A stretch of 64,000 nucleotides of DNA from contig JAFSOR010000008.1 of the NCBI GenBank assembly GCA_017446885.1, positions 62,001-126,000 of the forward strand, written 5' to 3'. Below the pieces are notes generated by a model. The model worked only from the letters and a program-made list of their open reading frames with translations, searched no databases and had not been told where the DNA came from. Within the stretch, counting starts at the first letter, position 1; each line of letters opens with the position of its first letter. This DNA comes from Spirochaetia bacterium. Lineage in GTDB: Bacteria; Spirochaetota; Spirochaetia; CADAEX01. The translations under genes were made by a program, and so were the position numbers. This document shows positions 1 to 64,000 of the stretch, piece by piece.

Positions 1-49
1 GAATAGTGCCACTATGCGCAGGAAAAACTCTGTCCTGGGCTCTTAAAGC

Positions 50-616
50 TTAGAACTGTACCTGCGGTGCAGTCCGTGCTGAATCTGCAATCTCAAAGTA
101 AGATTTTTTATCAAAACCCATATTGCCTGCAACTATCGAGGATGGGAAAACTTTTATCTTGGTGTTGAATATCCGCACCGAATCGTTGTAGCGCTTACGG
201 GCAACAGAGATGCGGTTCTCGGTGCCGGCCAGCTCGTCCTGCAGTGCCAGGAAGTTGGTGTTGCTCTTAAGCTCTGGATAATTCTCGGCAATAGCCAGCA
301 GCCTGCCCAGTGCGCTCTGCATCTGGTTATAGCCATCGGCTTTCTCTTCCACAGTTGTGGCACCAGCCAGCTTGGACCGTGCCTCTGCTACATTGTTGAA
401 TACATCGCTCTCGTGCTTTGCGTATCCCTTTACAGTGTTCACCAGGTTAGGAATCAGGTCGGAACGTCTCTGGAGCTGGTTATCAATCTCGGCCCATGCA
501 GAGCTTGTCTGCTCATCCAATGTCACCAGGCTGTTCCTGGTGCTTATATACCAGCCGAAGATTACAGCAATCACGGCCACGATGACCAATACAGTAACAA
601 GTGCTTTGTTTTTCAT
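50..616 (-). CDS. lemA: LemA family membrane protein
   Basis: A 188-residue protein of the usual LemA length. It has one N-terminal membrane helix (about residues 6-22, ending in a GWYIS segment), followed by the family core: WAEIDNQLQRRSDLIPNLV near residue 40, then a long helical region containing VAEARSKL and the SNTNFLALQDELAGTENRI segment. LemA proteins are membrane-anchored helical bundles of uncertain function, often encoded beside TPM-domain proteins. That is the case here: the TPM gene lies just upstream, 13 nt away on the same strand, so both are probably co-transcribed. Identity is secure from sequence; the role is unknown. Confidence 0.93.
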   Translation of the reverse strand: MKNKALVTVLVIVAVIAVIFGWYISTRNSLVTLDEQTSSAWAEIDNQLQRRSDLIPNLVNTVKGYAKHESDVFNNVAEARSKLAGATTVEEKADGYNQMQSALGRLLAIAENYPELKSNTNFLALQDELAGTENRISVARKRYNDSVRIFNTKIKVFPSSIVAGNMGFDKKSYFEIADSARTAPQVQF

Positions 617-629
617 AAATACTCCTTAA

Positions 630-1394
630 TCAAAAGCCTCTGGAAGCGCCTCCGCCTCCGAATCCGCCGCCCCCGAAACCGCCAAAGCCGCCGCATCCTC
701 TAGAGGAGAATCCTCCGAAACTGCCCCTGCCATGTCCATAACCTGGGTACATAGCTCCGAAAGAGCTTCCGTAGTATCTGCGTCCGGTCCGTTTGGCATT
801 TTTTGCCCGGCGTATCATCATTAAAAAAATAGAAACAAAAATTATAAAGAAAATCAGCATACAGAGCCTTTCGGTAAAGGTGTTGTCCTGCATCTTTGCC
901 CGCTCATCAAGCTCCACATTCATTTCGGTGCCGATTATATCTGCAATCCTGAACATTCCCCGCCTGAGTCCTGCGCTGAAGTCCCCACCCCTGAAATATG
1001 GGATTACTGTGTTATCCAGAACCCGGCCTGCCTTGGAGTCGTTGATTATACCCTCAAGGCCATAGCCTATCTCGATACGGACCTTGCGTTCTTCCATGGC
1101 CAGAATCAGGATTATTCCGGTGTCTTTTCCTTTCTCTCCGACTTTCCATTTTTCGGCCACTGCCATTCCAAAATCTTCGATAGATGCGTAAGGAGCCATG
1201 CTTTTTACAGTCAGCACCGCAATCTGGGCACCTGTCTTTTCCTCAACTTCCTTTGCCACATCCTCCATAGAGGCTTTGTCCTTCTCGGAGATTACACCGG
1301 CATAGTCGTTCACATAGCCGGAATAGCCCGGGACATCATCGGAAAAAGCATTCAAGGCTAAAAAGATTAAAAGAAGGAAAAGCAGTTTTCTCAT
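630..1394 (-). CDS. TPM-domain (YgcG-type) membrane protein
   Basis: A 254-residue protein with a signal peptide (residues 1-18), a TPM domain (about 22-150, with VNDYAGVIS near the start and GIILILAMEERKVRIEIGYGLEG in the middle), one membrane helix (about 177-195) and a Gly/Ser-rich tail ending GGGGASRGF. This is the classic layout of YgcG-like proteins, whose TPM domain was named for thylakoid and phosphatase homologues; their bacterial role is not settled. The gene overlaps the upstream nucleotidyltransferase by 4 nt and precedes lemA, giving a three-gene operon. Confidence 0.9.
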   Translation of the reverse strand: MRKLLFLLLIFLALNAFSDDVPGYSGYVNDYAGVISEKDKASMEDVAKEVEEKTGAQIAVLTVKSMAPYASIEDFGMAVAEKWKVGEKGKDTGIILILAMEERKVRIEIGYGLEGIINDSKAGRVLDNTVIPYFRGGDFSAGLRRGMFRIADIIGTEMNVELDERAKMQDNTFTERLCMLIFFIIFVSIFLMMIRRAKNAKRTGRRYYGSSFGAMYPGYGHGRGSFGGFSSRGCGGFGGFGGGGFGGGGASRGF

Positions 1395-2110
1395 TTTATG
1401 TTCAGCTTATCTACAAAGTCCACTATATTGACCAGAGCCAGCACCAGGTCCACAACCACGCTCTCTATAGGGGTATCCTTGGCAATCCGGCATATATCCT
1501 TGAAAGGCTGAGGATTGAAGTCTATGTATTCCGATGCAGCTTTAAGGTTATCCACATAGGTGTAGGCAATTTTCTCTTCGCCCACCAGACGCAGGATAGA
1601 GCGGAATATGGCGTTGTACAGCCCCTGGGTATGCCGCACGCCGTTTGCAATGTACTTTGGGTTGCTCTCGGAAAGAAGCAGCACCTGGCGCAGGGAATTG
1701 ATGCAGCCCCTAAGCCGGTCCTCGGTCTGCAGCCGCAGGTTTGCCCTGGAAACGGAAAGGTCTTTGAATACATCGTCGCCGTACAGAACCTGGTGCAGAT
1801 CCTTGATGTCGAAATATTCCATAGGGAAGATGTCGGCCGAAGCTGTAAACTCGCCATAGCTCATGATTGTAGGGGTTATATTGTTGCCCTGCAGGGTCTT
1901 GGCTGCGTATTTACCCAGCACTATTATGCGCTCGGGGTCGGCCTGGTTTAGTATGATGATTAAATTGATGTCGGACGAAACAGGATTGTAGTTTTCGGTA
2001 AGGATGCTTCCATACAGGATTATTGACCGCAGGTTGTCGCCAAAGGCTGTCTTGGCCTGCATGACAAAATCTTTTTTCACCGCTTCAAGGCGGTCGTCTT
2101 TGATACTCAT
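1391..2110 (-). CDS. Nucleotidyltransferase-domain protein
   Basis: A 239-residue protein. Its N-terminal half carries a pol-beta-type nucleotidyltransferase signature: IILYGS at about residues 31-36, then SDINLIIIL at 46-54, matching the GS...D-x-D/N layout although the second acidic position reads N. The C-terminal half is helical, resembling HEPN-like or substrate-binding domains. Typical members transfer nucleotides to proteins or small molecules, but several are inactive, and the N in place of the second D makes activity doubtful. It has a good ribosome site (GGAG, 8 nt before ATG) and its own promoter, and is the first gene of the TPM-LemA operon. Substrate unknown. Confidence 0.75.
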   Translation of the reverse strand: MSIKDDRLEAVKKDFVMQAKTAFGDNLRSIILYGSILTENYNPVSSDINLIIILNQADPERIIVLGKYAAKTLQGNNITPTIMSYGEFTASADIFPMEYFDIKDLHQVLYGDDVFKDLSVSRANLRLQTEDRLRGCINSLRQVLLLSESNPKYIANGVRHTQGLYNAIFRSILRLVGEEKIAYTYVDNLKAASEYIDFNPQPFKDICRIAKDTPIESVVVDLVLALVNIVDFVDKLNIK

Positions 2111-2125
2111 ATTTTCTCCATAATT

Positions 2126-2154
2126 AAGATACTAAAAAAATGGCAAAAGAACAA
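2126..2154 (-). promoter_or_regulatory. Sigma70-type promoter for the nucleotidyltransferase operon
   Basis: On the minus strand, TTGTTC and TATCTT are separated by 17 nt, 15 nt upstream of the ATG, with a GGAG ribosome site in between. Confidence 0.55.
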
Positions 2155-2232
2155 CTATAGATTGTTGGCGAAAGGAACGCATAAGCTGGAAAATGAGTAA
2201 AATGTATCAAAATCCCTTGTAGAGACTTGATT

Positions 2233-2388
2233 TTATCTGCAACTTGGGCTCACCAGTTGGAAATAGTTGTAGCCCATATTGCCCTCTTCCTTCTGTGAGT
2301 TCGCCCTTACCCCAAGTTCGCAGAGCGCCTTGTAAAAAGCCTCCCTCTGTCCCTTTTTACAATGATATGTCACATTCCATGTCAGCAT
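2233..2388 (-). pseudogene. Truncated antibiotic-biosynthesis-monooxygenase-like ORF
   Basis: A 51-codon ORF with a good ribosome site (AAAGGGAGA, 7-8 nt before ATG). It begins MLTWNVTYHCKKGQREAFYK and continues ALCELGVRANSQKEEGN then MGYNYFQ. This matches the first half of the ABM/YgiN fold (a ferredoxin-like dimeric domain of about 95 residues): first strand, helix after KKGQREAF, and the EEGN-x-x-Y second strand. The second half of the domain is missing; the frame ends in SPSCR and no continuation is visible downstream. The likeliest reading is a deletion that left start and ribosome site intact. It could also be a short expressed peptide. Confidence 0.6.
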
Positions 2389-2424
2389 GATAGTTTCTCC
2401 CTTTAAAGGATATTATAACATTTC

Positions 2425-2453
2425 TTTACAAATGGTAAATGAACTGCTATAGT
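2425..2453 (+). promoter_or_regulatory. Promoter TTTACA-17-TATAGT
   Basis: TTTACA and TATAGT with an exact 17-nt spacer, facing the 38-codon ORF whose ATG is 10 nt after the -10 box. The transcript would start only 2-4 nt before the ATG. It lies back to back with the monooxygenase fragment's leader. Confidence 0.5.
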
Positions 2454-2463
2454 CTGAATTAGC

Positions 2464-2580
2464 ATGAAGTTAGTTATATTATTCGGTTTATTCTTATTCC
2501 TTATCGCAGTAATCCCCTATATGATTATTCTGCTGGTTACCCATAAACTGCGCCCTCCACGACAGGGTGGCAGAGCCTGA
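2464..2580 (+). CDS. Putative 38-residue single-pass membrane peptide
   Basis: The ORF encodes a short peptide of which about residues 3-25 form one continuous hydrophobic helix (MKLVILFGLFLFLIAVIPY, then MIILLVTHKL) with a basic, Pro/Gly-rich tail (RPPRQGGRA). Such a composition fits a small membrane protein. There is no Shine-Dalgarno sequence, but a promoter ends 10 nt before the ATG, so translation would be near leaderless. No homologue is recognised. The alternative is that the transcript matters as RNA, since it runs into the structured repeat 24 nt downstream. Confidence 0.4.
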   Translation: MKLVILFGLFLFLIAVIPYMIILLVTHKLRPPRQGGRA

Positions 2581-2603
2581 ACAAGCAACCCAAAACATAA
2601 AGG

Positions 2604-2680
2604 CGCAGCAAAAGGCACCCCTGGCGGTATCTCCGGCCCGTAGGGAGCGGAACTGCCGAGCAGGGGTGCCTTTTGCTGTG
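2604..2680. repeat. Structured palindromic repeat, copy A
   Basis: A 77-bp element whose ends pair over 20 bp (2604-2623 with 2661-2680, one G-T pair, otherwise perfect). Inside are a second stem (2624-2628 with 2652-2656) and a third (2632-2635 with 2648-2651), closing on a GGCCCGTAGGGAG loop region. A second copy lies at 26911-26988. It sits between two convergent genes and could terminate transcription both ways, but no long T run follows the stem, and the inner structure is more than a terminator needs. Confidence 0.8.
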
Positions 2681-2684
2681 CTTG

Positions 2685-4307
2685 TTATTTATGCTGGTTC
2701 AAGTACTGTACCAGCTGGCGTGGAGTGTGCAGGTTGAACACATCCTCGAACGATATGCCGGTAATATTGCACTCAGCAATAGCCTCGGCCACCGCTATGG
2801 AGTCGGCACCCAGCTGCACAAAGTCGTCGTCCATGCCATAGGGCTCAATATTAAGTACACGGCCGAAACTGCGGCACAGCGCTTTTTCCAGAGCGGTGGC
2901 CGGTGCGGCGTAAGGGGCCCTGTACTGGGCAAAATCTGGCTCAGGCAGGGTGTGGAAGTCCAGCTTGCCGCTGGCTGCCAGTGGAACTTTTTCCAAGTGT
3001 ATGAAGAACGCAGGAATCATATATTCGGGCAGTTTGGTCTCAAGCTCCTGCCTTAGCTGGTTGGCATCGAAGCCGGCTGGGCCGGTGTAGTAGGCGCAGA
3101 TGAATGTGGTGTGCTCTTTCTCGAAGCCCTTTACGGCGCACCAGGCAGAGTTGTCGGTCTTTTTAAGCACTGCCAGGATTTCGGAAGGCTCCACCCTGTT
3201 GCCGTTTATCTTGATCATAAAGTCAATGCGGCCCAGGTGCATGATGTTGCCGTCAGGCAGCTGCTTTCCAAGGTCGCCGGTATGGAACAGGCCATCTCTG
3301 AACTTTTCCTTGTTGGCATCTGGCAGGTTGATGTAGCCTTTGACGCATGGGTTTTTTATGCAGATTTCCCCTTCTTCACCAGCCTGCACTTCCTTGCCAT
3401 CCTCGTCCAGGATATAGACCATGTCTGGCAGGGTTGGAAGCCCGATAGGGGATGGTCCTTTTCTGCCGTCGATAGGGAATATAGTAACCAGGTATCCCAT
3501 CTCGCCCATTGTGAACAGGTTGTAGATAGGGATAGGGAGCGCATCCACATCGGTGGCCACCTCGCCCCCTATATAAATCTGCTTAAGGTATGTGTTTACC
3601 TTGCGGTAAGCCTTGAGCAGGGACGGGGTCATGAATATACCTTCTATCTTGTTGTCTTCCAAATAATTGTAGAGAAGATGCGGTGTCTTTATAGTGTTGT
3701 AATCCAGCACAAACAGGGTGCCGCCGTAGTATGGAATTATGGTTGAAATCTCGAAAGCCACAAAGTTGAGCGGGAATATGATTCCAAAGTTTGGACCGTG
3801 TGAAAGAAGGTGCTCTCCTTTGTAATTGAAGGCCTCCAGGTTCCGCTCCAGGAAGCTGCGCAGGTGCAGGGCTCCCTTGGGTCTTCCGGTGGTGCCCGAT
3901 GTGTAGATGGCACACAGTGGGTCATCCTGCTCTGTCTGTGCCCATTCTTCTGTGGCCTCTGTCGATGCTATCTTCTGCCAGCACTGCTGGTCTATAGTAA
4001 GCTTGCAGCCGCAGTCTTTTTTTATAAAATCGGCCCGTTCTGCCGGAGCGCTTGACTCAAGCACCACAAATGCAACCCCGGCACGGATTGCTCCAAGGGC
4101 AGCAACATATACCATGGCTCCCCGGGGCAGGTTTATGAATACAAAATCGCCCCTGCCTATTCCTTCCTTCTTAAAGTAGCTGTAGACCTGGCCTGTAAGC
4201 CTGTCCACATCGGCAAAGGTAAGACGGTTTCCAAGCTGGTCGGTGATGCAAAGTTTATCGGCGTTTGATTTGAACTGTTGTGCCAGCTTTTGGCAGAATG
4301 GGGTCAT
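2685..4307 (-). CDS. Stand-alone NRPS-type adenylation-carrier (A-PCP) protein
   Basis: A 540-residue protein. Residues 1-455 are an AMP-forming adenylation domain: phosphate loop YTSGTTGRPKG at 135-145, HTGDLGKQLPDG at 342-353, the GRIDFMIKINGNRVEPSEI hinge near 359-377, and the catalytic Lys in AASGKLD (Lys448). Residues 470-540 are a carrier domain with the phosphopantetheine site LGADSI (Ser503). It should therefore adenylate a carboxylic or amino acid and load it onto its own arm. No condensation, thioesterase or reductase domain follows, and no partner genes are adjacent. The A5 region reads NLFTMGEMG instead of the usual YGPTE form. The ribosome site is AAAGGAGAG. It could be a DltA-like loading enzyme with fused carrier, or an NRPS remnant; substrate not predicted. 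Confidence 0.85.
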   Translation of the reverse strand: MTPFCQKLAQQFKSNADKLCITDQLGNRLTFADVDRLTGQVYSYFKKEGIGRGDFVFINLPRGAMVYVAALGAIRAGVAFVVLESSAPAERADFIKKDCGCKLTIDQQCWQKIASTEATEEWAQTEQDDPLCAIYTSGTTGRPKGALHLRSFLERNLEAFNYKGEHLLSHGPNFGIIFPLNFVAFEISTIIPYYGGTLFVLDYNTIKTPHLLYNYLEDNKIEGIFMTPSLLKAYRKVNTYLKQIYIGGEVATDVDALPIPIYNLFTMGEMGYLVTIFPIDGRKGPSPIGLPTLPDMVYILDEDGKEVQAGEEGEICIKNPCVKGYINLPDANKEKFRDGLFHTGDLGKQLPDGNIMHLGRIDFMIKINGNRVEPSEILAVLKKTDNSAWCAVKGFEKEHTTFICAYYTGPAGFDANQLRQELETKLPEYMIPAFFIHLEKVPLAASGKLDFHTLPEPDFAQYRAPYAAPATALEKALCRSFGRVLNIEPYGMDDDFVQLGADSIAVAEAIAECNITGISFEDVFNLHTPRQLVQYLNQHK

Positions 4308-4440
4308 TTTAATCTCTCCTTTTTTATCAATATAACAGATTTAGAATAGAAATAAAATAGGATAAAAATATCATACAAATTATTTATGAACATCATTTAT
4401 TTTAATGTGAAAAACTTAACAAAAAAGCAATTATCATCTA

Positions 4441-4469
4441 TTGTCTAAAGTGTTTTGTAATAGTATAAT
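4441..4469 (+). promoter_or_regulatory. Promoter for pyruvate carboxylase
   Basis: TTGTCT, a 17-nt spacer and a perfect TATAAT (4464-4469), in a very AT-rich stretch, followed by the AGAGGAG ribosome site 4 nt before the ATG at 4506. Confidence 0.7.
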
Positions 4470-4505
4470 TCTAAAAATAAAAATAAATGGTCAAAGAGGA
4501 GCGTT

Positions 4506-7500
4506 ATGGCTATTAGACAATTTAAAAAGGTAATGTCTGCCAACAGAGGCGAGATTGCCATCAGAACTTTCAGAGCTTGTGGCGAACTTGGACTTAAGAC
4601 AGTGGCTATTTATTCCAACGAGGACCGGTTGTCGCTTTACAGAACTAAAGCAGACGAATCCTACCTTGTAGGAAAAGGAAAGAGCCCGATCGATGCTTAT
4701 CTGGGAATTGATGAGATCATCGAGCTTGCACTTAAGAAAAATGTAGATGCCATCCATCCTGGTTACGGATTCCTTTCCGAGAATCCAGATTTCTCCCAGA
4801 GATGCGAAGAGGCAGGAATTGTATTTATAGGACCAACTGCAGAACAGCAGAGGACTCTTGGAGACAAGATTGCTGCTAGACAGGCCGCTATAAAGGCTGG
4901 CGTTCCAGTTGTACCAGGAACTGACTTCCCTATCGAGAAGACCGAAGATGCCCTTAAGTTTGCAAAGGGCTGCGGATATCCGATTATAGTTAAGGCTGCC
5001 GCAGGCGGCGGTGGTAGAGGAATGAGAGTTGCCAACAACCAGCAGGAGCTGCTTGAGGGTATCGCTGCTGCAAAGAGCGAGGCTCAGGCTGCATTCGGCG
5101 ATGGCACTGTATTCCTTGAGAAATATCTTGAGCGTCCTAAGCACATAGAGATTCAGATTATGGGCGATAACTATGGAAACATAGTGCACTTCTTCGAGCG
5201 CGACTGCTCTATCCAGAGACGGCACCAGAAGGTTATCGAGTTTGCTCCGTCACTGGCTATCTCCGACGAGCTTAGGGACAAGCTGTGCAAGAACGCAATC
5301 AAGATTGCAAGCCAGGTCAAGTACCGCAACGCAGGTACAGTTGAGTTCCTGGTTGATAAGAACGAAAACTTCTACTTTATAGAGATGAACCCAAGACTCC
5401 AGGTTGAGCATACTGTTACAGAGCTTATAACTGGATGGGACCTGGTTCGGACACAGATTCTGGTTGCCGAAGGCTATGCCCTGACCGACCCGGAAGTTGG
5501 CCTGTTCAGCCAGGACTGCGTTACAAAGCGCGGCTATGCTATCCAGTGCCGTGTAACCACCGAGGATCCGGAGAACGACTTCGCTCCAGATATGGGAACT
5601 ATCAAATCCTATAAGTCTCCGGCCGGATATGGTGTCAGACTGGATGCCGGCAACGTATTCACAGGTGCTACAATCACAGGCGCTTACGACTCGCTCCTGG
5701 TCAAGGTGTCAACCCACGCCCTTACTTTCAAGAATGCTGCAACAGTAATGAAGAGAGCCCTTGGCGAGTTCAAGATCAGAGGTGTAAAGACCAATATTCC
5801 GTTCCTTGAGAACGTAGTTACTAACGATATCTTCCTGGAAGGAAAGTGCGACACATCGTTTATCCAGGATCATCCAGAGCTTAAGATTGTTAAGAAGTAC
5901 CGGGACAGGGCAACCCGTCTTATGAACTTCCTGGCAACCACAATCGTAAACGGAAACGAGATTGTCAAGTCTCCTAGAAAGGCAACTGAGTTCAGAGAAC
6001 CTCCAATTCCAGAGCTCAACAAGATCAATCCTCCGCAGAGCGGAACAAAGCAGCTTCTGGACGAGATGGGACCAGAGAAATTCTCCAAGTGGATTCTGGA
6101 CCAGAAGAAGCTCCTTATTACCGATACAACAATGCGCGATGCACACCAGTCTCTGCTGGCAACACGGTTCAGGACCTACGACCTTACACGTATTGCAGAT
6201 GCAACCGCATATCTGGCACCAAACCTGTTCTCCATGGAGATGTGGGGCGGAGCTACATTCGACGTTGCACTCCGGTTCCTTAAGGAATGTCCATGGGCAA
6301 GACTTGAGAAGCTGCGTGCTGCAGTTCCTAACATCCTGTTCCAGATGCTCTTAAGATCTTCCAACGCAGTAGGATACACAAACTATCCTGACAACGTTAT
6401 CTACAAGTTCGTTGACGAGGCTGCAAAAGGTGGAATAGACCTGTTCAGAGTGTTCGACTGTCTGAACAACACAAAGGGGCTTTCTGTTCCAGTAGATGCA
6501 GTCCTCAAGACTGGCAAGCTGTGCGAGGCAACCATGTGCTACACAGGCGATATCGAAGATCCTAAGCGCGACAAGTATGGTCTTAAGTACTATGTAAGCG
6601 TGGCAAAAGAGCTTGAGAGAATGGGAACCCACATCCTGGGAATCAAGGATATGGCAGGTCTTATCAAACCATATGCCGCAACCAAGCTTATAAAGACTCT
6701 TAAGGAAGAGATTGGAATTCCAATCCAGCTGCATACACACGACACATCCGGAAACGGAGTTGCAACACTGCTCCGCGCTGCCGATGCAGGTGTAGATATT
6801 GTAGATACAGCAATCTCTGCTGTTTCCGGCGTAACATCTCAGCCAAGCCTTAACGCAGTTGTAGCTGCACTGGCAGGTCAGGAGCGCGACACCGGCATCG
6901 ATATCAACGGACTTAACCCACTGGCCAACTACTGGGAAGTTGTCCGCACATACTACAGCGGATTCGAGAGCGACCTTAAGACAGGTACTGCCGAGGTTTA
7001 CTACAACGAGATTCCTGGCGGACAGTACTCCAACTTCAAGCCTCAGGTTGCAGGACTTGGCCTGATTGACAAGTGGGAAGAGTGCAAGAAGATGTACCAC
7101 GACGTTAACGAGCTGTTCGGCGATGTAATCAAGGTTACACCTTCTTCCAAGATTGTTGCCGACATGGCAATGTTCCTGGTTCAGAACAACCTGACCACAA
7201 AAGATGTTATTGCAAAGGCCGACGAGCTTACATTCCCACAGTCTGTAATCGACTTTATGAAAGGAATGGTGGGTCAGCCATACCAGGGCTTCCCGAAGGA
7301 TGTCCAGCAGGCTATCCTGAAAGGCGAGGAGCCAATCGACTGCCGCCCAGGCGAGCTTTTGGAGCCTATCGACCTGGATGCAACCAAGAAGACAGTTGAG
7401 GATGCTATTGAGCGTCCTATCGACGATCAGCAGCTTATGTCCTATGTAATGTATCCACATGTTTATATGGATTACATCAAGCACAGAAAGGCATGCTTCG

Positions 7501-7952
7501 ATGTCTCCCTGCTTCCTACACCAGTATTCCTGTATGGTCTTGAGCCAGGGCAGGAGATTACTGTATGCCTGGATGAGGGAAAGACACTTATAATCAAGCT
7601 GATTTCTGTAGGCAGCCTCCGCTCCGATGGTACAAGAACTGTATACTTCGAGCTCAACGGACTCCAGAGAACTGTATCTGTACGGGATAACTCAGCACAG
7701 ACCACAGTCAAGGAAAGAGTAAAGGCCGACAAGTTCAACAAGCACCAGATCGGCGCTCCAATGCCAGGCAAGGTATTCAAGATTGTTGCAAAGCCGGGCG
7801 AGGAAGTTAAAGCTGGCGATGTAGTAGTAGTAACCGAGGCTATGAAGATGGAGACCAACATCAAGGCTCCTATCGACGGCAAGGTTAAGGAAGTGCTTTA
7901 CGGAGTCGGCGAGGCTATCGAGAAGGACGACCTTCTGGTTGTACTTGAGTGA
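4506..7952 (+). CDS. pyc: Pyruvate carboxylase
   Basis: At 1148 residues this is a full-length single-chain pyruvate carboxylase, which makes oxaloacetate from pyruvate, bicarbonate and ATP. Biotin carboxylase comes first (NRGEIAIR near residue 13; ATP-grasp glycine loop KAAAGGGGRGMR near 163-174). The carboxyltransferase domain starts around 535 (DTTMRDAHQSLLATR) and includes the metal/substrate segment KDMAGL near 714 and LHTHDTSGNG. The biotin carrier domain ends the protein, with the biotinyl Lys in EAMKMETN (Lys1114). It is monocistronic, with its own promoter and a strong terminator shared with the convergent operon. In an anaerobe it would be the anaplerotic route to aspartate and succinate. 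Confidence 0.98.
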   Translation: MAIRQFKKVMSANRGEIAIRTFRACGELGLKTVAIYSNEDRLSLYRTKADESYLVGKGKSPIDAYLGIDEIIELALKKNVDAIHPGYGFLSENPDFSQRCEEAGIVFIGPTAEQQRTLGDKIAARQAAIKAGVPVVPGTDFPIEKTEDALKFAKGCGYPIIVKAAAGGGGRGMRVANNQQELLEGIAAAKSEAQAAFGDGTVFLEKYLERPKHIEIQIMGDNYGNIVHFFERDCSIQRRHQKVIEFAPSLAISDELRDKLCKNAIKIASQVKYRNAGTVEFLVDKNENFYFIEMNPRLQVEHTVTELITGWDLVRTQILVAEGYALTDPEVGLFSQDCVTKRGYAIQCRVTTEDPENDFAPDMGTIKSYKSPAGYGVRLDAGNVFTGATITGAYDSLLVKVSTHALTFKNAATVMKRALGEFKIRGVKTNIPFLENVVTNDIFLEGKCDTSFIQDHPELKIVKKYRDRATRLMNFLATTIVNGNEIVKSPRKATEFREPPIPELNKINPPQSGTKQLLDEMGPEKFSKWILDQKKLLITDTTMRDAHQSLLATRFRTYDLTRIADATAYLAPNLFSMEMWGGATFDVALRFLKECPWARLEKLRAAVPNILFQMLLRSSNAVGYTNYPDNVIYKFVDEAAKGGIDLFRVFDCLNNTKGLSVPVDAVLKTGKLCEATMCYTGDIEDPKRDKYGLKYYVSVAKELERMGTHILGIKDMAGLIKPYAATKLIKTLKEEIGIPIQLHTHDTSGNGVATLLRAADAGVDIVDTAISAVSGVTSQPSLNAVVAALAGQERDTGIDINGLNPLANYWEVVRTYYSGFESDLKTGTAEVYYNEIPGGQYSNFKPQVAGLGLIDKWEECKKMYHDVNELFGDVIKVTPSSKIVADMAMFLVQNNLTTKDVIAKADELTFPQSVIDFMKGMVGQPYQGFPKDVQQAILKGEEPIDCRPGELLEPIDLDATKKTVEDAIERPIDDQQLMSYVMYPHVYMDYIKHRKACFDVSLLPTPVFLYGLEPGQEITVCLDEGKTLIIKLISVGSLRSDGTRTVYFELNGLQRTVSVRDNSAQTTVKERVKADKFNKHQIGAPMPGKVFKIVAKPGEEVKAGDVVVVTEAMKMETNIKAPIDGKVKEVLYGVGEAIEKDDLLVVLE

Positions 7953-7978
7953 CAGCTTACTGCTGTTGAATAAAAGGG

Positions 7979-8032
7979 CGTCATCCTGAGCTTGTTGCCT
8001 TCGGCGGCTTCGCTCAGGATGACGTTTTTTTT
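7979..8032. terminator. Bidirectional terminator between pyc and the wzi operon
   Basis: A 12-bp perfect stem, CGTCATCCTGAG (7979-7990) with CTCAGGATGACG (8013-8024), followed by eight T residues on the plus strand. AAAA just before the left arm gives the minus strand a U run too. It overlaps the last codons of the convergent gene by 2 nt. Confidence 0.88.
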
Positions 8033-9683
8033 AGAACTTATAGCTGAAGTGGAGGGCAAACTCGAAGTCGTTTATAGTCTCGTCCGACACATTGCCGAAG
8101 TTGTCTATGTTGACATAGTACATATCGCCGCCTACGCTGAAATGCTTGCTTAAGGCCTTGTCGGCATGGAGCCCAATATCAAGCTCCCGCTCCACAGTTC
8201 CTGTGGGGGTGGTCTTCTTGTCGGTATGGTAGGATGTTATCTCAGACAGCGAAGTATTCTTTTCTCCCAGATATTTAAGTGTTACATCGGCCTTGAGCTT
8301 CAGGTCAGAAGGAATGCGGTATTCACCGGCCAGGTAGGCGACTATGGCATCGGGACCGTAGCGGTATCCGGTAGCCTTATCCAGGTAGAGGTAGCCGTCG
8401 TCTAAATAGGACCAGTAGCGGCGCCGGGTGGTAAAGCGTGTAAGTGGATGCCACCTGTTGTACAGATACGGGTCTGTGTATGCTCCCTCAAGAGTAAGCT
8501 TTACAATGCCGTCGCCGGCCGGGAACAGATACCTGGTTCCAAGCATATATCCAAGGGCTGTGGGGCGTGCAGATTCGCTGTTCTCTATGCTCAGCTTCAT
8601 TTCGTCCATTGCAACCTGTGCGTAGAGGTCAAAGCCGCGGAATATGGCATAGTCTGCCTCCAAAGAGAAGATTACGTTGCTGTATTCAGGTGCGAACACG
8701 CTGTGGAAAATCGATACCGGGTTCATATTGCCGAACTCGGGGTACTTGTTTCCGAATATGATAGCCTCTGTCGCAGCCATTGTGAACTTGTCGGTTATGC
8801 GGGCCTCAAGCCTGTGTGCCATAAAGGCCTTGTACCGCTCGCGGAAATTCTCGTAATTGCCCTGCACCAGGCCGTCGCCCTTTTCCTTTTTGTCAAAATC
8901 CTTCTCTTCAGGGGTCAGGTAAGATTCAAGCCCGGCATAGACAAACGAGAATTTAAGCACCTTCCAGTAGGTGGTAAACTTTACAAAGTTGTACCAGTCG
9001 GCCCAGTCGGAAAGCACCATGTTGCCGGTCTCGCCGTTTCCCCAGCTAAGCTTGTCCCGGCCCAGCTGCACATTCCAGTTGTGGCCTCCCACCGACATAA
9101 ATGCCCGGTAAGGGATACTTGGATCTATATATTTGATGTTCTCGGGAGCGTTGGTGTAGTCGTAGTCGCTGTCGTAAAGTACATCGTGGGCTTCCCGAAT
9201 AGTAAGGTCGACATCTATGTACATGTGATCCCAGAGCCAGAACTCGAATGGGATATCGAATAGCGGAAGCCGCTCCTCGTAGCCGTGCACCCATTCCTTG
9301 CGGTCGTTGTCGGTCTTGAAAAAGGCTTCCAGGTTCACCTGTCCGCTTATCGAGACAAAAGCTTTTTCTTCCTTGCCGAACCAAAGCCGCTTGGAAAGCT
9401 TTTTCTGTATATTCTCGTACGCAAGCTTTGCAGGACCTGTAAACTTTTCGGGCTTAAGCTTGGAAAGAATATGGTCTATCTCGTCCTCGCTCCAGGGGCG
9501 GCCATAGGAAGGGGGCGCATAGCCGTTCATAAGATAAAGGGCGTCGATATCCTGATAAACCTCGCTGTCCAGCGGTATGATCCGCTGCCTGTTGTTGGTC
9601 TCTGCACTGCAAGGAAGGATGCAGAGAGCCAAGAATATCAGTAAGCCTGCCATTTTGCGCCAAGCGCCAAAATTCCTCTCCAT
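8031..9683 (-). CDS. Wzi-like capsule-assembly outer-membrane protein (first of pair)
   Basis: A 550-residue exported protein: signal peptide to about residue 27 (ILPCSAE), a helical periplasmic part with SEVYQDIDALYLMNGYAPPS, then many alternating strands ending in the outer-membrane signature FALHFSYKF with terminal Phe. The segment QLGRDKLSWGNGETGNMVLSD is the hallmark of the capsule-assembly Wzi family, whose Escherichia coli member is a barrel lectin that anchors capsule. The start is set by AAAGGAGAGG 5 nt upstream and lies 46 nt inside the end of the upstream paralogue, so translation is probably coupled. It ends the prfA-to-wzi operon. Binding partner unknown. Confidence 0.82.
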   Translation of the reverse strand: MERNFGAWRKMAGLLIFLALCILPCSAETNNRQRIIPLDSEVYQDIDALYLMNGYAPPSYGRPWSEDEIDHILSKLKPEKFTGPAKLAYENIQKKLSKRLWFGKEEKAFVSISGQVNLEAFFKTDNDRKEWVHGYEERLPLFDIPFEFWLWDHMYIDVDLTIREAHDVLYDSDYDYTNAPENIKYIDPSIPYRAFMSVGGHNWNVQLGRDKLSWGNGETGNMVLSDWADWYNFVKFTTYWKVLKFSFVYAGLESYLTPEEKDFDKKEKGDGLVQGNYENFRERYKAFMAHRLEARITDKFTMAATEAIIFGNKYPEFGNMNPVSIFHSVFAPEYSNVIFSLEADYAIFRGFDLYAQVAMDEMKLSIENSESARPTALGYMLGTRYLFPAGDGIVKLTLEGAYTDPYLYNRWHPLTRFTTRRRYWSYLDDGYLYLDKATGYRYGPDAIVAYLAGEYRIPSDLKLKADVTLKYLGEKNTSLSEITSYHTDKKTTPTGTVERELDIGLHADKALSKHFSVGGDMYYVNIDNFGNVSDETINDFEFALHFSYKF

Positions 9684-11308
9684 TTGTCCTCTCCTTTTAT
9701 GCTGTCTTTGTTCATGGTGTAATCTATTGTCAGCGACCCGAAGAACTTTAATCCATAGTATGGAATCCTGTATTCGCCGTGGAGCGTCCAGTCCAGGTTG
9801 CGCTCCTTTACAATGCCGCTTATGCCGTGATCCAGGAAGTTATAGTTGTCGTCCCAGTCGGTGTATGCTCCACCAATATCCCAGCCTATTCCATCATCAT
9901 GGGCATGGGTGTTGATGTTTCCGTAGCCGTGCTCGATGAACCAGAACGAAAGTCCGTATGCCAGGTTCGGTGTCTGGTTGTAGGTTACATCCACATATGC
10001 CATCTGTGAGTTCGGCGGCAGGAAGTAACCTAAGTTGGAGCCGTAATGGGCATAGCTGTTACGCTTGTCGCCCGAGAAAAGCTTGTGGGTGTACATCCAG
10101 TGCGAAAGATAAATGTATTCCATGGTCAGGTCGAACTTGGGCAGCGCATCATACAGTTTGTATCCGATGATTGTGGCACCGATGTTGTGGTAGTAGTTTA
10201 TGTTGGCAGCCTCGCCGAAATCCCAGTCGTCCAGGAAGAGCGAAAGGTATAGCTTAAGGCGCCAGAACCTGAAGGTCAGGTCGACACCGCCGAACTTGTT
10301 GTCCTTGTCGCCCCCCTCAACCTCGCTTATGTAGTAGAGCGAGAATGGGTTTATGTAGCCCAGGGCAAACCGCTGTGAATAAACCACAGCCTCGTAGACC
10401 GAGAACTTGAACCAGCTCCAGGGCTGGAACTCGAACCTGTGGGCCGATATCAGCTTGTCCTGATCCTCGGTGGCACCCCATGCCTCGTTGTCCCGCAGGA
10501 AGCCGGTCATCCAGCTGTAGTACATCTTTTTCCCGATAGGGATGTCGTAGAATATATAATCATAGGGTTTTGAAGTTTTTGAAAGCGAAAGGGAACCAAG
10601 TTCTCCAGGCCCCCAGTTTAAGGAATTGCGGCCCACCGAGATATGGGCAGGGCCAACATTCACCGACACTTGGCTAAGCTGGTCCATGCGGATAGAGAAC
10701 TCGGTGTCTCCCGGGCTGTGGATCGCATCGTGGTTAAAGCCTTTGTCGCCTGTATCCAGGTTGTAGGTGTACATGTTAAAGTCTGGGTAGTGGGGATAAT
10801 TGTACTGTCTGCATGGGAAGTCCTCCCAGGTGTCAAGCACTCCGTAGATATCGGATCTCAGCCCCAGATATACATTCTCGCCAAGAAAGAAATCGAACAT
10901 GAATTCGCTGCCCAGGCTTGCCGAGGTATCTTTCATTTTGGCCACATTTGTGTTTACACCTATATGAGGTGCCAGGTTGGCATCGATTCCGAATTTTCCG
11001 GCCTGATGATGGAACAGATTGAACTTGTCACCCTCGAGCCGGCTCATGTACTGCTCAAGCTCCTTTACTTCGCGCTCTGCAAACTTTTCGGGATGCTCCA
11101 TATAAAGAGCCCGCACCTCCTTAAGGTACTCCATGGCACGCTTTTCGGTATAAGGCTTGACATCGGGCACATAGTAGATCCAGCCCTTTGAATAGCATTT
11201 ATCAATAAAGGTGTAGATAGGGTCGTCGTACAAAAGGTTCCTGGTGGTCTGGGCTCCAAGAGGCAGCACCACAAGCACTGAAAGCAATATGAAAATCAGT
11301 TTTCTCAT
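9638..11308 (-). CDS. Wzi-like capsule-assembly outer-membrane protein (second of pair)
   Basis: A 556-residue exported barrel with a signal peptide (LVVLPLGAQ, residues 1-19), an N-terminal segment DPIYTFIDKCYSKGWI corresponding to the paralogue's DIDALYLMNGY region, and the Wzi signature SVGRNSLNWGPGELGSLSLS. It is clearly paralogous to the next gene downstream, though most loops differ. It overlaps glf by 4 nt upstream and its neighbour by 46 nt. Co-occurrence with UDP-galactopyranose mutase suggests that surface polysaccharide contains galactofuranose and is bound or exported by these barrels (inference). Confidence 0.8.
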   Translation of the reverse strand: MRKLIFILLSVLVVLPLGAQTTRNLLYDDPIYTFIDKCYSKGWIYYVPDVKPYTEKRAMEYLKEVRALYMEHPEKFAEREVKELEQYMSRLEGDKFNLFHHQAGKFGIDANLAPHIGVNTNVAKMKDTSASLGSEFMFDFFLGENVYLGLRSDIYGVLDTWEDFPCRQYNYPHYPDFNMYTYNLDTGDKGFNHDAIHSPGDTEFSIRMDQLSQVSVNVGPAHISVGRNSLNWGPGELGSLSLSKTSKPYDYIFYDIPIGKKMYYSWMTGFLRDNEAWGATEDQDKLISAHRFEFQPWSWFKFSVYEAVVYSQRFALGYINPFSLYYISEVEGGDKDNKFGGVDLTFRFWRLKLYLSLFLDDWDFGEAANINYYHNIGATIIGYKLYDALPKFDLTMEYIYLSHWMYTHKLFSGDKRNSYAHYGSNLGYFLPPNSQMAYVDVTYNQTPNLAYGLSFWFIEHGYGNINTHAHDDGIGWDIGGAYTDWDDNYNFLDHGISGIVKERNLDWTLHGEYRIPYYGLKFFGSLTIDYTMNKDSIKGEDKWRGILALGAKWQAY

Positions 11309-12429
11309 AAAATTCCTCTGATTTTATCCATGGCAGATTTAACCGCCTGGTCCATATTATAATATTTATATTCTGCAAGGCGTCCTGTAAAGATGAACCG
11401 GCCTGTCTTCTCAAGCTTTTCCACCTCTTCCATGTACTTGGTCCGTTTTTCCATATTCTCCTTGGTCATGACCACATAGTATGGGTGCCCCTCCTGCTTG
11501 GGGTATTCCATGCATATCACAGTCTTGTCCGACTTTTCGCCAGTCATGTGCTTGAACTCTGTTATTCTGGTAAAGTCGTAGTCGTTTGGATAGTTGACCA
11601 CAGGTGCTTCCTGATAGAACTCCTTGTCCACAGTCTTGAACTTTATATCCAGGGAACGGTACTCCAGGTTGCCGAACTTATACTCAAAGAACTGGTCCAG
11701 TGCCCCGGTGTAAACTGTAATTCCATTCTCTGCATCGAACAGCGATGAAAGGTTTTCTTTTATCTGGAAGTAGTCGCATCCTGTCATAAGGGTGATGTCC
11801 GGGTGATCCAGCATAGCCTGTGCCATCTTGGTGTAGCCCCCTATAGGAATGCCCTGGTATTTGTCTGAAAAGTAGCGGTTATCGCGGTTTGAGCGCACCG
11901 GAATACGGGCTGCAACTGCGGCCGAAAGCTCCTTGGGGTCACGTCCCCACTGTTTTATGGTGTAGTTCTTGAAGAAAAGCTCATAAAGCCGCTGCCCGAC
12001 CTGGCACACCACTGCATCCTGGAAGTTTTCGGCCGGTGTGTTGAAATCGGAATTCTTTACCTCCTGGTGCAGGAACTCCTGGACATCCTGTGTGGTTATG
12101 CTCTCGCCGAACACTGCGTTCAATGTATCCCTGTTGATGGGGAACGGCACTGTCATGCCGTGGACATAGCTGAGCACCCGGTGCTGGAACAGCCTGAACT
12201 GAGTAAAACGCGACAGGAAGTCCCACACCTCCTTGTAGATTGTGTGGAAGATATGGGGTCCATGGGTGTGGACAGTCACTCCAGCCTCCGAAAGGTAGTC
12301 GTGGCAGTTTCCTGCTATGTCCCGCCCTTTCTCTAAAACCAGAACTTTTTTACCAGATTCGGCCAGAAGCCGTGCTGCGGTGCATCCCGAAAGACCTGCA
12401 CCGATTACCAGACAATCATATTTCATCAT
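11305..12429 (-). CDS. glf: UDP-galactopyranose mutase
   Basis: A 374-residue flavoprotein that interconverts UDP-galactopyranose and UDP-galactofuranose. The FAD-binding motif VIGAGLSGCTAARLLAE lies at about residues 7-23, followed by VLVLEKGRDIAGNCHD, HTHGPHIFHT, PFPINRDTL and NYTIKQWGRDP, all family hallmarks. Length matches the family (about 370-390). It overlaps the relA/spoT gene by 14 nt at its start and the Wzi-like gene by 4 nt at its end, so it belongs to the same operon. Its presence implies galactofuranose in the cell-surface glycans; glycosyltransferases are not in this window. Confidence 0.95.
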   Translation of the reverse strand: MMKYDCLVIGAGLSGCTAARLLAESGKKVLVLEKGRDIAGNCHDYLSEAGVTVHTHGPHIFHTIYKEVWDFLSRFTQFRLFQHRVLSYVHGMTVPFPINRDTLNAVFGESITTQDVQEFLHQEVKNSDFNTPAENFQDAVVCQVGQRLYELFFKNYTIKQWGRDPKELSAAVAARIPVRSNRDNRYFSDKYQGIPIGGYTKMAQAMLDHPDITLMTGCDYFQIKENLSSLFDAENGITVYTGALDQFFEYKFGNLEYRSLDIKFKTVDKEFYQEAPVVNYPNDYDFTRITEFKHMTGEKSDKTVICMEYPKQEGHPYYVVMTKENMEKRTKYMEEVEKLEKTGRFIFTGRLAEYKYYNMDQAVKSAMDKIRGIL

Positions 12430-14455
12430 ATCCTCCTATGCTCAAGATGGAAGGGATGGTCCTGATGCTCTTTAAGGCTTTTTTCAGATCCTCCTTCCGG
12501 TCAATTTCTATTGTGACAAAACCCTCTATCCTGTCTTTTCCAGACTCCTGGATCTGTCCATCTATAATGTGGCCGCGGTACTTCTTTATAGCGTTCTCCA
12601 CCTCGGCGAACAGGTCCTGGGTGGGGCGTGCTGAAAGCTTATACCGCTTAACATACTTGGACGATACTGTGGCCCATTCCACATTCACAGTCCTAAGTTT
12701 TATATCGTTTATATTCTTTAAATTCGGGCAGTCTCTGCGGTGCACTATTATACCGCGCCCCACCGACACATAGCCTACAATGTCGTCGCCCACTGCCGGG
12801 TTGCAGCACCTGGCCATGGTTATCATCATATTCTTCTGTCCGCCCACCTTAAGGGTTACGCGGTCCTTGTCTATGACCTCACGGACCATGTTCTTTATGT
12901 CATCCGGCAGTGTCACAGTAGGAAGTTTTTTCTTTGGTGAGCCAGATTCCTTTGCAGAAGCAGGCTCATCTTTATCGGTGACTATTACATTGCGCCCTAT
13001 ATGCATGTGGTCGTTCTTGTTAAGCCACGCCCTTATGCGGGATCTTGCCCTTGCTGTGCGGACCTCCCGTAGCCAGTGCAGGTGTGGGTGTGCATTTGCG
13101 TTTGTTATTATCTCTATGACTTGGGAATTATGCAGTTCCTTGTCCAGGGGGATGATGTTGCCGTCGGCCTTGGCCGCCATGCAGTGGTTTCCGACCTCGG
13201 AGTGGATATGATATGCAAAGTCCAGGGCGGTGGAGCCTGTGGGCAGTTCTATAACCTCGCCTGCCGGTGTGAATACAAAGATGATGTCGCGCAGGATGTC
13301 CTCTTTAAGGTCGTCCAGGAAGCGTGAGTTATCAACATTGAAACGGTTCCAGTTCTTGAGCCTGTTGATAAGTGCTATCTCGCGCGGCTTGAAGTTGCCT
13401 GCAACCTTGCCCGACTTGTAGAGCCAGTGGGCAGCAATTCCATACTCTGCCGCAATGTGCATGGCATAAGTGCGTATCTGCACCTCCACAATCCGCCCCT
13501 CCTCGGCATATACTGCGGTGTGCAGGCTCTGGTAGCCGTTGGGCTTGGGTATGGATATGTAGTCCTTAAGCCGGTTCTCTATAGGTTTCCACATGCCGTG
13601 GATGACGCTGAGCATGGCATAGCATTCGTTTACGCTCTGGCAGTAGACCCGTATGCCGAAAATATCGAAAAGGCCGCTCGGCTCTACATCGTATTTGAGC
13701 ATCTTCTTATAAATGGAGTATATATGCTTTGCCCGCGCCTCGGTCTTGATTTCGATTCCCTCTTTGAACGCAGCCTCTTTTATAAGCTCCTGCTGCCTCT
13801 CAAGGTAACGGGTGACCCTGGATTTGCGGTATGCCACATAGTGCTTTATCTTCTGGTAGATGTCGGGCTTAAGGTACTTGAGTGAAAGGTCTTCAAGCTC
13901 GCCCCGTATCTCTGATATTCCAAGCTGTGCGGCGATAGGGGCGTAGATGTTCAGCGTCTCCTGTGCCATGATAACCTGCTTCTCGGGCTTTAAGAACTTG
14001 AGGGTGCGCATGTTGTGGAGCCTGTCTGCCAGCTTTATGAATATGACCCGTATGTCGTTGGCCATGGCGATTATGATCTTGCGGATAGTCTCCACAGTCT
14101 GTATCGATTTGGTCTGGGCCTTGATTATGTCTATCTTGGTTACACCGTCCACCAGAGTAGCGACAGTGGGACCGAACTGCTGTGATATAAAGTCCAGGGT
14201 TATCTCGGTGTCCTCCACTGTGTCGTGCAGCAGGGCGGCTATTATAGTCTCGCAGTCCAGGTTAAGGTCTATTAGGATGGATGCCACCTGGATGGGGTGG
14301 ATAAAGTAGGGTTCGCCGCTTGCCCGCTTCTGGTCAGCATGCCATATCTTGCCGAAGCCGGCTGCCCGCATTATCCGCTCTATGTCGGCCTCGCAGTAGT
14401 TGCCGTTTAGGAGTTTGGTCTTAAGAATGTCCAGGTCTTTCTCAATCCTTGCCAC
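12416..14455 (-). CDS. relA: RelA/SpoT bifunctional (p)ppGpp synthetase/hydrolase
   Basis: A 679-residue long RSH protein controlling the stringent-response alarmone. Domains in order: HD hydrolase (FIHPIQVA at 51-58 and HDTVEDT at 77-83, catalytic HD present; LADRLHNMRTL near 142), synthetase (IFGIRVYC, then NGYQSLHTAV and VQIRT), TGS (IFVFTPAGEVIELPTGSTALDFAY near 390-413), a zinc-finger-like region with MARCCNPAVGDDIVGYV, and a C-terminal ACT domain. Both active sites look intact, so hydrolase and synthetase activity are expected. It overlaps prmC by 14 nt and glf by 14 nt. Confidence 0.95.
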   Translation of the reverse strand: MARIEKDLDILKTKLLNGNYCEADIERIMRAAGFGKIWHADQKRASGEPYFIHPIQVASILIDLNLDCETIIAALLHDTVEDTEITLDFISQQFGPTVATLVDGVTKIDIIKAQTKSIQTVETIRKIIIAMANDIRVIFIKLADRLHNMRTLKFLKPEKQVIMAQETLNIYAPIAAQLGISEIRGELEDLSLKYLKPDIYQKIKHYVAYRKSRVTRYLERQQELIKEAAFKEGIEIKTEARAKHIYSIYKKMLKYDVEPSGLFDIFGIRVYCQSVNECYAMLSVIHGMWKPIENRLKDYISIPKPNGYQSLHTAVYAEEGRIVEVQIRTYAMHIAAEYGIAAHWLYKSGKVAGNFKPREIALINRLKNWNRFNVDNSRFLDDLKEDILRDIIFVFTPAGEVIELPTGSTALDFAYHIHSEVGNHCMAAKADGNIIPLDKELHNSQVIEIITNANAHPHLHWLREVRTARARSRIRAWLNKNDHMHIGRNVIVTDKDEPASAKESGSPKKKLPTVTLPDDIKNMVREVIDKDRVTLKVGGQKNMMITMARCCNPAVGDDIVGYVSVGRGIIVHRRDCPNLKNINDIKLRTVNVEWATVSSKYVKRYKLSARPTQDLFAEVENAIKKYRGHIIDGQIQESGKDRIEGFVTIEIDRKEDLKKALKSIRTIPSILSIGGYDEI

Positions 14456-15320
14456 TGTAGCATCCTGCTATGACCCGGTCCCTCCTGGCCAGGTCTTTTC
14501 TGATTATTATATCATTATATTTATATTTTTCAAATTCTAATTTTATGGCGCTCATCTGGGCCGGGTCTGCCTCGAAAAAAAGTCTGCCGCCAGGAAGCAG
14601 CCGACTTCTGGCGTCGGATACAATGCGCCGTATAAAGTCGAGGCCATCCTTGCCTCCGTCCAGGGCAAGCGGCGGCTCGGGCCAGGAGGCGCCTTTCATC
14701 TTGGACGTCTCGGAGCTGGTCAGGTAGGGCGGGTTTGAAACTATGACATCGAAAACGCCAGGGATATTATTTAAAAGGTCACTTTTATGGGTCACAATCT
14801 GACCCGATAACTGACCCGTTATTTGACCCGATAAATTTTGCCCCTGTAGGAGCGCCTTTTCGTTGCGCTTAAACACGGCCAGTGCATCCTCCGAGACATC
14901 GGCGGCCTCTACCAGGGCGCCGGGCACTGTGTGCTTTATGGCTATGGCTATACAGCCCGAGCCAGTACAAAGGTCCAGTACGCGGCTCCCCGGTTTTATA
15001 TAGCCCAGGGCAGTCTCCACCAGAATCTCGGTGTCGGCACGTGGTACCAGAACCCGGTTGTCCACATAAAAGTCCAATGCGTAGAACTCCTGGTGGTTAG
15101 TGATATATGCCACAGGCTCTCCGGCTTTACGCCGCATAACGCCACGCAAAAACTCATCGTAGCTCGCAGTTTCAAGTTCATCACTTAAAGAGGCCAGAAG
15201 ATGTTCCCTGCTCGCCCCCAGAACCGCTGCCAGTATGACAGTGGCATCCAGGTACGGTGTCTCGGGCCACCGCTCTTCTATCTGAGCTGTTCCAATTTTT
15301 ATTGCCTCTCTTATTGTCAT
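14442..15320 (-). CDS. prmC: Release-factor glutamine methyltransferase
   Basis: A 292-residue protein that methylates the Gln of the GGQ motif in release factors. Motifs: VPRADTEILVE (93-103), the AdoMet loop VLDLCTGSGCIAIAI (114-128) and the catalytic NPPY (196-199). It directly follows prfA, its substrate's gene, 20 nt downstream. Between the AdoMet-binding segment and NPPY there is an unusual SGQITGQLSGQI repeat (residues 164-175), encoded by a near-perfect repeat of TGACCCG units on the plus strand (14801-14835). The insertion precedes strand 4 and may be a harmless loop. Confidence 0.94.
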   Translation of the reverse strand: MTIREAIKIGTAQIEERWPETPYLDATVILAAVLGASREHLLASLSDELETASYDEFLRGVMRRKAGEPVAYITNHQEFYALDFYVDNRVLVPRADTEILVETALGYIKPGSRVLDLCTGSGCIAIAIKHTVPGALVEAADVSEDALAVFKRNEKALLQGQNLSGQITGQLSGQIVTHKSDLLNNIPGVFDVIVSNPPYLTSSETSKMKGASWPEPPLALDGGKDGLDFIRRIVSDARSRLLPGGRLFFEADPAQMSAIKLEFEKYKYNDIIIRKDLARRDRVIAGCYSGKD

Positions 15321-15340
15321 AGGGCTGCAGTATCCTGAGC

Positions 15341-16411
15341 TTACAGGGCGCTTTCCTTAAGAAGCTGTTCCCGGAACTCTATTTTCAGGGCATCTAAAAG
15401 CTCGTCAAGCTCGCCGTTTATAATCAGGTCCAGCTTGTAGAGCGTAAGGTTTATCCGGTGGTCTGTTAGGCGGTTCTGGGGAAAGTTGTAGGTACGTATC
15501 CGCTCGCTGCGGTCGCCGGAGCCCACCTGGCTTTTCCGGGCCTCGGACCTCTCTTTCTGCTTCTTGGCCTCTTCCATCTCGTATAATCTTGACCTGAGTA
15601 CACGCAGTGCCTTGGCCCGGTTCTTTATCTGGGACTTTTCGTCCTGGCATATAACCACAAGCCCGGTGGGGATATGGGTCATGCGCACGGCAGAGTCGGT
15701 GGTGTTTACGCACTGTCCGCCCGGTCCCGAAGAGCGGTACACATCTATCTTAAGATCCTCTGGATTAATCTGGATATCAGTCTCCTCTGCCTCGGGCAGA
15801 ACTGCCACAGTCACAGCCGATGTATGGATTCTGCCGCCCGACTCGGTCTCGGGTATGCGCTGCACACGGTGTACGCCGCTTTCAAACTTCATGTTCTCGT
15901 AGACATTCTTGCCAGAGACCGAGAAGACAATCTCCTTGAATCCCCCAAGGCCGCTCTCGTGCGATGACATTATCTCTATCTTCCACTTCTTAAGCTCTGA
16001 GTATTTGGAATACATTCGGAAAAGGTCTGCCGCAAACAGGGCAGCCTCGTCTCCGCCGGTGCCAGCCCTTATCTCCATGATTATGTTCTTAAGGTCGAGA
16101 GGGTCTTTGGGGATAAGCAGTGTACGGAGCTCCTTGGTCTGGTTTTCCTTCTGCTCCTCAAGCTCCTTTATCTCCTCTTTAGCCATCTCCTTAAGCTCGG
16201 GGTCGCTCTCGCTTGCAGCCATCTCCCGGGCCTCTTCCAGCTGAGAGACAGTCTTTTTATAAAGGGCATAGCTGTCCACAATCTCCTTGGCTGCGGCATG
16301 CTCTTTCATAAGCTCGCTGTACTTCTTCATGTCCTGCATCACTGCAGTGTCTGAAAGCTGAGCCTCCAGCTCTTTGAATCGTCTCTCTATGCTGTCAAGT
16401 TTGTCAAACAT
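15341..16411 (-). CDS. prfA: Peptide chain release factor 1
   Basis: A 356-residue class-I release factor. The stop-codon recognition region [18 protein letters not shown] is near 181-198 with the PET (P-x-T class, RF1-type) motif, and the GGQ motif sits in [15 protein letters not shown] (231-233). It is the first gene of a six-gene operon running through prmC, relA, glf and two Wzi-like genes. No Shine-Dalgarno sequence precedes the ATG; instead a -10 box TAATAT ends 6 nt before it, so the mRNA is probably leaderless. Confidence 0.97.
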
Positions 16412-16417
16412 ATAATA

Positions 16418-16469
16418 ATATTATCAATAAATATATGTTCTTGCAATAATCAGCCGCAGTTGGTATCTT
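16418..16469. promoter_or_regulatory. Divergent leaderless promoters sharing one TTGCAA -35
   Basis: TTGCAA (16441-16446) is its own reverse complement. On the minus strand it is followed by 17 nt, TAATAT (16423-16418), 6 nt and the prfA ATG. On the plus strand it is followed by 17 nt, TATCTT (16464-16469), 6 nt and the aminopeptidase ATG at 16476. Neither gene has a ribosome site. Confidence 0.72.
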
Positions 16470-16475
16470 TTAAGT

Positions 16476-17543
16476 ATGGAAAATTCAGAAAAACTCAAAA
16501 AAAGTGCAGAAATTGCAGTTAAGGATATACTCAAGGCAAAGAAAGGGGAAAGAGCCCTTATAATCACAAACCCTGAAAGCGATGTGATGGGTATCTCACA
16601 GGTCCTCTACAGCGCTCTTGCCGATGCAGGTGCACTCCCTGTAATTGTAGTGCAGCCTGTCAAAACCCAGTTCGACTATGCAGAGCCTGCCGTTGTGGCA
16701 GCCATAAAGACAGAGCCCGAGATTATCCTATCCATAAGCAAGAATAAGCTTGGAAAGGACAAGGAGGCTATGGAGCATCCTTATATCCTGGATGGCAACA
16801 AAGTAAACAACACTTTCCACTACCTTATGGCTGCAAAAAAGAGCCGTTCCTTCTGGTCGCCCAGCATAACCGAGGATATGTTTATCCGCACCGTGCCTAT
16901 AGACTACGCAGAGCTTAAAGCCAACTGCACCCGTCTTAAAGAGCTTATGGACAAAGCTGTGCGCATGCAGATTACATCCCCTGGCGGCACTGATTTAAGC
17001 GTGGGTCTTAAGGGGCGGAAGACTTTCGAGGATGACGGCGATTTCTCGGCCCCGGGTGTAGGGGGCAATGTGCCAGCAGGCGAAGTATTTATCTCGCCGG
17101 AACTGGGAACATCGAACGGCACTATTGTGTTTGATGGCAGTATTTCGGTAAAGTCGGGCGACTTAGTGATATATCATCCAATAAAGGCCACTGTGGAAAA
17201 TGGTTTTGTCAAAGCGCTCAACACAGAAGAATCCCCAGATGCCGCCATCCTGGCCGAAACTATCGAGGAAGGGGCAAAGGCGCCCGACTCGGAGTATGCC
17301 AAGAACGCCAGGAATCTGGGAGAAATCGGCATAGGCTTAAACCCTGCGGCCCAGATAACAGGCAATATGCTTGAGGACGAGAAAGCATTCCACACCTGCC
17401 ACATAGCAATCGGGCACAACTACGACGAGGATGCCCCCGCGCTTATTCACCTGGACGGCCTTATCCGCAGGCCTACTATAGAGCTTTTCTTCGAGGATGG
17501 AAGCTCTAAAAATATCCTTAAGGACGGGAATTTAGAAGTCTGA
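16476..17543 (+). CDS. M29-type metallo-aminopeptidase
   Basis: A 355-residue cytosolic protein resembling the thermophilic M29 aminopeptidases. The C-terminal catalytic region has the expected ligands: GNVPAGEVFISP near 205-216 (Glu in GEV), NLGEIGIGLNPAAQITGNMLEDEKAF near 283-308 (Glu residues), HIAIGHN near 313-319 and HLDGLI near 328-333. These mirror the family's Glu-Glu-His-His-Asp dinuclear metal site. The ATG lies 6 nt after a TATCTT -10 box with no ribosome site. It is convergent with the next gene after only 1 nt. Family assignment is good; substrate preference unknown. Confidence 0.85.
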   Translation: MENSEKLKKSAEIAVKDILKAKKGERALIITNPESDVMGISQVLYSALADAGALPVIVVQPVKTQFDYAEPAVVAAIKTEPEIILSISKNKLGKDKEAMEHPYILDGNKVNNTFHYLMAAKKSRSFWSPSITEDMFIRTVPIDYAELKANCTRLKELMDKAVRMQITSPGGTDLSVGLKGRKTFEDDGDFSAPGVGGNVPAGEVFISPELGTSNGTIVFDGSISVKSGDLVIYHPIKATVENGFVKALNTEESPDAAILAETIEEGAKAPDSEYAKNARNLGEIGIGLNPAAQITGNMLEDEKAFHTCHIAIGHNYDEDAPALIHLDGLIRRPTIELFFEDGSSKNILKDGNLEV

Positions 17544-17544
17544 C

Positions 17545-18771
17545 CTATCTCTTATAACGCACCTTGAGCACCTGGCGGTCCGAGGCATCTTCGATTATAA
17601 AGGTGTGTTTGCCCAGTATCACTTTCTCGCCTGAAACAGGGATACGCGCCATCTTCTTGGTGATAAGTCCGCCAATAGTCTTTAGCCTGTCATCCCAGGG
17701 CAGGTCGATTCTAAGGGTGTCCGATACTGTGGAGATAGGTGCCTCGCCGTAGATGACATATTCTTTATCCGAAATCTTTTCTATCCGCTCGGTCTCGGAG
17801 AATGTCGCGTTGTCAATATCACCCAGTACGCTGTTTACAATGTCCTCAAGGGTCACTATTCCGGCAAGTCCGCCATACTCATCAAGCACTATGGCAAAAT
17901 GGATGTTCTCTTCTTTCATCTGGCGGAACACATCGCTTATCTTGCGGGTGTCTGGAATAAAGAGCGGCCTGTCCTTAATCTCCTTTATCTTGCGGTCCAG
18001 ATGGTTTTTACGGATTTCGCTTACTATCTTGGAAGACCTGACAAATCCTGTGATAGTCTCGTTGTCCTCGGAATAAATCGGATAACGGGCAAACTTATGC
18101 TTGTCCACCTCGTCAATCACATCCTGCATGGTAGACTCCTGGTCCATGCTTACGACATCGGTACGGTGGGTCATTATGTTCTTGACTGTGGTGTGGCTCA
18201 TGTTGAATACGCCCCGGGTCATGCGGCGCTCGTAGTCCTGCACCAGACCTTTGTTTGCCGCACTGCTTATGAGGCTGTAGATTATGTCGGGCGAGAATTC
18301 ATCTTTCTCCCTGTTCCCGACCAGGCGTGTTATAAAGGAGCTGCAGGCATTTATAACTATGATTACAGGATGCAGTATTATAGATAAAACTTTAAAGATT
18401 GGCGCTATGAAAAGGGCAATAGGCTCGTTCCAGACCATGGCTATGTTCTTAGGGGTAACCTCGCCGAAAATAAGTACCAGCAGGGTAAGTGCACCGGTCA
18501 CATAGCCCAGGAAATCGTCGCCCCACAGCTCTATGGTGTACTGTGTTACAAAGGCCGACAGCCCTATGTTGACCAGGTTGTTGCATATAAGGACTGTAGC
18601 GATGAATGTGCTCTGCTTGTCGTAAAGGTCTTTAAGTATCTTTCCCCGTTTTCCGCCGTTTTCTGCCAGCTTGTCCACCTGGAATGAAGACAGCGATGTG
18701 AAAGCAGTCTCGCTCCCCGAGAAAAAGGCTGAGAGAATGAGAAAAATTACAATGATGAAAATATCTATCAT
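17545..18771 (-). CDS. CNNM/CorC-HlyC family transporter-associated protein
   Basis: A 408-residue protein: DUF21/CNNM membrane domain (SAFFSGSETAFTSLSSFQVDKLAE near residues 10-33, then helices with VLIFGEVTPKNIA), two CBS domains (about 190-310, with MTHRTDVVSMDQ and FAIVLDEYGGLAGIVTLEDIV) and a CorC/HlyC FAD-like domain at the C terminus. Members are linked to magnesium or cobalt efflux. The start is chosen at the ATG that begins the DUF21 domain: a TTGTAT-17-TAGATT promoter ends 7 nt before it. A longer frame to 18870 would overlap the divergent lysA by 53 nt and is rejected. Confidence 0.9.
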   Translation of the reverse strand: MIDIFIIVIFLILSAFFSGSETAFTSLSSFQVDKLAENGGKRGKILKDLYDKQSTFIATVLICNNLVNIGLSAFVTQYTIELWGDDFLGYVTGALTLLVLIFGEVTPKNIAMVWNEPIALFIAPIFKVLSIILHPVIIVINACSSFITRLVGNREKDEFSPDIIYSLISSAANKGLVQDYERRMTRGVFNMSHTTVKNIMTHRTDVVSMDQESTMQDVIDEVDKHKFARYPIYSEDNETITGFVRSSKIVSEIRKNHLDRKIKEIKDRPLFIPDTRKISDVFRQMKEENIHFAIVLDEYGGLAGIVTLEDIVNSVLGDIDNATFSETERIEKISDKEYVIYGEAPISTVSDTLRIDLPWDDRLKTIGGLITKKMARIPVSGEKVILGKHTFIIEDASDRQVLKVRYKR

Positions 18772-18778
18772 TGAAAAT

Positions 18779-18807
18779 AATCTATCAAAGATATAGAATG
18801 AATACAA
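18779..18807 (-). promoter_or_regulatory. Leaderless-type promoter for the CNNM/CorC gene
   Basis: Minus strand TTGTAT (18807-18802), 17-nt spacer, TAGATT (18784-18779), then 7 nt to the ATG at 18771; no ribosome site. The -35 overlaps the ribosome site of the divergent lysA. Confidence 0.55.
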
Positions 18808-18817
18808 GGAGAAAAAC

Positions 18818-20071
18818 ATGACAGAGAAGAAAGTTCCTTTCACAACAGAGCAGATCAAGGCGATAATCAAAGATTACCCCACACCATTCCATATATACGA
18901 CGAGAAGGCGATACGCGAGAATGCCCGCCGTTTCTACAAGGCTTTTTCATGGGTGCCGGGTGGTTTTAAGGACTACTTTGCTGTAAAGGCACTTCCTAAT
19001 CCGTACATAATGAAGATTCTTAAGGAGGAGGGGCTGGGTGCCGACTGCTCCTCGCTGCCCGAGCTGGTGCTTTCCGAGAAGGTTGGGCTTAAGGGCGAGG
19101 ATATCATGTTTACCTCCAACGACACCCCCGCTGCCGAGTACAAGAAGGCATACGAGCTGGGTGCTGTAATCAACCTGGACGATATTTCTCATATTCCGTT
19201 CCTGGAAAAAAGTGCCGGAATCCCTGAGCTTATCTGTTTCCGCTACAACCCGGGCCCGCTTAAAGAGGGCAACGCTATTATCGGAAAGCCCGAGGAGGCA
19301 AAGTATGGCCTTACACGGAGTCAGCTTTTCGACGGCTACCGCATTATGAAAGAGAAAGGGGCAAAGCGGTTCGGACTGCACACTATGGTTGCATCCAACG
19401 AGCTTAACCCCGACTACTTTGTAGAGACTGCAAAGCTCCTCTTTGACCTGGTTGTGGAGATTTCAAAAGAGGTTGGCATAACATTTGAGTTTGTGAACCT
19501 GGGCGGCGGAATCGGCATTCCGTACAAGCCAGAGCAGACTGCGGTGGATCTTGAGTATGTGGGAGAGCACATTCACCAGGCATATAAGGATACAATCGAG
19601 AAGGCAGGATTGCCGCCGCTTAAGGTGGTTATGGAGTGTGGCCGCATGATCACAGGCCCTTACGGCTACCTGGTTACAACAGCTATCCATACCAAGGATA
19701 CCTACAAGCATTACATAGGGCTTGATGCCTGCATGGCAAACCTTATGCGGCCTGCTCTGTATGGGGCATATCATCATATAACCGACATGGACAACCAGGA
19801 CGGGAAGCCTGATTTCATCTACGATGTGACCGGTTCCCTGTGCGAGAACAACGACAAGTTTGCCATAGACCGGGCTCTGCCCGAGATAAAGGTGGGGGAT
19901 ATAATCGTAATCCACGACACCGGTGCCCACGGATATGCCATGGGATTCAACTACAACGGAAAACTGCGCTCTGCCGAGCTCCTTTTAAAGCCGGACGGCA
20001 GCGTGGAAAAGATACGCCGGGCCGAGACCATGGACGACTACTTTGCCACCTTGGACTTTAGCCGGCTGTAG
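18818..20071 (+). CDS. lysA: Diaminopimelate decarboxylase family protein
   Basis: A 417-residue fold-type III PLP decarboxylase, which in the lysine pathway converts meso-diaminopimelate to lysine. The PLP Lys is in FAVKALPNP (near residue 53). FVNLGGGIGIPY near 225-236 is the phosphate-binding glycine segment, VVMECGRMITGPYG near 268-281 matches the EPGR region with C-GR, and VTGSLCENND near 339-348 carries the Cys that completes the active site. The start has AAGGAG 6 nt upstream. ECGR instead of EPGR and the length are common in clostridial and spirochaete members. A relaxed-specificity decarboxylase cannot be excluded. Confidence 0.85.
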   Translation: MTEKKVPFTTEQIKAIIKDYPTPFHIYDEKAIRENARRFYKAFSWVPGGFKDYFAVKALPNPYIMKILKEEGLGADCSSLPELVLSEKVGLKGEDIMFTSNDTPAAEYKKAYELGAVINLDDISHIPFLEKSAGIPELICFRYNPGPLKEGNAIIGKPEEAKYGLTRSQLFDGYRIMKEKGAKRFGLHTMVASNELNPDYFVETAKLLFDLVVEISKEVGITFEFVNLGGGIGIPYKPEQTAVDLEYVGEHIHQAYKDTIEKAGLPPLKVVMECGRMITGPYGYLVTTAIHTKDTYKHYIGLDACMANLMRPALYGAYHHITDMDNQDGKPDFIYDVTGSLCENNDKFAIDRALPEIKVGDIIVIHDTGAHGYAMGFNYNGKLRSAELLLKPDGSVEKIRRAETMDDYFATLDFSRL

Positions 20072-20081
20072 ATCGACAAAA

Positions 20082-20523
20082 GGGGCTCAGAAGCTTGAGC
20101 AATATAACGATGGCGGCACATCGGGTGTGACAATAGATAAGGTGAATTATCCTTATGTCGATGAAAATGCATTCAGAAAAAAGATTGCACCGGAGGGGAA
20201 TGTGGTTATCCAGAGGAAAAACACCTTGAAAGGGAGCATTGTACCATCCCATTATGTCATTTATAAGAAAACAAAGGACGAGGGATATTATCTGGACGGA
20301 TATAACTCCACATGTGAAGTCTATGGAAAAATTCCAATCGGCTCTGCCTACAGAGATAATTTGAGAGCGGCGAATACTGCATTCTGATCACCACACAGAC
20401 ATCTCCATACGATTATTTCAGCCCTATGTACTCAATGATGACGGAATCAGATCGGAAGTTGTCTTCTTGGGCGATGACGAAATACTGGATATCTTTATTC
20501 CTTGTGGTATAGAACCCACTTAA
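20082..20523 (+). pseudogene. Frameshifted gene remnant
   Basis: After lysA stops, a coding-like stretch continues without a recognisable start. One frame encodes VDENAFRKKIAPEGNVVI...SHYVIYKKTKDEGYYLDGYN and stops at 20387. A different frame then reads HHTDISIRLFQPYVLNDDG and SEVVFLGDDEILDIFIPCG, to a stop at 20523. Both pieces look like one soluble protein broken by an indel near 20370-20388 and lacking its N terminus. I recognise no family. Its end overlaps the doc gene on the other strand by 29 nt, consistent with decay beside an inserted toxin module. Confidence 0.55.
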
Positions 20524-20872
20524 GGAGAGTGTCATAATCCATCTCGCCGGATGCAACAGCCCTTCCTGCGCTGAAAATCTCTTCGTTGGTACAGGAGAGC
20601 TTTATTCCATTCACCTCCAGCAGTGTCAGCATAGCCAGCATTCCCAGCCTCATATTCCCGTCAAAGAAGGCGTGGTTCACAATCAGGGAATGACCTAATT
20701 TGGCGGCCTTTTCTTCTGTTGTAGGATAAAGCTCCTGACCGTCCACAGTCTCGTATTTGCCTTCCAGGGCTTTGGCCAGAAGATCCTCGTCTATCATCGC
20801 CACTGGGCCGCCAGTCTCCGAGGCCAGGATGTGATGCAGTTTCTTTATCTTGTCAAATGAAAGCTCTATCAT
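20495..20872 (-). CDS. doc: Doc-type Fic-fold toxin with altered motif
   Basis: A 125-residue death-on-curing protein. In the Doc/Fic family the H-x-F-x-D-G-N-K-R motif binds a nucleotide triphosphate; Doc phosphorylates elongation factor Tu. Here the motif is NHAFFDGNMRLGM at about residues 66-78: His, Phe, Asp, Gly, Asn and Arg are kept but the Lys is Met (ATG at a position where AAG is usual). The N-terminal SFDKIKKLHHILASETGG segment is normal. It overlaps the antitoxin gene by 4 nt. Whether Met for Lys reduces activity is unknown. Confidence 0.88.
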   Translation of the reverse strand: MIELSFDKIKKLHHILASETGGPVAMIDEDLLAKALEGKYETVDGQELYPTTEEKAAKLGHSLIVNHAFFDGNMRLGMLAMLTLLEVNGIKLSCTNEEIFSAGRAVASGEMDYDTLLKWVLYHKE

Positions 20873-21111
20873 TTTGCCAGCTCCATGAAGGCTGCCTTAT
20901 GCCGTCCCAGAATACGTGCAGCCACCACGTCTATCTTCTCGTCATCCGAAAGCTCGAACAGAGGATGCCTCTCGATATCGCTGAGCAGATATCTGGGCTT
21001 GTTGTTCTTGAATATGATGACATGCCCAGCCTCATCCACCTTCCGGATAGCTTTTGAGAAGTTTCGGTTGATTTCTGAGACAGATAAAATATTAGCTGTA
21101 TCTATAACCAT
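20869..21111 (-). CDS. phd: Phd/YefM-type antitoxin
   Basis: An 80-residue antitoxin. The N-terminal half is the Phd/YefM DNA-binding fold: ILSVSEINRNFSKAIRKVDEAGHVIIFKNNKPRYLLS (residues 8-44). The C-terminal tail after ELSDDEK would wrap the Doc toxin. The gene precedes doc with a 4-nt overlap, the usual order. The ribosome site is AGGAG, 6 nt before ATG. A promoter with a 16-bp palindrome on its -35 suggests autorepression. Confidence 0.9.
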   Translation of the reverse strand: MVIDTANILSVSEINRNFSKAIRKVDEAGHVIIFKNNKPRYLLSDIERHPLFELSDDEKIDVVAARILGRHKAAFMELAK

Positions 21112-21127
21112 AAAAAGCTCCTAAAAA

Positions 21128-21171
21128 TTTATATCATATTTGCAGAAATAAATCAAGCTAAAATTTTAGCT
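21128..21171 (-). promoter_or_regulatory. phd-doc promoter and palindromic operator
   Basis: Minus strand TTGATT (21156-21151), 17 nt, TATAAA (21133-21128). The perfect palindrome AGCTAAAATTTTAGCT (21156-21171) abuts and overlaps the -35 by one base, placed to let Phd block polymerase. Confidence 0.65.
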
Positions 21172-21188
21172 ATTTTTTTATTTTTTGC

Positions 21189-21254
21189 TTGACTAATCTT
21201 GCTCAATGCATTATAACTTTCAACAATTGTTATTAAGTATTACAAATTGTTATT
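21189..21254 (+). promoter_or_regulatory. Promoter and tandem repeats upstream of the GLUG-like lipoprotein
   Basis: TTGACT (21189-21194), 17 nt, TATAAC (21212-21217). Downstream, AATTGTTATT occurs twice (21225-21234 and 21245-21254), exactly 20 bp apart, just after the predicted transcription start: a possible operator for an unknown regulator. Confidence 0.55.
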
Positions 21255-21276
21255 TTCTGGGAAGAAAGGAGATCTT

Positions 21277-23382
21277 ATGATTAATAGAAGAATGTTGTTC
21301 TGTCTGAGCGTTGTCCTGGCAGTTATTTTTGCATCTTGTACCAATGGCAGCTTTGATACAGCCGATGACAGCGGTGGCGGTAGTGGAACCAAGGTTATAG
21401 AGGAGCACAGCCATCACCCATATCTGTGGGATCTGCAGGATGACGGCTCATGGAAGTGTTCCCGCTGTCATGAATATATAGAAGGAACTACCGGTGCATA
21501 TTGGGCAGAGCTTGATGCCAATGGACAGCCTAAGCTGATCTATACTATTAAATCTCCATATACCTATACAGGCGATTATACTGAGGTCAAGAATATTATT
21601 ATCCGCACCAAGGGCGGCGAGCTTACCCTGAATGCAGCCAACGACACTATCCTCCACTACGGTTATGCAGATACTGTCAGCTTTGCTGGTGATATTTATA
21701 AAGGACGTGCTGCTATTGGCACAGAGCTTTCTGTGACCAAGGGAAATGTATGGCTTCACGATGACCTGGGAGAAGATGTGCCTCTGATTGTTGTTCCTGC
21801 AAATGCTACAGACCATGTGAGCATAGAGGTGGATCCATATATCTATGTTGAGCATATCGAGGTGGATTCCGATATCTCTACCGATATCTTTGTAGAAGGC
21901 TCTGTAGACAGGATCGATATAATCAGTGGCGGTCATACAACTATTGAAGTTGAGGGAATGGTGGATATGATTGCAGGTGTGACTCTTGGAACTTATCCTG
22001 CTAACGGAGCTGGCTTTGTGAATGACAACAATGGCACTGGTGTATATGGCATCCCTACTCTTGTTGAAACTTCACCAAATATTTATGAGATTGACGATCA
22101 GCTTGAACTGCGTGCTGTTAGATACCATGTAAACCATAATACTCCTGGTTATAATAGCTTCGAAGGAAAGACTGTAAAGCTTACAAAGGACATAAACCTC
22201 TCTGGCCTTTGGAAGTCTATCGGTGCCTGGACAAGCGGAATGGATGGTTCTACACCAAGCTTTGAAGGTGTGTTCAAGGGAACTTTTGATGGTCAGGGAC
22301 ACAGCATAAACAACCTGCGTATATCATCCTCTACCCATGCATATCAGGCTCTGTTCGGTCACACTCAGGGTGCTGTAATCAAGAACTTGACTGTAAACGG
22401 TGCTGTAAGCGCCAAGCAGGGAGCTGCCGGTATAGTTGCCTATATGGAGGGCGGAACTTTGACCAATGTCACCAGCAACGTGGCTGTGTCGTCAGAAAGA
22501 ATAGCTGGTGGACTTGTGGGCTGGGTAAATTCAAATAGTGCAGTAACTTTCACTGACTGTATCAACGCTGGAATAATCACTGGCCGTTCTCCTTCCGGTA
22601 ACCAGGGTGTAGGCGGCATAGTCGGTACTCTTAGTTGTTCTGCAGCTGCTGACTTTACCAACTGTCAGAACATTGGAATGGTGGATGACACCAACGGAAC
22701 CCATGTAGGTGGTATTCTGGGGCTTGTCAACAACAACGGAACAGTGACATTCACAAACTGTACAAACACTGCTACAGTATATGGTGGAAGAAACGGTGTT
22801 ATGGCCAAGATCGGCGGAATCATGGGCAGTGTTGTAAGTAACTGCGATATGACTATTAACAACTGCAGCAATACTGGTGCTATCTCAAGCAGTGCTATTG
22901 TCGGAGGTATTCTTGGCTACAGCCAGTCTACTGGTCTGCTGACAGTTTCAAACTGCAAGAGTAACGGTGCTATAATCTCCACAGACTCAGACTACTTTGC
23001 CGGAGGAGTGATTGGAACCATGCGCCGCGGAACAGTGGATGCCAACTGCGAAGGAGGTACTGCAACCATTACTGCGACATATGCAGGAAGACTTATCGGC
23101 CGTATCTGGGGTGGCAACTTTGATACAGAGCTTGATATCGGTACTGGACGGGTTGGAAGTGTCAATATGCGGACAGTAGGCTGTCTCCAGGACACACAAA
23201 GTGGACGGATTATTATCAAAACCGGAACACTGTATGGAAAGCCGTTCTCTAGAAACGTAACCAACAAGATAAAGTTCAAATCTGGCACCAAGTGGACTTG
23301 GGACAGCAGTACTACTATCGATATGACAAGCGACACCACATATAGTGCACCTGTAGGTACATACAACTGGACAACACCGTAA
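21277..23382 (+). CDS. Lipoprotein with GLUG-like repeats
   Basis: A 701-residue lipoprotein. The start has AAGGAG 6 nt upstream; the signal peptide ends in FASC (lipid Cys at about residue 20), followed by a Ser/Gly-rich linker and a His-rich segment EEHSHHPYLWD. Residues 60-300 are strand-rich and unassigned. From about 330 (GVFKGTFDGQGHSINNL) there are repeated units of about 40 residues built on GGIVG/GGLVGW...NCxNxGxI, five or more times, like the GLUG motif of bacterial surface proteins and predicted to form a beta-helix. Likely surface-exposed adhesin or scaffold. It is followed 20 nt downstream by another lipoprotein gene. Confidence 0.82.
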   Translation: MINRRMLFCLSVVLAVIFASCTNGSFDTADDSGGGSGTKVIEEHSHHPYLWDLQDDGSWKCSRCHEYIEGTTGAYWAELDANGQPKLIYTIKSPYTYTGDYTEVKNIIIRTKGGELTLNAANDTILHYGYADTVSFAGDIYKGRAAIGTELSVTKGNVWLHDDLGEDVPLIVVPANATDHVSIEVDPYIYVEHIEVDSDISTDIFVEGSVDRIDIISGGHTTIEVEGMVDMIAGVTLGTYPANGAGFVNDNNGTGVYGIPTLVETSPNIYEIDDQLELRAVRYHVNHNTPGYNSFEGKTVKLTKDINLSGLWKSIGAWTSGMDGSTPSFEGVFKGTFDGQGHSINNLRISSSTHAYQALFGHTQGAVIKNLTVNGAVSAKQGAAGIVAYMEGGTLTNVTSNVAVSSERIAGGLVGWVNSNSAVTFTDCINAGIITGRSPSGNQGVGGIVGTLSCSAAADFTNCQNIGMVDDTNGTHVGGILGLVNNNGTVTFTNCTNTATVYGGRNGVMAKIGGIMGSVVSNCDMTINNCSNTGAISSSAIVGGILGYSQSTGLLTVSNCKSNGAIISTDSDYFAGGVIGTMRRGTVDANCEGGTATITATYAGRLIGRIWGGNFDTELDIGTGRVGSVNMRTVGCLQDTQSGRIIIKTGTLYGKPFSRNVTNKIKFKSGTKWTWDSSTTIDMTSDTTYSAPVGTYNWTTP

Positions 23383-23402
23383 TGGAAATGAGGTACAGTA
23401 AA

Positions 23403-24641
23403 ATGAAAAAGTCAACTTTAGTTACTTCAATGATAGTATTGATAACACTCTGCTGGGCTTCTCTCCTTCTTATGGCATGCCGCAAGGAGGGGATTGTAGC
23501 CGGCAGCGGCACAGACACCCAGACCACAACAGTAAAGGAGATGCAGGCTGTACCATTCGATGACACAGCACTGCGGCAGGAGATAGCTTCGCTTAAGGCA
23601 CAGAACGCAGCCCTTGCGAACGAGAAATCGGCGCGGGATTTTGATTATGCAGCTTTGCAGTCGGAATACGACAAGCTTAAGCAGCAGAACGCAAACCTTG
23701 AGGAGCAGAACAGGGCGCTTTCACAGCGCAGCAGCTCTTTGGCCGACGAGAATAACAGGCTTAAGAACGAAGTTGCCCAGCTTAACCAGATCCTTGCCGA
23801 AAGCGAGGCTGCAAACCAGGCTGCACAGGAGGAGATAGCTTCTCTTAAGGCAGCTCCTGTTCCAGTACCAGTTGTTACTGAAGGCGGCTCTGCAGGTTCG
23901 GCTGATTCCGAACTGGCCGATGCTTCTGGTGCTTCAAAAGCCCAAGGCCTTGATGATGCAGCTGCTGGTCAGGCAACTGATGGGACATCTTCTGAACCTG
24001 CGGCCAGCCAGGCTGCCGAGACAGCATCAGAGGGTGCACAGGTAGCAGATGCTTCCAATGTGGCAGCAGAGGGCGGCGAAGAAGCTGCATCTGCAGACGG
24101 TAAGGCAAAGAAAGAGAAGAAGGATAAGGGCGAGCCGGGTCAGGTACGGAATGTGCTGGGCTTCAAAGTTGGCCCCGACATGGTGGACATAGAGGCTACA
24201 ATGGCAATCATGCCGCACTGGTTCCTTATTGCTAACATGGGTCTGGTTGAGACTCCCGAAGACTTTGTAGAAGACAAGTTCCCAGGACATTCCAGCAATC
24301 ACAATCTGTTCTCTGGCAAGTACAACTTCTTCTATGATGTCATGGGAGGAATGGGGTTCAACTGGCAGTTCAACAGCCTGCCTGCGCAGCCGAATGTCTA
24401 TCTAAGCACTATGCTTGGACCTGCCTGGTTCCTGTACAAGGAAGATGGCGATCTTACAACCAAGGCATACCTCTTGTGGAGGACTTCTGTAGGATTCGAC
24501 CTGACTGTTTACAAGGATCTGCTCTTTACAACAGATATCGGATTCGACTGGATGAAAGACTACGACTTTACACCGCGGCTTGCGGTGGGACTGCTCTGGC
24601 GATACAACAGGGATTGGGCCCTGATTGGCCGTAAGAAATAA
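23403..24641 (+). CDS. Lipoprotein with coiled coil and C-terminal barrel-like domain
   Basis: A 412-residue protein. The start is the ATG that opens the signal peptide (MKKSTLVTSM); it ends LLLMAC, with lipid Cys at about residue 26. Residues 50-140 are a strong heptad coiled coil rich in Leu, Gln and Asn (IASLKAQNAALANEK, LKQQNANLEEQNRAL). Residues 150-235 are an Ala/Ser/Glu-rich linker, then a Lys-rich spot (KAKKEKKDKGEPGQ). The last 170 residues look like alternating strands (VYLSTMLGPAWFLY, LAVGLLWRYN). The plan resembles a peptidoglycan-spanning tether joined to an outer-membrane-like domain; no named family is recognised. Co-transcribed with the preceding lipoprotein. Confidence 0.75.
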   Translation: MKKSTLVTSMIVLITLCWASLLLMACRKEGIVAGSGTDTQTTTVKEMQAVPFDDTALRQEIASLKAQNAALANEKSARDFDYAALQSEYDKLKQQNANLEEQNRALSQRSSSLADENNRLKNEVAQLNQILAESEAANQAAQEEIASLKAAPVPVPVVTEGGSAGSADSELADASGASKAQGLDDAAAGQATDGTSSEPAASQAAETASEGAQVADASNVAAEGGEEAASADGKAKKEKKDKGEPGQVRNVLGFKVGPDMVDIEATMAIMPHWFLIANMGLVETPEDFVEDKFPGHSSNHNLFSGKYNFFYDVMGGMGFNWQFNSLPAQPNVYLSTMLGPAWFLYKEDGDLTTKAYLLWRTSVGFDLTVYKDLLFTTDIGFDWMKDYDFTPRLAVGLLWRYNRDWALIGRKK

Positions 24642-24676
24642 AGAAAAGGCACTTCATCTGAAGTGCCTTTTCTTTT
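24640..24676. terminator. Strong bidirectional terminator
   Basis: A 16-bp perfect stem, AAAGAAAAGGCACTTC (24640-24655) with GAAGTGCCTTTTCTTT (24660-24675), ATCT loop. It separates convergent lipoprotein genes. Confidence 0.85.
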
Positions 24677-24713
24677 GCCCTGCCATCATTCCTAGACCAG
24701 GGCGGAAACGGAA

Positions 24714-25349
24714 TCAGTAGGTTACAGATGCATTGCAGCCGGTGAATATGCCGTAGCTGCCGGATACTGTCTCTGGGTTGAAGATGCTCAGATCAACTGC
24801 CAGGAGAGTGGTGCAGTGTCTGAACATGCAGTCTATCTTTTCTACTTTGGATGTATCCAGATTTTTCATATCTACAGATACAAGGGAGGTGCAGTTGTTG
24901 AACATCCGTGACATGTTGGTGGTGCAGGATGTGTTAAGGTTTGTGAGGTCGATGAATACTGCGTCTGTGCAGTTAGAGAAGAAATATGCCAGGCTCTCTG
25001 GGTTCCAGTTCTGGCATGATGCATCGAATGTAGCCATGATAAAGCCGCTGTTCATCCAAGGTGTACCCTGGGAGTTGTAGCCGTCAGAATTCACTTCGTA
25101 TACAGTTCCTTTGCCTGTGTGGTCTTCGGTATCATAATAGAAAGTAAGACGTGAGCCTGAGCATACTGCTTTTGCCTTTGGGCCGTTATACTCGACTGGT
25201 ACTGCTGTCTGTGGTTCAGATGCCTGGATTGATGCCTGAGCCGGTGTCTCGTAGTAGTCTGAGCCGCCTGCTGCATTGCATGAACAGAAGAGAGTTCCCA
25301 TTGCCAGTGCCATAACCATCATAATTGCTGTAAGTCTTACTTTTTTCAT
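24714..25349 (-). CDS. Lipoprotein with BspA-like (DUF285) repeats
   Basis: A 211-residue lipoprotein. The signal peptide ends LFCSC (lipid Cys at about residue 24). After a 30-residue linker comes a domain containing the DUF285-type leucine-rich unit twice: MFNNCTSLVSVDMKNLDTSKV (from about residue 147) and MFRHCTTLLAVDLSIFNPETV. Such repeats occur in BspA-like surface proteins of oral and gut bacteria and in mycoplasmas. The protein is short, with only two or three units. Ribosome site AAAGGGAG. Confidence 0.83.
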   Translation of the reverse strand: MKKVRLTAIMMVMALAMGTLFCSCNAAGGSDYYETPAQASIQASEPQTAVPVEYNGPKAKAVCSGSRLTFYYDTEDHTGKGTVYEVNSDGYNSQGTPWMNSGFIMATFDASCQNWNPESLAYFFSNCTDAVFIDLTNLNTSCTTNMSRMFNNCTSLVSVDMKNLDTSKVEKIDCMFRHCTTLLAVDLSIFNPETVSGSYGIFTGCNASVTY

Positions 25350-25363
25350 TTTTATCTCCCTTT

Positions 25364-25428
25364 AGTAACGTTTCACCAACGTTTCCGTTTACATTACCAA
25401 CATTACTATAGCGTTACTAATTTGTCAA
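25364..25428 (-). promoter_or_regulatory. Promoter and repeated boxes for the BspA-like lipoprotein
   Basis: Minus strand TTGACA (25428-25423), 17 nt, TAATGT (25405-25400). AACGTTTC occurs twice on the plus strand, 11 bp apart (25367-25374, 25378-25385), one helical turn, downstream of the start. CGTTACT (25412-25418), inside the promoter spacer, pairs with AGTAACG at 25364-25370. This looks like an operator. Confidence 0.5.
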
Positions 25429-25580
25429 TAGAAACGCAGTAGAAATTTTACAAATTTTTAAAACTTTTTTGTAAATGCTTACATAGTAAAGAATAAATGC
25501 AAGGCCATCCGTGAACACCTACCTCGATCGACGTGTACACCATAGACAAGCAATGGCGAACGCCCCGCCAGTAACATTGC

Positions 25581-26036
25581 TTGCGCACTGTCATCCCGGG
25601 CTACGTCATACTGAGCCTTACCGGCACATTCGAGGGAAGTACCTTAAACGGTGAGAGTGTGGCTATCAGCTCTGGCTCTCTGACAATTGCTGGAAAGACA
25701 TTTGCAAAGGATGGAAGTACCAATAGCAATGGCGGTACAGATAACGGCGATAGCACTGATCCAACTCCTACTCCTGCAGTCACTTGGCCGGTGATTTATC
25801 GGACAGAAAACCCGGAAGTGCCAGAAACATATTTCTACTTAGTTTTTAATGCAGAAGGGACATTTGCAGTAAGTGAAGGGTATGTCGAAAATGTTATGGG
25901 TGGAGGAACTTATTCTGGAGTTGATCCACATGGAGATGGCACAGTGACAATGTCAGGTAGTTTGGGCATAGATGATAATTATGTAATCGCTGATGGAGTT
26001 ATAAGTCTTCTTATGCTGGATTGGGCTCGCCAGTAA
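25581..26036 (+). pseudogene. C-terminal fragment of a lipoprotein
   Basis: An open frame without signal peptide, ATG or ribosome site. Its recognisable part starts LTGTFEGSTLNGESVAISSGSLTIAGKTFAKDG, then a Ser/Asn/Gly and Thr/Pro linker (DGSTNSNGGTDNGDSTDPTPTP), then a strand-rich domain ending GVISLLMLDWARQ. It resembles repeated secreted lipoprotein domains, but the N-terminal half is gone. The 80 bp before it (about 25500-25580) includes AAGCAATG and CATTGCTT as inverted arms (25548-25555, 25574-25581) and looks unrelated, suggesting a rearrangement junction. It ends before a good terminator. Confidence 0.6.
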
Positions 26037-26056
26037 TTCCGAGATAACAAACTTCG

Positions 26057-26082
26057 GGCTGCCTTCGGGCAGCCTTTTTTTT
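26057..26082 (+). terminator. Rho-independent terminator
   Basis: GGCTGCC, TTCG tetraloop, GGCAGCC (26057-26074), then eight T residues. A run of nine C (26085-26093) follows. Confidence 0.9.
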
Positions 26083-26095
26083 CACCCCCCCCCAA

Positions 26096-26113
26096 CCCAG
26101 TTGCGAGTGTGCT
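26096..26113 (+). repeat. 18-bp direct repeat, left copy
   Basis: CCCAGTTGCGAGTGTGCT, identical to 26848-26865. The two copies bracket the brnT-brnA module. Confidence 0.85.
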
Positions 26114-26166
26114 TTTTATTGGCACGATAATGATTTACAAACTTTTTTAAATTTTCTTTTAAAAAC

Positions 26167-26218
26167 TTGAAGCAAAAATGATTTTTTTTATGTAACAGAC
26201 AGTAAGACATCTGTTACA
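26167..26218 (+). promoter_or_regulatory. brnTA promoter and operator
   Basis: TTGAAG (26167-26172), 16 nt, TATGTA (26189-26194). The inverted repeat TGTAACAGA (26191-26199) with TCTGTTACA (26210-26218) covers the -10 and start region and is followed at once by the brnT ribosome site: a natural BrnA binding site. Confidence 0.6.
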
Positions 26219-26231
26219 GGAGGAAAATAAT

Positions 26232-26597
26232 TTGACAGAAATACAAAAAAGTGATATATTTACATATGACAAAAATGGGTTTGAGTCGATAGAGAGCGAC
26301 TCTGGGAAAGCGGCTTCGAACATTAAAAAGCATAAAAAGAAGAATGGTGAAGGGCTGTCTTTTGAGGAAGCAGCAGAAGTTTTTGATGATGAATGGGCTA
26401 TAGAGGAGTATGACGATAATAACTCAACGGATGAAGAATCACGCTTTGTAGTTATTGGCAGGGTTAAGAGCCGGCTTGTTGTATTGGTTGTATATACACC
26501 ACGCAACAATAAGCGGCGAATTATTTCAGCACGTCCAGCAACTTCTCGGGAAAGGAGGGCATATTATGAAAGACTTGGAAAAATTCAAAATTATTGA
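26232..26597 (+). CDS. brnT: BrnT-type toxin
   Basis: A 121-residue BrnT/ribonuclease-fold toxin. Core motifs: ASNIKKHKKKNGEGLSFEEAAEVFDDEWA (about residues 29-57), SRFVVIGRVKSRLVVLVVYTPR (71-92) and RRIISARPATSRERRAYYE at the C terminus, matching the family's ISAR-x-A-x-x-ER signature. The start is TTG, chosen because a strong AGGAGG lies 8 nt upstream; no ATG precedes the conserved part. It overlaps the antitoxin by 32 nt. BrnT cleaves RNA and is neutralised by BrnA. Confidence 0.9.
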   Translation: MTEIQKSDIFTYDKNGFESIESDSGKAASNIKKHKKKNGEGLSFEEAAEVFDDEWAIEEYDDNNSTDEESRFVVIGRVKSRLVVLVVYTPRNNKRRIISARPATSRERRAYYERLGKIQNY

Positions 26598-26838
26598 AGA
26601 ATGTGAAAAAAATGCTGTACCAGATAGCCAGATTGACACAAGTGAAATCCCCGAGGTAACTGATTTTTCAAAATTTTTATCCTTGTCCCAGCATGATAAA
26701 TATTTTAAACCTGTGAAAGAGCAGGTGTCTATTCGCTTTTATAAAGTGTTGCTTGATCATTTGAGATCAAAAGGCAGGGGTTGGCAGTCCGAGCTGAATA
26801 ACTTTCTTATGTCTGCCTTCTTACAAGGGCAGATATAA
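26566..26838 (+). CDS. brnA: BrnA-type antitoxin
   Basis: A 90-residue antitoxin with ribosome site GGAGGG. The C-terminal half is the BrnA ribbon-helix-helix: KPVKEQVSIRFYKVLLDHLRSKGRGWQSELNNFL (about 48-81). The N-terminal half is acidic (DSQIDTSEIPEVTDFSKF) and would contact BrnT. The gene follows the toxin gene, the usual brnT-brnA order. Confidence 0.9.
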   Translation: MKDLEKFKIIEECEKNAVPDSQIDTSEIPEVTDFSKFLSLSQHDKYFKPVKEQVSIRFYKVLLDHLRSKGRGWQSELNNFLMSAFLQGQI

Positions 26839-26847
26839 TCTCTCCAG

Positions 26848-26865
26848 CCCAGTTGCGAGTGTGCT
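26848..26865 (+). repeat. 18-bp direct repeat, right copy
   Basis: Identical to 26096-26113; lies 10 nt after the brnA stop codon. Confidence 0.85.
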
Positions 26866-26910
26866 GAAATATACAGTTCTGCACCTCCGGGCAAGAGAAC
26901 GCGATATATG

Positions 26911-26988
26911 CCCAGCAAAAGGCACCCCTGGCGGTATCCCTGGCCCGTAGGGAGCAGGACCACCGAGCAGAGGTGTCTTATTGCTGGG
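26911..26988. repeat. Structured palindromic repeat, copy B
   Basis: Second copy of the element at 2604-2680. The outer stem pairs 26911-26930 with 26968-26988 (one mismatch, one G-T, one bulged A). The inner stem 26939-26942 with 26955-26958 differs from copy A at two pairs, both compensated. The GGCCCGTAGGGAGC core is identical. Confidence 0.8.
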
Positions 26989-27005
26989 GGGTGTATTGTT
27001 CATAC

Positions 27006-27034
27006 TTGCCCGGGGTAACATATTTTTGTATATT
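27006..27034 (+). promoter_or_regulatory. htpG promoter
   Basis: TTGCCC, 17 nt, TATATT, 20 nt before the ATG, with an AGGAG ribosome site. Confidence 0.5.
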
Positions 27035-27054
27035 TTTAGTATAGGAGCAAAAAC

Positions 27055-28923
27055 ATGGCTACACATCAGTTTCAGACAGAAGTATCGCAGCTTCTTCATT
27101 TGATTATCCACTCACTCTATTCCAATAAGGAGATATTCCTGAGGGAGCTTATCTCCAACGCATCGGACGCACTGGACAAGCTTAAGTACCTTTCCCTTAC
27201 CGACGACAAGTACAAGAACCTGGATCAGGAGTTCCGCATCGATGTCAAATTTGACGAGGATGCCCACACCCTGACTATTGCCGACACTGGTATAGGCATG
27301 AACAATAAAGACCTGGCGCAGAACCTGGGAACAATCGCAAAGTCTGGCACCAAGAGCTTTCTGGCAGGGCTTTCGGGCGATGCCAAGAAGGATTCAAACC
27401 TTATAGGCCAGTTCGGTGTAGGCTTTTATTCGGCCTTCATGGTTGCAGACAAGATCGAGGTGCTTTCCAAGAAGCCTGGCGAGCAGAAAGCATGGCTCTG
27501 GTCCAGCGACGGCAAGGGAGAATTCGATATCTCCGAGGGCCAGAAGGACAAGTATGGCACCGAGGTCAAGCTGTACCTTAACGACGAGGGCAAGGAATAC
27601 GCAAGCCGCTGGCAGATTGAGCTTCTGATCAAGAAGTATTCAGACCATATCTCGTTCCCTATCTACCTGGAGTACGACTCGATCAAATTCGAGGGCGAGG
27701 GCGAGGGCAGGAAAGAGGTCAAGGAGCATAAGATTGACAAGATAAACTCTGGCTCTGCACTGTGGAAACGGCCTAAGTCCGAGCTTACCGACAAGGATTA
27801 CAACGAGTTCTACAAGACTATATCCCACGACACCGAGGATCCTCTTTACTACATCCACACAAAGGCAGAGGGAACCCTTGAGTACACCACTCTGTTCTAC
27901 ATTCCGCAGCACGCTCCGTTCGACATGCTGCACGCCGACTACAAGCCGGGCGTGAAACTTTATGTTTCAAGGGTTTTCATAACCGACGACGACAAGGAGC
28001 TTATGCCCGAATACCTGCGGTTCCTGCGGGGTGTAATCGATTCCGAGGATCTGCCGCTTAACGTGAGCCGTGAGATTCTGCAGCAGAACAAGGTTATGTC
28101 CTCCATAAGGAGCGCATCTGTAAAGAAAGTTCTTTCCGAGCTTAAGGCGCTGTCCGAGAGCAACAAGGAAAAATATACTCAGTTCATCGAGCAGTACAAC
28201 AAGCTGCTTAAAGAGGGACTCTATTCCGACTGGGCAAACCGCGAGACTCTGACCGACCTTATCAGGTTCAAGTCCACAGCTGTGGAGGGCTACACCAGCT
28301 TCAAGGAATACACTGAGCGGATGAAGGAAGGGCAGAAAGCTATCTACTTTATCACAGGAGGCAAGGAGTCGGCCCTTAAGAATTCACCTCTTATCGAGGC
28401 ATACAAGGCCAAGGGATTCGAGGTCCTGATTATGGATGACAATATCGACGAGATAGTGATTCCGAGCCTGGGCAAGTACAAGGATTTTGAGCTTAAGTCG
28501 GTAAACCGCAAGGGTGCGGCCGACGACCTTAAGGATAAGGAAGATGAGAAGAAGGCAGAGGAGATAAAGCCACTTCTTGATAAAATCAAGGAAGCGCTTG
28601 GCGACAAGGTCAAGAGCGTTATTGCCTCAAGCCGCCTGAGCGATTCGCCATCATGCATTGTGGCCGACGAGAACGACCCGACCATGCAGATGCAGGCACT
28701 GCTCAAGTCTATTGGCCAGGGCGAGACCGAGTATGCTCCGGTGCTGGAGATTAACCCGGGCCACCCGATTGTTCAGAAGCTTGCCAAGATAGAGGATAAG
28801 GATGTTATAGAGGATATCAGCTTTGTCCTTCTTGAGCAGGCACGGCTTGCCGAAGGTGCACCGCTTGCCGATGCAGCAGGCTTTATAAAGAGGCTGAACA
28901 AGCTTACCGAAAAAGCCCTGTAA
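27055..28923 (+). CDS. htpG: Hsp90-family molecular chaperone HtpG
   Basis: A 622-residue Hsp90 protein. The N-terminal ATPase has the GHKL motifs ELISNASDALDK (near 32-43), DTGIGMNNKDL (near 79-89), GTIAKSGTKSF and GQFGVGFYSAFMVADK (near 122-137). The middle domain has RVFITDDDKELMPEYLRFLRGVIDSEDLPLNVSRE with the conserved Arg that contacts ATP. The C-terminal dimerisation domain is present. Length matches bacterial HtpG. It is monocistronic. Confidence 0.98.
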   Translation: MATHQFQTEVSQLLHLIIHSLYSNKEIFLRELISNASDALDKLKYLSLTDDKYKNLDQEFRIDVKFDEDAHTLTIADTGIGMNNKDLAQNLGTIAKSGTKSFLAGLSGDAKKDSNLIGQFGVGFYSAFMVADKIEVLSKKPGEQKAWLWSSDGKGEFDISEGQKDKYGTEVKLYLNDEGKEYASRWQIELLIKKYSDHISFPIYLEYDSIKFEGEGEGRKEVKEHKIDKINSGSALWKRPKSELTDKDYNEFYKTISHDTEDPLYYIHTKAEGTLEYTTLFYIPQHAPFDMLHADYKPGVKLYVSRVFITDDDKELMPEYLRFLRGVIDSEDLPLNVSREILQQNKVMSSIRSASVKKVLSELKALSESNKEKYTQFIEQYNKLLKEGLYSDWANRETLTDLIRFKSTAVEGYTSFKEYTERMKEGQKAIYFITGGKESALKNSPLIEAYKAKGFEVLIMDDNIDEIVIPSLGKYKDFELKSVNRKGAADDLKDKEDEKKAEEIKPLLDKIKEALGDKVKSVIASSRLSDSPSCIVADENDPTMQMQALLKSIGQGETEYAPVLEINPGHPIVQKLAKIEDKDVIEDISFVLLEQARLAEGAPLADAAGFIKRLNKLTEKAL

Positions 28924-28934
28924 CAGAATAAAAA

Positions 28935-30134
28935 TCAATAGCTGAAGCCGGCCCCCGCAGAGATGCGGTAGAGGCCGGTTTTTATATTATAGGCACCGAA
29001 AATATCCACTGCCGGGAATGCAATTTTCTTTAAATAGAACTTAAAGCCTGCCACAGGGCCGTGGGCCCAGATTGAATCCGATATTATGCCGTCTGCCCAC
29101 ATCACCTGGTACTGCGCATAAAGGGAGGGCACACCCCACCTGGAACTGGAAATACCCCACTCCAAGCCGGCTCCGGCTCCCACCATGGAAGATGCCCTGA
29201 ATGCGTTACTGACAAGGCATGTCTGGGATGCACTCTGGTTTCTGGCAAACACCACCGGCACGTCGGGAGAGTGGAATGCACCAGCCTGGGCGATTAGCCG
29301 GAGCCGCTGCACCAGGTGCTGCTGATACCCTGCCGATGCCGCAACTGTGCAGTAGTTATCGCTGTTCCATTGCGAGAAGTTGTAGGTGGTACTGACCGAC
29401 AGGTATATGTTGTTCAGGAATGTGCCGTCCCAGCTTGAGGTGCTGGCGGTAAGGGCTAGAGCAACTGGAATGACAAGCTCTGAATGGGGGCTTGCATCGT
29501 CCACATCGCACAGGTTTATGCCGCTGCTTACCGAGCCTCTTAGCCAGGGGGCAAGACGCCTGTTAAGGCCGAAAGAACCGTTAAAGACCCTGTTGTCATA
29601 TTCAAGCAGGAGGTCTCCATCTTCTTCCCGTACTTTGGTATTGGATTTTCCACCGTTTGCCGACACGCTCCAGCCGAAAGGGGAATGGGATTTCTGCTTG
29701 TGATTGTAGTGTCCAAGCAAGCGCCAGCTGTCGTAGGAGATAAAGCCGCCTGCGGCTGCCTGGTCCATTATTCCGAATGCGTTGTTATCAAGCAGCACCA
29801 GGCCGCCGCCCCAGCTGTCAGATGCGGCATATGCAAACGGTATAGGCAGGAGCGAGAACTTTTCTTCTACTGTTACGTGCAGTGTGGAGCCGGTGACTGT
29901 GGCATCAACCAGGCTGAACAGCTGGGTTTTCTGCAGTACCTGCTCAAGGTCTTTGCTGGAAAATTGATCGGCCTGCCTGCCTTTGAAAGATTCAAGCAAT
30001 TCCTGCATCACGGCGGGCTTTGTGCGCTTGAGTCCCTGAACTTCGATATCGGTTATGATCTCTCCCCAGGCAAAAGAAGCCAGAAGTATGAAACAAATGG
30101 CAAAAATAGCAGCTTTTAACTTTTCCAATGCCAT
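28935..30134 (-). CDS. Outer-membrane protein with one POTRA domain and a barrel
   Basis: A 399-residue protein. The start is the ATG at MALEKLKAAIF, which begins the signal peptide (ending ASFAWGE, about residue 25); a longer frame to 30191 adds a non-signal extension over the upstream gene. Residues 25-95 form one POTRA-like unit (ITDIEVQGLKRTKPAVMQELLESFKGR...TQLFSLVDATVTGSTLHVTVEEK), the fold used by BamA/TamA/FhaC proteins. The rest is strand-rich and ends FGAYNIKTGLYRISAGAGFSY, like a barrel of the BamA/Omp85 superfamily. At about 400 residues it resembles short single-POTRA Omp85-like proteins. Substrate unknown. Confidence 0.78.
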   Translation of the reverse strand: MALEKLKAAIFAICFILLASFAWGEIITDIEVQGLKRTKPAVMQELLESFKGRQADQFSSKDLEQVLQKTQLFSLVDATVTGSTLHVTVEEKFSLLPIPFAYAASDSWGGGLVLLDNNAFGIMDQAAAGGFISYDSWRLLGHYNHKQKSHSPFGWSVSANGGKSNTKVREEDGDLLLEYDNRVFNGSFGLNRRLAPWLRGSVSSGINLCDVDDASPHSELVIPVALALTASTSSWDGTFLNNIYLSVSTTYNFSQWNSDNYCTVAASAGYQQHLVQRLRLIAQAGAFHSPDVPVVFARNQSASQTCLVSNAFRASSMVGAGAGLEWGISSSRWGVPSLYAQYQVMWADGIISDSIWAHGPVAGFKFYLKKIAFPAVDIFGAYNIKTGLYRISAGAGFSY

Positions 30135-31060
30135 ACTGTCTTTCCTATGCCACCCGGGAAAGGTGAAACTTTGTTGAAGTCGGGATTCCACTCGTCTGTA
30201 ATCTCTTCTTCCTGGATAAAACCATCCTCGATTCCAAGCTCATCAAGATATGAGTAGACCATATCCATCTCGGACTTGTCCAGAATCCTATCCGGGAAGC
30301 CATCTCCCTCGGCAGCCTTTGGCGAATACTGGAACATAACCGAAATAAGGGCTTTTCCCATGAGGTTATCGGCAAACCACCGCAGAAAGCGTTCTGTCAT
30401 CTCCACATAGCCTGGAATAACCAGGTGCCGCACTATGGTTCCGCTTACAATCTTATTGTCTTTGAACACAATTTTCTTGGAATTGGCCATCTTGGTCACC
30501 GCTTCCTTGGCAGATTCCGGATAGTGTATTGCATTGAAGAAAGTGGCAGAAAATGTGTGGTTAAGCGTTTTTATATCTGGCAAATATACATCTATAAAGG
30601 AGTTGAGGATATCGACAGCTTCCGAAGTCTCGAATCCAGAGGAGTTCCACAGGATTGGAATAACAAGACCATTCTCCGTTGCCAGTGCAATTCCGGCTGC
30701 AATAGAGGGTATGAACATGGTACCTGTGACCAGGTTGATGTTCTCGGCCCCCGCACTCTGGAGCTTAAGACAGATTTCTGAAAACTCTTCTATGGAAACT
30801 TCGCGCCCTATGCCGCCCCTGCTTATCTGGTGGTTCTGACAGAACCTGCACTGGAGCGTACAGCCGGTGAAGAATATGGTGCCGCTTCCACCTTTGCCTG
30901 TTATAGGGGGCTCCTCGCCATGATGCAGCGTGGCACAGGCAATGCGCATGGTGCTGCTCTCGCGGCAGAAGCCCAGCTTTCCAGAGGTGCGGTCAACTTT
31001 GCAGGAGCGGGGGCACAGTGTGCATTCTTTATATAATGAAAGAAGAGAATTCTTATCCAT
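30116..31060 (-). CDS. Radical SAM protein, PflA-like family
   Basis: A 314-residue protein. An N-terminal Cys segment LYKECTLCPRSCKVDR...GFC precedes the radical SAM site FFTGCTLQCRFCQNHQIS (C-x3-C-x2-C), then a TIM-barrel with SSGFETSEAVDIL and DVYLPDIKTLN. It belongs to the group loosely annotated as pyruvate formate-lyase activating enzyme-like; the target protein is unknown. The chosen ATG lies 7 nt after a TACAAT -10 box and lacks a ribosome site. A TTG 21 nt upstream is also in frame. It overlaps the POTRA gene by 19 nt. Confidence 0.85.
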   Translation of the reverse strand: MDKNSLLSLYKECTLCPRSCKVDRTSGKLGFCRESSTMRIACATLHHGEEPPITGKGGSGTIFFTGCTLQCRFCQNHQISRGGIGREVSIEEFSEICLKLQSAGAENINLVTGTMFIPSIAAGIALATENGLVIPILWNSSGFETSEAVDILNSFIDVYLPDIKTLNHTFSATFFNAIHYPESAKEAVTKMANSKKIVFKDNKIVSGTIVRHLVIPGYVEMTERFLRWFADNLMGKALISVMFQYSPKAAEGDGFPDRILDKSEMDMVYSYLDELGIEDGFIQEEEITDEWNPDFNKVSPFPGGIGKTVWHWKS

Positions 31061-31067
31061 TGGTTGT

Positions 31068-31095
31068 ATTGTAATTGACAAAAAAGAAAAGTCAA
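31068..31095 (-). promoter_or_regulatory. Leaderless-type promoter for the radical SAM gene
   Basis: Minus strand TTGACT (31095-31090), 16 nt, TACAAT (31073-31068), then 7 nt to the ATG; no ribosome site. Confidence 0.55.
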
Positions 31096-31115
31096 TGTAG
31101 TTTAAAAAAACCTAA

Positions 31116-31199
31116 GCCGGTGTGGCGAAATTGGTAGACGCAGCAGACTCAAAATCTGCCGGTAGCAATACTGTATCGGTTCGAGTCCGATCACCGGTA
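31116..31199 (+). tRNA. tRNA-Leu (anticodon CAA)
   Basis: Acceptor stem GCCGGTG (31116-31122) pairs with CACCGGT (31192-31198), one G-T pair, discriminator A. Anticodon stem-loop GCAGA-CTCAAAA-TCTGC gives CAA; a long variable arm GGTAGCAATACTGTATC follows, as in class II leucine tRNAs; T-loop TTCGAGT. CCA is not encoded. It reads UUG codons. Confidence 0.96.
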
Positions 31200-31206
31200 A
31201 TATCCA

Positions 31207-31950
31207 CTACATCGAGAAACCTTCTCCAAGATATGTCTTTCGGGCCAGTTCGTTGGCAAGGATTTCGGCCCTGCTTCCGGCAACCATGATCTGTCCATGG
31301 CTGATTATATATGCCCGGTCGGTTATCTCCAGGGTGTCGCGCACATTGTGGTCTGTTATAAGGACTCCGATATTCTTGGAGGCAAAGCTTTTTATTATTC
31401 CTTTTATTTCGGCAACAGCTATAGGGTCTATGCCGGAGAAAGGCTCGTCCAGAAGCAGGAATTTGGGTTTCATGGAAAGGGCACGGGCAATCTCGGTACG
31501 TCGCCGTTCTCCACCCGAGAGTGTGAATGCCTTCTGCTTGCGGATATGTCCGATTCCGAACTCTTCGATGAGGTTTTCCAGAAGCTGTTTTTTTTCCTTG
31601 CGGTTTATGTCGCTGCGGGTCTCGATTATGGCTGCGATATTTTCTTCCACTGTAAGCTTACGGAATATGGAGGCCTCCTGCGGAAGGTACGAGATACCCA
31701 TCTTGGCTCTTTTGTACATAGGGTATTTTGAGATTTCTTTGTCGCCCAGCATTATCTTGCCATCGGTTGGCTTTATGAATCCGGCTATCATGTAGAAGGC
31801 AGTGGTCTTTCCTGCACCGTTCTGTCCCAGAAAGCCTACAATCTCTCCTTTGCTCATGGAGAAATCTATGCCAGCCACAGCAGTCTTCCGGCCGAACACT
31901 TTCTTAAGGCCATATACTGCAAGCTTTTCTTCCTTCTGAACTTCGCTCAT
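31207..31950 (-). CDS. lptB: Lipopolysaccharide export ABC ATPase LptB
   Basis: A 247-residue ABC ATPase. Walker A GQNGAGKTT (near 37-45), signature LSGGERRRTEIARALSMKP (near 142-160), Walker B FLLLDEPFSGIDPIA (near 162-176), H-loop in ITDHNVRDTL. The tight fit to LptB (GVLITDHNVRDTLEITDRAYI; start VYGLKKVFGRK) and the adjacent lptA-like gene support the call. It would power transport of lipid A-containing glycolipid. It overlaps lptA by 4 nt; the inner-membrane LptF/G genes are not in this window. Confidence 0.93.
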   Translation of the reverse strand: MSEVQKEEKLAVYGLKKVFGRKTAVAGIDFSMSKGEIVGFLGQNGAGKTTAFYMIAGFIKPTDGKIMLGDKEISKYPMYKRAKMGISYLPQEASIFRKLTVEENIAAIIETRSDINRKEKKQLLENLIEEFGIGHIRKQKAFTLSGGERRRTEIARALSMKPKFLLLDEPFSGIDPIAVAEIKGIIKSFASKNIGVLITDHNVRDTLEITDRAYIISHGQIMVAGSRAEILANELARKTYLGEGFSM

Positions 31951-32606
31951 TCTGATTTTTCCTCTTCTGAAGGCTCCTTCTCGGGCTCTTTACTCTCGGA
32001 GAATATAGAGCCGGTCACCTTTCCTTCCAGAGTTATCTCGTCCTTGTCCAGATCCACTATAATCCGCAGTGCCCTGTATTCATCGTTCTTCCAGAAAACC
32101 ACAGGCATTCCCGAAAGCTCAAGGATATCATCGCCCCGGTTGTAGCGGGCAAACTCGCTCCGGCACACCATATCTTCCTTAAGGATACGCACCCCTATCT
32201 GGATAATGCAGGTCTCGTCGGCTCCCATATATTCCAGGAAGTTTCCCTTGACAATTACCTTGTTCTTCATATCCTCCATGACAGCTGCCCCCTCAACCCT
32301 GATTATGTCGTCTTTGCGGTTGAATAAAAGCTTTTCTGCCTTTAAGGATATTCCTTTTTCGTTGTCGATTACCTCGACTGTGCCGGTGCACTCTGCAAAA
32401 TCGTTGTCGCTGCCGTAGATTTCTATGTTGTCGGCTTTTATTTTGGTGGATGATGAGATTATGCCGGCATTCCCCTTAAGCGATGTGTGCTCCTTGCCTT
32501 TTCCCCTGCTGGAAGAGAGAGAGTCGCCGTAGAAAGAGAAGTCGTCGGCAGCATATAATGTGCTGCACAGAAGAAGCAGAGCCAGAAGCTTAATCGTTTT
32601 CTTCAT
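31947..32606 (-). CDS. lptA: LptA/OstA-like periplasmic protein
   Basis: A 219-residue protein. The start (MKKTIKLLALLLLCSTLYAAD) follows ribosome site GGGAGGT and gives a signal peptide cut after YAA. Residues 30-190 are alternating strands (TKIKADNIEIYGSDNDFAECTGTVEVID, KLLFNRKDDIIRVEGAAVMED, NRGDDILELSGMPVVFWKND), the repeated strand pattern of the LptA/OstA beta-jellyroll that bridges the periplasm. The C-terminal tail is very acidic (EPEKEPSEEEKSE). It overlaps the LptC-like gene by 17 nt and precedes lptB. Confidence 0.82.
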   Translation of the reverse strand: MKKTIKLLALLLLCSTLYAADDFSFYGDSLSSSRGKGKEHTSLKGNAGIISSSTKIKADNIEIYGSDNDFAECTGTVEVIDNEKGISLKAEKLLFNRKDDIIRVEGAAVMEDMKNKVIVKGNFLEYMGADETCIIQIGVRILKEDMVCRSEFARYNRGDDILELSGMPVVFWKNDEYRALRIIVDLDKDEITLEGKVTGSIFSESKEPEKEPSEEEKSE

Positions 32607-33186
32607 CTTCGAAGTACCTCCCCGATGCCTCTTCCAGGAATACGAAAGACTTGCCCTGTGCGTCGGCCACAAAGCCTCTGCCCTTGACCACGGAACCGTC
32701 GCCCTGCTCTATGGAGACTTCGGTGTCGTCCATGCTCTTAAGGATTTTTTCCTCGTTGTTCCATTCCAGATAGTCGGATTTGACCACAAAGTCCTGGGCT
32801 GTGGCGTTAAGTATTATCTTGCCGTCAAATATTATGTTGTCTGTCTTTGAATCGTGGACAGCGTGCTGTGCTGCCCCTTCGGTGCCGGTATCGCCGTTTG
32901 CCTTGTATTCGGTGAACCCGATGTTGTCAAAGTAGGTGAGTCCTTTGCTGTCGTAGAGTTCGGCGTGGTCTGCCGAGAAAGTATAGGAGACAGAGCCGTC
33001 CCGCACCACCACCTGCGAAAAATCTTCCAGCACGCTGTTGGGAATCTCCTCGTCCATGTCCTCGGCCAGGTCTGCATCCTTGTAGTCCAGTTTGCATCCT
33101 GTGCACAATAACACCACTGCTGAGACAAATACTAAAAATGTCCAAGACTGTTTGAGAAATATCACTGTCTTAATTATTTTATACAT
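32590..33186 (-). CDS. LptC-like lipoprotein
   Basis: A 198-residue protein from the ATG chosen. The signal segment ends in LLCTGCKLDY, suggesting a lipidated Cys where LptC normally keeps an N-terminal helix. It then has strand repeats (YTFSADHAELYDSKGLTYFDNI, NIIFDGKIILNATAQDFVVKSDYLEWNNEEKILKS) like LptC and LptA. Its place before lptA-lptB supports an LPS-type transport role. The start is uncertain: a TTGACA at 33201-33196 acts as a -35, AATAAT ends 7 nt before a GTG at 33165, and that GTG would give a leaderless start 7 codons shorter while keeping the signal peptide. Confidence 0.7.
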   Translation of the reverse strand: MYKIIKTVIFLKQSWTFLVFVSAVVLLCTGCKLDYKDADLAEDMDEEIPNSVLEDFSQVVVRDGSVSYTFSADHAELYDSKGLTYFDNIGFTEYKANGDTGTEGAAQHAVHDSKTDNIIFDGKIILNATAQDFVVKSDYLEWNNEEKILKSMDDTEVSIEQGDGSVVKGRGFVADAQGKSFVFLEEASGRYFEDEEND

Positions 33187-33215
33187 AAAGGATATTGTCA
33201 ATTAGATATTTGTCC

Positions 33216-33244
33216 TTGAAATAAGTCTATTTTTAAAATATACT
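33216..33244 (+). promoter_or_regulatory. Promoter for the DjlA-like gene
   Basis: TTGAAA, 17 nt, TATACT, 27 nt before the ATG; a GGAG ribosome site follows. Confidence 0.5.
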
Positions 33245-33271
33245 GTATATATAGGGTATAATGGAGAAGCG

Positions 33272-34099
33272 ATGAGTGTAAAAGGCAAAATTATCGGCGG
33301 AATTCTGGGTTCTATGGTCGGAGGGCCTTTCGGGGCAGTGCTTGGGGTAGCTATCGGCCATACCTTTGACAAGGACAAGGATAAAAATAACGAGGACGGA
33401 TACCAGTACAGAGAAGCCTCCGTAAGGCCGGGACACGATTTCAGCCTGGGACAGGCCCAGATGACATTCTTTGTAGCCACATTCTCCATGCTGGGCAAGA
33501 TGGCCAATGCCGACGGCCAGATTTCTGCTACCGAGCGCAATACAGTAATCCAGTTCATGAGCAACGACCTTAGGCTTTCAAAGCAGGATCAGGATTTTGC
33601 CCTCCGTATCTTTGACACCGCAGCAATCTCCAGCGAATCCTTTGATAAGTTTGCAGCGCAGTTCTACCAGAGTTTCTATGGGGATCCCCAGATGATAGAG
33701 ATGATGATGGATATCCTGGTGCGGGTCGCTATGTCAGATGGTGTCCTGTCTGACAAGGAGAATCAGTTCATTGCCCAGGCTGCCATGTGTATGCAGTACC
33801 CGGCCGGAAATGTGGATTATCTTAAGACAAAGTATGGGTACAGGCAGAATCAGAATAATTCCGGTTACAGTTCAGAATCCAGCTCTGGCAGCCTGGCAGC
33901 CGCATATTCGGTGCTTGGCTGTTCGGCCACTGACAGCGACGAAGAGATTAAGGCACGATATAAAAAGCTTATAAAGGAATATCACCCCGATGTGATTGCC
34001 TCCAAGGGCTTGCCCGAGGAGTTCATGAAGTTTGCCACCGAGAAATTCGACCAGATACAGAAGGCGTATGAAGCGATAAAGAAAGTACGCAACTTATAG
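33272..34099 (+). CDS. DjlA-like J-domain co-chaperone with TerB domain
   Basis: A 275-residue protein. The N terminus is a Gly-rich hydrophobic stretch (IIGGILGSMVGGPFGAVLGVAIGH, residues 7-30), like the membrane segment of DjlA. Residues 60-180 match a TerB/DjlA domain (FFVATFSMLGKMANADGQISATERN; ILVRVAMSDGVLSDKENQFI). The last 70 residues are a J domain (AAYSVLGCSATDSDEEIKARYKKLIKEYHPDVI) with the HPD motif intact. It should stimulate DnaK at the inner membrane. Same domain order as DjlA. Confidence 0.88.
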   Translation: MSVKGKIIGGILGSMVGGPFGAVLGVAIGHTFDKDKDKNNEDGYQYREASVRPGHDFSLGQAQMTFFVATFSMLGKMANADGQISATERNTVIQFMSNDLRLSKQDQDFALRIFDTAAISSESFDKFAAQFYQSFYGDPQMIEMMMDILVRVAMSDGVLSDKENQFIAQAAMCMQYPAGNVDYLKTKYGYRQNQNNSGYSSESSSGSLAAAYSVLGCSATDSDEEIKARYKKLIKEYHPDVIASKGLPEEFMKFATEKFDQIQKAYEAIKKVRNL

Positions 34100-34125
34100 A
34101 TTAAATCAAACCTGGGAGGGGATTG

Positions 34126-34728
34126 ATGGACAACATTACTAGGGTTTCAATTGTGCGCCATGGCGAGACAGAATGGAACCTGGAAGACAAGATGCAGGGC
34201 ATACTGGACAGCCCTCTTACACCTAAGGGAATAGCGCTTGCCAAGGAGCTTGGGGAAAAGCTTTCAGGCATGAAGTTCTCAAGCATCTATACCAGCGACC
34301 TGGGACGGGCCTGGGACACAGCAAAATATATCAACGAAAAACTCAATCTGGAGATTGTACCGGACAAACGGCTCCGGGAGCGGGACATGGGCATTTTTGC
34401 CACCCACGACTGGGCCTATGTCAAGGAGCACTACCCCGACGACTTTAAGAAAGCAGTTTCGGACGACATGGAATACCGCATTCCAGACGGACAGAGCAAG
34501 AATGATTATGTCCATATGGTACAGGACTTTATGGCATTTGTGCCGGAAAAGCATCCGGGCGAGAATATCCTGGTGGTGACCCACCGGGGCTGGGTGGACT
34601 TCTTCATGCGCCTGGTGCTGGGAATCTCTGTGAATGCACGCCGCTGCTTTAAGGTGGGCAACACCAGCTTCAATGTGTTCTCCTGCGAGAAAGGACGCTG
34701 GATGCTGGAACGTTTTGGAGATCTTTGA
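34126..34728 (+). CDS. Histidine phosphatase (phosphoglycerate-mutase-like)
   Basis: A 200-residue branch-1 histidine phosphatase. The catalytic RHGETEWN is at about residues 9-16, the acid/base region IYTSDLGRAWDTA near 54-66, RERDMGIF near 84-91, and the second His in VTHRGWV near 149-155. ATG is chosen over an in-frame TTG one codon earlier because GGGAGGGG is well spaced. Such proteins dephosphorylate sugars or nucleotides; the substrate cannot be told. It precedes parE by 6 nt. Confidence 0.88.
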   Translation: MDNITRVSIVRHGETEWNLEDKMQGILDSPLTPKGIALAKELGEKLSGMKFSSIYTSDLGRAWDTAKYINEKLNLEIVPDKRLRERDMGIFATHDWAYVKEHYPDDFKKAVSDDMEYRIPDGQSKNDYVHMVQDFMAFVPEKHPGENILVVTHRGWVDFFMRLVLGISVNARRCFKVGNTSFNVFSCEKGRWMLERFGDL

Positions 34729-34734
34729 CAACTT

Positions 34735-36561
34735 ATGGCTGAGAAGAAAACTGCAATATACGACGAGAGCAAGATACAGACCTTAAGCTCCCTGGAGCAT
34801 ATCCGCAAGAGAAGCGGTATGTACATAGGGCGGCTTGGAAACGGCTCCAACCCGGACGACGGTATCTATGTTCTCCTTAAGGAAGTTATAGACAACAGCG
34901 TGGACGAGTTCATCATGGGGGCCGGTAAGCGCATTGTCATCGAGATAAAAGAGAATAAGGTCAAGGTCCGGGACTATGGCCGGGGAATTCCTCTGGGCAA
35001 GGTTGTGGACTGCGTATCTGTAATCAATACAGGCGCCAAGTACAACGATGATGTTTTCCAGTTCTCTGTGGGACTGAACGGTGTGGGAACCAAGGCTGTG
35101 AATGCCCTTTCCTCCTACTTCCGTGTTGTATCTATCCGGGACGGCCATTTCCACGAGGCAATCTTCGAGAAAGGAAAGCTGATAAACGAGCGGCAGGGCT
35201 CAAGCCCCAAGGAGCGGAACGGTGTGTTTATCGAATTTGTGCCGGATGAGGAGCTTTTCGGGGAATATGCCTTCAACTTCGACTTTGTGAAGAAAAGGCT
35301 GTGGAATTACGCATATCTGAACAAGGGACTCACCCTTACCTTTGACAAGGAGACCTTCTATTCAGAGAAGGGACTGTATGACCTGCTGAAAAGCGAGGTG
35401 GGAGACAATGTCCACTACAACATAGTCTACTTCCAGGGCGATAAACTGGAGGTCGCCTTCACCCATACCCATAACTACGGCGAGACCTATTTCTCTTTCG
35501 TGAACGGTCAGTACACATCTGACGGCGGTACCCACTTAAGCGCATTCAAGGAAGGCCTTCTGAAGGGTATAAACGAATATTACAAGACCAATTATTCAGG
35601 CCAGGATGTGCGTGAAAGCATAGCTGGCTGCATCTCCATAAAGCTTAAGGATCCTGTGTTCGAGAGCCAGACAAAGAACAAGCTGGGCAACACCGAGATC
35701 CGCAGCTGGATCATGAACGCTGTGAAAGAGGGGGTTGAGGATTATCTGCACAAGAATGTGGATGATGCCAAGAAGCTCCAGGATATAATTGTGCGGAACG
35801 AGAAGCTCCGCAAAGAGCTGTCCGAGGTCAAGAAAAATGCCAAGGAGGCATCGAGCCGCACTCGGCTGAATATAGAAAAGCTTAGGGACTGCCGATGGCA
35901 TCTGCATCAGGACCCGCGCCATGCCGAGGAGTGCGAAGCATCCATGATTTTCCTTACCGAGGGTGATTCTGCCAGCGGTACCATAACCAAGACCCGGGAC
36001 GTAAAGACACAGGCTGTCTTCTCCCTCCGTGGAAAGGTCAAGAATGTGGAAGGAGAGAAGCGCACCATAATCTACAAGACCGAGGAGCTTTACAACATAA
36101 TGAAGGCCCTGGGCATAGAGGACGGCATGGATGGCCTGCGCTACGGCAAGGTTGTAATTGCCACCGATGCTGACGACGACGGCTACCATATCCGCATACT
36201 GCTTATGACATATTTCCTTACATTCTTCGAGGAGCTGGTGACCAGCGGCCGTCTCTTTATATTGGAGACTCCTCTGTTCAGGGTGCGTAACCGTCAGGAG
36301 GTGCGCTACTGCTACAACGAGAAAGAGCGGGATAAGGCCATGAAAGAGATCCGGGGCAGCGAGGTAACCCGGTTCAAGGGCCTTGGAGAGATAGACCCCA
36401 AGGAGTTCGGTGCCTTTATCGGAGACGACATAAAGCTTATACCTGTTACAGCAGACAGCATAGCAGACCTTTCCAAGACCATGGAGTTCTACATGGGCGA
36501 CAACACACCCGAGCGGCGCGATTTTATAATGCAGTACCTCTTGCCAGAGGAGGAGGTGTAA
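34735..36561 (+). CDS. parE: DNA topoisomerase IV subunit B
   Basis: A 608-residue type IIA topoisomerase ATPase subunit. GHKL motifs: EVIDNSVDE near 45-53, YGRGIP near 81-86, GLNGVGTKAVNALS near 112-125. The Toprim domain has LTEGDSASG near 407-415 and DADDDGYHIRILL near 479-491. The C-terminal signature MQYLLPEEEV is typical. It is shorter than GyrB and paired with a ParC-like subunit, so topoisomerase IV is favoured over gyrase. Confidence 0.9.
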   Translation: MAEKKTAIYDESKIQTLSSLEHIRKRSGMYIGRLGNGSNPDDGIYVLLKEVIDNSVDEFIMGAGKRIVIEIKENKVKVRDYGRGIPLGKVVDCVSVINTGAKYNDDVFQFSVGLNGVGTKAVNALSSYFRVVSIRDGHFHEAIFEKGKLINERQGSSPKERNGVFIEFVPDEELFGEYAFNFDFVKKRLWNYAYLNKGLTLTFDKETFYSEKGLYDLLKSEVGDNVHYNIVYFQGDKLEVAFTHTHNYGETYFSFVNGQYTSDGGTHLSAFKEGLLKGINEYYKTNYSGQDVRESIAGCISIKLKDPVFESQTKNKLGNTEIRSWIMNAVKEGVEDYLHKNVDDAKKLQDIIVRNEKLRKELSEVKKNAKEASSRTRLNIEKLRDCRWHLHQDPRHAEECEASMIFLTEGDSASGTITKTRDVKTQAVFSLRGKVKNVEGEKRTIIYKTEELYNIMKALGIEDGMDGLRYGKVVIATDADDDGYHIRILLMTYFLTFFEELVTSGRLFILETPLFRVRNRQEVRYCYNEKERDKAMKEIRGSEVTRFKGLGEIDPKEFGAFIGDDIKLIPVTADSIADLSKTMEFYMGDNTPERRDFIMQYLLPEEEV

Positions 36562-36562
36562 T

Positions 36563-38599
36563 ATGGCTCAAGTATCGCAGCTTTATAAAGATTATTTCCT
36601 GCAGTATGCCTCCTATGTAATCCGAGACAGGGCTATCCCCGACCTGGTGGACGGCCTTAAACCGGTGCAGCGACGCATACTCCATTCCCTTATCTCCATG
36701 GACGACGGCAAGTTCCACAAGGTGGCAAACGTTGTGGGCGAGACCATGAAATATCATCCCCACGGCGATTCCTCTATTTACGGGGCCCTGGTCAAACTGG
36801 CCAACTGCGACCTTTTTATCGAGAAGCAGGGAAACTACGGCAACATACTTACAGGGGAGCCTGCCGCTGCCGGGCGTTACATCGAGTGCCGCCTCCTGCC
36901 TTTTGCAAAAGAAGTTCTCTACAACCCTGAGCTTACCACATACATAGACAGCTACGACGGCAGGGCCAAAGAGCCACTGGTGTTCCCGGCCAAGATTCCG
37001 GTAGTGCTTATCCAGGGTGCCGAAGGTATTGCGGTGGGCATGAGCACCATGATTCTGCCCCATAATCCGATAGAAGTTCTGGATGCCATGAGCTCATTTA
37101 TAAAGGAAGAGGATTTTGTCCTCTACCCCGACCTGCCCACTGGCGGCATAATGGATGTATCGGGCTACAACGACGGCAAAGGCAAGGTGGTGATCCGTGC
37201 CAAGCTGAATACATCCGATCCTAAGCGGGTTATCATAGAAGAGCTGCCATATACCGTGACCAGCGAGATGATGATTGACTCCATCACCAAGGCTGCAAAG
37301 GCTGGCAAGCTCAAGATTGCTTCAATCACAGACTACACCACCGACAAGGCAAATATAGAGATAGACCTGCCCAGGGGTGTATCGGCCAATAAGAATTTCA
37401 TCAACGCTCTGTATGCATACACAAACTGCGAGTACAAGATAAGCGTGAATTCCCTGGTCATAAAGGACGAGCTTCCTGCAGTCATGGGCGTAAGCGAGAT
37501 TATCGCATACCATGCGCGCCACCTTATGGATGTCCTTAGGGCAGAACAGGAACTGCGGAAGGAACACCTGCTTGAAGACCTGTATGCAAGGACTCTGGAC
37601 CGGATCTTCATCGAGGAGCGGATCTACAAGAAGATCGAGACCAAGAAGACTGCCGAGGAAGTTGAGCGGGCTGTGCTCTATGGTTTCAGACCGTTTGCAG
37701 ACCAGCTTGCCCGGAAGGTGACAAAAGAGGATGTGGAACGGCTCCTCAAGATTCCAATCAGGCGCATCTCTCTCTTCGATATCAACAAGAACCACGAGCA
37801 GATTGAGGAGATCCGGAACAATATCAAGGATTGCGAATACAAGCTTTCCCATCTGGTGGAATATTCACTCCGCTATATCGAGGATCTTAAGAAGATGCTC
37901 ACCGAATCCAGAAAGAAGGCTGGTGTGGAAATAAAGCGGAGGACTGATGTGAACAGCTTCCAGACTGTTGATGTCAAGGCTGTTGCTGTGCGGAACCTGA
38001 TGCTCAATTACAATGCAGAGAGCGGATATCTGGGCTATGGTGTCAAGGATGGAGAGAAGCTTTTCGCTGTAAGCGAATACGACCGTGTTCTGATATTGAC
38101 CAAGGATGGAAACTTCCAGGTCATCAACGCGCCCGAGAAGATGTTTGTGGGCCAGGGAATGCTATGGTGCAACATCGCTGACAAGGATATCCTCAAGAAC
38201 ACTATTTTCTCCCTTATCTACCAGACTGCAGACAAGAAACATGTGTGCATAAAGCGGTTCCAGGTGGAGAAGTTCATTGTGGAGAAGAGCTACCCATACC
38301 TGCCTGAGGGCTGCAAATTTTTGTTGCTAACTGAAAAGCAGCATGGTACTATTACCTTGATATATAGAAAGGCGCCGAGACTCCGTGTCCTGGAGGAGGA
38401 GTTCGACCTGGATGATTACCATGTCAAAGGCTACAAGGCATCAGGTGTAAGACTGAGCTCCAAGCCTATAAGGACACTGCGGTTCACTGCCAAGGCTGAG
38501 CCATCGGTCGCTGCGGCACCGGCTCCGGCTGTGCCTGAGAAAAACGAAGTTGAGGAAGAGTCTGTGGACTCTGATGACGGATATTTGCTTAAGTTTTGA
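36563..38599 (+). CDS. parC: DNA topoisomerase IV subunit A
   Basis: A 678-residue type IIA topoisomerase breakage-reunion subunit. YVIRDRAIPDLVDGLKPVQRRILHS at 18-42, YHPHGDSSIYGALVKLAN at 64-81, and the catalytic Tyr106 in AAAGRYIECR. The coiled-coil segment follows and the C-terminal domain is shorter than in GyrA, with no GyrA box, ending in an acidic tail EVEEESVDSDDGYLLKF. Position 74 is Gly where E. coli ParC has Glu84 and GyrA has Asp87, in the quinolone-contact region. It follows parE by 1 nt. Confidence 0.9.
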   Translation: MAQVSQLYKDYFLQYASYVIRDRAIPDLVDGLKPVQRRILHSLISMDDGKFHKVANVVGETMKYHPHGDSSIYGALVKLANCDLFIEKQGNYGNILTGEPAAAGRYIECRLLPFAKEVLYNPELTTYIDSYDGRAKEPLVFPAKIPVVLIQGAEGIAVGMSTMILPHNPIEVLDAMSSFIKEEDFVLYPDLPTGGIMDVSGYNDGKGKVVIRAKLNTSDPKRVIIEELPYTVTSEMMIDSITKAAKAGKLKIASITDYTTDKANIEIDLPRGVSANKNFINALYAYTNCEYKISVNSLVIKDELPAVMGVSEIIAYHARHLMDVLRAEQELRKEHLLEDLYARTLDRIFIEERIYKKIETKKTAEEVERAVLYGFRPFADQLARKVTKEDVERLLKIPIRRISLFDINKNHEQIEEIRNNIKDCEYKLSHLVEYSLRYIEDLKKMLTESRKKAGVEIKRRTDVNSFQTVDVKAVAVRNLMLNYNAESGYLGYGVKDGEKLFAVSEYDRVLILTKDGNFQVINAPEKMFVGQGMLWCNIADKDILKNTIFSLIYQTADKKHVCIKRFQVEKFIVEKSYPYLPEGCKFLLLTEKQHGTITLIYRKAPRLRVLEEEFDLDDYHVKGYKASGVRLSSKPIRTLRFTAKAEPSVAAAPAPAVPEKNEVEEESVDSDDGYLLKF

Positions 38600-38617
38600 T
38601 TCTAAAGGAGAGAATTG

Positions 38618-39844
38618 ATGAGAAAAACCCTACTGGTTCTTATACTGACAATTGTATGTACCGGCCTGCTCTTCGCCGGCGGTTCAGAGAACAAGATCAA
38701 CAGCGGTGCCGGCTATGCCCGGTTCCCTTCAAAGGCAACTGAATGCAAGAAGCCTGATGCCATGTTCTATAATCCTGCAGGTACTGCATTCCTGAAAGAT
38801 GGACTCTATGTTGGAGCTGGAAACCAGTTCCTTTATAAAAAGTATACAAACAAATTCAATGGTGAGTCATACAGCACAGATATTCCTACCTATCTCTATC
38901 CAGATCTTACATTGGTATGGAAGAAGAACAGGACAGCCCTCTTTGCCGGTTTTACTGTTGCTGCCGGTGGTGGTGAGCTTGAATATGAAGATGGAAACGC
39001 CTTTACTGTCGGTGCTTTGACAAAAATGGGTGCTAAGTATGGACATCCTGAATTAGGAAATCTTGGACATTCCATGAACATTTACTCGGTTCTGTATGAC
39101 AATATCGTCGGGATTTCCCACCAGTTCTGGGAAGACCACCTCTCAGTAGCTGCCGCAGTGCGTATTCTTTATGGTTCACAGAATGTAAAGATCAAATTGC
39201 ATGATGATCCTCCTGCTGCATTTGCCCCTGTTCTCGGAACTGACAAGACACTTGCCAAGACCGAGGCTAATGGCTTTGGAACCGGCGGTATTTTCAGTAT
39301 CCACTATAAGCCTATCGAGACATTGGATATAGCATTGACATATCATACAGAGTCTATTATTGATTATGAATATAAAAAGGCAGATGGTGTAGGTGCCGCA
39401 GTTCTGGGTGCTAATAAAGGCGACCATTTCTCCTATGTGCTTCCTGCATATCTGGGTGGCGGTATAGGCTGGCAGATTATTCCACAGCTTTATGCTGCAG
39501 TGGGCTTCAACTACTATTTCAACGATCTTGCAGACTATGAGCTTGATGATGCATGGGAAATCAACTTTGCGGCAGAATACCAGTTCAATAAAATGCTGGC
39601 TGTTAGCCTTGGAGGTTTCTATACAGACATCGGAAGCAAGAAGAAAGAGGGAGGAAACAGTTTCTACAACCCATATCTGGACAGCTTCACCTACTGCGGC
39701 GGATTTGAGCTCACCTTCTTTGACGACCTGACAATTGATGTGGGCGGCTTCTATGTTCAGTACTTCAGCGAGACATATCAGAATGTCAAACTGGAAAAGA
39801 AGATCTTCGAAGGTGCGATCAGCGTAACTTACAGATTTTTCTAA
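38618..39844 (+). CDS. FadL-like outer-membrane beta-barrel protein
   Basis: A 408-residue exported barrel. Signal peptide to about residue 22 (LLFAGGSE), then features of the FadL/TodX transport family: KPDAMFYNPAGTAFLKDGLYVGAG near 45-68 (the conserved NPAG), alternating strands, and a C-terminal Phe (ISVTYRFF). Length is close to FadL (about 420-450). It probably admits hydrophobic compounds. ATG is chosen over an upstream TTG, with AAAGGAGAG 5-6 nt away. It may be co-transcribed with parC (18 nt). Confidence 0.85.
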   Translation: MRKTLLVLILTIVCTGLLFAGGSENKINSGAGYARFPSKATECKKPDAMFYNPAGTAFLKDGLYVGAGNQFLYKKYTNKFNGESYSTDIPTYLYPDLTLVWKKNRTALFAGFTVAAGGGELEYEDGNAFTVGALTKMGAKYGHPELGNLGHSMNIYSVLYDNIVGISHQFWEDHLSVAAAVRILYGSQNVKIKLHDDPPAAFAPVLGTDKTLAKTEANGFGTGGIFSIHYKPIETLDIALTYHTESIIDYEYKKADGVGAAVLGANKGDHFSYVLPAYLGGGIGWQIIPQLYAAVGFNYYFNDLADYELDDAWEINFAAEYQFNKMLAVSLGGFYTDIGSKKKEGGNSFYNPYLDSFTYCGGFELTFFDDLTIDVGGFYVQYFSETYQNVKLEKKIFEGAISVTYRFF

Positions 39845-39866
39845 AAGTACATTATAAAAGCTTTAG

Positions 39867-39895
39867 GGCAGGAGCAACCTCCTGCCTTATTTTTT
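39867..39895 (+). terminator. Rho-independent terminator
   Basis: GGCAGGAG, CAAC loop, CTCCTGCC (39867-39886), then TTATTTTTT. Confidence 0.85.
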
Positions 39896-39915
39896 CGAAA
39901 TCTGGTTGAAAGATA

Positions 39916-39950
39916 TTGCATAAATATACGGAAATTGGTATAAATATACC
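39916..39950 (+). promoter_or_regulatory. argR promoter with two superimposed ARG-box-like sites
   Basis: TTGCAT (39916-39921), 17 nt, TATAAA (39939-39944). TGCATAAATATACG (39917-39930) covers the -35 and GGTATAAATATACC (39937-39950, 6-bp arms around AA) covers the -10. Their starts are 20 bp apart, similar to paired ARG boxes. The ATG follows 9 nt after the -10, with no ribosome site. Confidence 0.7.
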
Positions 39951-39953
39951 GTT

Positions 39954-40418
39954 ATGGATAAGAAAGGCCGGCTTACATTGATCCGCACTCTCATTATGAA
40001 TAACCCTGTCGAGAACCAGGAGCAGCTTCAGGCTCTTCTGGCTGAGCGGAATATCCAGGTGACCCAGGCTACCCTTTCTAGGGATCTTAAGAGCCTTAAG
40101 GTGGGAAAAAGCCATCTTAAGCATGGGGGATATTGCTACACTGTAGGGGGAGAGGACCAGGCTGGTCCGGCAGAAGGCCTTATAGGCGATATGAGCCAGG
40201 GATTTGTCTCCATGACATTCTCGGGCAACATGGGGGTAATCAAGACGCTGCCAGGATATGCAAACACGGTGGCTCTGGTCTTTGACCGCCTGAATCTTCC
40301 GGAGATTTTAGGGACAGTGGCTGGAGATGACACCATTATTTTTGTCATACGCGAGGGAGTTTCCAAAGAGGCGCTGAAAGCCAGGCTGAGGGAAAAATTC
40401 CCATCTTTATATATTTGA
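39954..40418 (+). CDS. argR: Arginine repressor ArgR
   Basis: A 154-residue ArgR. The N-terminal winged helix is present (IRTLIMNNPVENQEQLQALLAERNIQVTQATLSRDLKSLKV, about 10-50, with the recognition helix TQATLSRDLK). The C-terminal oligomerisation and arginine-binding domain has LPGYANTVALVFDR and VAGDDTIIFVIRE (GDDTI is the conserved arginine-contact motif). It leads an argR-argC-argB-argD-argG operon, so it probably represses its own operon at the boxes on its promoter. It lacks a ribosome site. Confidence 0.96.
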   Translation: MDKKGRLTLIRTLIMNNPVENQEQLQALLAERNIQVTQATLSRDLKSLKVGKSHLKHGGYCYTVGGEDQAGPAEGLIGDMSQGFVSMTFSGNMGVIKTLPGYANTVALVFDRLNLPEILGTVAGDDTIIFVIREGVSKEALKARLREKFPSLYI

Positions 40419-40429
40419 ATGGAGAGAAT

Positions 40430-41467
40430 ATGAAAGCAGTTATTTTAGGAACAACAGGCTATACAGGAATGATTCTGCTCAGGCTTTTGGCAGATCATCC
40501 AGATGTGGATCAGATTATACCAGTATCTTCCTCCAGACCGGGACAGCCGGCAGCTTCTGTGGACCCGGGAATCGGAAAATCCATAGAAAAGAAGCTGGGG
40601 CTGTGCGGTGGCAATCTGGTTACTCTGGAAGAGGCTGCGGCTATGAACCCCGATGTAGTTTTTGCGGCACTGCCCCACCTGGAGTCGGCCAAGATATGTC
40701 AGCCTTTCTTTGGCAAGAGCGTGGTCATAGACCTTTCTGCCGATTTCCGTATAAAGGACCACAAGCTGTTTGCCCAGGCCTACGGCCAGGAGCCCCCCTG
40801 CCCCGAGCTGTTGCCAAAGGCAGCTTACGGCCTATGCGAGGTCTATGCAGACCAGATCAAGAAAGCTGACATAATCGCAAACCCGGGCTGCTACCCGACC
40901 TGCACACTGCTTCCTATAATCCCGCTGGCAAAGGCCGGATTGCTTAAAGGCAAGATTGTGGCCAACGCCCTCTCCGGCATCTCCGGCTCCGGCCGGAAGG
41001 CCAAAGTGCAGAGCCTTTTCTGCGAGCGGACCGAGAACACATGTGCATACCTGCCGGGCCAGACCCACAGGCATTTTACCGAGATATTAAGCCAGATAAA
41101 CAGCTTCAGCTCTGGCTTGGACCTGTTCTTTACCCCTCATCTGGTACCGCTAAAACGGGGTATGGAGGTGACTACTGTAGTCGAGTTGGCAAAGCCGGTT
41201 ACCAACGACGAAGTACTGCATATCTACCAGGATTTCTACGGCGACAGGCCATTTGTCAACCTGGTGCCAGGAACCCTGCCCGAGACCAAGAATGTGTGGG
41301 GCTCAAACCGGTGTGACATAAGCTGGCAGGTGCAGGGCAGCACCATACTGCTCTTCTCTGTCATCGACAACCTGGTCAAGGGTGCCTCCGGTCAGGCGGT
41401 GCAGAACATGAACATACGCTTCGGCTTTGCCGAGACTGCAGGCCTTTCCCTGTACGGAGAACTTTGA
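40430..41467 (+). CDS. argC: N-acetyl-gamma-glutamyl-phosphate reductase
   Basis: A 345-residue enzyme making N-acetylglutamate semialdehyde. NADP-binding GTTGYTGMILLRLL at 7-20; the catalytic Cys is in IANPGCYPTCT near 149-159; AYLPGQTHRHFTEI contains the active-site His. ATG is chosen with GGAGAG 5 nt upstream, five codons into the longer frame. It overlaps argB by 1 nt. Confidence 0.97.
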   Translation: MKAVILGTTGYTGMILLRLLADHPDVDQIIPVSSSRPGQPAASVDPGIGKSIEKKLGLCGGNLVTLEEAAAMNPDVVFAALPHLESAKICQPFFGKSVVIDLSADFRIKDHKLFAQAYGQEPPCPELLPKAAYGLCEVYADQIKKADIIANPGCYPTCTLLPIIPLAKAGLLKGKIVANALSGISGSGRKAKVQSLFCERTENTCAYLPGQTHRHFTEILSQINSFSSGLDLFFTPHLVPLKRGMEVTTVVELAKPVTNDEVLHIYQDFYGDRPFVNLVPGTLPETKNVWGSNRCDISWQVQGSTILLFSVIDNLVKGASGQAVQNMNIRFGFAETAGLSLYGEL

Positions 41468-42231
41468 TGAAAGATATAGTTGTAGTAAAGACCGGAGGCA
41501 AGGCAGCCTCTGACATATCGGCCATGGATGCCCTTTTCAAGGAGATGCAGAGCCTTTCTGGCAAGTATGCATTCATACTGGTGCACGGCGGCGGTGCAGA
41601 GCTTTCAAGAGTAAGCAAGGTGTTCAATCTGGAGCCTGTGTTCAAGGATGGCGTGCGCCTTACTACACCGCCTGAGATGGAGATAGCCGACATGGTTCTG
41701 GGTGGCAAGATGAACAAAGAACTGGTGCGGCTTGGCAATAGTGCTGGCTGTAAGGCAGTTGGGCTTTCGGGCTGCGACGGCACTGTCTTTACCGGAAAGG
41801 CGCTGAGCGAGGCTTCCCACACCGGCAAGGTGACCAAAGTAGATGCATCGCTCCTGACACTGCTTCTGGAGAACGGGTACCTGCCTGTGGTTTCCTCGGT
41901 ATCTATGGAAAAAAGCGGCAAGGCCCTTAACATAAATGCAGACGAGGCAGCACTTGCAGTATCGGGGGCCATAAAGGCGGCAAAGCTTTTCTTCATCTCC
42001 GATATCCCCGGAGTTCTCAAGGATGGAAAAGTCATCACACTGCTCACCGAAGCACAGTCCAATGCCGAGATTGAGGCCGGCGTCATCTCTGGTGGCATGA
42101 TTCCCAAGGTGACATCCTCTATCAAAGCTTTGAAAAATGGTGTAAAAGAGATAAGTATCGGAGAATATAAAACTTTCGGCGATCTTGAGAAGACTATAGA
42201 AAGAAAGATCGGGACCAGCATGGTTCTTTGA
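41467..42231 (+). CDS. argB: Acetylglutamate kinase
   Basis: A 254-residue amino-acid kinase. VVVKTGGKAA near residue 4, FILVHGGGAELS near 37-48, and the C-terminal SGGMIPKVTSSIKAL near 207-221 (ATP-site Lys). Its N-terminal arm is short, as in arginine-insensitive enzymes, so feedback inhibition is doubtful (inference). The ATG overlaps the argC stop as TGATG; GGAG lies 8 nt upstream. Confidence 0.95.
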   Translation: MKDIVVVKTGGKAASDISAMDALFKEMQSLSGKYAFILVHGGGAELSRVSKVFNLEPVFKDGVRLTTPPEMEIADMVLGGKMNKELVRLGNSAGCKAVGLSGCDGTVFTGKALSEASHTGKVTKVDASLLTLLLENGYLPVVSSVSMEKSGKALNINADEAALAVSGAIKAAKLFFISDIPGVLKDGKVITLLTEAQSNAEIEAGVISGGMIPKVTSSIKALKNGVKEISIGEYKTFGDLEKTIERKIGTSMVL

Positions 42232-42248
42232 GACAACAAGGAGAATAT

Positions 42249-43463
42249 ATGATACCCAAAAGCACTGTATACAATGCCCCTTACCCCCGGAGCTATGGCA
42301 ACGAGTTCACTCTGTTTGACCATGGCAAGGGCTGCTATATATGGGATGTGGAAGGAAAGAAATATCTGGACTTCGGTGCCGGAATTGCGGTGAATACCCT
42401 GGGCTATGGCCGGGAAGATCTGGCACAGGCTGCCTTTGACCAGATGAAGAAGATTATCCACACCTCAAACCTCTACACATCAGAGGCAACTCTGCTGGTG
42501 GCAGATAAACTGACATCCTTCGGCAACTTTGCGGCTGTCCACTTTGGAAACAGCGGCACCGAGGCCAACGAGGCCGCAATCAAGTTTGCCCGGATCTATG
42601 CCAAGCGGAAAAAAGGAGAAGGACACCACAAGATCATAGCATTCGAGAATGCATTCCATGGCCGTACTGTGGGAGCTCTCTCCTGCACATACAATCCGCA
42701 TTATAAGGATGACTGCCAGCCCCTGATGAGCGGCGTGGAGTTCCTTCCATACAATGATGTGGAGGCCCTTAAGAAGACTGTGGATGGCACCTATGCTGCT
42801 ATCATTGTTGAGGTGATTCAGGGCGAGGGCGGTCTTAAGTGCATGACCAAGGAATTTGCCCAGGCTCTGAACCAGGTGTGTGCCCAGCAGGATGTTATCC
42901 TGATTGCCGACGAGGTACAGACCGGCCTTACACGTACCGGCTACCCATTTGCCTGTGGTCTGGTGGATCTGAATCCAGATATCATCACATTGGCTAAACC
43001 ATTAGGGGGCGGCCTTCCACTTTCTGCAACCCTTATCCCTGCAAAGATAAACGAGATTCTGCAGCCTGGAGACCACGGCTCCACATTCGGCGGCAATCCG
43101 GTGGCCTGCGCAGTTGCAAACCAGGTGCTGGAGACCCTCTTCTTCCCTCCATTCATCTTCGAAGTACAGGCAAAGGGGCAGTATCTTAAAAAGAAAATCG
43201 AAGCACTCAAGGCACAGTTTGCATGTATCGGCGAGCTGCGCGGTGCAGGGATGCTCCAGGGCTTCGAGGTCAACACACCATCTGGTTACGAGGGAGACCT
43301 TTCCAAGGACCTTATCAAGGAGTGCATGACAAACGGACTCCTTATCCTGCGTTCAGGAACCAACGTGATACGTCTGGCACCGCCTCTGGTCATCACCGAA
43401 AAAGAGCTTGATGAAGGCTTTGATATTATTGCAAAATCTTTGAAAAACAAGTTGAATAAATAA
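42249..43463 (+). CDS. argD: Acetylornithine aminotransferase
   Basis: A 404-residue class-III PLP aminotransferase. HFGNSGTEANEAAIKFAR near 96-113, AFHGRTVGALS near 136-146, LIADEVQTGLTRTG near 217-230 (PLP-binding Asp), and the Schiff-base Lys in TLAKPLGGGLPLSATL near 247. Start at MIPKSTVYN with AAGGAG 7 nt upstream, after seven extra codons in the longer frame. Position between argB and argG supports the arginine role. Confidence 0.96.
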   Translation: MIPKSTVYNAPYPRSYGNEFTLFDHGKGCYIWDVEGKKYLDFGAGIAVNTLGYGREDLAQAAFDQMKKIIHTSNLYTSEATLLVADKLTSFGNFAAVHFGNSGTEANEAAIKFARIYAKRKKGEGHHKIIAFENAFHGRTVGALSCTYNPHYKDDCQPLMSGVEFLPYNDVEALKKTVDGTYAAIIVEVIQGEGGLKCMTKEFAQALNQVCAQQDVILIADEVQTGLTRTGYPFACGLVDLNPDIITLAKPLGGGLPLSATLIPAKINEILQPGDHGSTFGGNPVACAVANQVLETLFFPPFIFEVQAKGQYLKKKIEALKAQFACIGELRGAGMLQGFEVNTPSGYEGDLSKDLIKECMTNGLLILRSGTNVIRLAPPLVITEKELDEGFDIIAKSLKNKLNK

Positions 43464-43474
43464 GGGAGTTTATT

Positions 43475-44737
43475 ATGGCTGATAAAATAGTTCTTGCATA
43501 TTCAGGTGGACTTGATACAACAGTTATCATTCCATGGCTTAAGGAAAATTACGATTACGATGTCATCGCTGTCTGTGTGGATGTGGGACAGGGAGACGAC
43601 TGGGCCGCAATCAAGGCACGGGCTTTAAAGACAGGAGCTTCTGCATGCTACGTTGTTGATGCACGCCAGGAATATATTGAGGAATACGTATGGCCGGCAC
43701 TGAAGGCCAACTGTAAATACGAGGATCAGTACCTGCTGGGTACTTCCACCGCACGTCCTTTAATCGGAAAGATTCTGGTTGAGTATGCACGGCAGGAGGG
43801 AGCTGTAGCTATCTGTCACGGTGCAACAGGAAAGGGAAACGACCAGATCCGGTTTGAGCTTGCTATCAAGGCATTTGCCCCAGACCTGAAGGTTATCGCC
43901 GCATGGCGCGATGACAAGTGGAACATGGACAGCCGGGATGCAGAGATCAAGTTCCTGGAGGACCGGGGTCTTGAGGTTCCGATGAAGAAGGATCAGTCCT
44001 ACAGCCGGGACGAGAACATCTGGCATCTTTCCCACGAGGGACTTGAGCTTGAGAAGACCGAGAACGAGCCTAACTATAAGCACATGCTTCAGAACACAGT
44101 ATGCCCAGAAGAGGCTCCAGAGGCTGGAGAGTATGTGAAGATTGAGTTCGAGAAAGGTGTTCCTGTCAGCGTGAACGGCAAGAAGATGAACGGTCTTGAG
44201 ATCATGCTGGAGCTGAACAAGATTGGCGGAAGGAACGGCGTGGGCCTTGTGGATATATGCGAGAACCGGTGCGTCGGAATGAAGAGCCGCGGCGTTTACG
44301 AGACTCCTGGTGGATCGATTCTCTATGCGGCACACGAGATGATGGATCATCTGTGCCTGGACCGGGATACCTACCATTTCAAGCAGCAGATCTCACTTAG
44401 GATGAGCGAGCTTATCTACGACGGCAAGTGGTTCACTCCGCTTATGGATGCATGCAAGGCATTTATTGACGTGACACAGAAGACCTGTACAGGCTGGGTA
44501 AAGCTTAAACTGTACAAAGGCTCTATCCGTGGCGCAGGCTCTTACTCCAAGTACAGCCTGTACAACGAGAGCATAGCATCATTCACAACTGGCGAACTGT
44601 ACAACCACAAGGATGCTCAGGGCTTTATAACTCTGTTCGGGCTTCCGCTCAAGGTGCGGGCTCTTATGGAGCAGCAGGTTGGGGAAGGCCAGGCAATACT
44701 GGAGAGCAAAAGCTTCAAGAAGCGGCCTACTGAGTAA
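43475..44737 (+). CDS. argG: Argininosuccinate synthase
   Basis: A 420-residue enzyme joining citrulline and aspartate. The ATP loop LAYSGGLDTTVII lies at 7-19; further motifs are HGATGKGNDQIRFE near 117-130, YSRDENIWHLSHEG and ENRCVGMKSRGVYETPGG. It ends the operon before a terminator. No argH, argF or argJ gene is present here. Confidence 0.98.
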   Translation: MADKIVLAYSGGLDTTVIIPWLKENYDYDVIAVCVDVGQGDDWAAIKARALKTGASACYVVDARQEYIEEYVWPALKANCKYEDQYLLGTSTARPLIGKILVEYARQEGAVAICHGATGKGNDQIRFELAIKAFAPDLKVIAAWRDDKWNMDSRDAEIKFLEDRGLEVPMKKDQSYSRDENIWHLSHEGLELEKTENEPNYKHMLQNTVCPEEAPEAGEYVKIEFEKGVPVSVNGKKMNGLEIMLELNKIGGRNGVGLVDICENRCVGMKSRGVYETPGGSILYAAHEMMDHLCLDRDTYHFKQQISLRMSELIYDGKWFTPLMDACKAFIDVTQKTCTGWVKLKLYKGSIRGAGSYSKYSLYNESIASFTTGELYNHKDAQGFITLFGLPLKVRALMEQQVGEGQAILESKSFKKRPTE

Positions 44738-44781
44738 GCTGACCACTGAACAGAACAACAGTTACATAGTATAAGAATAAT

Positions 44782-44834
44782 AAAAGCCATCTGTCTTCGA
44801 ATGCCTTCGCAGCTCATCCAGATGGCTTTTTTAT
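44782..44834 (+). terminator. Terminator of the arginine operon
   Basis: AAAAGCCATCTG (44782-44793) pairs with CAGATGGCTTTT (44819-44830), followed by TTTTATTT. Confidence 0.85.
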
Positions 44835-44940
44835 TTCTTGATTATGCATTCAGGTTGTTCCGTTCAGATTTGGTCAATGAGGAGAAAGACAGGGCGGTTT
44901 CTTAAGCTTTCGTTCGTTTGAGGCGGAGGGGTGGGAACAA

Positions 44941-45216
44941 TTATTTCTTCAATTCGCTGACAAGTTCGGTGATAAGAGCCACTTGCTGCGAGGAAAGGCC
45001 CGATATATCTATGGCCTGGTTAGACTTGACAGAGAGCAGATAGTCGGTGGATACCTTAAATATTGATGCAAGCTCGATAAGATATTGAGTGCTTGGTACA
45101 GAAATTCCCTGTTCCCAGGCATTAACACTGGCTCTGGTTATGTTCAGCTTTTTTGCCAGCGCATTTTGAGTCATATGATGTGTTTTTCTTAAATCTTTAA
45201 TCTTATCCGCAATCAT
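44941..45216 (-). CDS. XRE-family transcriptional regulator
   Basis: A 91-residue Cro/CI-type repressor: helix-turn-helix in IKDLRKTHHMTQNALAKKLNITRASVNAWEQGISVPSTQYLIELASIFKVSTDYLL. The start MIADKIKDLR is chosen because the earlier ATG at 45237 overlaps a TATAAT -10 box. It is divergent from the YccF operon and may control it. Confidence 0.85.
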   Translation of the reverse strand: MIADKIKDLRKTHHMTQNALAKKLNITRASVNAWEQGISVPSTQYLIELASIFKVSTDYLLSVKSNQAIDISGLSSQQVALITELVSELKK

Positions 45217-45235
45217 TTTTACATTTACAGAGTAC

Positions 45236-45307
45236 ATTATACAAAATGATATTACATTATCAAAAAGATAATAAAAGTTGACAAACGATATATAAATACT
45301 CTATACT
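45236..45307. promoter_or_regulatory. Divergent promoters between the XRE gene and the YccF operon
   Basis: Minus: TTGATA (45263-45258), 16 nt, TATAAT (45241-45236). Plus: TTGACA (45278-45283), 18 nt, TATACT (45302-45307). An imperfect dyad, TGATATTACATTATCA (45247-45262), lies in the minus promoter: a likely XRE operator. Confidence 0.6.
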
Positions 45308-45327
45308 TGGCAAGGGGTTGAGTGATA

Positions 45328-46395
45328 ATGGGTTTTTTTAATCTAATTTGGTTTGTTTTTTTTGGTTGGTGGCAAGCTTTCGTTTTTGTATTGTTATCTA
45401 TTGTATTTTCAATAACAATTTTTGGTATTCCAATAGGAAAATCGTTGCTTGAATTTGCCAAACTAAGTGCTTTCCCATATGGTAAAGAAGTTATCATGGA
45501 AACCGAATTAAAGGGTAGTGAAAATGTTTCAGCAATAAGAAAACTATTTGGGGTCGTTGCTAACATTATATGGTTGCCAATCGGCCTTATCATGGCGATT
45601 GTTTATATCATTTCTGGTCTTCTCTTTTTTATAACTATTTTAGGGATTCCGATTGGTGTTGTATATTGTCGTTCTGCAAAATTTGTTATTTGGCCTATTG
45701 GCGCAAAAGTAGTTTCTAAAAAGCGGGCCTATGCTTCTGCTGTCGCAAATGAATTAGCAAGAAGAAATAATACCTCTACAGTTGGTAGCTCAGAAATAAT
45801 ACAAAATTCAGAAAGTCATTCCAATATTGCAGAATCTATATTAGGTCAAACAAATATTTCGAATACCGTTAGGGTTCCTAAAAACACTGTTGTTGCAAAT
45901 CCAAGCGCAGAATATAAAGTGATGCGTCGTACTGCAATAATAGTTGGTAATTTGTTATTGCTGGGGTTTGTAATTTGGTTTGCTTTTGGATATATAAATC
46001 AATACACAAAGAAGAAATCAAATAATAACCAAATAGAGTTATTATATTCTGAAGCAGGTAAAAAAATAGCATCAGACATGGAAACTCAAAAGCGCATAAA
46101 ATTGTTGGACTATAAAAGTAAATATATACTAACAAGAGATGCTGGATGGACATTCTTTTTTTATGTGACTGACCCAAAATCAAATACTATTACCATCTAT
46201 ACAGAATCTGGAAAAAATAGTTCAGAAGAAGAAAAAAAGATTAAAGCTCAAGTAACCGTTACAGAAATTGCTAGTTCTGATAATTACTATATCTACAGAA
46301 AAACCGAGAACAACAACTACGAGTATTATGTAAAAACACCAAAAGGTGGTTTCTATTCTGTTTCGAAAGAAGTGGGAAAAATATTAATTAACTAA
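45328..46395 (+). CDS. YccF-domain membrane protein with extra C-terminal domain
   Basis: A 355-residue protein. The N-terminal 135 residues carry two YccF (DUF307) repeats: TIFGIPIGKSLLEFAKLSAFPYGKEV and TILGIPIGVVYCRSAKFVIWPIGAKVV, between hydrophobic helices. YccF alone is normally about 120-150 residues. A polar linker (about 150-195, Asn/Ser/Thr-rich) leads to another helix (TAIIVGNLLLLGFVIWFAFGYI, about 204-225) and an extracytoplasmic domain with YILTRDAGW and YYVKTPKGGFYSVSKEV. That last domain recurs in a secreted protein two genes downstream. Ribosome site AAGGGG; a GTG two codons earlier is possible. Confidence 0.8.
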   Translation: MGFFNLIWFVFFGWWQAFVFVLLSIVFSITIFGIPIGKSLLEFAKLSAFPYGKEVIMETELKGSENVSAIRKLFGVVANIIWLPIGLIMAIVYIISGLLFFITILGIPIGVVYCRSAKFVIWPIGAKVVSKKRAYASAVANELARRNNTSTVGSSEIIQNSESHSNIAESILGQTNISNTVRVPKNTVVANPSAEYKVMRRTAIIVGNLLLLGFVIWFAFGYINQYTKKKSNNNQIELLYSEAGKKIASDMETQKRIKLLDYKSKYILTRDAGWTFFFYVTDPKSNTITIYTESGKNSSEEEKKIKAQVTVTEIASSDNYYIYRKTENNNYEYYVKTPKGGFYSVSKEVGKILIN

Positions 46396-46409
46396 CAAGG
46401 AGAAAGAAC

Positions 46410-46679
46410 ATGAATAATGTGGCTTTAAAAGAAGCAATTCAAGAGATTCTTAAAGATGTTAAACCTGGCACAATTTTTGATGCTCATTATGTGATTGAGC
46501 GGTTATTTAACGATAAAAATCAGACATATTTAGGGAATATTTCTAAGCAAGATATCAATCAATATGATGGAACTATAGCAAACATAATTAAAGGAATGGG
46601 ATATGACAGAGTGGGGGATTCCATCTCAAAAAACATTCTTGATAATTATAACTGCTGCTCTTGCTGGAGAAAAAAATGA
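46410..46679 (+). CDS. Small hypothetical protein of the YccF operon
   Basis: An 89-residue soluble protein with ribosome site AAGGAG. The sequence is helical (LKEAIQEILKDVKPGTIFDAHYVIERLF; NISKQDINQYDGTIANIIKGMGYDRVGD) and could be a winged-helix-like fold. The tail is Cys-rich and basic (NCCSCWRKK). No family recognised. It overlaps the next gene by 4 nt. Confidence 0.65.
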   Translation: MNNVALKEAIQEILKDVKPGTIFDAHYVIERLFNDKNQTYLGNISKQDINQYDGTIANIIKGMGYDRVGDSISKNILDNYNCCSCWRKK

Positions 46680-47179
46680 AAAGAAATGTTCTGCTTGTTT
46701 TAATTCTGTTCCTGATAATAATTGGGGTTGCCTTCGCTGAAGGGACAGCCGAAGAAAGAACTGAAAATATTAAAAACTCATTAGCCTTAAAAGCAATGCA
46801 ACAGGATATGAATAATAGGAAGTTCGATGTTCTGGCGAGAGGTTATAGTGATAGTTATTTCTATATTCTTGCTAAAGATGCTAATTGGCGAATGTTCCTT
46901 TATAGGGCTTATGTAGGCTCATCTGGATCATACGATGGCAATATTTACTTGTATCAAGAAGATGGAAAAGCTACTAAAGAAAGTATAAAGAATGAAGTGG
47001 ATAAAGGTAGGACGGTATCTAAAATTATAGATGATTCATATGTAGCTTTTAAAATAGACGGCTGGCCTGATAAATACTATATCAAAACACAAAAAGGGGA
47101 TTTTTATTCTGTCAGCAAATTAATACGAGAATCAAATAATGCAGCTTCTTTCACTGGAATAGATGATTTCTTGAATTAG
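46676..47179 (+). CDS. Secreted protein sharing the YccF-fusion C-terminal domain
   Basis: A 167-residue protein: signal peptide (MKRNVLLVLILFLIIIGVAFA, about 21), mature start EGTAEERTEN. The domain from about residue 58 reads FYILAKDANWRMFLYR...DGNIYLYQEDGK...YYIKTQKGDFYSVSKLI. It aligns with residues 270-350 of the YccF fusion (YILTRDAGW...NTITIYTESGK...YYVKTPKGGFYSVSKEV) with the same spacing. So one domain is used once tethered and once free in the same operon. ATG is chosen over a longer frame because GGAG is 6 nt upstream and the signal peptide starts there. Confidence 0.78.
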   Translation: MKRNVLLVLILFLIIIGVAFAEGTAEERTENIKNSLALKAMQQDMNNRKFDVLARGYSDSYFYILAKDANWRMFLYRAYVGSSGSYDGNIYLYQEDGKATKESIKNEVDKGRTVSKIIDDSYVAFKIDGWPDKYYIKTQKGDFYSVSKLIRESNNAASFTGIDDFLN

Positions 47180-47186
47180 AATTGAT

Positions 47187-47618
47187 ATGAAAAAGTTTTT
47201 TTCTCTCATTTTGTTTTTGCTTGTTGTAGGTGGTATTTTTGCAGAAGGTACTGCAGAGGGATATGGAACAAATCCATATGGGCCCTATAATCCTAATGCT
47301 GTTTATCCTCCATATGATATAAGCAAATGCAGGAATATGCTGGGCCGGGCTCTTGCCGCAAAGTTTGATCTGGCACAAAGCGGACAAGACTATTCTGATT
47401 TATCAGTTCAAAAGGCAGTACTTCTGACTGGATTAACAAAAAAACAGGCAGAGGTAACTGTAAAATATTGTCCGAAACTTATGGATTTTTGGTATAACGA
47501 AAAGCTTTGGTCAAACAAAGATAATCTTACTTCAGATATGCTGTATAGGCTTTTATTAAATGTTGATACTGGTTCCACAATGGTTTATGCAGATATGATT
47601 TATGATTTGAGCGATTAA
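47187..47618 (+). CDS. Secreted hypothetical protein
   Basis: A 143-residue protein with signal peptide (MKKFFSLILFLLVVGGIFA). The mature N terminus EGTAEGYGTNPYGPYNPN resembles the upstream neighbour's EGTAEE. The rest is helical and soluble (MLGRALAAKFDLAQSGQDYSD; LTKKQAEVTVKYCPKLMDFWYN). No family recognised. It follows the preceding gene by 7 nt. Confidence 0.65.
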   Translation: MKKFFSLILFLLVVGGIFAEGTAEGYGTNPYGPYNPNAVYPPYDISKCRNMLGRALAAKFDLAQSGQDYSDLSVQKAVLLTGLTKKQAEVTVKYCPKLMDFWYNEKLWSNKDNLTSDMLYRLLLNVDTGSTMVYADMIYDLSD

Positions 47619-47633
47619 AAGAGGAAGATAGTT

Positions 47634-48176
47634 ATGAAAAAAATAATTGTAGTTTTAATACTTGGTCTATTTGCATGTATTTGTTCTGCGGAAGAAATTA
47701 CTCTTTTTGAGGGTTTTGATGCAATACCATGGGGAACATGTTTTGAAGAAATAAATAAGATTTATCCCAATGCAAGAAACATAACTTTACCGAATCAGAA
47801 AGCAGTTGGAGAAAAAGTTTTATCAGTAACAGAAAATGGACCAACTATGAGTTATTACTTTTTTAATGATAAATTGTATAAGGGTAGAATTTATATTTCT
47901 GATATAAACCATAATGCAGTAATAGCCGTTTATTCAATTTTATGTAATACATATGGAGAACCATATGGAGGGCATCCTATTGAGGGCGGAGATGTGTGGT
48001 TAAAGAAAAAAGGGTATTCATCATTTTGGGCTCCTTTTGCTAAGTTAGGAATATCTTTTGAATATGTTTCTACATTAGATGCATCTAATAGACTAATGGG
48101 CAATAATCTTTCTATTGAATATTGTGATTTAAAGACATCACATGAAGTTAATGAAGCAAAGAAAAAGAAAGAATAA
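47634..48176 (+). CDS. Secreted hypothetical protein
   Basis: A 180-residue protein with signal peptide (MKKIIVVLILGLFACICSAEE) and ribosome site GAGGAAG. The mature part has FDAIPWGTCFEEINKIYPNAR near 27-47, typical of small periplasmic proteins in which an IPWG segment precedes a comparison of two profiles, then GRIYISDINHNAVIAVYSILCNTYGEPYGG. It ends with a Lys-rich tail. No named family assigned with confidence. Confidence 0.65.
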   Translation: MKKIIVVLILGLFACICSAEEITLFEGFDAIPWGTCFEEINKIYPNARNITLPNQKAVGEKVLSVTENGPTMSYYFFNDKLYKGRIYISDINHNAVIAVYSILCNTYGEPYGGHPIEGGDVWLKKKGYSSFWAPFAKLGISFEYVSTLDASNRLMGNNLSIEYCDLKTSHEVNEAKKKKE

Positions 48177-48215
48177 AGAAAAGCGGGTAATTATTTCTAT
48201 GTAGGAGGTAATATT

Positions 48216-48701
48216 ATGGAATCGACAATTTTATATTGTAAGAAATGTGACAGTTGTTTTTCAGGACCAGAGGGACAGGCAATATTATGCCCGACATGTA
48301 AAGCAGAATTAATTGAAACCCATTGTTCAGTGTCTAAATGGGATTCTCTGAGTAAGGATGAAAAGAATTCTCTTCGGAAACAATGGAAAGGGATGATTGA
48401 GGAGCAGAAAACAGACTTAAAAGATGAGCAGCCTGGTGAATCTGGATTATCAGATGATGCGGTTGTTTCTATAAAAGCATTTGTCATAATAGCTTGTGCG
48501 GCCCTTCTTATTATTGGATCTCTTTGGGGCTATGGTTTCTGCAAGGCACATTCTGATATTAAAAATGAAGAAGGTTTAATTGTAATGGCCTATAGGATTA
48601 GTAATAAGGGACTGAATCCTATTTCCAAGAGCGGCTACAAAACTTATTTGCATAACTATCCTAAGTTGGAGAGGCAGGTAAAGTCTTTCATCCGGTATTG
48701 A
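48216..48701 (+). CDS. Zinc-ribbon membrane protein
   Basis: A 161-residue protein. The N terminus has a zinc ribbon YCKKCDSCFSGPEGQAILCPTCKAEL (CxxC...CxxC). A charged linker (SKDEKNSLRKQWKGMIEEQKTDLKDE) and one helix (AFVIIACAALLIIGSLWGYGF, about 88-108) follow, then a short outer domain ending RQVKSFIRY. This could be a sensor or anchor. It ends the AT-rich operon. Confidence 0.7.
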   Translation: MESTILYCKKCDSCFSGPEGQAILCPTCKAELIETHCSVSKWDSLSKDEKNSLRKQWKGMIEEQKTDLKDEQPGESGLSDDAVVSIKAFVIIACAALLIIGSLWGYGFCKAHSDIKNEEGLIVMAYRISNKGLNPISKSGYKTYLHNYPKLERQVKSFIRY

Positions 48702-48778
48702 TCATCTGACCTGGCAGACATTTTCAATGGAAAACGCATCAAAAGTGTGATATACTCCTGTATACATAGGAGTTATTT

Positions 48779-49234
48779 ATGAAGTGTGCAGTAGTCTACT
48801 ATTCAAAAACTGGAGTGACCAAGAGGATAGCCGACCAGATTCAGGCAAAGTTCAATGCTGATGTCTATCTGGTGGAGCCTGAGAAAGCATATGGAGGCTT
48901 CCTGTCGTCGGTGGCCAGGGTGGTGGGAGAAAAGATATCCAAGAAGGGTGCAGCGCTCAAGACAGCTGTTTCTGATTTTTCTTCCTACGATACTGTGTTC
49001 ATCGGGTTCCCGGTATGGTGCGGCACAGTTCCTGATTTTATGCAGGAGTACATACGCAAAGCCAACTTGGCCGGCAAGCGGATTATCCCTTTTGCAACAG
49101 CAAGTGCTACAGGAAAAGAGAGTTCTTTGAATACACTCAAGAGTCTTCTTCCAAATTCTAAGATTACAGACTATTTCTACACATCAAGCCGCCAGAAGGG
49201 CGATGTAAAGGGCTGGATAGAGGGGATAGAATAA
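48779..49234 (+). CDS. Flavodoxin-like protein
   Basis: A 151-residue FMN-binding protein with YYSKTGVTKRIADQI near 8-22 (phosphate loop S-K-T-G), FIGFPVWCGTVPDFMQEYI near 72-90 (W-C flavin-stacking region) and FATASATGKESSLNTLKSLL near 104-123. It belongs to the short flavodoxin family related to NAD(P)H-dependent FMN reductases. Ribosome site AGGAG. It could carry electrons, for example for the ferredoxin oxidoreductase (inference). Confidence 0.88.
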   Translation: MKCAVVYYSKTGVTKRIADQIQAKFNADVYLVEPEKAYGGFLSSVARVVGEKISKKGAALKTAVSDFSSYDTVFIGFPVWCGTVPDFMQEYIRKANLAGKRIIPFATASATGKESSLNTLKSLLPNSKITDYFYTSSRQKGDVKGWIEGIE

Positions 49235-49317
49235 TCGACTTTAAAAACAGTATTCTCGTGCAAAAACAGCTTAAAACAAATCGCATTTTCGGTTGAAAAC
49301 TTTTAACTGAATAACAC

Positions 49318-49355
49318 TTGAATTATATACAAATTATGATATAATTATGATATAA
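49318..49355 (+). promoter_or_regulatory. Toxin-antitoxin promoter with tandem repeat
   Basis: TTGAAT (49318-49323), 16 nt, TATAAT (49340-49345). ATTATGATATAA occurs at 49333-49344 and 49344-49355, 11-bp period, over the -10: a candidate antitoxin operator. Confidence 0.6.
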
Positions 49356-49375
49356 CTTTTAAAGGTAGGTGTATT

Positions 49376-49639
49376 ATGCCAGCTATTAGGGCAAGTGCCG
49401 ATCTGCGAAATAAATATGCAGAAATCTCAGATTATTGCCATTCTACAAATGAGCCAGTATTTATAACAAAAAATGGGCAAGGCGATTTGGCTGTTATGAG
49501 TATTGCACAGTACGATTTTCTTTTGGAAAAACTTGATTTATATTCAAAACTTGCAGATGGTCTCAAGGACTTCCAAAATGGTAAGCATGAATCCTTTGAC
49601 AAGGCAATGCAAGATATCAGAAAAGGACTGGAGATTTGA
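49376..49639 (+). CDS. Phd/YefM-type antitoxin
   Basis: An 87-residue protein with the Phd/YefM fold: IRASADLRNKYAEISDYCHSTNEPVFITKNGQGDLAVMSIAQYDFLLEKLDLYSKL (4-60). The C-terminal tail KHESFDKAMQDIRKGLEI would bind the toxin. It overlaps the toxin by 1 nt (TGATG). Confidence 0.88.
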   Translation: MPAIRASADLRNKYAEISDYCHSTNEPVFITKNGQGDLAVMSIAQYDFLLEKLDLYSKLADGLKDFQNGKHESFDKAMQDIRKGLEI

Positions 49640-49983
49640 TGTACAGTATCGAGATATCAGAGTCTGCAAAAGCAGATATCAAAGAAATATTGTCGTATAT
49701 TAAAGATTCTCTTCATAATCCAAAGGCTGCATCAAACTTAGCTGATTTACTTACGCAAGAAATATCATCTTTGGCACAGTTCCCATTCAGCGGTACTCCT
49801 GTTCAAGATAGGTTCCTTGTAAATTATGGTTTTAGGTTTTTACTTGTCAATAATTTCAAAGTCTTTTATATAGCTCTAGATCGGCTGGATAGTAAACAAG
49901 TTCGAATTATTCGCGTTTTATATGCCCGACGAGATTATGAAAAGATATTGAATGACACGTCTATTGACAAATCACAATTATAA
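49639..49983 (+). CDS. ParE/RelE-superfamily toxin
   Basis: A 114-residue protein with the RelE/ParE fold: YSIEISESAKADIKEILSYIKDSLHNPKAASNLADLLTQEISSLAQFPFSGTPV, YGFRFLLVNNFKVFYIALD and IIRVLYARRDYEKIL. The RxDY end matches the ParE-type branch, which targets gyrase or ribosomes; exact target unknown. Paired with the preceding antitoxin. Confidence 0.88.
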   Translation: MYSIEISESAKADIKEILSYIKDSLHNPKAASNLADLLTQEISSLAQFPFSGTPVQDRFLVNYGFRFLLVNNFKVFYIALDRLDSKQVRIIRVLYARRDYEKILNDTSIDKSQL

Positions 49984-49993
49984 AATCTTTTTA

Positions 49994-50278
49994 TTAAACT
50001 TCTATCGACCCTAAAAACAGCTCGTACAGGTCATCGGCGTTCTGGATGCGGGGATGGTTCTCGCCGCCTCCGTTGGTGCTGCGGGCCATCTCGGCATAGG
50101 CTTCTTCGCCGGCCATGACCAGGTCGATGGCAGATATAGGATAACCGATTTCGGTGCTTATCTTGCAGAACTCTGCGGCCGGGTTTGCGCTCTGTCGGGT
50201 GGCCAGCAGTTTTCGCCGCAGCACCGCATCTTCTTTGCACAGCTGGTATAAAATGTCGAGAGTTTCCTGAACATTCAT
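49994..50278 (-). CDS. Small hypothetical protein coupled to ogt
   Basis: A 94-residue protein, mostly helical: ETLDILYQLCKEDAVLRRKLLATRQSANPAAEFCKISTEIGYPISAIDLVMAGEEAYAEMA. This vaguely resembles a Nif11-like leader domain, then STNGGGENHPRIQNADDLYELFLGSIEV. It overlaps ogt by 4 nt and is last in the YgiQ-ogt operon. The leader idea is weak and no processing genes are present. Confidence 0.6.
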   Translation of the reverse strand: MNVQETLDILYQLCKEDAVLRRKLLATRQSANPAAEFCKISTEIGYPISAIDLVMAGEEAYAEMARSTNGGGENHPRIQNADDLYELFLGSIEV

Positions 50279-50802
50279 GGTTTTGCCTCGCTCATATCGT
50301 TCCCTTCCAGTTCCAATAGGGCAATCTTATTCTTGATGCCACCGCCGTAGCCGGTCAGCTTGCCTCCTACCCCTATCACACGGTGGCAGGGGATGATGAT
50401 GCAGATTGGATTCCAGCCTACAGCACCGCCCACCGCCTGGGCAGACATCTTGAGTATACCGTGCTTTGGGGCAACCTGAGCGGCGATGTCGCCATAGGTC
50501 ATGGTTTTGCCAAAGGGGATTGTGCAGAGGATTTCCGAGACTTCCCCGCGGAAAGTGGTTAGACCGTTGAGCTGGTATATTGGGGTAAAGGCCGGCTGTC
50601 TGCCAGAGAAGTAGATATCAAGCCAACGGCAGGTCTCCTTGAAGACAGGCAGGTATTCTACTGTGTAGAGCTCGTTATGCTTTTTCTGGTCGGGGGAGCC
50701 TTGGAACCAGAGGCCTGTCAGCACGTTGCCGTCTGAGCTCATCAGCATATCGTCGAAACCGTCAGGGGTATGGTAGATGTATCGGTATATGCTGATATTC
50801 AT
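50275..50802 (-). CDS. ogt: Methylated-DNA-protein-cysteine methyltransferase
   Basis: A 175-residue DNA-alkyl repair protein. The active-site IIPCHRVIG is at about residues 138-146, and GKTMTYGDIAAQVAPKHG with AVGGAVGWNPICI marks the DNA-binding region. An N-terminal ribonuclease-H-like domain is present. It overlaps the YgiQ-type gene and the 94-residue gene by 4 nt each. Confidence 0.95.
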   Translation of the reverse strand: MNISIYRYIYHTPDGFDDMLMSSDGNVLTGLWFQGSPDQKKHNELYTVEYLPVFKETCRWLDIYFSGRQPAFTPIYQLNGLTTFRGEVSEILCTIPFGKTMTYGDIAAQVAPKHGILKMSAQAVGGAVGWNPICIIIPCHRVIGVGGKLTGYGGGIKNKIALLELEGNDMSEAKP

Positions 50803-52580
50803 CGTATAAGCGCCTTTGGTCCTTTGCCGATCAGGTCGGTGCGGCCTGCCTTGATAAGGGCTTTGCGTACCTTCTCCCGGTTCTCTGGTTTATGGAAGTG
50901 GAGGAGGGCGCGCTGCAGGCTTTTCTCTTCCTCGCTCTTTGGAACGTAGACTTTTTCCATGGTAAGCGGGTTATAGCCTGTGTAGTACATGCAGGTGGAG
51001 ACTGTGCCCGGTGTTGGGTAGAAATCTTGCACCTGGTCGGGGATAAAGCCCTCCTGATGGAGGTACTCCGCAAGCTCTATGGCTGCCTTGAGGTCGCTGC
51101 CAGGATGGGAGGATATAAGATATGGTATAAGGTACTGCTTCTTGCCGATACGCTGGTTTTCCTCTTTGAACATGGCCTCGAACTTTTTGTAGACTTCGGG
51201 GCGTGGTTTGCCCATCAGGTCCAGAACCCGGGCGCATATATGCTCCGGTGCTATCTTGAGCTGGCCGCTTATGTGATGCATACACAACTCATGAAAGAAT
51301 GTCTGATCAGGGTCTGCCACCAGATAATCGAACCTGATACCCGACTTTATGAACACTTTCTTGATGCCTGGGATAGCCCGGAGCTTACGCAGGAGCTCAA
51401 GGTAGTCGGCATGGGAGACTTCCAGGTTGGAACAGGGCTTGGGAAACAGGCATCTGCGATCTGGGCATGCGCCAGATGTAAGCTGTTTTCTGCACGCCGG
51501 CTGCCTGAAGTTGGCAGTGGGGCCGCCAACATCGTTGATATAGCCCTTGAAATTGGGCTTCTTGGTCAGTTTTATAGCCTCGTCTATGATGGACTGGTGG
51601 CTCCGGGCCTGTATAATACGCCCCTGGTGGAAGGTGAGGGCACAGAAGTTGCAGCTTCCAAAGCATCCTCTGGCACTGATAAGGCTGAATTCCACCTCTT
51701 TTATTGCAGGCACGCTGCCCTGTGCTTCGTAGATTGGATGGACAGCCCCCATATATGGCAGGGCATAGACCTTGTCCATCTCTTCCATAGAAAGGATATG
51801 TGCTGGCGGATTCTGTATCACATACTGATTCCCTGTCTTCTCCACCATCATCTGGCCTGAGAACGGGTCGGTATTTTTGTATTGGATGGCAAAGCTGCGG
51901 GCAAAGCTCATCTTGTCGGCCTGCATTTCTTCGTATGATGGCAAGGAGATGAATTCTCCATCCGGCAGCTGTGAGCTTTTGACCACAGTCCCCCGGATGT
52001 CTTTAAGGTCTTTTATAGATGCACCTTGTTTCAAGGCTTTTGAGATGTCCCACAGAGGTCTTTCCCCCATGCCGTAGATTAAAAGGTCGGCCTTGGAATC
52101 CAGCAGTATTGAGCGGCGCAAGGTGTCGCTCCAGTAGTCGTAATGGGAAAGCCTACGTAGCGATGCCTCGATGCCACCGATGACCACTGGAATGCCTTTG
52201 TATGCCGATTTTGCCAGCGATGTGTAGACTATAAGTGCCCGGTCCGGCCTTTTCCCTGCCACGCCGCCGGGGGTGAACTGGTCGCGGCTCCGGCGCTTGG
52301 TCTTGGACGAGAAGTTCGCCACCATGGAGTCCATGTTCCCAGCATTGACAAGGAATGCGATGTTGGGTCTTCCAAGCACCTTGACAGATTCGGGATTCTT
52401 CCAGTCTGGTTGCGGTATGATGCCCACTTTCCAGCCTTCGGCCTCAAGGAGACGGGATACAATGGCAGTGCAGAAAGAGGGGTGGTCCACATAGGCATCC
52501 CCTGTTATGATGATGAAATCTACACTGTCCCAGCCCTGCTTCTGCATATCGGCCTGGCTTATCGGAAGAAAATCCCTCAT
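50799..52580 (-). CDS. ygiQ: YgiQ family radical SAM protein
   Basis: A 593-residue protein of the YgiQ family: N-terminal B12-like fold (VDFIIITGDAYVDHPSFCTAIVSRLLEAEGWKVGII near 20-55), radical SAM ISARGCFGSCNFCALTFHQGRIIQARS near 297-323 (C-x3-C-x2-C), and a C-terminal DUF3362-like part with LGDFYPTPGT-like text (DQVQDFYPTPGTVSTCMYYTG). Function unknown. It begins the ygiQ-ogt operon. Confidence 0.92.
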   Translation of the reverse strand: MRDFLPISQADMQKQGWDSVDFIIITGDAYVDHPSFCTAIVSRLLEAEGWKVGIIPQPDWKNPESVKVLGRPNIAFLVNAGNMDSMVANFSSKTKRRSRDQFTPGGVAGKRPDRALIVYTSLAKSAYKGIPVVIGGIEASLRRLSHYDYWSDTLRRSILLDSKADLLIYGMGERPLWDISKALKQGASIKDLKDIRGTVVKSSQLPDGEFISLPSYEEMQADKMSFARSFAIQYKNTDPFSGQMMVEKTGNQYVIQNPPAHILSMEEMDKVYALPYMGAVHPIYEAQGSVPAIKEVEFSLISARGCFGSCNFCALTFHQGRIIQARSHQSIIDEAIKLTKKPNFKGYINDVGGPTANFRQPACRKQLTSGACPDRRCLFPKPCSNLEVSHADYLELLRKLRAIPGIKKVFIKSGIRFDYLVADPDQTFFHELCMHHISGQLKIAPEHICARVLDLMGKPRPEVYKKFEAMFKEENQRIGKKQYLIPYLISSHPGSDLKAAIELAEYLHQEGFIPDQVQDFYPTPGTVSTCMYYTGYNPLTMEKVYVPKSEEEKSLQRALLHFHKPENREKVRKALIKAGRTDLIGKGPKALIR

Positions 52581-52593
52581 GCTTCCATTATAT

Positions 52594-52622
52594 TTGACAA
52601 AACCGTTTTTAGCAAATATGCT
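52594..52622 (+). promoter_or_regulatory. Leaderless-type promoter for the STAS gene
   Basis: Consensus TTGACA (52594-52599), 17 nt, TATGCT (52617-52622), then 6 nt to ATG at 52629; no ribosome site. Confidence 0.65.
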
Positions 52623-52628
52623 AAAGAT

Positions 52629-53105
52629 ATGGCAGAACAGGAAATTTCAGGAATCCAGATAGAAGTCCACAGCAAAGGGGATAATGACGAATACCTTATT
52701 GTCTCGCTGAATGGCGATATCAACATCTTCAATGGCGAGGCTGTGATGGAAAAGCTTAAAAGTCTGGTGACCACAGGCTACGACCATATAATGCTGGACT
52801 GCGAGAAATTAGCTTCCATAGACGATATGGGGGCGGGCGTCTTTGTATGCATAGATGCCCTTTTAAAGGTTGAAGAAAGCGGTCTTGCTCTGCTTAAGAT
52901 TCAGGGGCAGCCGAAAGAACTTCTTGACGACCTGGGATACTTAAACCTTTTCAGCCAGACCGAAGATTTGTCAATTCCACCTGCAAAGCCGGCTGCTTCC
53001 GAATTTCCCAAGATTTTTGAATGCCCCAACTGCGGGCGTAAAGTCAAGGCTCCTGCCCCAGGACGCTACCGCTGCCCCAAGTGCAAAGAACCTATCAGGG
53101 TGTAG
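52629..53105 (+). CDS. STAS-domain protein with C-terminal zinc ribbon
   Basis: A 158-residue protein. Residues 1-105 are a STAS/anti-sigma antagonist domain (YLIVSLNGDINIFNGEAVMEKLKSLVTTGYDHIMLDCEKLASIDDMGAGVFVCIDALL). The usual phospho-site DSSG reads DDMG: the phosphorylatable Ser is replaced by Met, preceded by Asp. The tail ECPNCGRKVKAPAPGRYRCPKCKEPI is a zinc ribbon. It may bind a partner constitutively. The frame extends far upstream, but the ATG is placed by the promoter 6 nt before it. Confidence 0.82.
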   Translation: MAEQEISGIQIEVHSKGDNDEYLIVSLNGDINIFNGEAVMEKLKSLVTTGYDHIMLDCEKLASIDDMGAGVFVCIDALLKVEESGLALLKIQGQPKELLDDLGYLNLFSQTEDLSIPPAKPAASEFPKIFECPNCGRKVKAPAPGRYRCPKCKEPIRV

Positions 53106-53117
53106 ACCCTTCGTAAA

Positions 53118-53777
53118 TCAGTCAATAAGTCCGATTAGAATTGCGTAGCGAACAAGCTCAACCAAGTTTTTGCAGTTAAGTTTGTTCATTATGCTGGCTT
53201 TATGGGTTTCGACTGTCTTTGTACTTATAAATAGCTGTTTTGCAATATCTTTGGAAGAGACACCCTCTACAAGCAGGTACAATATCTCCTGTTCTCTCAT
53301 TGAAAGTTTCTTATAGTCGTTCATCTCCAGAGGTTCGAGGGTCTTTATATCCTTGTTCATAAGTTTGCTGATGACTTTGTTTGAGATATGATTGTCTATG
53401 AATAGCTCGCCGTTTATAACTGATTCAATTCCATCGAGCAGGATGGAGTTGTCAGAATCTTTAAGGATATAGCCCTTTGCCCCATATTCAATGGCTCTGA
53501 TAATATATTCTGTCCTAGCATACATACTTATCATTATAATTTTAAGTTCTGGTTTTTTCTCCAGTATCTTATGGGTCAGCTCTATTCCTGATGTTCCATG
53601 AATTGAAACATCCATCAGAATTATATCGACAGGCAGCTCAAGTGCCTTCTTAAAGCCATCCTCAAATGAGCCACTTTCGTCTATCACTTCATATTTTGGT
53701 TTTGTTTTGAGTATTGCTTTAAGCCCCATACGGACCGATGGATGGTCATCGATAATCAGAATGTTATACTTTGCCAA
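53118..53777 (-). CDS. NarL/FixJ-type response regulator
   Basis: A 219-residue response regulator. Receiver: acidic pair IDDHPSVR (residues 9-11), phospho-Asp56 in LMDVSI, Lys in YILKDSD. C-terminal LuxR helix-turn-helix: LSMREQEILYLLVEGVSSKDIAKQLFISTKTVETHKASIMNKL. Its gene overlaps the kinase gene by 14 nt, and the pair is divergent from a TAXI-TRAP transporter, which it may regulate. Confidence 0.94.
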   Translation of the reverse strand: MAKYNILIIDDHPSVRMGLKAILKTKPKYEVIDESGSFEDGFKKALELPVDIILMDVSIHGTSGIELTHKILEKKPELKIIMISMYARTEYIIRAIEYGAKGYILKDSDNSILLDGIESVINGELFIDNHISNKVISKLMNKDIKTLEPLEMNDYKKLSMREQEILYLLVEGVSSKDIAKQLFISTKTVETHKASIMNKLNCKNLVELVRYAILIGLID

Positions 53778-54993
53778 TTTTAACTATCCTTTTGTCTGGT
53801 ATTGTGAAAATTATAGCTGTTCCTTTTCCAAGTTCAGATTTTATTTTCATTACGCCGTTCATAGTCTTTACACGACCTTCCATTCCCTTGAGTCCCATGT
53901 GCTCTTGAGTCTGGACATTTTCATAGACAAAGCCTATTCCGTTGTCTTCTATTCGTACTATTATATTAGGATATACAGGGATTATCTTGACATCTATGGT
54001 GGTTGCCTTTGAATGCTTGGCACTGTTGTTCACAGCCTCGTAGACCAGCCTATAAATCATTATCTCCAGTTCTTGGTCAAATTGATAATCTTTCTTGCAC
54101 AGGAAATGCAGGCTTGTCTTTATCTGGGTCTTTTCTTCAATATCAGTAAGGAAATACTGTATAGATTTATCAAGACTGCCCGAAAGCTCTGGTGGTCTCA
54201 GGTTGAAGGCTATATTGCGGATCAGCTTGATATCGTTCTCTACCGCCTCTTTCATATCATCAATATTGTCAACATATTTCAGCGAAACCAGATTCTGTAC
54301 AATCTCGTCATGCAGGTCGGCTGCTATTCTTGTCTGTTCCCGGTCTCTTACCTCTAGGATGGAATTGGAAAGCTCTCTGATTTCTTTCTCTTTTTCGTAC
54401 ATCTTATAATAATTGAAGATAGCATTGCCCAGCATAATAGCAAGGAATACAGAAATTGTTGTTCCAAGCATAAAGAGGAACCAATTCAGTTTAACTTTAT
54501 TATTTAAATATTGGCTGAAAATAGAGATTGTGGCCTGCATGGTGATTTCGAAATTATCGGTATCTGATGTGATGAAGTGGATAATCTCATTAGCAAAGAA
54601 CCCTATATCCTGATTGAAGAAAAGAGATTTGATAAGCTTGAACTGAATCTCCTGCCACATCAATATCATAGATTGAAGTTCCTGCCCTAAGGATGGGATG
54701 TTCCTCTTTGCAGTATTGAGCATCTTCTCATCCAGAAGTTTTTCCATGGATAACTCATAATCTGAAACGCTATGTATAAGAGGATAAGGGGTCTTTGGAT
54801 AATTAATAGTATATTTTACAGTTTCATTTTTGATAATCAGCCATTTTTCATAAATCTTATTGAGTTCTTCTGACTGAACAATTATTGATTCAATTTTCTT
54901 ATAGGAAGTGACAGATATAAAACATATGGACAGAAGGATTATTAAGATAAGGAGCGCAAAATAAAGTTTTTTATGATAATGAATACTTATCAT
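53764..54993 (-). CDS. NarX/DegS-type histidine kinase
   Basis: A 409-residue membrane kinase: helix 1 (YFALLILIILLSICFISV, about 10-27), a periplasmic domain of about 150 residues, helix 2 (WFLFMLGTTISVFLAIMLGNAIF, about 180-203), coiled coil (EKEKEIRELSNSILEVRDREQ), HisKA_3 phosphoacceptor RIAADLHDEIVQNLVSLKY, and an HATPase with NNSAKHSKA and DNGIGF. The periplasmic domain has no recognised ligand. Its ATG lies 7 nt after a TAATAT -10 box, with no ribosome site. Confidence 0.92.
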   Translation of the reverse strand: MISIHYHKKLYFALLILIILLSICFISVTSYKKIESIIVQSEELNKIYEKWLIIKNETVKYTINYPKTPYPLIHSVSDYELSMEKLLDEKMLNTAKRNIPSLGQELQSMILMWQEIQFKLIKSLFFNQDIGFFANEIIHFITSDTDNFEITMQATISIFSQYLNNKVKLNWFLFMLGTTISVFLAIMLGNAIFNYYKMYEKEKEIRELSNSILEVRDREQTRIAADLHDEIVQNLVSLKYVDNIDDMKEAVENDIKLIRNIAFNLRPPELSGSLDKSIQYFLTDIEEKTQIKTSLHFLCKKDYQFDQELEIMIYRLVYEAVNNSAKHSKATTIDVKIIPVYPNIIVRIEDNGIGFVYENVQTQEHMGLKGMEGRVKTMNGVMKIKSELGKGTAIIFTIPDKRIVKIGKV

Positions 54994-55000
54994 TAATATA

Positions 55001-55030
55001 ATATTAATGCCTGCAAAAGAATTCTGTCAA
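55001..55030 (-). promoter_or_regulatory. Leaderless-type promoter for the kinase-regulator genes
   Basis: TTGACA (55030-55025, minus strand), 18 nt, TAATAT (55006-55001), 7 nt to the ATG; no ribosome site. Confidence 0.5.
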
Positions 55031-55153
55031 AGGAAAAAAACCTTTCAGAAGTAAAAATAAGGAAAAGAGAGAAAAAGAGGATTAAAATAAGGAAATGTCT
55101 GATTTCTATTTCACAAAGGTGGTTTTACAATTTTAAAAAAGGGAGGAATTTAT

Positions 55154-56167
55154 ATGAAAAAATTCTTTAAAATTTGTATGATTTTACTTGCAGTTTTAAT
55201 GTTGACAACTGCTTGCAGCAAAAAGCCTGAAAGCAAGGCAACAGCCTCAAATGATGCTGCTACTACAGCCGCTGCTGAGAAAAAAGCTCCTCAGAAAAAA
55301 TTCCTGCAGATTAAGACATCTGCGATTGGCGGAACTTGGCATGCATGTGGTGCTGTCTGGGCAAAGCTTATCAGTGAGAACACTCCATACATAGGAGTAA
55401 ACAGCTCTTCTCCAGGACTTGAGTTCGAGACAATGCAGAAGCTTAAGGAAGGTATTGTAGACTTAGGATTCGCTGGAACAAGTACTGCATACTATGGCTG
55501 GAAAGGTGGAGTGATTTGGGATGATCCTATCGATTTGGTTGCTCTGTTTGCTACACAACCTGGTATTTTGAACTTTGTAGGTCTTGATAAGCCAGGAGTC
55601 AACACCATTGCAGACCTCAAGGGAAAGACCATTGCTACATACCCTGTTGGAAACTATTGGGGCGATATGGTTCTCGAGATTCTTGCTCTCCATGGTGTTA
55701 CACCAGACAACTCAAGAATTCTTAGAATCATGAAGAATGACTCTGCGAGAATGCTTGCCGACGGTCAGGTTGACTGTATCGTACACAAGTTCGGTTATGG
55801 CCATGGAACTCTTAAGCAGTTGGCTGCATCCAGAAAGATCAAGTTCTTTGAAGGCGATCCTAAGATTATGCAGGATTATATAGAGAAGAATAAATTCTTT
55901 GCTTTGGTTCCGTTCGGCGAGGAGTATGGAGTTGCCAATGCACAGCAGCTGGTAAGTAACTATGTTGCAATCACAATGGCAAGTCTGCCTGAAGATATTG
56001 CATATACAGTTACAAAAATCTGGTTTGAGAATAAAGACTATCTCAACGAGACTCTTCCAAACATCACTCCATATATCAACTGGAATGATCCTAAAGAGGG
56101 TGTGACTATTCCATTCCATCCGGGCGCAATCAAATACTTCAAAGAAGTAGGCTTGTGGCACGATTGA
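55154..56167 (+). CDS. TAXI-family TRAP transporter solute-binding lipoprotein
   Basis: A 337-residue lipoprotein with lipid Cys21 (LMLTTAC). The TAXI fold starts KTSAIGGTWHACGAVWAKLISENTPYIGVNSSSPGLEFETMQKLKEGIVDLGFAGTSTAYYGWKG; the family motif GTAGIYYPVGG appears as AIGGTWHACGA. DLKGKTIATYPVGNYWGD continues. The ligand is probably a small acid; not predictable. Ribosome site GGGAGG. First gene of a three-gene operon. Confidence 0.92.
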   Translation: MKKFFKICMILLAVLMLTTACSKKPESKATASNDAATTAAAEKKAPQKKFLQIKTSAIGGTWHACGAVWAKLISENTPYIGVNSSSPGLEFETMQKLKEGIVDLGFAGTSTAYYGWKGGVIWDDPIDLVALFATQPGILNFVGLDKPGVNTIADLKGKTIATYPVGNYWGDMVLEILALHGVTPDNSRILRIMKNDSARMLADGQVDCIVHKFGYGHGTLKQLAASRKIKFFEGDPKIMQDYIEKNKFFALVPFGEEYGVANAQQLVSNYVAITMASLPEDIAYTVTKIWFENKDYLNETLPNITPYINWNDPKEGVTIPFHPGAIKYFKEVGLWHD

Positions 56168-56180
56168 TAAAGGATTAAAT

Positions 56181-58112
56181 ATGAAGACAAAATTACCGGA
56201 AGAAAAGATTGATATTTTTAACGAAGACAGCTTCCGGGGGATTACAATAGGGAGCAGGAAGGTCATAAAGACGATAATATTCGTTATTGGGCTTCTGGCT
56301 GCGCTGATTCCAATTCTTGAGATTATTTTTGGTCCGCTTGCACCTATGTATCAGCGTCCAGTGCATATGCTGCTCATGATAGGACTTACACTGTTCCTCT
56401 ATCCATCCGGATTCTTCAAGAGCGAGAAGGCAGAAAGTATTTTCAATATTATCTTGATTCTTCTCCTGATATTTGTATGTTGCTGGGCAAGTTCAAGGTG
56501 GACATACTTCTATGTGACTCCATCGCCGCTGCCTATTGAGGCTTTGTTCGGCTTGATTTTTGTCCTTCTGGTGTTTGAGGCAACACGGCGGGCAATAGGT
56601 CTGGCCATGGCTATAATAGGTGGGTTATTCCTGCTCTACTGCTTCGTAGGCCCATATATGCCACGTTATTTTGCGCATCAGGGATATAAGCCTACAGAGC
56701 TTGTGACACATCTTATCATAGGTGTCGAGGGCATGATGGGTGATCTTGCCGCAATAAGTGCGAACCAGATTGTATTCTTCATGATGTTTGCCGCATTCTT
56801 GCGGTATACAAATTCTACAGAAATATTCATGGATTTCTCGAAGGCTATTGCTGGAGATAAATCTGGTGGACCGGCAAAGGTTGCTGTAGTATCCAGCGGC
56901 TTCATGGCTATGGTGTCTGGAAGTGCCAGCGGTAATGTTGCTACAACTGGTTCTATAACTATTCCATTGATGATTTCTTTGGGATTCAAGAAACATGTTG
57001 CAGGTGCTATCGAGGCAGTATCTTCCACAGCGGGTCAGTTTATGCCTCCTATCATGGGTGCCGCGGCATTCATCATAGCTGAATATACAGGCTTGAGTTA
57101 TTGGGATGTAGCCATAGCAGCATTCCTGCCGTCTGCAATTTACTTTGTCATTATGTTCTTTGTTGTGGATATAATGAGTAAGAAAGACCACCTGTCAGGA
57201 ATGCCGAAAGATCAGTTACCGCCGTTCTGGCCATGTTTCAGAAGAACAATTCCGATTATGGTTCCAATTACCATTCTGGTTGTCATGCTTGCAATGCGGA
57301 TGAGTGTTCAGCTTTCTATTGTAGTCAGCCTGATTACTCTGATTGTGATCTGCATCCCTATCAAGGAGCAGCGGATTGGTGTGGTTAAGATATTCAAAGC
57401 TTTATCTCTTACAGCTAAGATTCTTATTCCTATCACCACATCCTGTGCTGTCGCAGGTCTTATTGTAGGCGTTATGACACTGACCGGATTCGGCGAGCGG
57501 CTTTCCTATGGAATTTTGGCATTTGCTGATGGAAACCTATTCAAGGGACTTCTGCTTACTGCTGTTGTCTGCCTGATACTGGGTATGGGTCTTCCTACTT
57601 TGGGGGCATATGTCGTTCTTGCAACACTGGGTGCTCCGGCATTGCAGATGTTAGGTGCCCCGATTCTGGCATCGCACCTGTTTATATTCTACTTTGCCAT
57701 CATATCTGCTATTACTCCACCAGTTTGTCTTTCCTCTTATGTTGCAGCAAGTATAGCAGGAGCCAATCCGCTTAAGGTAGGAGTTACATCGCTTACTGTG
57801 GCGCCATTTATCTATGCTTTGCCATTCTTCTTTGTATTCCACCCGGCACTGCTGTTCCAGGGTAGTTTTATGACAGTATGTATAACTGTTATTGAAACTA
57901 TTATTATTCTGTTTAATATTACAATTCTTTTCCAGAGATACATGTTCGACACATTCAAGATTTATGAGTTAGCTATAATAATTGCCAACCTGTTGTTCTA
58001 CATTAAGAGTGGCAACTTCCTTATCTTTGTTGCAGTATTTGCTGCATTTGTTGTCTTCCATGGTCTTAGGTCTGGAAAATTCAGAAAAGTTAAAAAAGGA
58101 GTTTCTGCATGA
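56181..58112 (+). CDS. TRAP transporter permease, fused 4TM-12TM type
   Basis: A 643-residue membrane protein of the fused DctQM class used with TAXI binding proteins. The first part has four helices; the DctM part has long hydrophobic stretches, the STAGQFMPPIMGAAAFIIAEYTGL segment and VVCLILGMGLPTLGAYVVLATLGAPAL. It is about the usual length. It overlaps the next gene by 4 nt. Confidence 0.93.
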   Translation: MKTKLPEEKIDIFNEDSFRGITIGSRKVIKTIIFVIGLLAALIPILEIIFGPLAPMYQRPVHMLLMIGLTLFLYPSGFFKSEKAESIFNIILILLLIFVCCWASSRWTYFYVTPSPLPIEALFGLIFVLLVFEATRRAIGLAMAIIGGLFLLYCFVGPYMPRYFAHQGYKPTELVTHLIIGVEGMMGDLAAISANQIVFFMMFAAFLRYTNSTEIFMDFSKAIAGDKSGGPAKVAVVSSGFMAMVSGSASGNVATTGSITIPLMISLGFKKHVAGAIEAVSSTAGQFMPPIMGAAAFIIAEYTGLSYWDVAIAAFLPSAIYFVIMFFVVDIMSKKDHLSGMPKDQLPPFWPCFRRTIPIMVPITILVVMLAMRMSVQLSIVVSLITLIVICIPIKEQRIGVVKIFKALSLTAKILIPITTSCAVAGLIVGVMTLTGFGERLSYGILAFADGNLFKGLLLTAVVCLILGMGLPTLGAYVVLATLGAPALQMLGAPILASHLFIFYFAIISAITPPVCLSSYVAASIAGANPLKVGVTSLTVAPFIYALPFFFVFHPALLFQGSFMTVCITVIETIIILFNITILFQRYMFDTFKIYELAIIIANLLFYIKSGNFLIFVAVFAAFVVFHGLRSGKFRKVKKGVSA

Positions 58113-58480
58113 AAAAAATTATTTTTATAATCTGCCTGTTGTCCATAGTGATGGCAGCACAAGTATTTGCTGATGACCATGTGGTTACAGACAAGGCTCA
58201 GCTTCTTAAGGTTGCCTTTGAGGTTAAACCTATTGTTAAGGGTTCCCCGGAGAACATGGTTATGATCTATGTGGATCTGAAGAATGTCACTGATAAGCCC
58301 ATGATGTACAGGATGACTGCAATTCTTGACGACAAGTACGGCGGTGAAGGCATTGTCCCTGTTGACGAGATGCGCCAGAAAAGAGTTGCACCAGGCGAAG
58401 TCGTAACTGGAAAGATTGCTGTCACCTATGACAAGCTTCCGACAAATTTTGTCCTATTCATTGACGAAGAGACATTATAA
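58109..58480 (+). CDS. Small periplasmic protein of the TAXI-TRAP operon
   Basis: A 123-residue protein: signal peptide (MKKIIFIICLLSIVMAAQVFA) and a strand-rich Ig-like domain (LLKVAFEVKPIVKGSPENMVMIYVDLKNVTDKPMMYRMTAILDDKYGG...KRVAPGEVVTGKIAVTYDKLP). Its 4-nt overlap with the permease suggests a dedicated third component. No name recognised. A terminator follows. Confidence 0.75.
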   Translation: MKKIIFIICLLSIVMAAQVFADDHVVTDKAQLLKVAFEVKPIVKGSPENMVMIYVDLKNVTDKPMMYRMTAILDDKYGGEGIVPVDEMRQKRVAPGEVVTGKIAVTYDKLPTNFVLFIDEETL

Positions 58481-58503
58481 AGCAACGATATTACTTCTTT
58501 TTG

Positions 58504-58533
58504 CCACCTCTGGGATGCCAGGGGTGGTTTTTT
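58504..58533 (+). terminator. Terminator of the TAXI-TRAP operon
   Basis: CCACCTCTGG (58504-58513) pairs with CCAGGGGTGG (58518-58527), followed by six T residues. Confidence 0.85.
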
Positions 58534-58596
58534 ATGCTTGACTTTAGGGGATTAATCCCCTAAAATTATATTAGCTATTATGAAAGGAGTGCAGAT

Positions 58597-58850
58597 ATGC
58601 CTACGATAAGTTGTTTTTTGGAATTATTATTGTCATGTATTTACGGAATAAAGAGCATAATCCACCACATATCCATGCAATTACACAGGACTTTGATGCT
58701 CCTTTTTATATAGAGACTTGCGAGATAATGGAGGGTGAATTTCCACCTAAAGCCCAGGCCTTGGTTAAAGAATTTATATTTAAGTATAAGAAAGAACTTA
58801 TAGATATGTGGGAAACTGAAAAATACACTAAACTGCCGCCATTGAAATAA
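58597..58850 (+). CDS. DUF4160 protein, frameshifted at a T run
   Basis: The ATG at 58597 has AAAGGAG 9-10 nt upstream and encodes MPTISCF, the standard DUF4160 beginning. The remainder, FFGIIIVMYLRNKEHNPPHIHAITQDFDAPFYIETCEIMEGEFPPKAQALVKEFIFKY (HNPPHIHA is the family hallmark), is in the -1 frame after T-TTT-TTG at 58614-58620. One more T would restore a single frame. This is either a decayed gene, an assembly indel, or a programmed -1 or slippage event at UUUUUUG. DUF4160 genes usually sit beside DUF2442 genes, as here. Confidence 0.65.
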
Positions 58851-58886
58851 TGATATTTTTAAAAGTTCAAGCAAGTGGAGAACAGA

Positions 58887-59372
58887 ATGTTTCATAAAGC
58901 AATTGATATAAAATTTTTACGAGGGACTACTCTTAAAGTTGTGTTTCTTGACGGGACCGTCAAAAAATATGATATGAGTCTCCTTTTTCATAAATACCCT
59001 CAGCTTGCTGCATTGAATAATCGTAAGCTTTTTCTTTCGGGTCGGCTTTCAGGGCCATATGGTATTATATGGAATGATGATCTTGATATAGAAACAGAGA
59101 CAATTTATGCAGAGGGCAAAACAGTTCAGAAAAAAGATATTCAGATACATATGATATCTGCAAAAGCAGTATTATCGGCCAGAGCCCTGGCAGGAATATC
59201 ACAGGCTGAACTCTCATCTGCGTCAGGAATTAACCAATCAGATATCTCAAAAATTGAAAGAGGCGTTGCTAACCCTTCAGTTAGAACATTGGAACGTATT
59301 GCAGCTGCGCTGGGCGGTCAGCTTTCTATTGCTATCCAGATGCCTCCTCCAGCTCCTTCACATGTTCAATAA
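58887..59372 (+). CDS. DUF2442-XRE fusion protein
   Basis: A 161-residue protein. Residues 1-80 form a DUF2442 domain (FLRGTTLKVVFLDGTVKKYDMSLLFHKYPQ...LFLSGRLSGPYGIIWNDDLDIETETIY). Residues 90-155 form an XRE helix-turn-helix (LSARALAGISQAELSSASGINQSDISKIERGVANPSVRTLERIAAAL). DUF4160/DUF2442 pairs behave like toxin-antitoxin operons; here the second partner would be the regulator. The ATG has GGAG 8 nt upstream. It overlaps the convergent nnrD by 41 nt. Confidence 0.85.
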   Translation: MFHKAIDIKFLRGTTLKVVFLDGTVKKYDMSLLFHKYPQLAALNNRKLFLSGRLSGPYGIIWNDDLDIETETIYAEGKTVQKKDIQIHMISAKAVLSARALAGISQAELSSASGINQSDISKIERGVANPSVRTLERIAAALGGQLSIAIQMPPPAPSHVQ

Positions 59373-60264
59373 GCTCAAACGGTGTCATGCCATAGCTGCA
59401 TTTTGCCAGCCTGGATGCCAGGGCGTGGGCCAGGGAGGCGCTTACGGCGGCATCGTATAGGGTATAATGCTGGGCTAAAAGCGCAGCCACAAGACCTGCC
59501 AGGACGTCGCCGCTGCCTCCCTTGGCCAGGCAGGGACTGCCCAAGGTGTTCACCGACACCTTCACGCCCTGGGCGATAAGACAGTTTGCCCCCTTTAGGA
59601 TAAGCACGGCCTGGGGGAAGGCAGTGCAGAAGGCCCTCACCAGCTCAAACCGGTGTTCGGCAATATAGGGGACATCGTAGTTCCCCAGGCCGCAGAGGTT
59701 AAGCAGGGTGGCAAACTCCTTGGGATGGGGCGTAAGCACCACCTGCTTGCGGCTTAGGATAAGCTCTTTTATTCCTTTATATTTCAATATATCAGCATCA
59801 AGGACGCAGGGCACATCGGGGTGGGCATCAAGCCAGGCCATAGCCACTGCTGCCTGCGAACCCGGGGCTGGAACACCATCTGGCGGCATACCCAGCCCCA
59901 TCCCAAGGACGAGGGCGTTGGTGGCTGCCGGAGGGGCAGGGCTGCCCATAAGCTCGTATGGGCAGCACACAGGGCGGGCCTTGCATACCAGCGTAACCAG
60001 CCCTGAACCGAAGGCAAATGCGGCGGTTGCGGCGATTATTCCGGCCCCCGGCTTTTCTCCCATAACCACTGCGACATGGCCGAAACTGCCTTTGTTCATA
60101 TTTTGAACAACTCGTGTCGGCAGCCTCAAATCGCTCTTCTGGAGCAGCGTAAGATTTCCATTTGTATAATATTCAGGCTTTGAGCATGAGATATCTCCCA
60201 GTTTATCCTTCATATCATCTGCCAGATATTTCTCTTCTATCGGGTGGTCAAATACAGTCTTCAT
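59332..60264 (-). CDS. nnrD: ADP-dependent NAD(P)H-hydrate dehydratase
   Basis: A 310-residue ribokinase-fold enzyme that repairs hydrated NAD(P)H. GSFGHVAVVMGEKPGAGIIAATAAFAFGSGLVTL near 59-92, LTPHPKEFATLLN near 177-189, LKGANCLIA near 223-231, and LAKGGSGDVLAGLVAALLAQ near 246-265 with the catalytic GSGD. No NnrE epimerase domain is fused. The first 55 residues are extra. The ATG lies 6 nt after a perfect TATAAT, with no ribosome site. Confidence 0.88.
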   Translation of the reverse strand: MKTVFDHPIEEKYLADDMKDKLGDISCSKPEYYTNGNLTLLQKSDLRLPTRVVQNMNKGSFGHVAVVMGEKPGAGIIAATAAFAFGSGLVTLVCKARPVCCPYELMGSPAPPAATNALVLGMGLGMPPDGVPAPGSQAAVAMAWLDAHPDVPCVLDADILKYKGIKELILSRKQVVLTPHPKEFATLLNLCGLGNYDVPYIAEHRFELVRAFCTAFPQAVLILKGANCLIAQGVKVSVNTLGSPCLAKGGSGDVLAGLVAALLAQHYTLYDAAVSASLAHALASRLAKCSYGMTPFELIEHVKELEEASG

Positions 60265-60270
60265 ATTCTA

Positions 60271-60331
60271 ATTATAACACAATATAACATTTGAAAATGT
60301 TATTGTATAAAAATTTATTTAGCGATAAAAT
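60271..60331. promoter_or_regulatory. Divergent nnrD/kor promoters with a shared inverted repeat
   Basis: Minus: TATAAT (60276-60271), 6 nt to the nnrD ATG, weak -35. Plus: TTGTAT (60303-60308), 17 nt, TAAAAT (60326-60331). ATAACATT TGAA AATGTTAT (60284-60303, 8-bp arms) lies over the -35 region of both: a likely operator. Confidence 0.6.
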
Positions 60332-60361
60332 CGTAAGAACGGAAAATGAGGAGGCAAAATT

Positions 60362-60571
60362 TTGACTGGAAAACCTGTAATATCCATTCAGCGCTGCAAA
60401 GGCTGCGGATTGTGTATAGGTGCATGCCCTAAGAAGATCCTGGAAATGTCCAAAGAGACCAACAAGCAGGGTGTTCATTATCCGGTATGCAAAGATGAAT
60501 CGCAGTGTATAGCCTGTACATTCTGTGCGACTATGTGTCCTGATATCGCTATTGAGATTATTAAATATTAA
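60362..60571 (+). CDS. korD: Ferredoxin-type subunit of 2-oxoacid:ferredoxin oxidoreductase
   Basis: A 69-residue protein with two 4Fe-4S motifs: CKGCGLCIGACPKKI and CIACTFCATMCPDIAI (C-x2-C-x2-C-x3-C). It starts at TTG, supported by GAGGAGG 7 nt upstream. First gene of the korDABC operon; delivers electrons to or from external ferredoxin. Confidence 0.9.
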   Translation: MTGKPVISIQRCKGCGLCIGACPKKILEMSKETNKQGVHYPVCKDESQCIACTFCATMCPDIAIEIIKY

Positions 60572-60585
60572 AAGAGTGTCCTGAT

Positions 60586-61635
60586 ATGAGTGAAAAGATT
60601 TTAATGAAAGGTAACGAGGCAATAGGAGAGGCAGCTATCCTTGCAGGATGCCGCCACTATTTCGCATATCCTATTACCCCACAGAACGAGATACCTGCAT
60701 ACATGGCAAAGCGTCTGCCAGAGGTCGGTGGAACATTCCTCCAGGCCGAGAGCGAGCTGGCTGCAGTAAGCATGGTAATGGGTGCATCTGCCGGCGGAGC
60801 ACGGGTTATGACATCTTCATCATCCCCTGGAATCTCCCTTAAGCAGGAGGGAATCTCCTATATGTCCGGCGCACAGCTTCCAGCTGTTATTGTAAATATG
60901 ATGAGAGGCGGCCCTGGCCTCGGAAACATCGCAGGAGCCCAGGGAGACTACTTCCAGGCAACACGCGGTGGTGGAAACGGCGACTACCATGTTCTGGTAA
61001 TTGCACCGGGCAATGTTCAGGAGCTGGCCGACTACACAATCAAGGCTTTCGACCTGGCTGACAAATATAGAATTGTATGCATGATCCTGGGGGACGGTTA
61101 TCTGGGACAGATGTCAGAGCCACTGATTCTGCCAAAGGCTGTAGAGAACCTTCCTGCCAAGGATTGGGCTCTTACCGGTGCAAAAGGGCGCGAGCCACAT
61201 ATTATTGCATCGCTCCGTCTTAATCCAGACAACTATCTGGAGAAGCATGTATACGACCTGTACGAGAACTACAAGAAGATCGAGGAGAACGAGGTTATCT
61301 ACGACACCCAGAACCTGGATGATGCAGACTACATGATTGTAGCTTACGGTACAGCCTCCAGAATCTGCAAGAAGGCTATAAGAATGCTGAGAGCAGAAGG
61401 TATAAAAGTTGGCCTGTTCCGTCCTGTTACCCTGTGGCCGTTCCCTAAGAAGGAGATTGCAGAGGCTGCAAAGAAGGTCAAGAAGATTCTTACTGTAGAG
61501 ATGAGCATGGGACAGATGGTCCAGGATGTTCAGATCAACGCCGGAAAGTTCTGCGACGTAGACTTCCTGGGTCGTCCTGGCGGAATGCTGCCAGAGGTTG
61601 AAAAGATTGTTCAGAGGGTTAAGAGCTATGTCTGA
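60586..61635 (+). CDS. korA: 2-oxoacid:ferredoxin oxidoreductase, alpha subunit
   Basis: A 349-residue subunit of the KorA/VorB type: MKGNEAIGEAAILAGCRHYFAYPITPQNEIPAYMAKRLPEVGG near 7-49 (YPITPQ is the thiamine-pyrophosphate domain-6-like signature), ESELAAVSMVMGASAGGARVMTSSSSPGISLKQEG and MRGGPGLGNIAGAQGDYFQATRGGGNGDY. The exact oxoacid (2-oxoglutarate or branched-chain) cannot be decided. Confidence 0.93.
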   Translation: MSEKILMKGNEAIGEAAILAGCRHYFAYPITPQNEIPAYMAKRLPEVGGTFLQAESELAAVSMVMGASAGGARVMTSSSSPGISLKQEGISYMSGAQLPAVIVNMMRGGPGLGNIAGAQGDYFQATRGGGNGDYHVLVIAPGNVQELADYTIKAFDLADKYRIVCMILGDGYLGQMSEPLILPKAVENLPAKDWALTGAKGREPHIIASLRLNPDNYLEKHVYDLYENYKKIEENEVIYDTQNLDDADYMIVAYGTASRICKKAIRMLRAEGIKVGLFRPVTLWPFPKKEIAEAAKKVKKILTVEMSMGQMVQDVQINAGKFCDVDFLGRPGGMLPEVEKIVQRVKSYV

Positions 61636-62380
61636 AGAAAAAATTTATTCATTTCCAAAATCCATGAGAGAGGTGACCACTCACTATTGTGCTGGTTGCG
61701 GCCATGGAATTGTACATAAACTGATTGCACAGATCATGGACGAGCTGGGAATCCAGGAGAAGACTCTTGTGATTGCTCCTGTAGGATGCTCGGTTCTTGC
61801 ATACAACTACCTTAAGGCTGACGGACTTGAGGCTGCCCACGGAAGAGCACCTGCTGTATCCACCGGACTCAAGAGAGTCCACAAGGATAAAGTGGTTATC
61901 TGCTACCAGGGCGACGGCGACCTTCTGGCAATCGGAACTGCCGAGACCGTACATGCAGCCAACAGAGGCGAGCATATCACAGTAATCTTCATCAACAACG
62001 CTATCTACGGTATGACAGGCGGTCAGATGGCTCCTACCACAATGGAGGGCCAGGTTACAAAGACCACTCCTTACGGAAGAGATCCAAAGGAAGTGGGTTG
62101 GCCTATCAGAGCATGCGAGCTCCTCAACACTCTTGAGGCTCCTTACTATATCGAGCGCTGTGCTGTATACGATGTAAAGCACATCAACCAGACAAAGAAA
62201 GCCATCAAGAAGGCTATCCAGAACCAGATTGACGGCAAGGGCTACTCTTTCGTGGAGATTCTTTCCATGTGTCCTACCAACTGGGGCGTGGATCCTACAA
62301 AGGCTGCCGAGTGGGTACGGGACGTTATGGAACCTTACTATCCAGTTAAGTGCTTCAGAGACGGAGGTGAGAAGAAATGA
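61628..62380 (+). CDS. korB: 2-oxoacid:ferredoxin oxidoreductase, beta (TPP) subunit
   Basis: A 250-residue subunit: HYCAGCGHGIVHKLI near 17-31, APVGCSVLAYNYL near 48-60, AHGRAPAVSTGLKR near 69-82, and the TPP motif GDGDLLAIGTAETVHAANRGEHITVIFINNAIYGMTGGQMAPTT near 93-136. The start is ATG at MSEEKIYSF, ten codons inside the longer frame and 8 nt inside korA. Confidence 0.94.
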   Translation: MSEEKIYSFPKSMREVTTHYCAGCGHGIVHKLIAQIMDELGIQEKTLVIAPVGCSVLAYNYLKADGLEAAHGRAPAVSTGLKRVHKDKVVICYQGDGDLLAIGTAETVHAANRGEHITVIFINNAIYGMTGGQMAPTTMEGQVTKTTPYGRDPKEVGWPIRACELLNTLEAPYYIERCAVYDVKHINQTKKAIKKAIQNQIDGKGYSFVEILSMCPTNWGVDPTKAAEWVRDVMEPYYPVKCFRDGGEKK

Positions 62381-62925
62381 CAAAAGAGCTTATTTTTGCC
62401 GGATTCGGCGGACAGGGGGTCATCCTTGCCGGAAAGATTCTGTGCATAGCAGCTATGAAAGAGGATAAGTGCGTATCTCACATTCCATCCTACGGAGCCG
62501 AGATGCGCGGCGGTACAGCAAACTGCAGCGTAGTAGTTGCAGATGAGGAGATTGCATCCCCGGTTGTGGAGCATCCAGACATCTGTATCGTTCTCAACAA
62601 GCCATCCCTGGACAAGTTTGAGCCACGGATGAAAGAGGGAGGAATCCTTATTTACAACACATCTCTGATTGAGAACAAGCCGAAGCGCACCGACATCAAG
62701 GTGTATGGAATCGACTGCAACAGGATTGCGGCAGAGAACGGCAGCGAGCGGGCCGGCAACATGGTTGCACTGGGCGCTCTAGTCAAGATTGTGCCATGGC
62801 TTTGCAGCGTGGACTCCTTTGAATTTGCTCTGGACCAGGCCATTTCTGCCCGGAACAAGAAGTTCAACGAGGTCAACCTTAAGGTCATTAAGGCAGGCTA
62901 TGACCTACCGCTGAACGCGCAGTAA
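62377..62925 (+). CDS. korC: 2-oxoacid:ferredoxin oxidoreductase, gamma subunit
   Basis: A 182-residue subunit: ELIFAGFGGQGVILAGKILCIAAMKEDKCVSHIPSYGAEMRGGTANCSVVVADEEIASPVVEHPD, with the family GxGGQGV and SYGAEMRGG hallmarks. It overlaps korB by 4 nt and is followed by a terminator. Confidence 0.94.
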   Translation: MTKELIFAGFGGQGVILAGKILCIAAMKEDKCVSHIPSYGAEMRGGTANCSVVVADEEIASPVVEHPDICIVLNKPSLDKFEPRMKEGGILIYNTSLIENKPKRTDIKVYGIDCNRIAAENGSERAGNMVALGALVKIVPWLCSVDSFEFALDQAISARNKKFNEVNLKVIKAGYDLPLNAQ

Positions 62926-62957
62926 GTTGTAATACTTTGGAAGAATGCAGATAGCAG

Positions 62958-62987
62958 AAAGCCGGGGTCTTACATCCCGGCTTTTTT
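62958..62987 (+). terminator. Terminator of the kor operon
   Basis: AAAGCCGGG (62958-62966) pairs with CCCGGCTTT (62976-62984), T run following. Confidence 0.85.
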
Positions 62988-63014
62988 AGTATATTAGGTT
63001 GAAGGAGAAACCAA

Positions 63015-63590
63015 ATGAACGAAAAAAACAAGATTGGACACAAGGTTGCATTTATCAGAGAGAGCCGCGACCTTACAGTGGAAGATGTGTCCGAAAGAGC
63101 AAACCTGGCAGTGCAGACTATCACCGACATTGAGAACGGAAACCTTATTCCGGGTCTTACACCTCTAATCAAGATTGCCAGAGTCCTAGGAGTTCGTTTG
63201 GGTACTTTCCTGGATGACGAGGAGAATATAGGCCCATCGGTTACCCGCAAGAACGAGAAGACCGAGGTTACCCGTTTCTCGGACCGGACTGGTGCCAAGG
63301 CTTCTGATTTGGATTTCTATTCCCTTGCCCACAACAAGGCAGGGCGCCACATGGATCCGTTCATGATAGACGTGTTCCCCGATTCCCACAAGGATGTCCA
63401 TCTTTCCACCCACGAGGGCGAGGAGTTCATCTATGTTATGAAAGGGCAGATAGAGGTTATCTACGGCAAGGAGAAATATGAGCTTACAGAAGGGGACAGC
63501 ATCTACTACGACTCCATCGTAGCACATCATCTGCACTCTGTAGGTTCCGAGCCTGCCAAGATTCTGGCTGTGGTCTACACACCGTTCTAA
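63015..63590 (+). CDS. XRE-cupin transcriptional regulator
   Basis: A 191-residue regulator. The N-terminal XRE domain is VAFIRESRDLTVEDVSERANLAVQTITDIENGNLIPGLTPLIKIARVLGVRLGTFL. The C-terminal cupin is HLSTHEGEEFIYVMKGQIEVIYGKEKYELTEGDSIYYDSIVAHHLHSVGSEPAKILAVVY, with a metal-site-like HEGEE. Such regulators sense small ligands. It precedes an acyl-CoA synthetase gene by 10 nt and probably regulates it. Confidence 0.9.
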   Translation: MNEKNKIGHKVAFIRESRDLTVEDVSERANLAVQTITDIENGNLIPGLTPLIKIARVLGVRLGTFLDDEENIGPSVTRKNEKTEVTRFSDRTGAKASDLDFYSLAHNKAGRHMDPFMIDVFPDSHKDVHLSTHEGEEFIYVMKGQIEVIYGKEKYELTEGDSIYYDSIVAHHLHSVGSEPAKILAVVYTPF

Positions 63591-63600
63591 GGAGCTGTTT

Positions 63601-64000
63601 ATGTTTGATATGACTTTGGGCGAGATGCTCAGATACCAGACAAAAAAAGACCCGGAGCACGAGTTCCTGGTCTACCCCGACAGGGACTTGCGCCTTACCT
63701 ATGCCCAGTTCGACCACCGCGTGGACCTTCTGGCCAAGGGGCTTCTGGCAATAGGGATAAAGAGGGGCGACCATGTGGGCATGTGGGCAACCAATGTGCC
63801 GGACTGGCTTACATTCCTTTTCAGCTGTGCCCGGATCGGTGCTGTATTTGTAACAGTGAACACCATGTACAAGCTCCACGAGCTTGAATACCTTATGAAG
63901 CAGTCGGACATCACCACACTGTGCCTCTCTAATGGCTACCGGGACAACGACTATGTGGCCATGACCAAGACTCTGGTGCCCGAGATGGACTACTACGAGC
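63601..64000 (+). CDS. AMP-binding acyl-CoA synthetase-like protein, cut by window end
   Basis: The first 133 codons of an AMP-forming synthetase: MFDMTLGEMLRYQTKKDPEHEFLVYPDRDLRLTYAQFDHRVDLLAKGLLAIGIKRGDHVGMWATNVPDWLTFLFSCARIGAVFVTVNTMYKLHELEY. This is the typical N-terminal acyl-CoA synthetase segment. No stop before the window end. Ribosome site GGAG, 6 nt upstream. The substrate is probably a fatty or aromatic acid; the rest is needed. Confidence 0.82.
   Translation, partial: MFDMTLGEMLRYQTKKDPEHEFLVYPDRDLRLTYAQFDHRVDLLAKGLLAIGIKRGDHVGMWATNVPDWLTFLFSCARIGAVFVTVNTMYKLHELEYLMKQSDITTLCLSNGYRDNDYVAMTKTLVPEMDYYE

Follow-up and report, generated by a model that had tools for sequence, protein, structure and literature searches.

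YccF proteins (DUF307; Pfam PF03733) are widespread, and yccF is among the genes whose mutants are boric-acid-sensitive in E. coli (PMC11502571). In the literature that we searched, YccF or DUF307 was mentioned in passing only, and no functional study of these proteins was found. Among the arrangements closest to the locus described here are those of four rumen Treponema MAGs (L009-L012), in which YccF is encoded opposite an XRE gene and accompanied by differing secreted or membrane cargo, namely a DUF805 protein, secreted proteins of 380 or 467 aa and a P-loop-like protein. The YccF genes and cargo of L009 and L012 match at 99%, with different XRE genes and flanks, and L010 and L012 match at 87% over XRE and YccF, with different cargo. 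The island that we analyzed resembles these mosaic cassettes in that a divergent XRE gene lies beside YccF and genes for membrane or secreted proteins come next, but they carry a plain YccF, other XRE subfamilies and other cargo. It is located in a window of 64,000 nucleotides, the whole stretch of DNA analyzed, from a genome that is 94.5% complete in 28 contigs. The genomes compared with it are designated by G numbers, and its features are the following:

44892..44938, no strand: left slot edge, 47 bases 96% identical to G001 (L031 10551-10597), after which the similarity ends
44941..45237, minus: XRE (Cro/C1-type HTH) repressor, 98 aa (HTH_3 E 1.6e-15)
45233..45266, no strand: candidate operator between the divergent genes, two direct copies of TACATTATaCAAAA whose starts are 20 bases apart (repeat search)
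45278..45307, plus: candidate sigma-70 promoter TTGACA-18-TATACT (11/12 consensus positions in scan)
45328..46395, plus: gene 1, YccF fusion with two PF03733 (YccF) repeats (PF03733 E 4.1e-21)
46000..46395, plus: stretch of gene 1 coding for the tethered copy of the shared domain (BLASTP to gene 3 E 1e-10; G001+G003 profile E 9.9e-21)
46410..46679, plus: gene 2, 89-aa soluble protein from a small family marked by the motifs FDxHxVI and SxNI
46676..47179, plus: gene 3, signal peptide and free copy of the shared domain (BLASTP; G001+G003 profile E 8.8e-13)
47187..47618, plus: gene 4, 143-aa secreted protein (G006 homolog, 78% aa identity over 131 residues, dN/dS 0.12)
47634..48176, plus: gene 5, 180-aa secreted protein (another genus has relatives in five of its genomes, E 1e-8 to 1e-5)
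48216..48701, plus: gene 6, zinc ribbon at the N-terminus, single TM helix and short C-terminal NPIS..GY domain (G006 homolog, 73% aa identity, dN/dS 0.18)
48702..48778, no strand: right slot edge, just before the flavodoxin gene (DNA comparison with G001)

The first-pass annotation had described an XRE repressor divergent from a set of six AT-rich genes (45328-48701 on the plus strand), and all seven genes were found where it had placed them, at 33.6% GC for the island vs 48.3% for the window outside 44939-49999. The island is approximately the lowest-GC 3.84-kb slice anywhere in the window. The interval originally given, 45216-48701, encloses the six genes but leaves most of the XRE gene outside, position 45216 being an alternative start of that gene. 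The gaps between the six genes measure 14, -4, 7, 15 and 39 bases, so they fit a single transcription unit and may well be transcribed as an operon. Hydropathy analysis gave signal-like N-terminal sequences for the products of genes 3, 4 and 5 and one TM segment for that of gene 6, in line with the three secreted proteins and the zinc-ribbon membrane protein of the original description; by appearance, five of the six products are membrane-bound or secreted. The ribbon itself can be read from the sequence (CKKC...CPTC) and is retained by the homolog from G006, but its Pfam E is only 0.18. The XRE protein scores 57.3 bits against HTH_3 (cut-off 23), which together with its small size and the divergent gene order assigns it to the XRE/Cro-C1 repressors; its NCBIfam matches, of the RstR/DicA type, are subthreshold. 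Between the divergent genes, the candidate operator is a short repeat family of two copies and the candidate promoter a consensus match only, both of them weak evidence. We consider it probable that the operon is under the control of the XRE protein, which would keep it low until a cue lifts repression.

Gene 1 has its best start at the ATG at 45328, and its product consists of two YccF repeats, a cytosolic linker, a TM helix at residues 198-224 and the shared domain at residues ~225-355, as expected from the earlier description of a YccF protein extended by a helix and an extra domain. Two stretches of it match PF03733 with 75.8 bits (gathering score 27), and its best score against the NCBIfam YccF equivalog is 81.5 bits (cut-off 140); judged from its sequence, the product is a YccF-domain protein and not an equivalog. 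The AlphaFold2 model has a mean pLDDT of 59.6, with values of mostly 70-83 in the YccF part. Compared with plain YccF, the protein is longer by ~200 residues, made up of the linker, the extra TM helix and the new extracytoplasmic domain, whereas the close plain relatives that we inspected stop after the repeats. The nearest of these, 149 aa long and 71% identical, is from an uncultured Treponema, where it is surrounded by toxin-antitoxin-like genes, and the next is from a Sulfurimonas MAG (66%). YccF was not found in the ten other genomes of the order that were searched, and the fusion was absent from every other genome searched. Because the free copy of the domain bears a signal peptide and positive charges precede the last TM helix of gene 1, the C-terminal domain is probably located in the periplasm. 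A natural fusion in which YccF carries a periplasmic domain that also has a soluble partner offers a handle on the role of these widespread proteins.

That one domain occurs both in the YccF fusion and in the gene 3 protein had been proposed from the letters alone, and our results support it. The two copies align by BLASTP with 36% identity over 88 residues, and a profile built from the copies of G001 and G003 only recovers both of them at the E values listed above, far beyond chance, with the next best of the 555 window ORFs at 0.47; the relation between genes 1 and 3 is therefore not dependent on a single pairwise score. Pairwise identities among the four known copies are 26-39%, which means that genes 1 and 3 did not come from a recent duplication. 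The domain also turned out to be undescribed, as had been suspected: it is covered by no family in Pfam, NCBIfam or PHROGs, its profile gave no significant match to PDB sequences (best E 0.42), and a Foldseek search of PDB and of viral models with the modelled domain returned no match at E <= 0.001 (best 0.03). Likewise, viral contigs held no relative of the domain (profile) or of gene 2, and phage and plasmid records no match for gene 3. Phage records with similarity to XRE or YccF proved to be faecal scaffolds lacking annotation or looked bacterial, and they were of no help. The structure prediction called for in the first-pass annotation succeeded in part, since AlphaFold2 returned a fair model of the mature part of gene 3 (pLDDT 80.8, pTM 0.80, from an alignment of two sequences; the other four models at ~56-63) in which two N-terminal helices are followed by four strands, one helix and four more strands, but this fold led to no significant structural match. 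With neither a known relative nor a fold match, no activity can be read from the domain.

Within the class, the domain was present in three of the ~395 genomes sampled, all in this genus (three of its seven genomes); a fifth listed match (L026; four stops, E 6e-5) was left out. The free, secreted copy was found in this genome only, and G001 (L005/L035) and G003 (L004/L034) have a tethered copy only. In both of these the domain stands behind a three-TM segment, and a 65-66-aa HTH_26 gene is located divergently at ~100 bases from the module. A comparison of the three-TM anchor with the YccF profile was not significant (probability 1.1%), so we rejected the idea that it is a diverged YccF. These modules are thus like the island in the window in having the same domain on a membrane anchor, a divergent Cro/C1-type repressor and AT-rich DNA (31-36% GC vs 48%), and unlike it in the type of anchor, in their ankyrin or FGE-sulfatase companions and in lacking a free copy. 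The G003 module precedes rpsF, and that of G001 adjoins a glmS-like gene. A survey of gene neighbourhoods had been proposed at the outset for XRE plus the YccF fusion; in 3/3 domain-holding genomes a Cro/C1 repressor gene stands divergently beside the membrane-anchored copy, at three different sites (argG, rpsF, glmS) and with two anchor types. Between G001 and G003, the stretch with HTH gene and promoter is 81% identical in DNA vs 39% protein identity for the domain; the two share ancestry at the repressor and therefore count as one, which leaves two independent cases of repressor linkage, not three. A domain family without a database match, linked to a repressor in every genome that has it and carried on two different membrane anchors, is a concrete and testable object. 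In both sister genomes the domain is accompanied by ankyrin repeats, which are fused after it in G003 (L004:1132-2232) and belong, in G001, to a signal-peptide protein that has an FGE-sulfatase domain (L005:463-1449). Directly upstream of the G003 module there is also a short peptide similar to a Nif11-type leader (L034:2-175; Pfam E 0.008, below the cut-off).

The strongest functional clue comes from outside the interval first annotated, namely from the chromosomal slot between argG and the flavodoxin gene. DNA similarity to G001, whose argG is 95% identical, ends at 44938 and resumes at 48778, and in G001 the slot holds a type IIG restriction-methylation protein, recognized by PADLOC (E 5e-163) and by the Pfam models N6_Mtase and Methylase_S, together with an XRE gene, HicB-like genes and a 212-aa protein that belongs to no known family. 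By location, then, the island is a candidate for anti-phage defence. It is like the restriction island of G001 in occupying the same slot, in its low GC and in having its own XRE gene, but the proteins of the latter are unrelated and have a known defence function. G005, which is more distant, has transporter genes in this interval. The slot could be compared in these two sisters only, because the G003 contig stops right behind argG and a DNA search of G002, G004 and G006 did not find that gene. Directly after the flavodoxin gene, the adjoining interval 49235-49999 forms a second variable slot, which encodes a Phd-like protein together with a ParE toxin in the window, but a Gp49-type toxin together with an HTH protein in G001. 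The argG/flavodoxin slot is thus a site of exchange, open to defence genes and to other cargo, and it is a place to seek further cargo in the lineage. The 47 bases at the left edge lie in poorly conserved surroundings and could be a recombination edge or an RNA end; we discarded them as a repeated attachment site, since there is one copy in the window.

Taken as a whole, our preferred reading is that of a horizontally acquired, repressor-controlled envelope cassette in the argG/flavodoxin exchange site, plausibly protective, and we give it slightly less than an even chance. Its parts differ in strength. The architecture, the acquisition and the exchange site we hold to be highly probable, and the protective function is doubtful. 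A protective role is suggested by location and regulator type, with a restriction system in the sister slot and toxin-antitoxin genes beside the island, and the operon might then protect the cell at its envelope against phage or competitors, which is the weaker step. The free copy of the domain could pair or compete with the tethered one, and the receptor-ligand, immunity or envelope-stress system suggested in the first-pass annotation is hypothetical. Against protection speak the non-defence cargo of G005 and the result that no PADLOC model was matched by the six operon proteins; for hallmark genes, that search returned only HTH matches, for the XRE protein. Prophage structural or integration genes were not found in the island, where PHROGs matches below 1e-3 were obtained for the XRE protein only.

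The remaining genes bear on whether the island is one system at all. Genes 4 and 6 lie adjacent to each other behind dnaE in G006, with gene 5 absent between them and genes 1, 2, 3 and 5 not with the pair. Relatives of gene 2 at 29-37% identity occur in G005, G008 (two, one of them within an OmpA-like protein) and G221, and those of gene 5 in accessory-looking regions, one of them opposite an XRE gene; both families are found there without the rest. Closely similar HicB-like genes are located beside the gene 4/6 pair of G006 (L057:1-381) and in the argG slot of G001 (L031:5917-6297), from which we infer that cargo moves between sites in the genus. This scattered occurrence makes the six-gene set a mosaic. 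The first-pass annotation had taken the lack of joint conservation in other genomes as an argument against its proposal, and that is the situation for most of the neighbours: among the genomes searched, the fusion and the secreted copy are found only here, and a conserved six-gene unit has to be given up. The same facts, shuffling between sites included, favor the view that the island is a loose pile of accessory genes that arrived separately and have a common promoter only, with no joint function beyond the domain-sharing pair. We regard this as rather unlikely, given the tight spacing with an overlap, the single strong promoter-like site, the domain common to genes 1 and 3, the predominance of membrane-bound or secreted products and the purifying selection acting on genes 4 and 6 (dN/dS vs G006 as listed).

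If the island were an envelope-stress or nutrient-sensing module, its tethered domain would sense a periplasmic ligand or damage, the free copy would carry or buffer it, and the other secreted proteins would respond. The location of most products at the envelope, weak and non-significant Foldseek matches to RseB, LolA and YpeB, and the boric-acid sensitivity of the E. coli mutants are compatible with it, but the E values of those matches are 0.03 at best, the regulator belongs to the one-component repressors of phage type and has no recognisable sensor, and the distribution is sporadic, unlike that of housekeeping stress systems, all of which makes the idea improbable. A little more improbable still is a bolder version of the cassette reading, in which the island would represent a new repressor-controlled envelope defence module built on a fast-evolving periplasmic domain on interchangeable anchors (YccF or three-TM), which in one species would also be released as a free partner to tune the tethered copy. 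A toxin-immunity pair or contact-dependent system, with a secreted copy that hits rivals and a tethered one that protects, would account for the two versions of one domain in neighbouring genes and for its fast divergence between species (26-39%), but it is very unlikely, as Pfam, NCBIfam, PHROGs and PADLOC show no toxin, delivery or immunity family in the island and G001 and G003 have the tethered copy only.

Some of the cargo families extend further. That of gene 2 is present in another genus (L040:673-1776, L037:1495-1815), where one member makes up the C-terminus of an OmpA-like protein that has a TM helix. Other families of the class have stand-alone proteins of ~65-90 aa (L051, L052, L053, L055, L056) that correspond to the C-terminal portion of gene 6, with its TM helix and NPIS..GY motif. 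Elsewhere in the window, a DUF2442 and HTH protein is encoded at 58875-59372, a further toxin-antitoxin-like gene.
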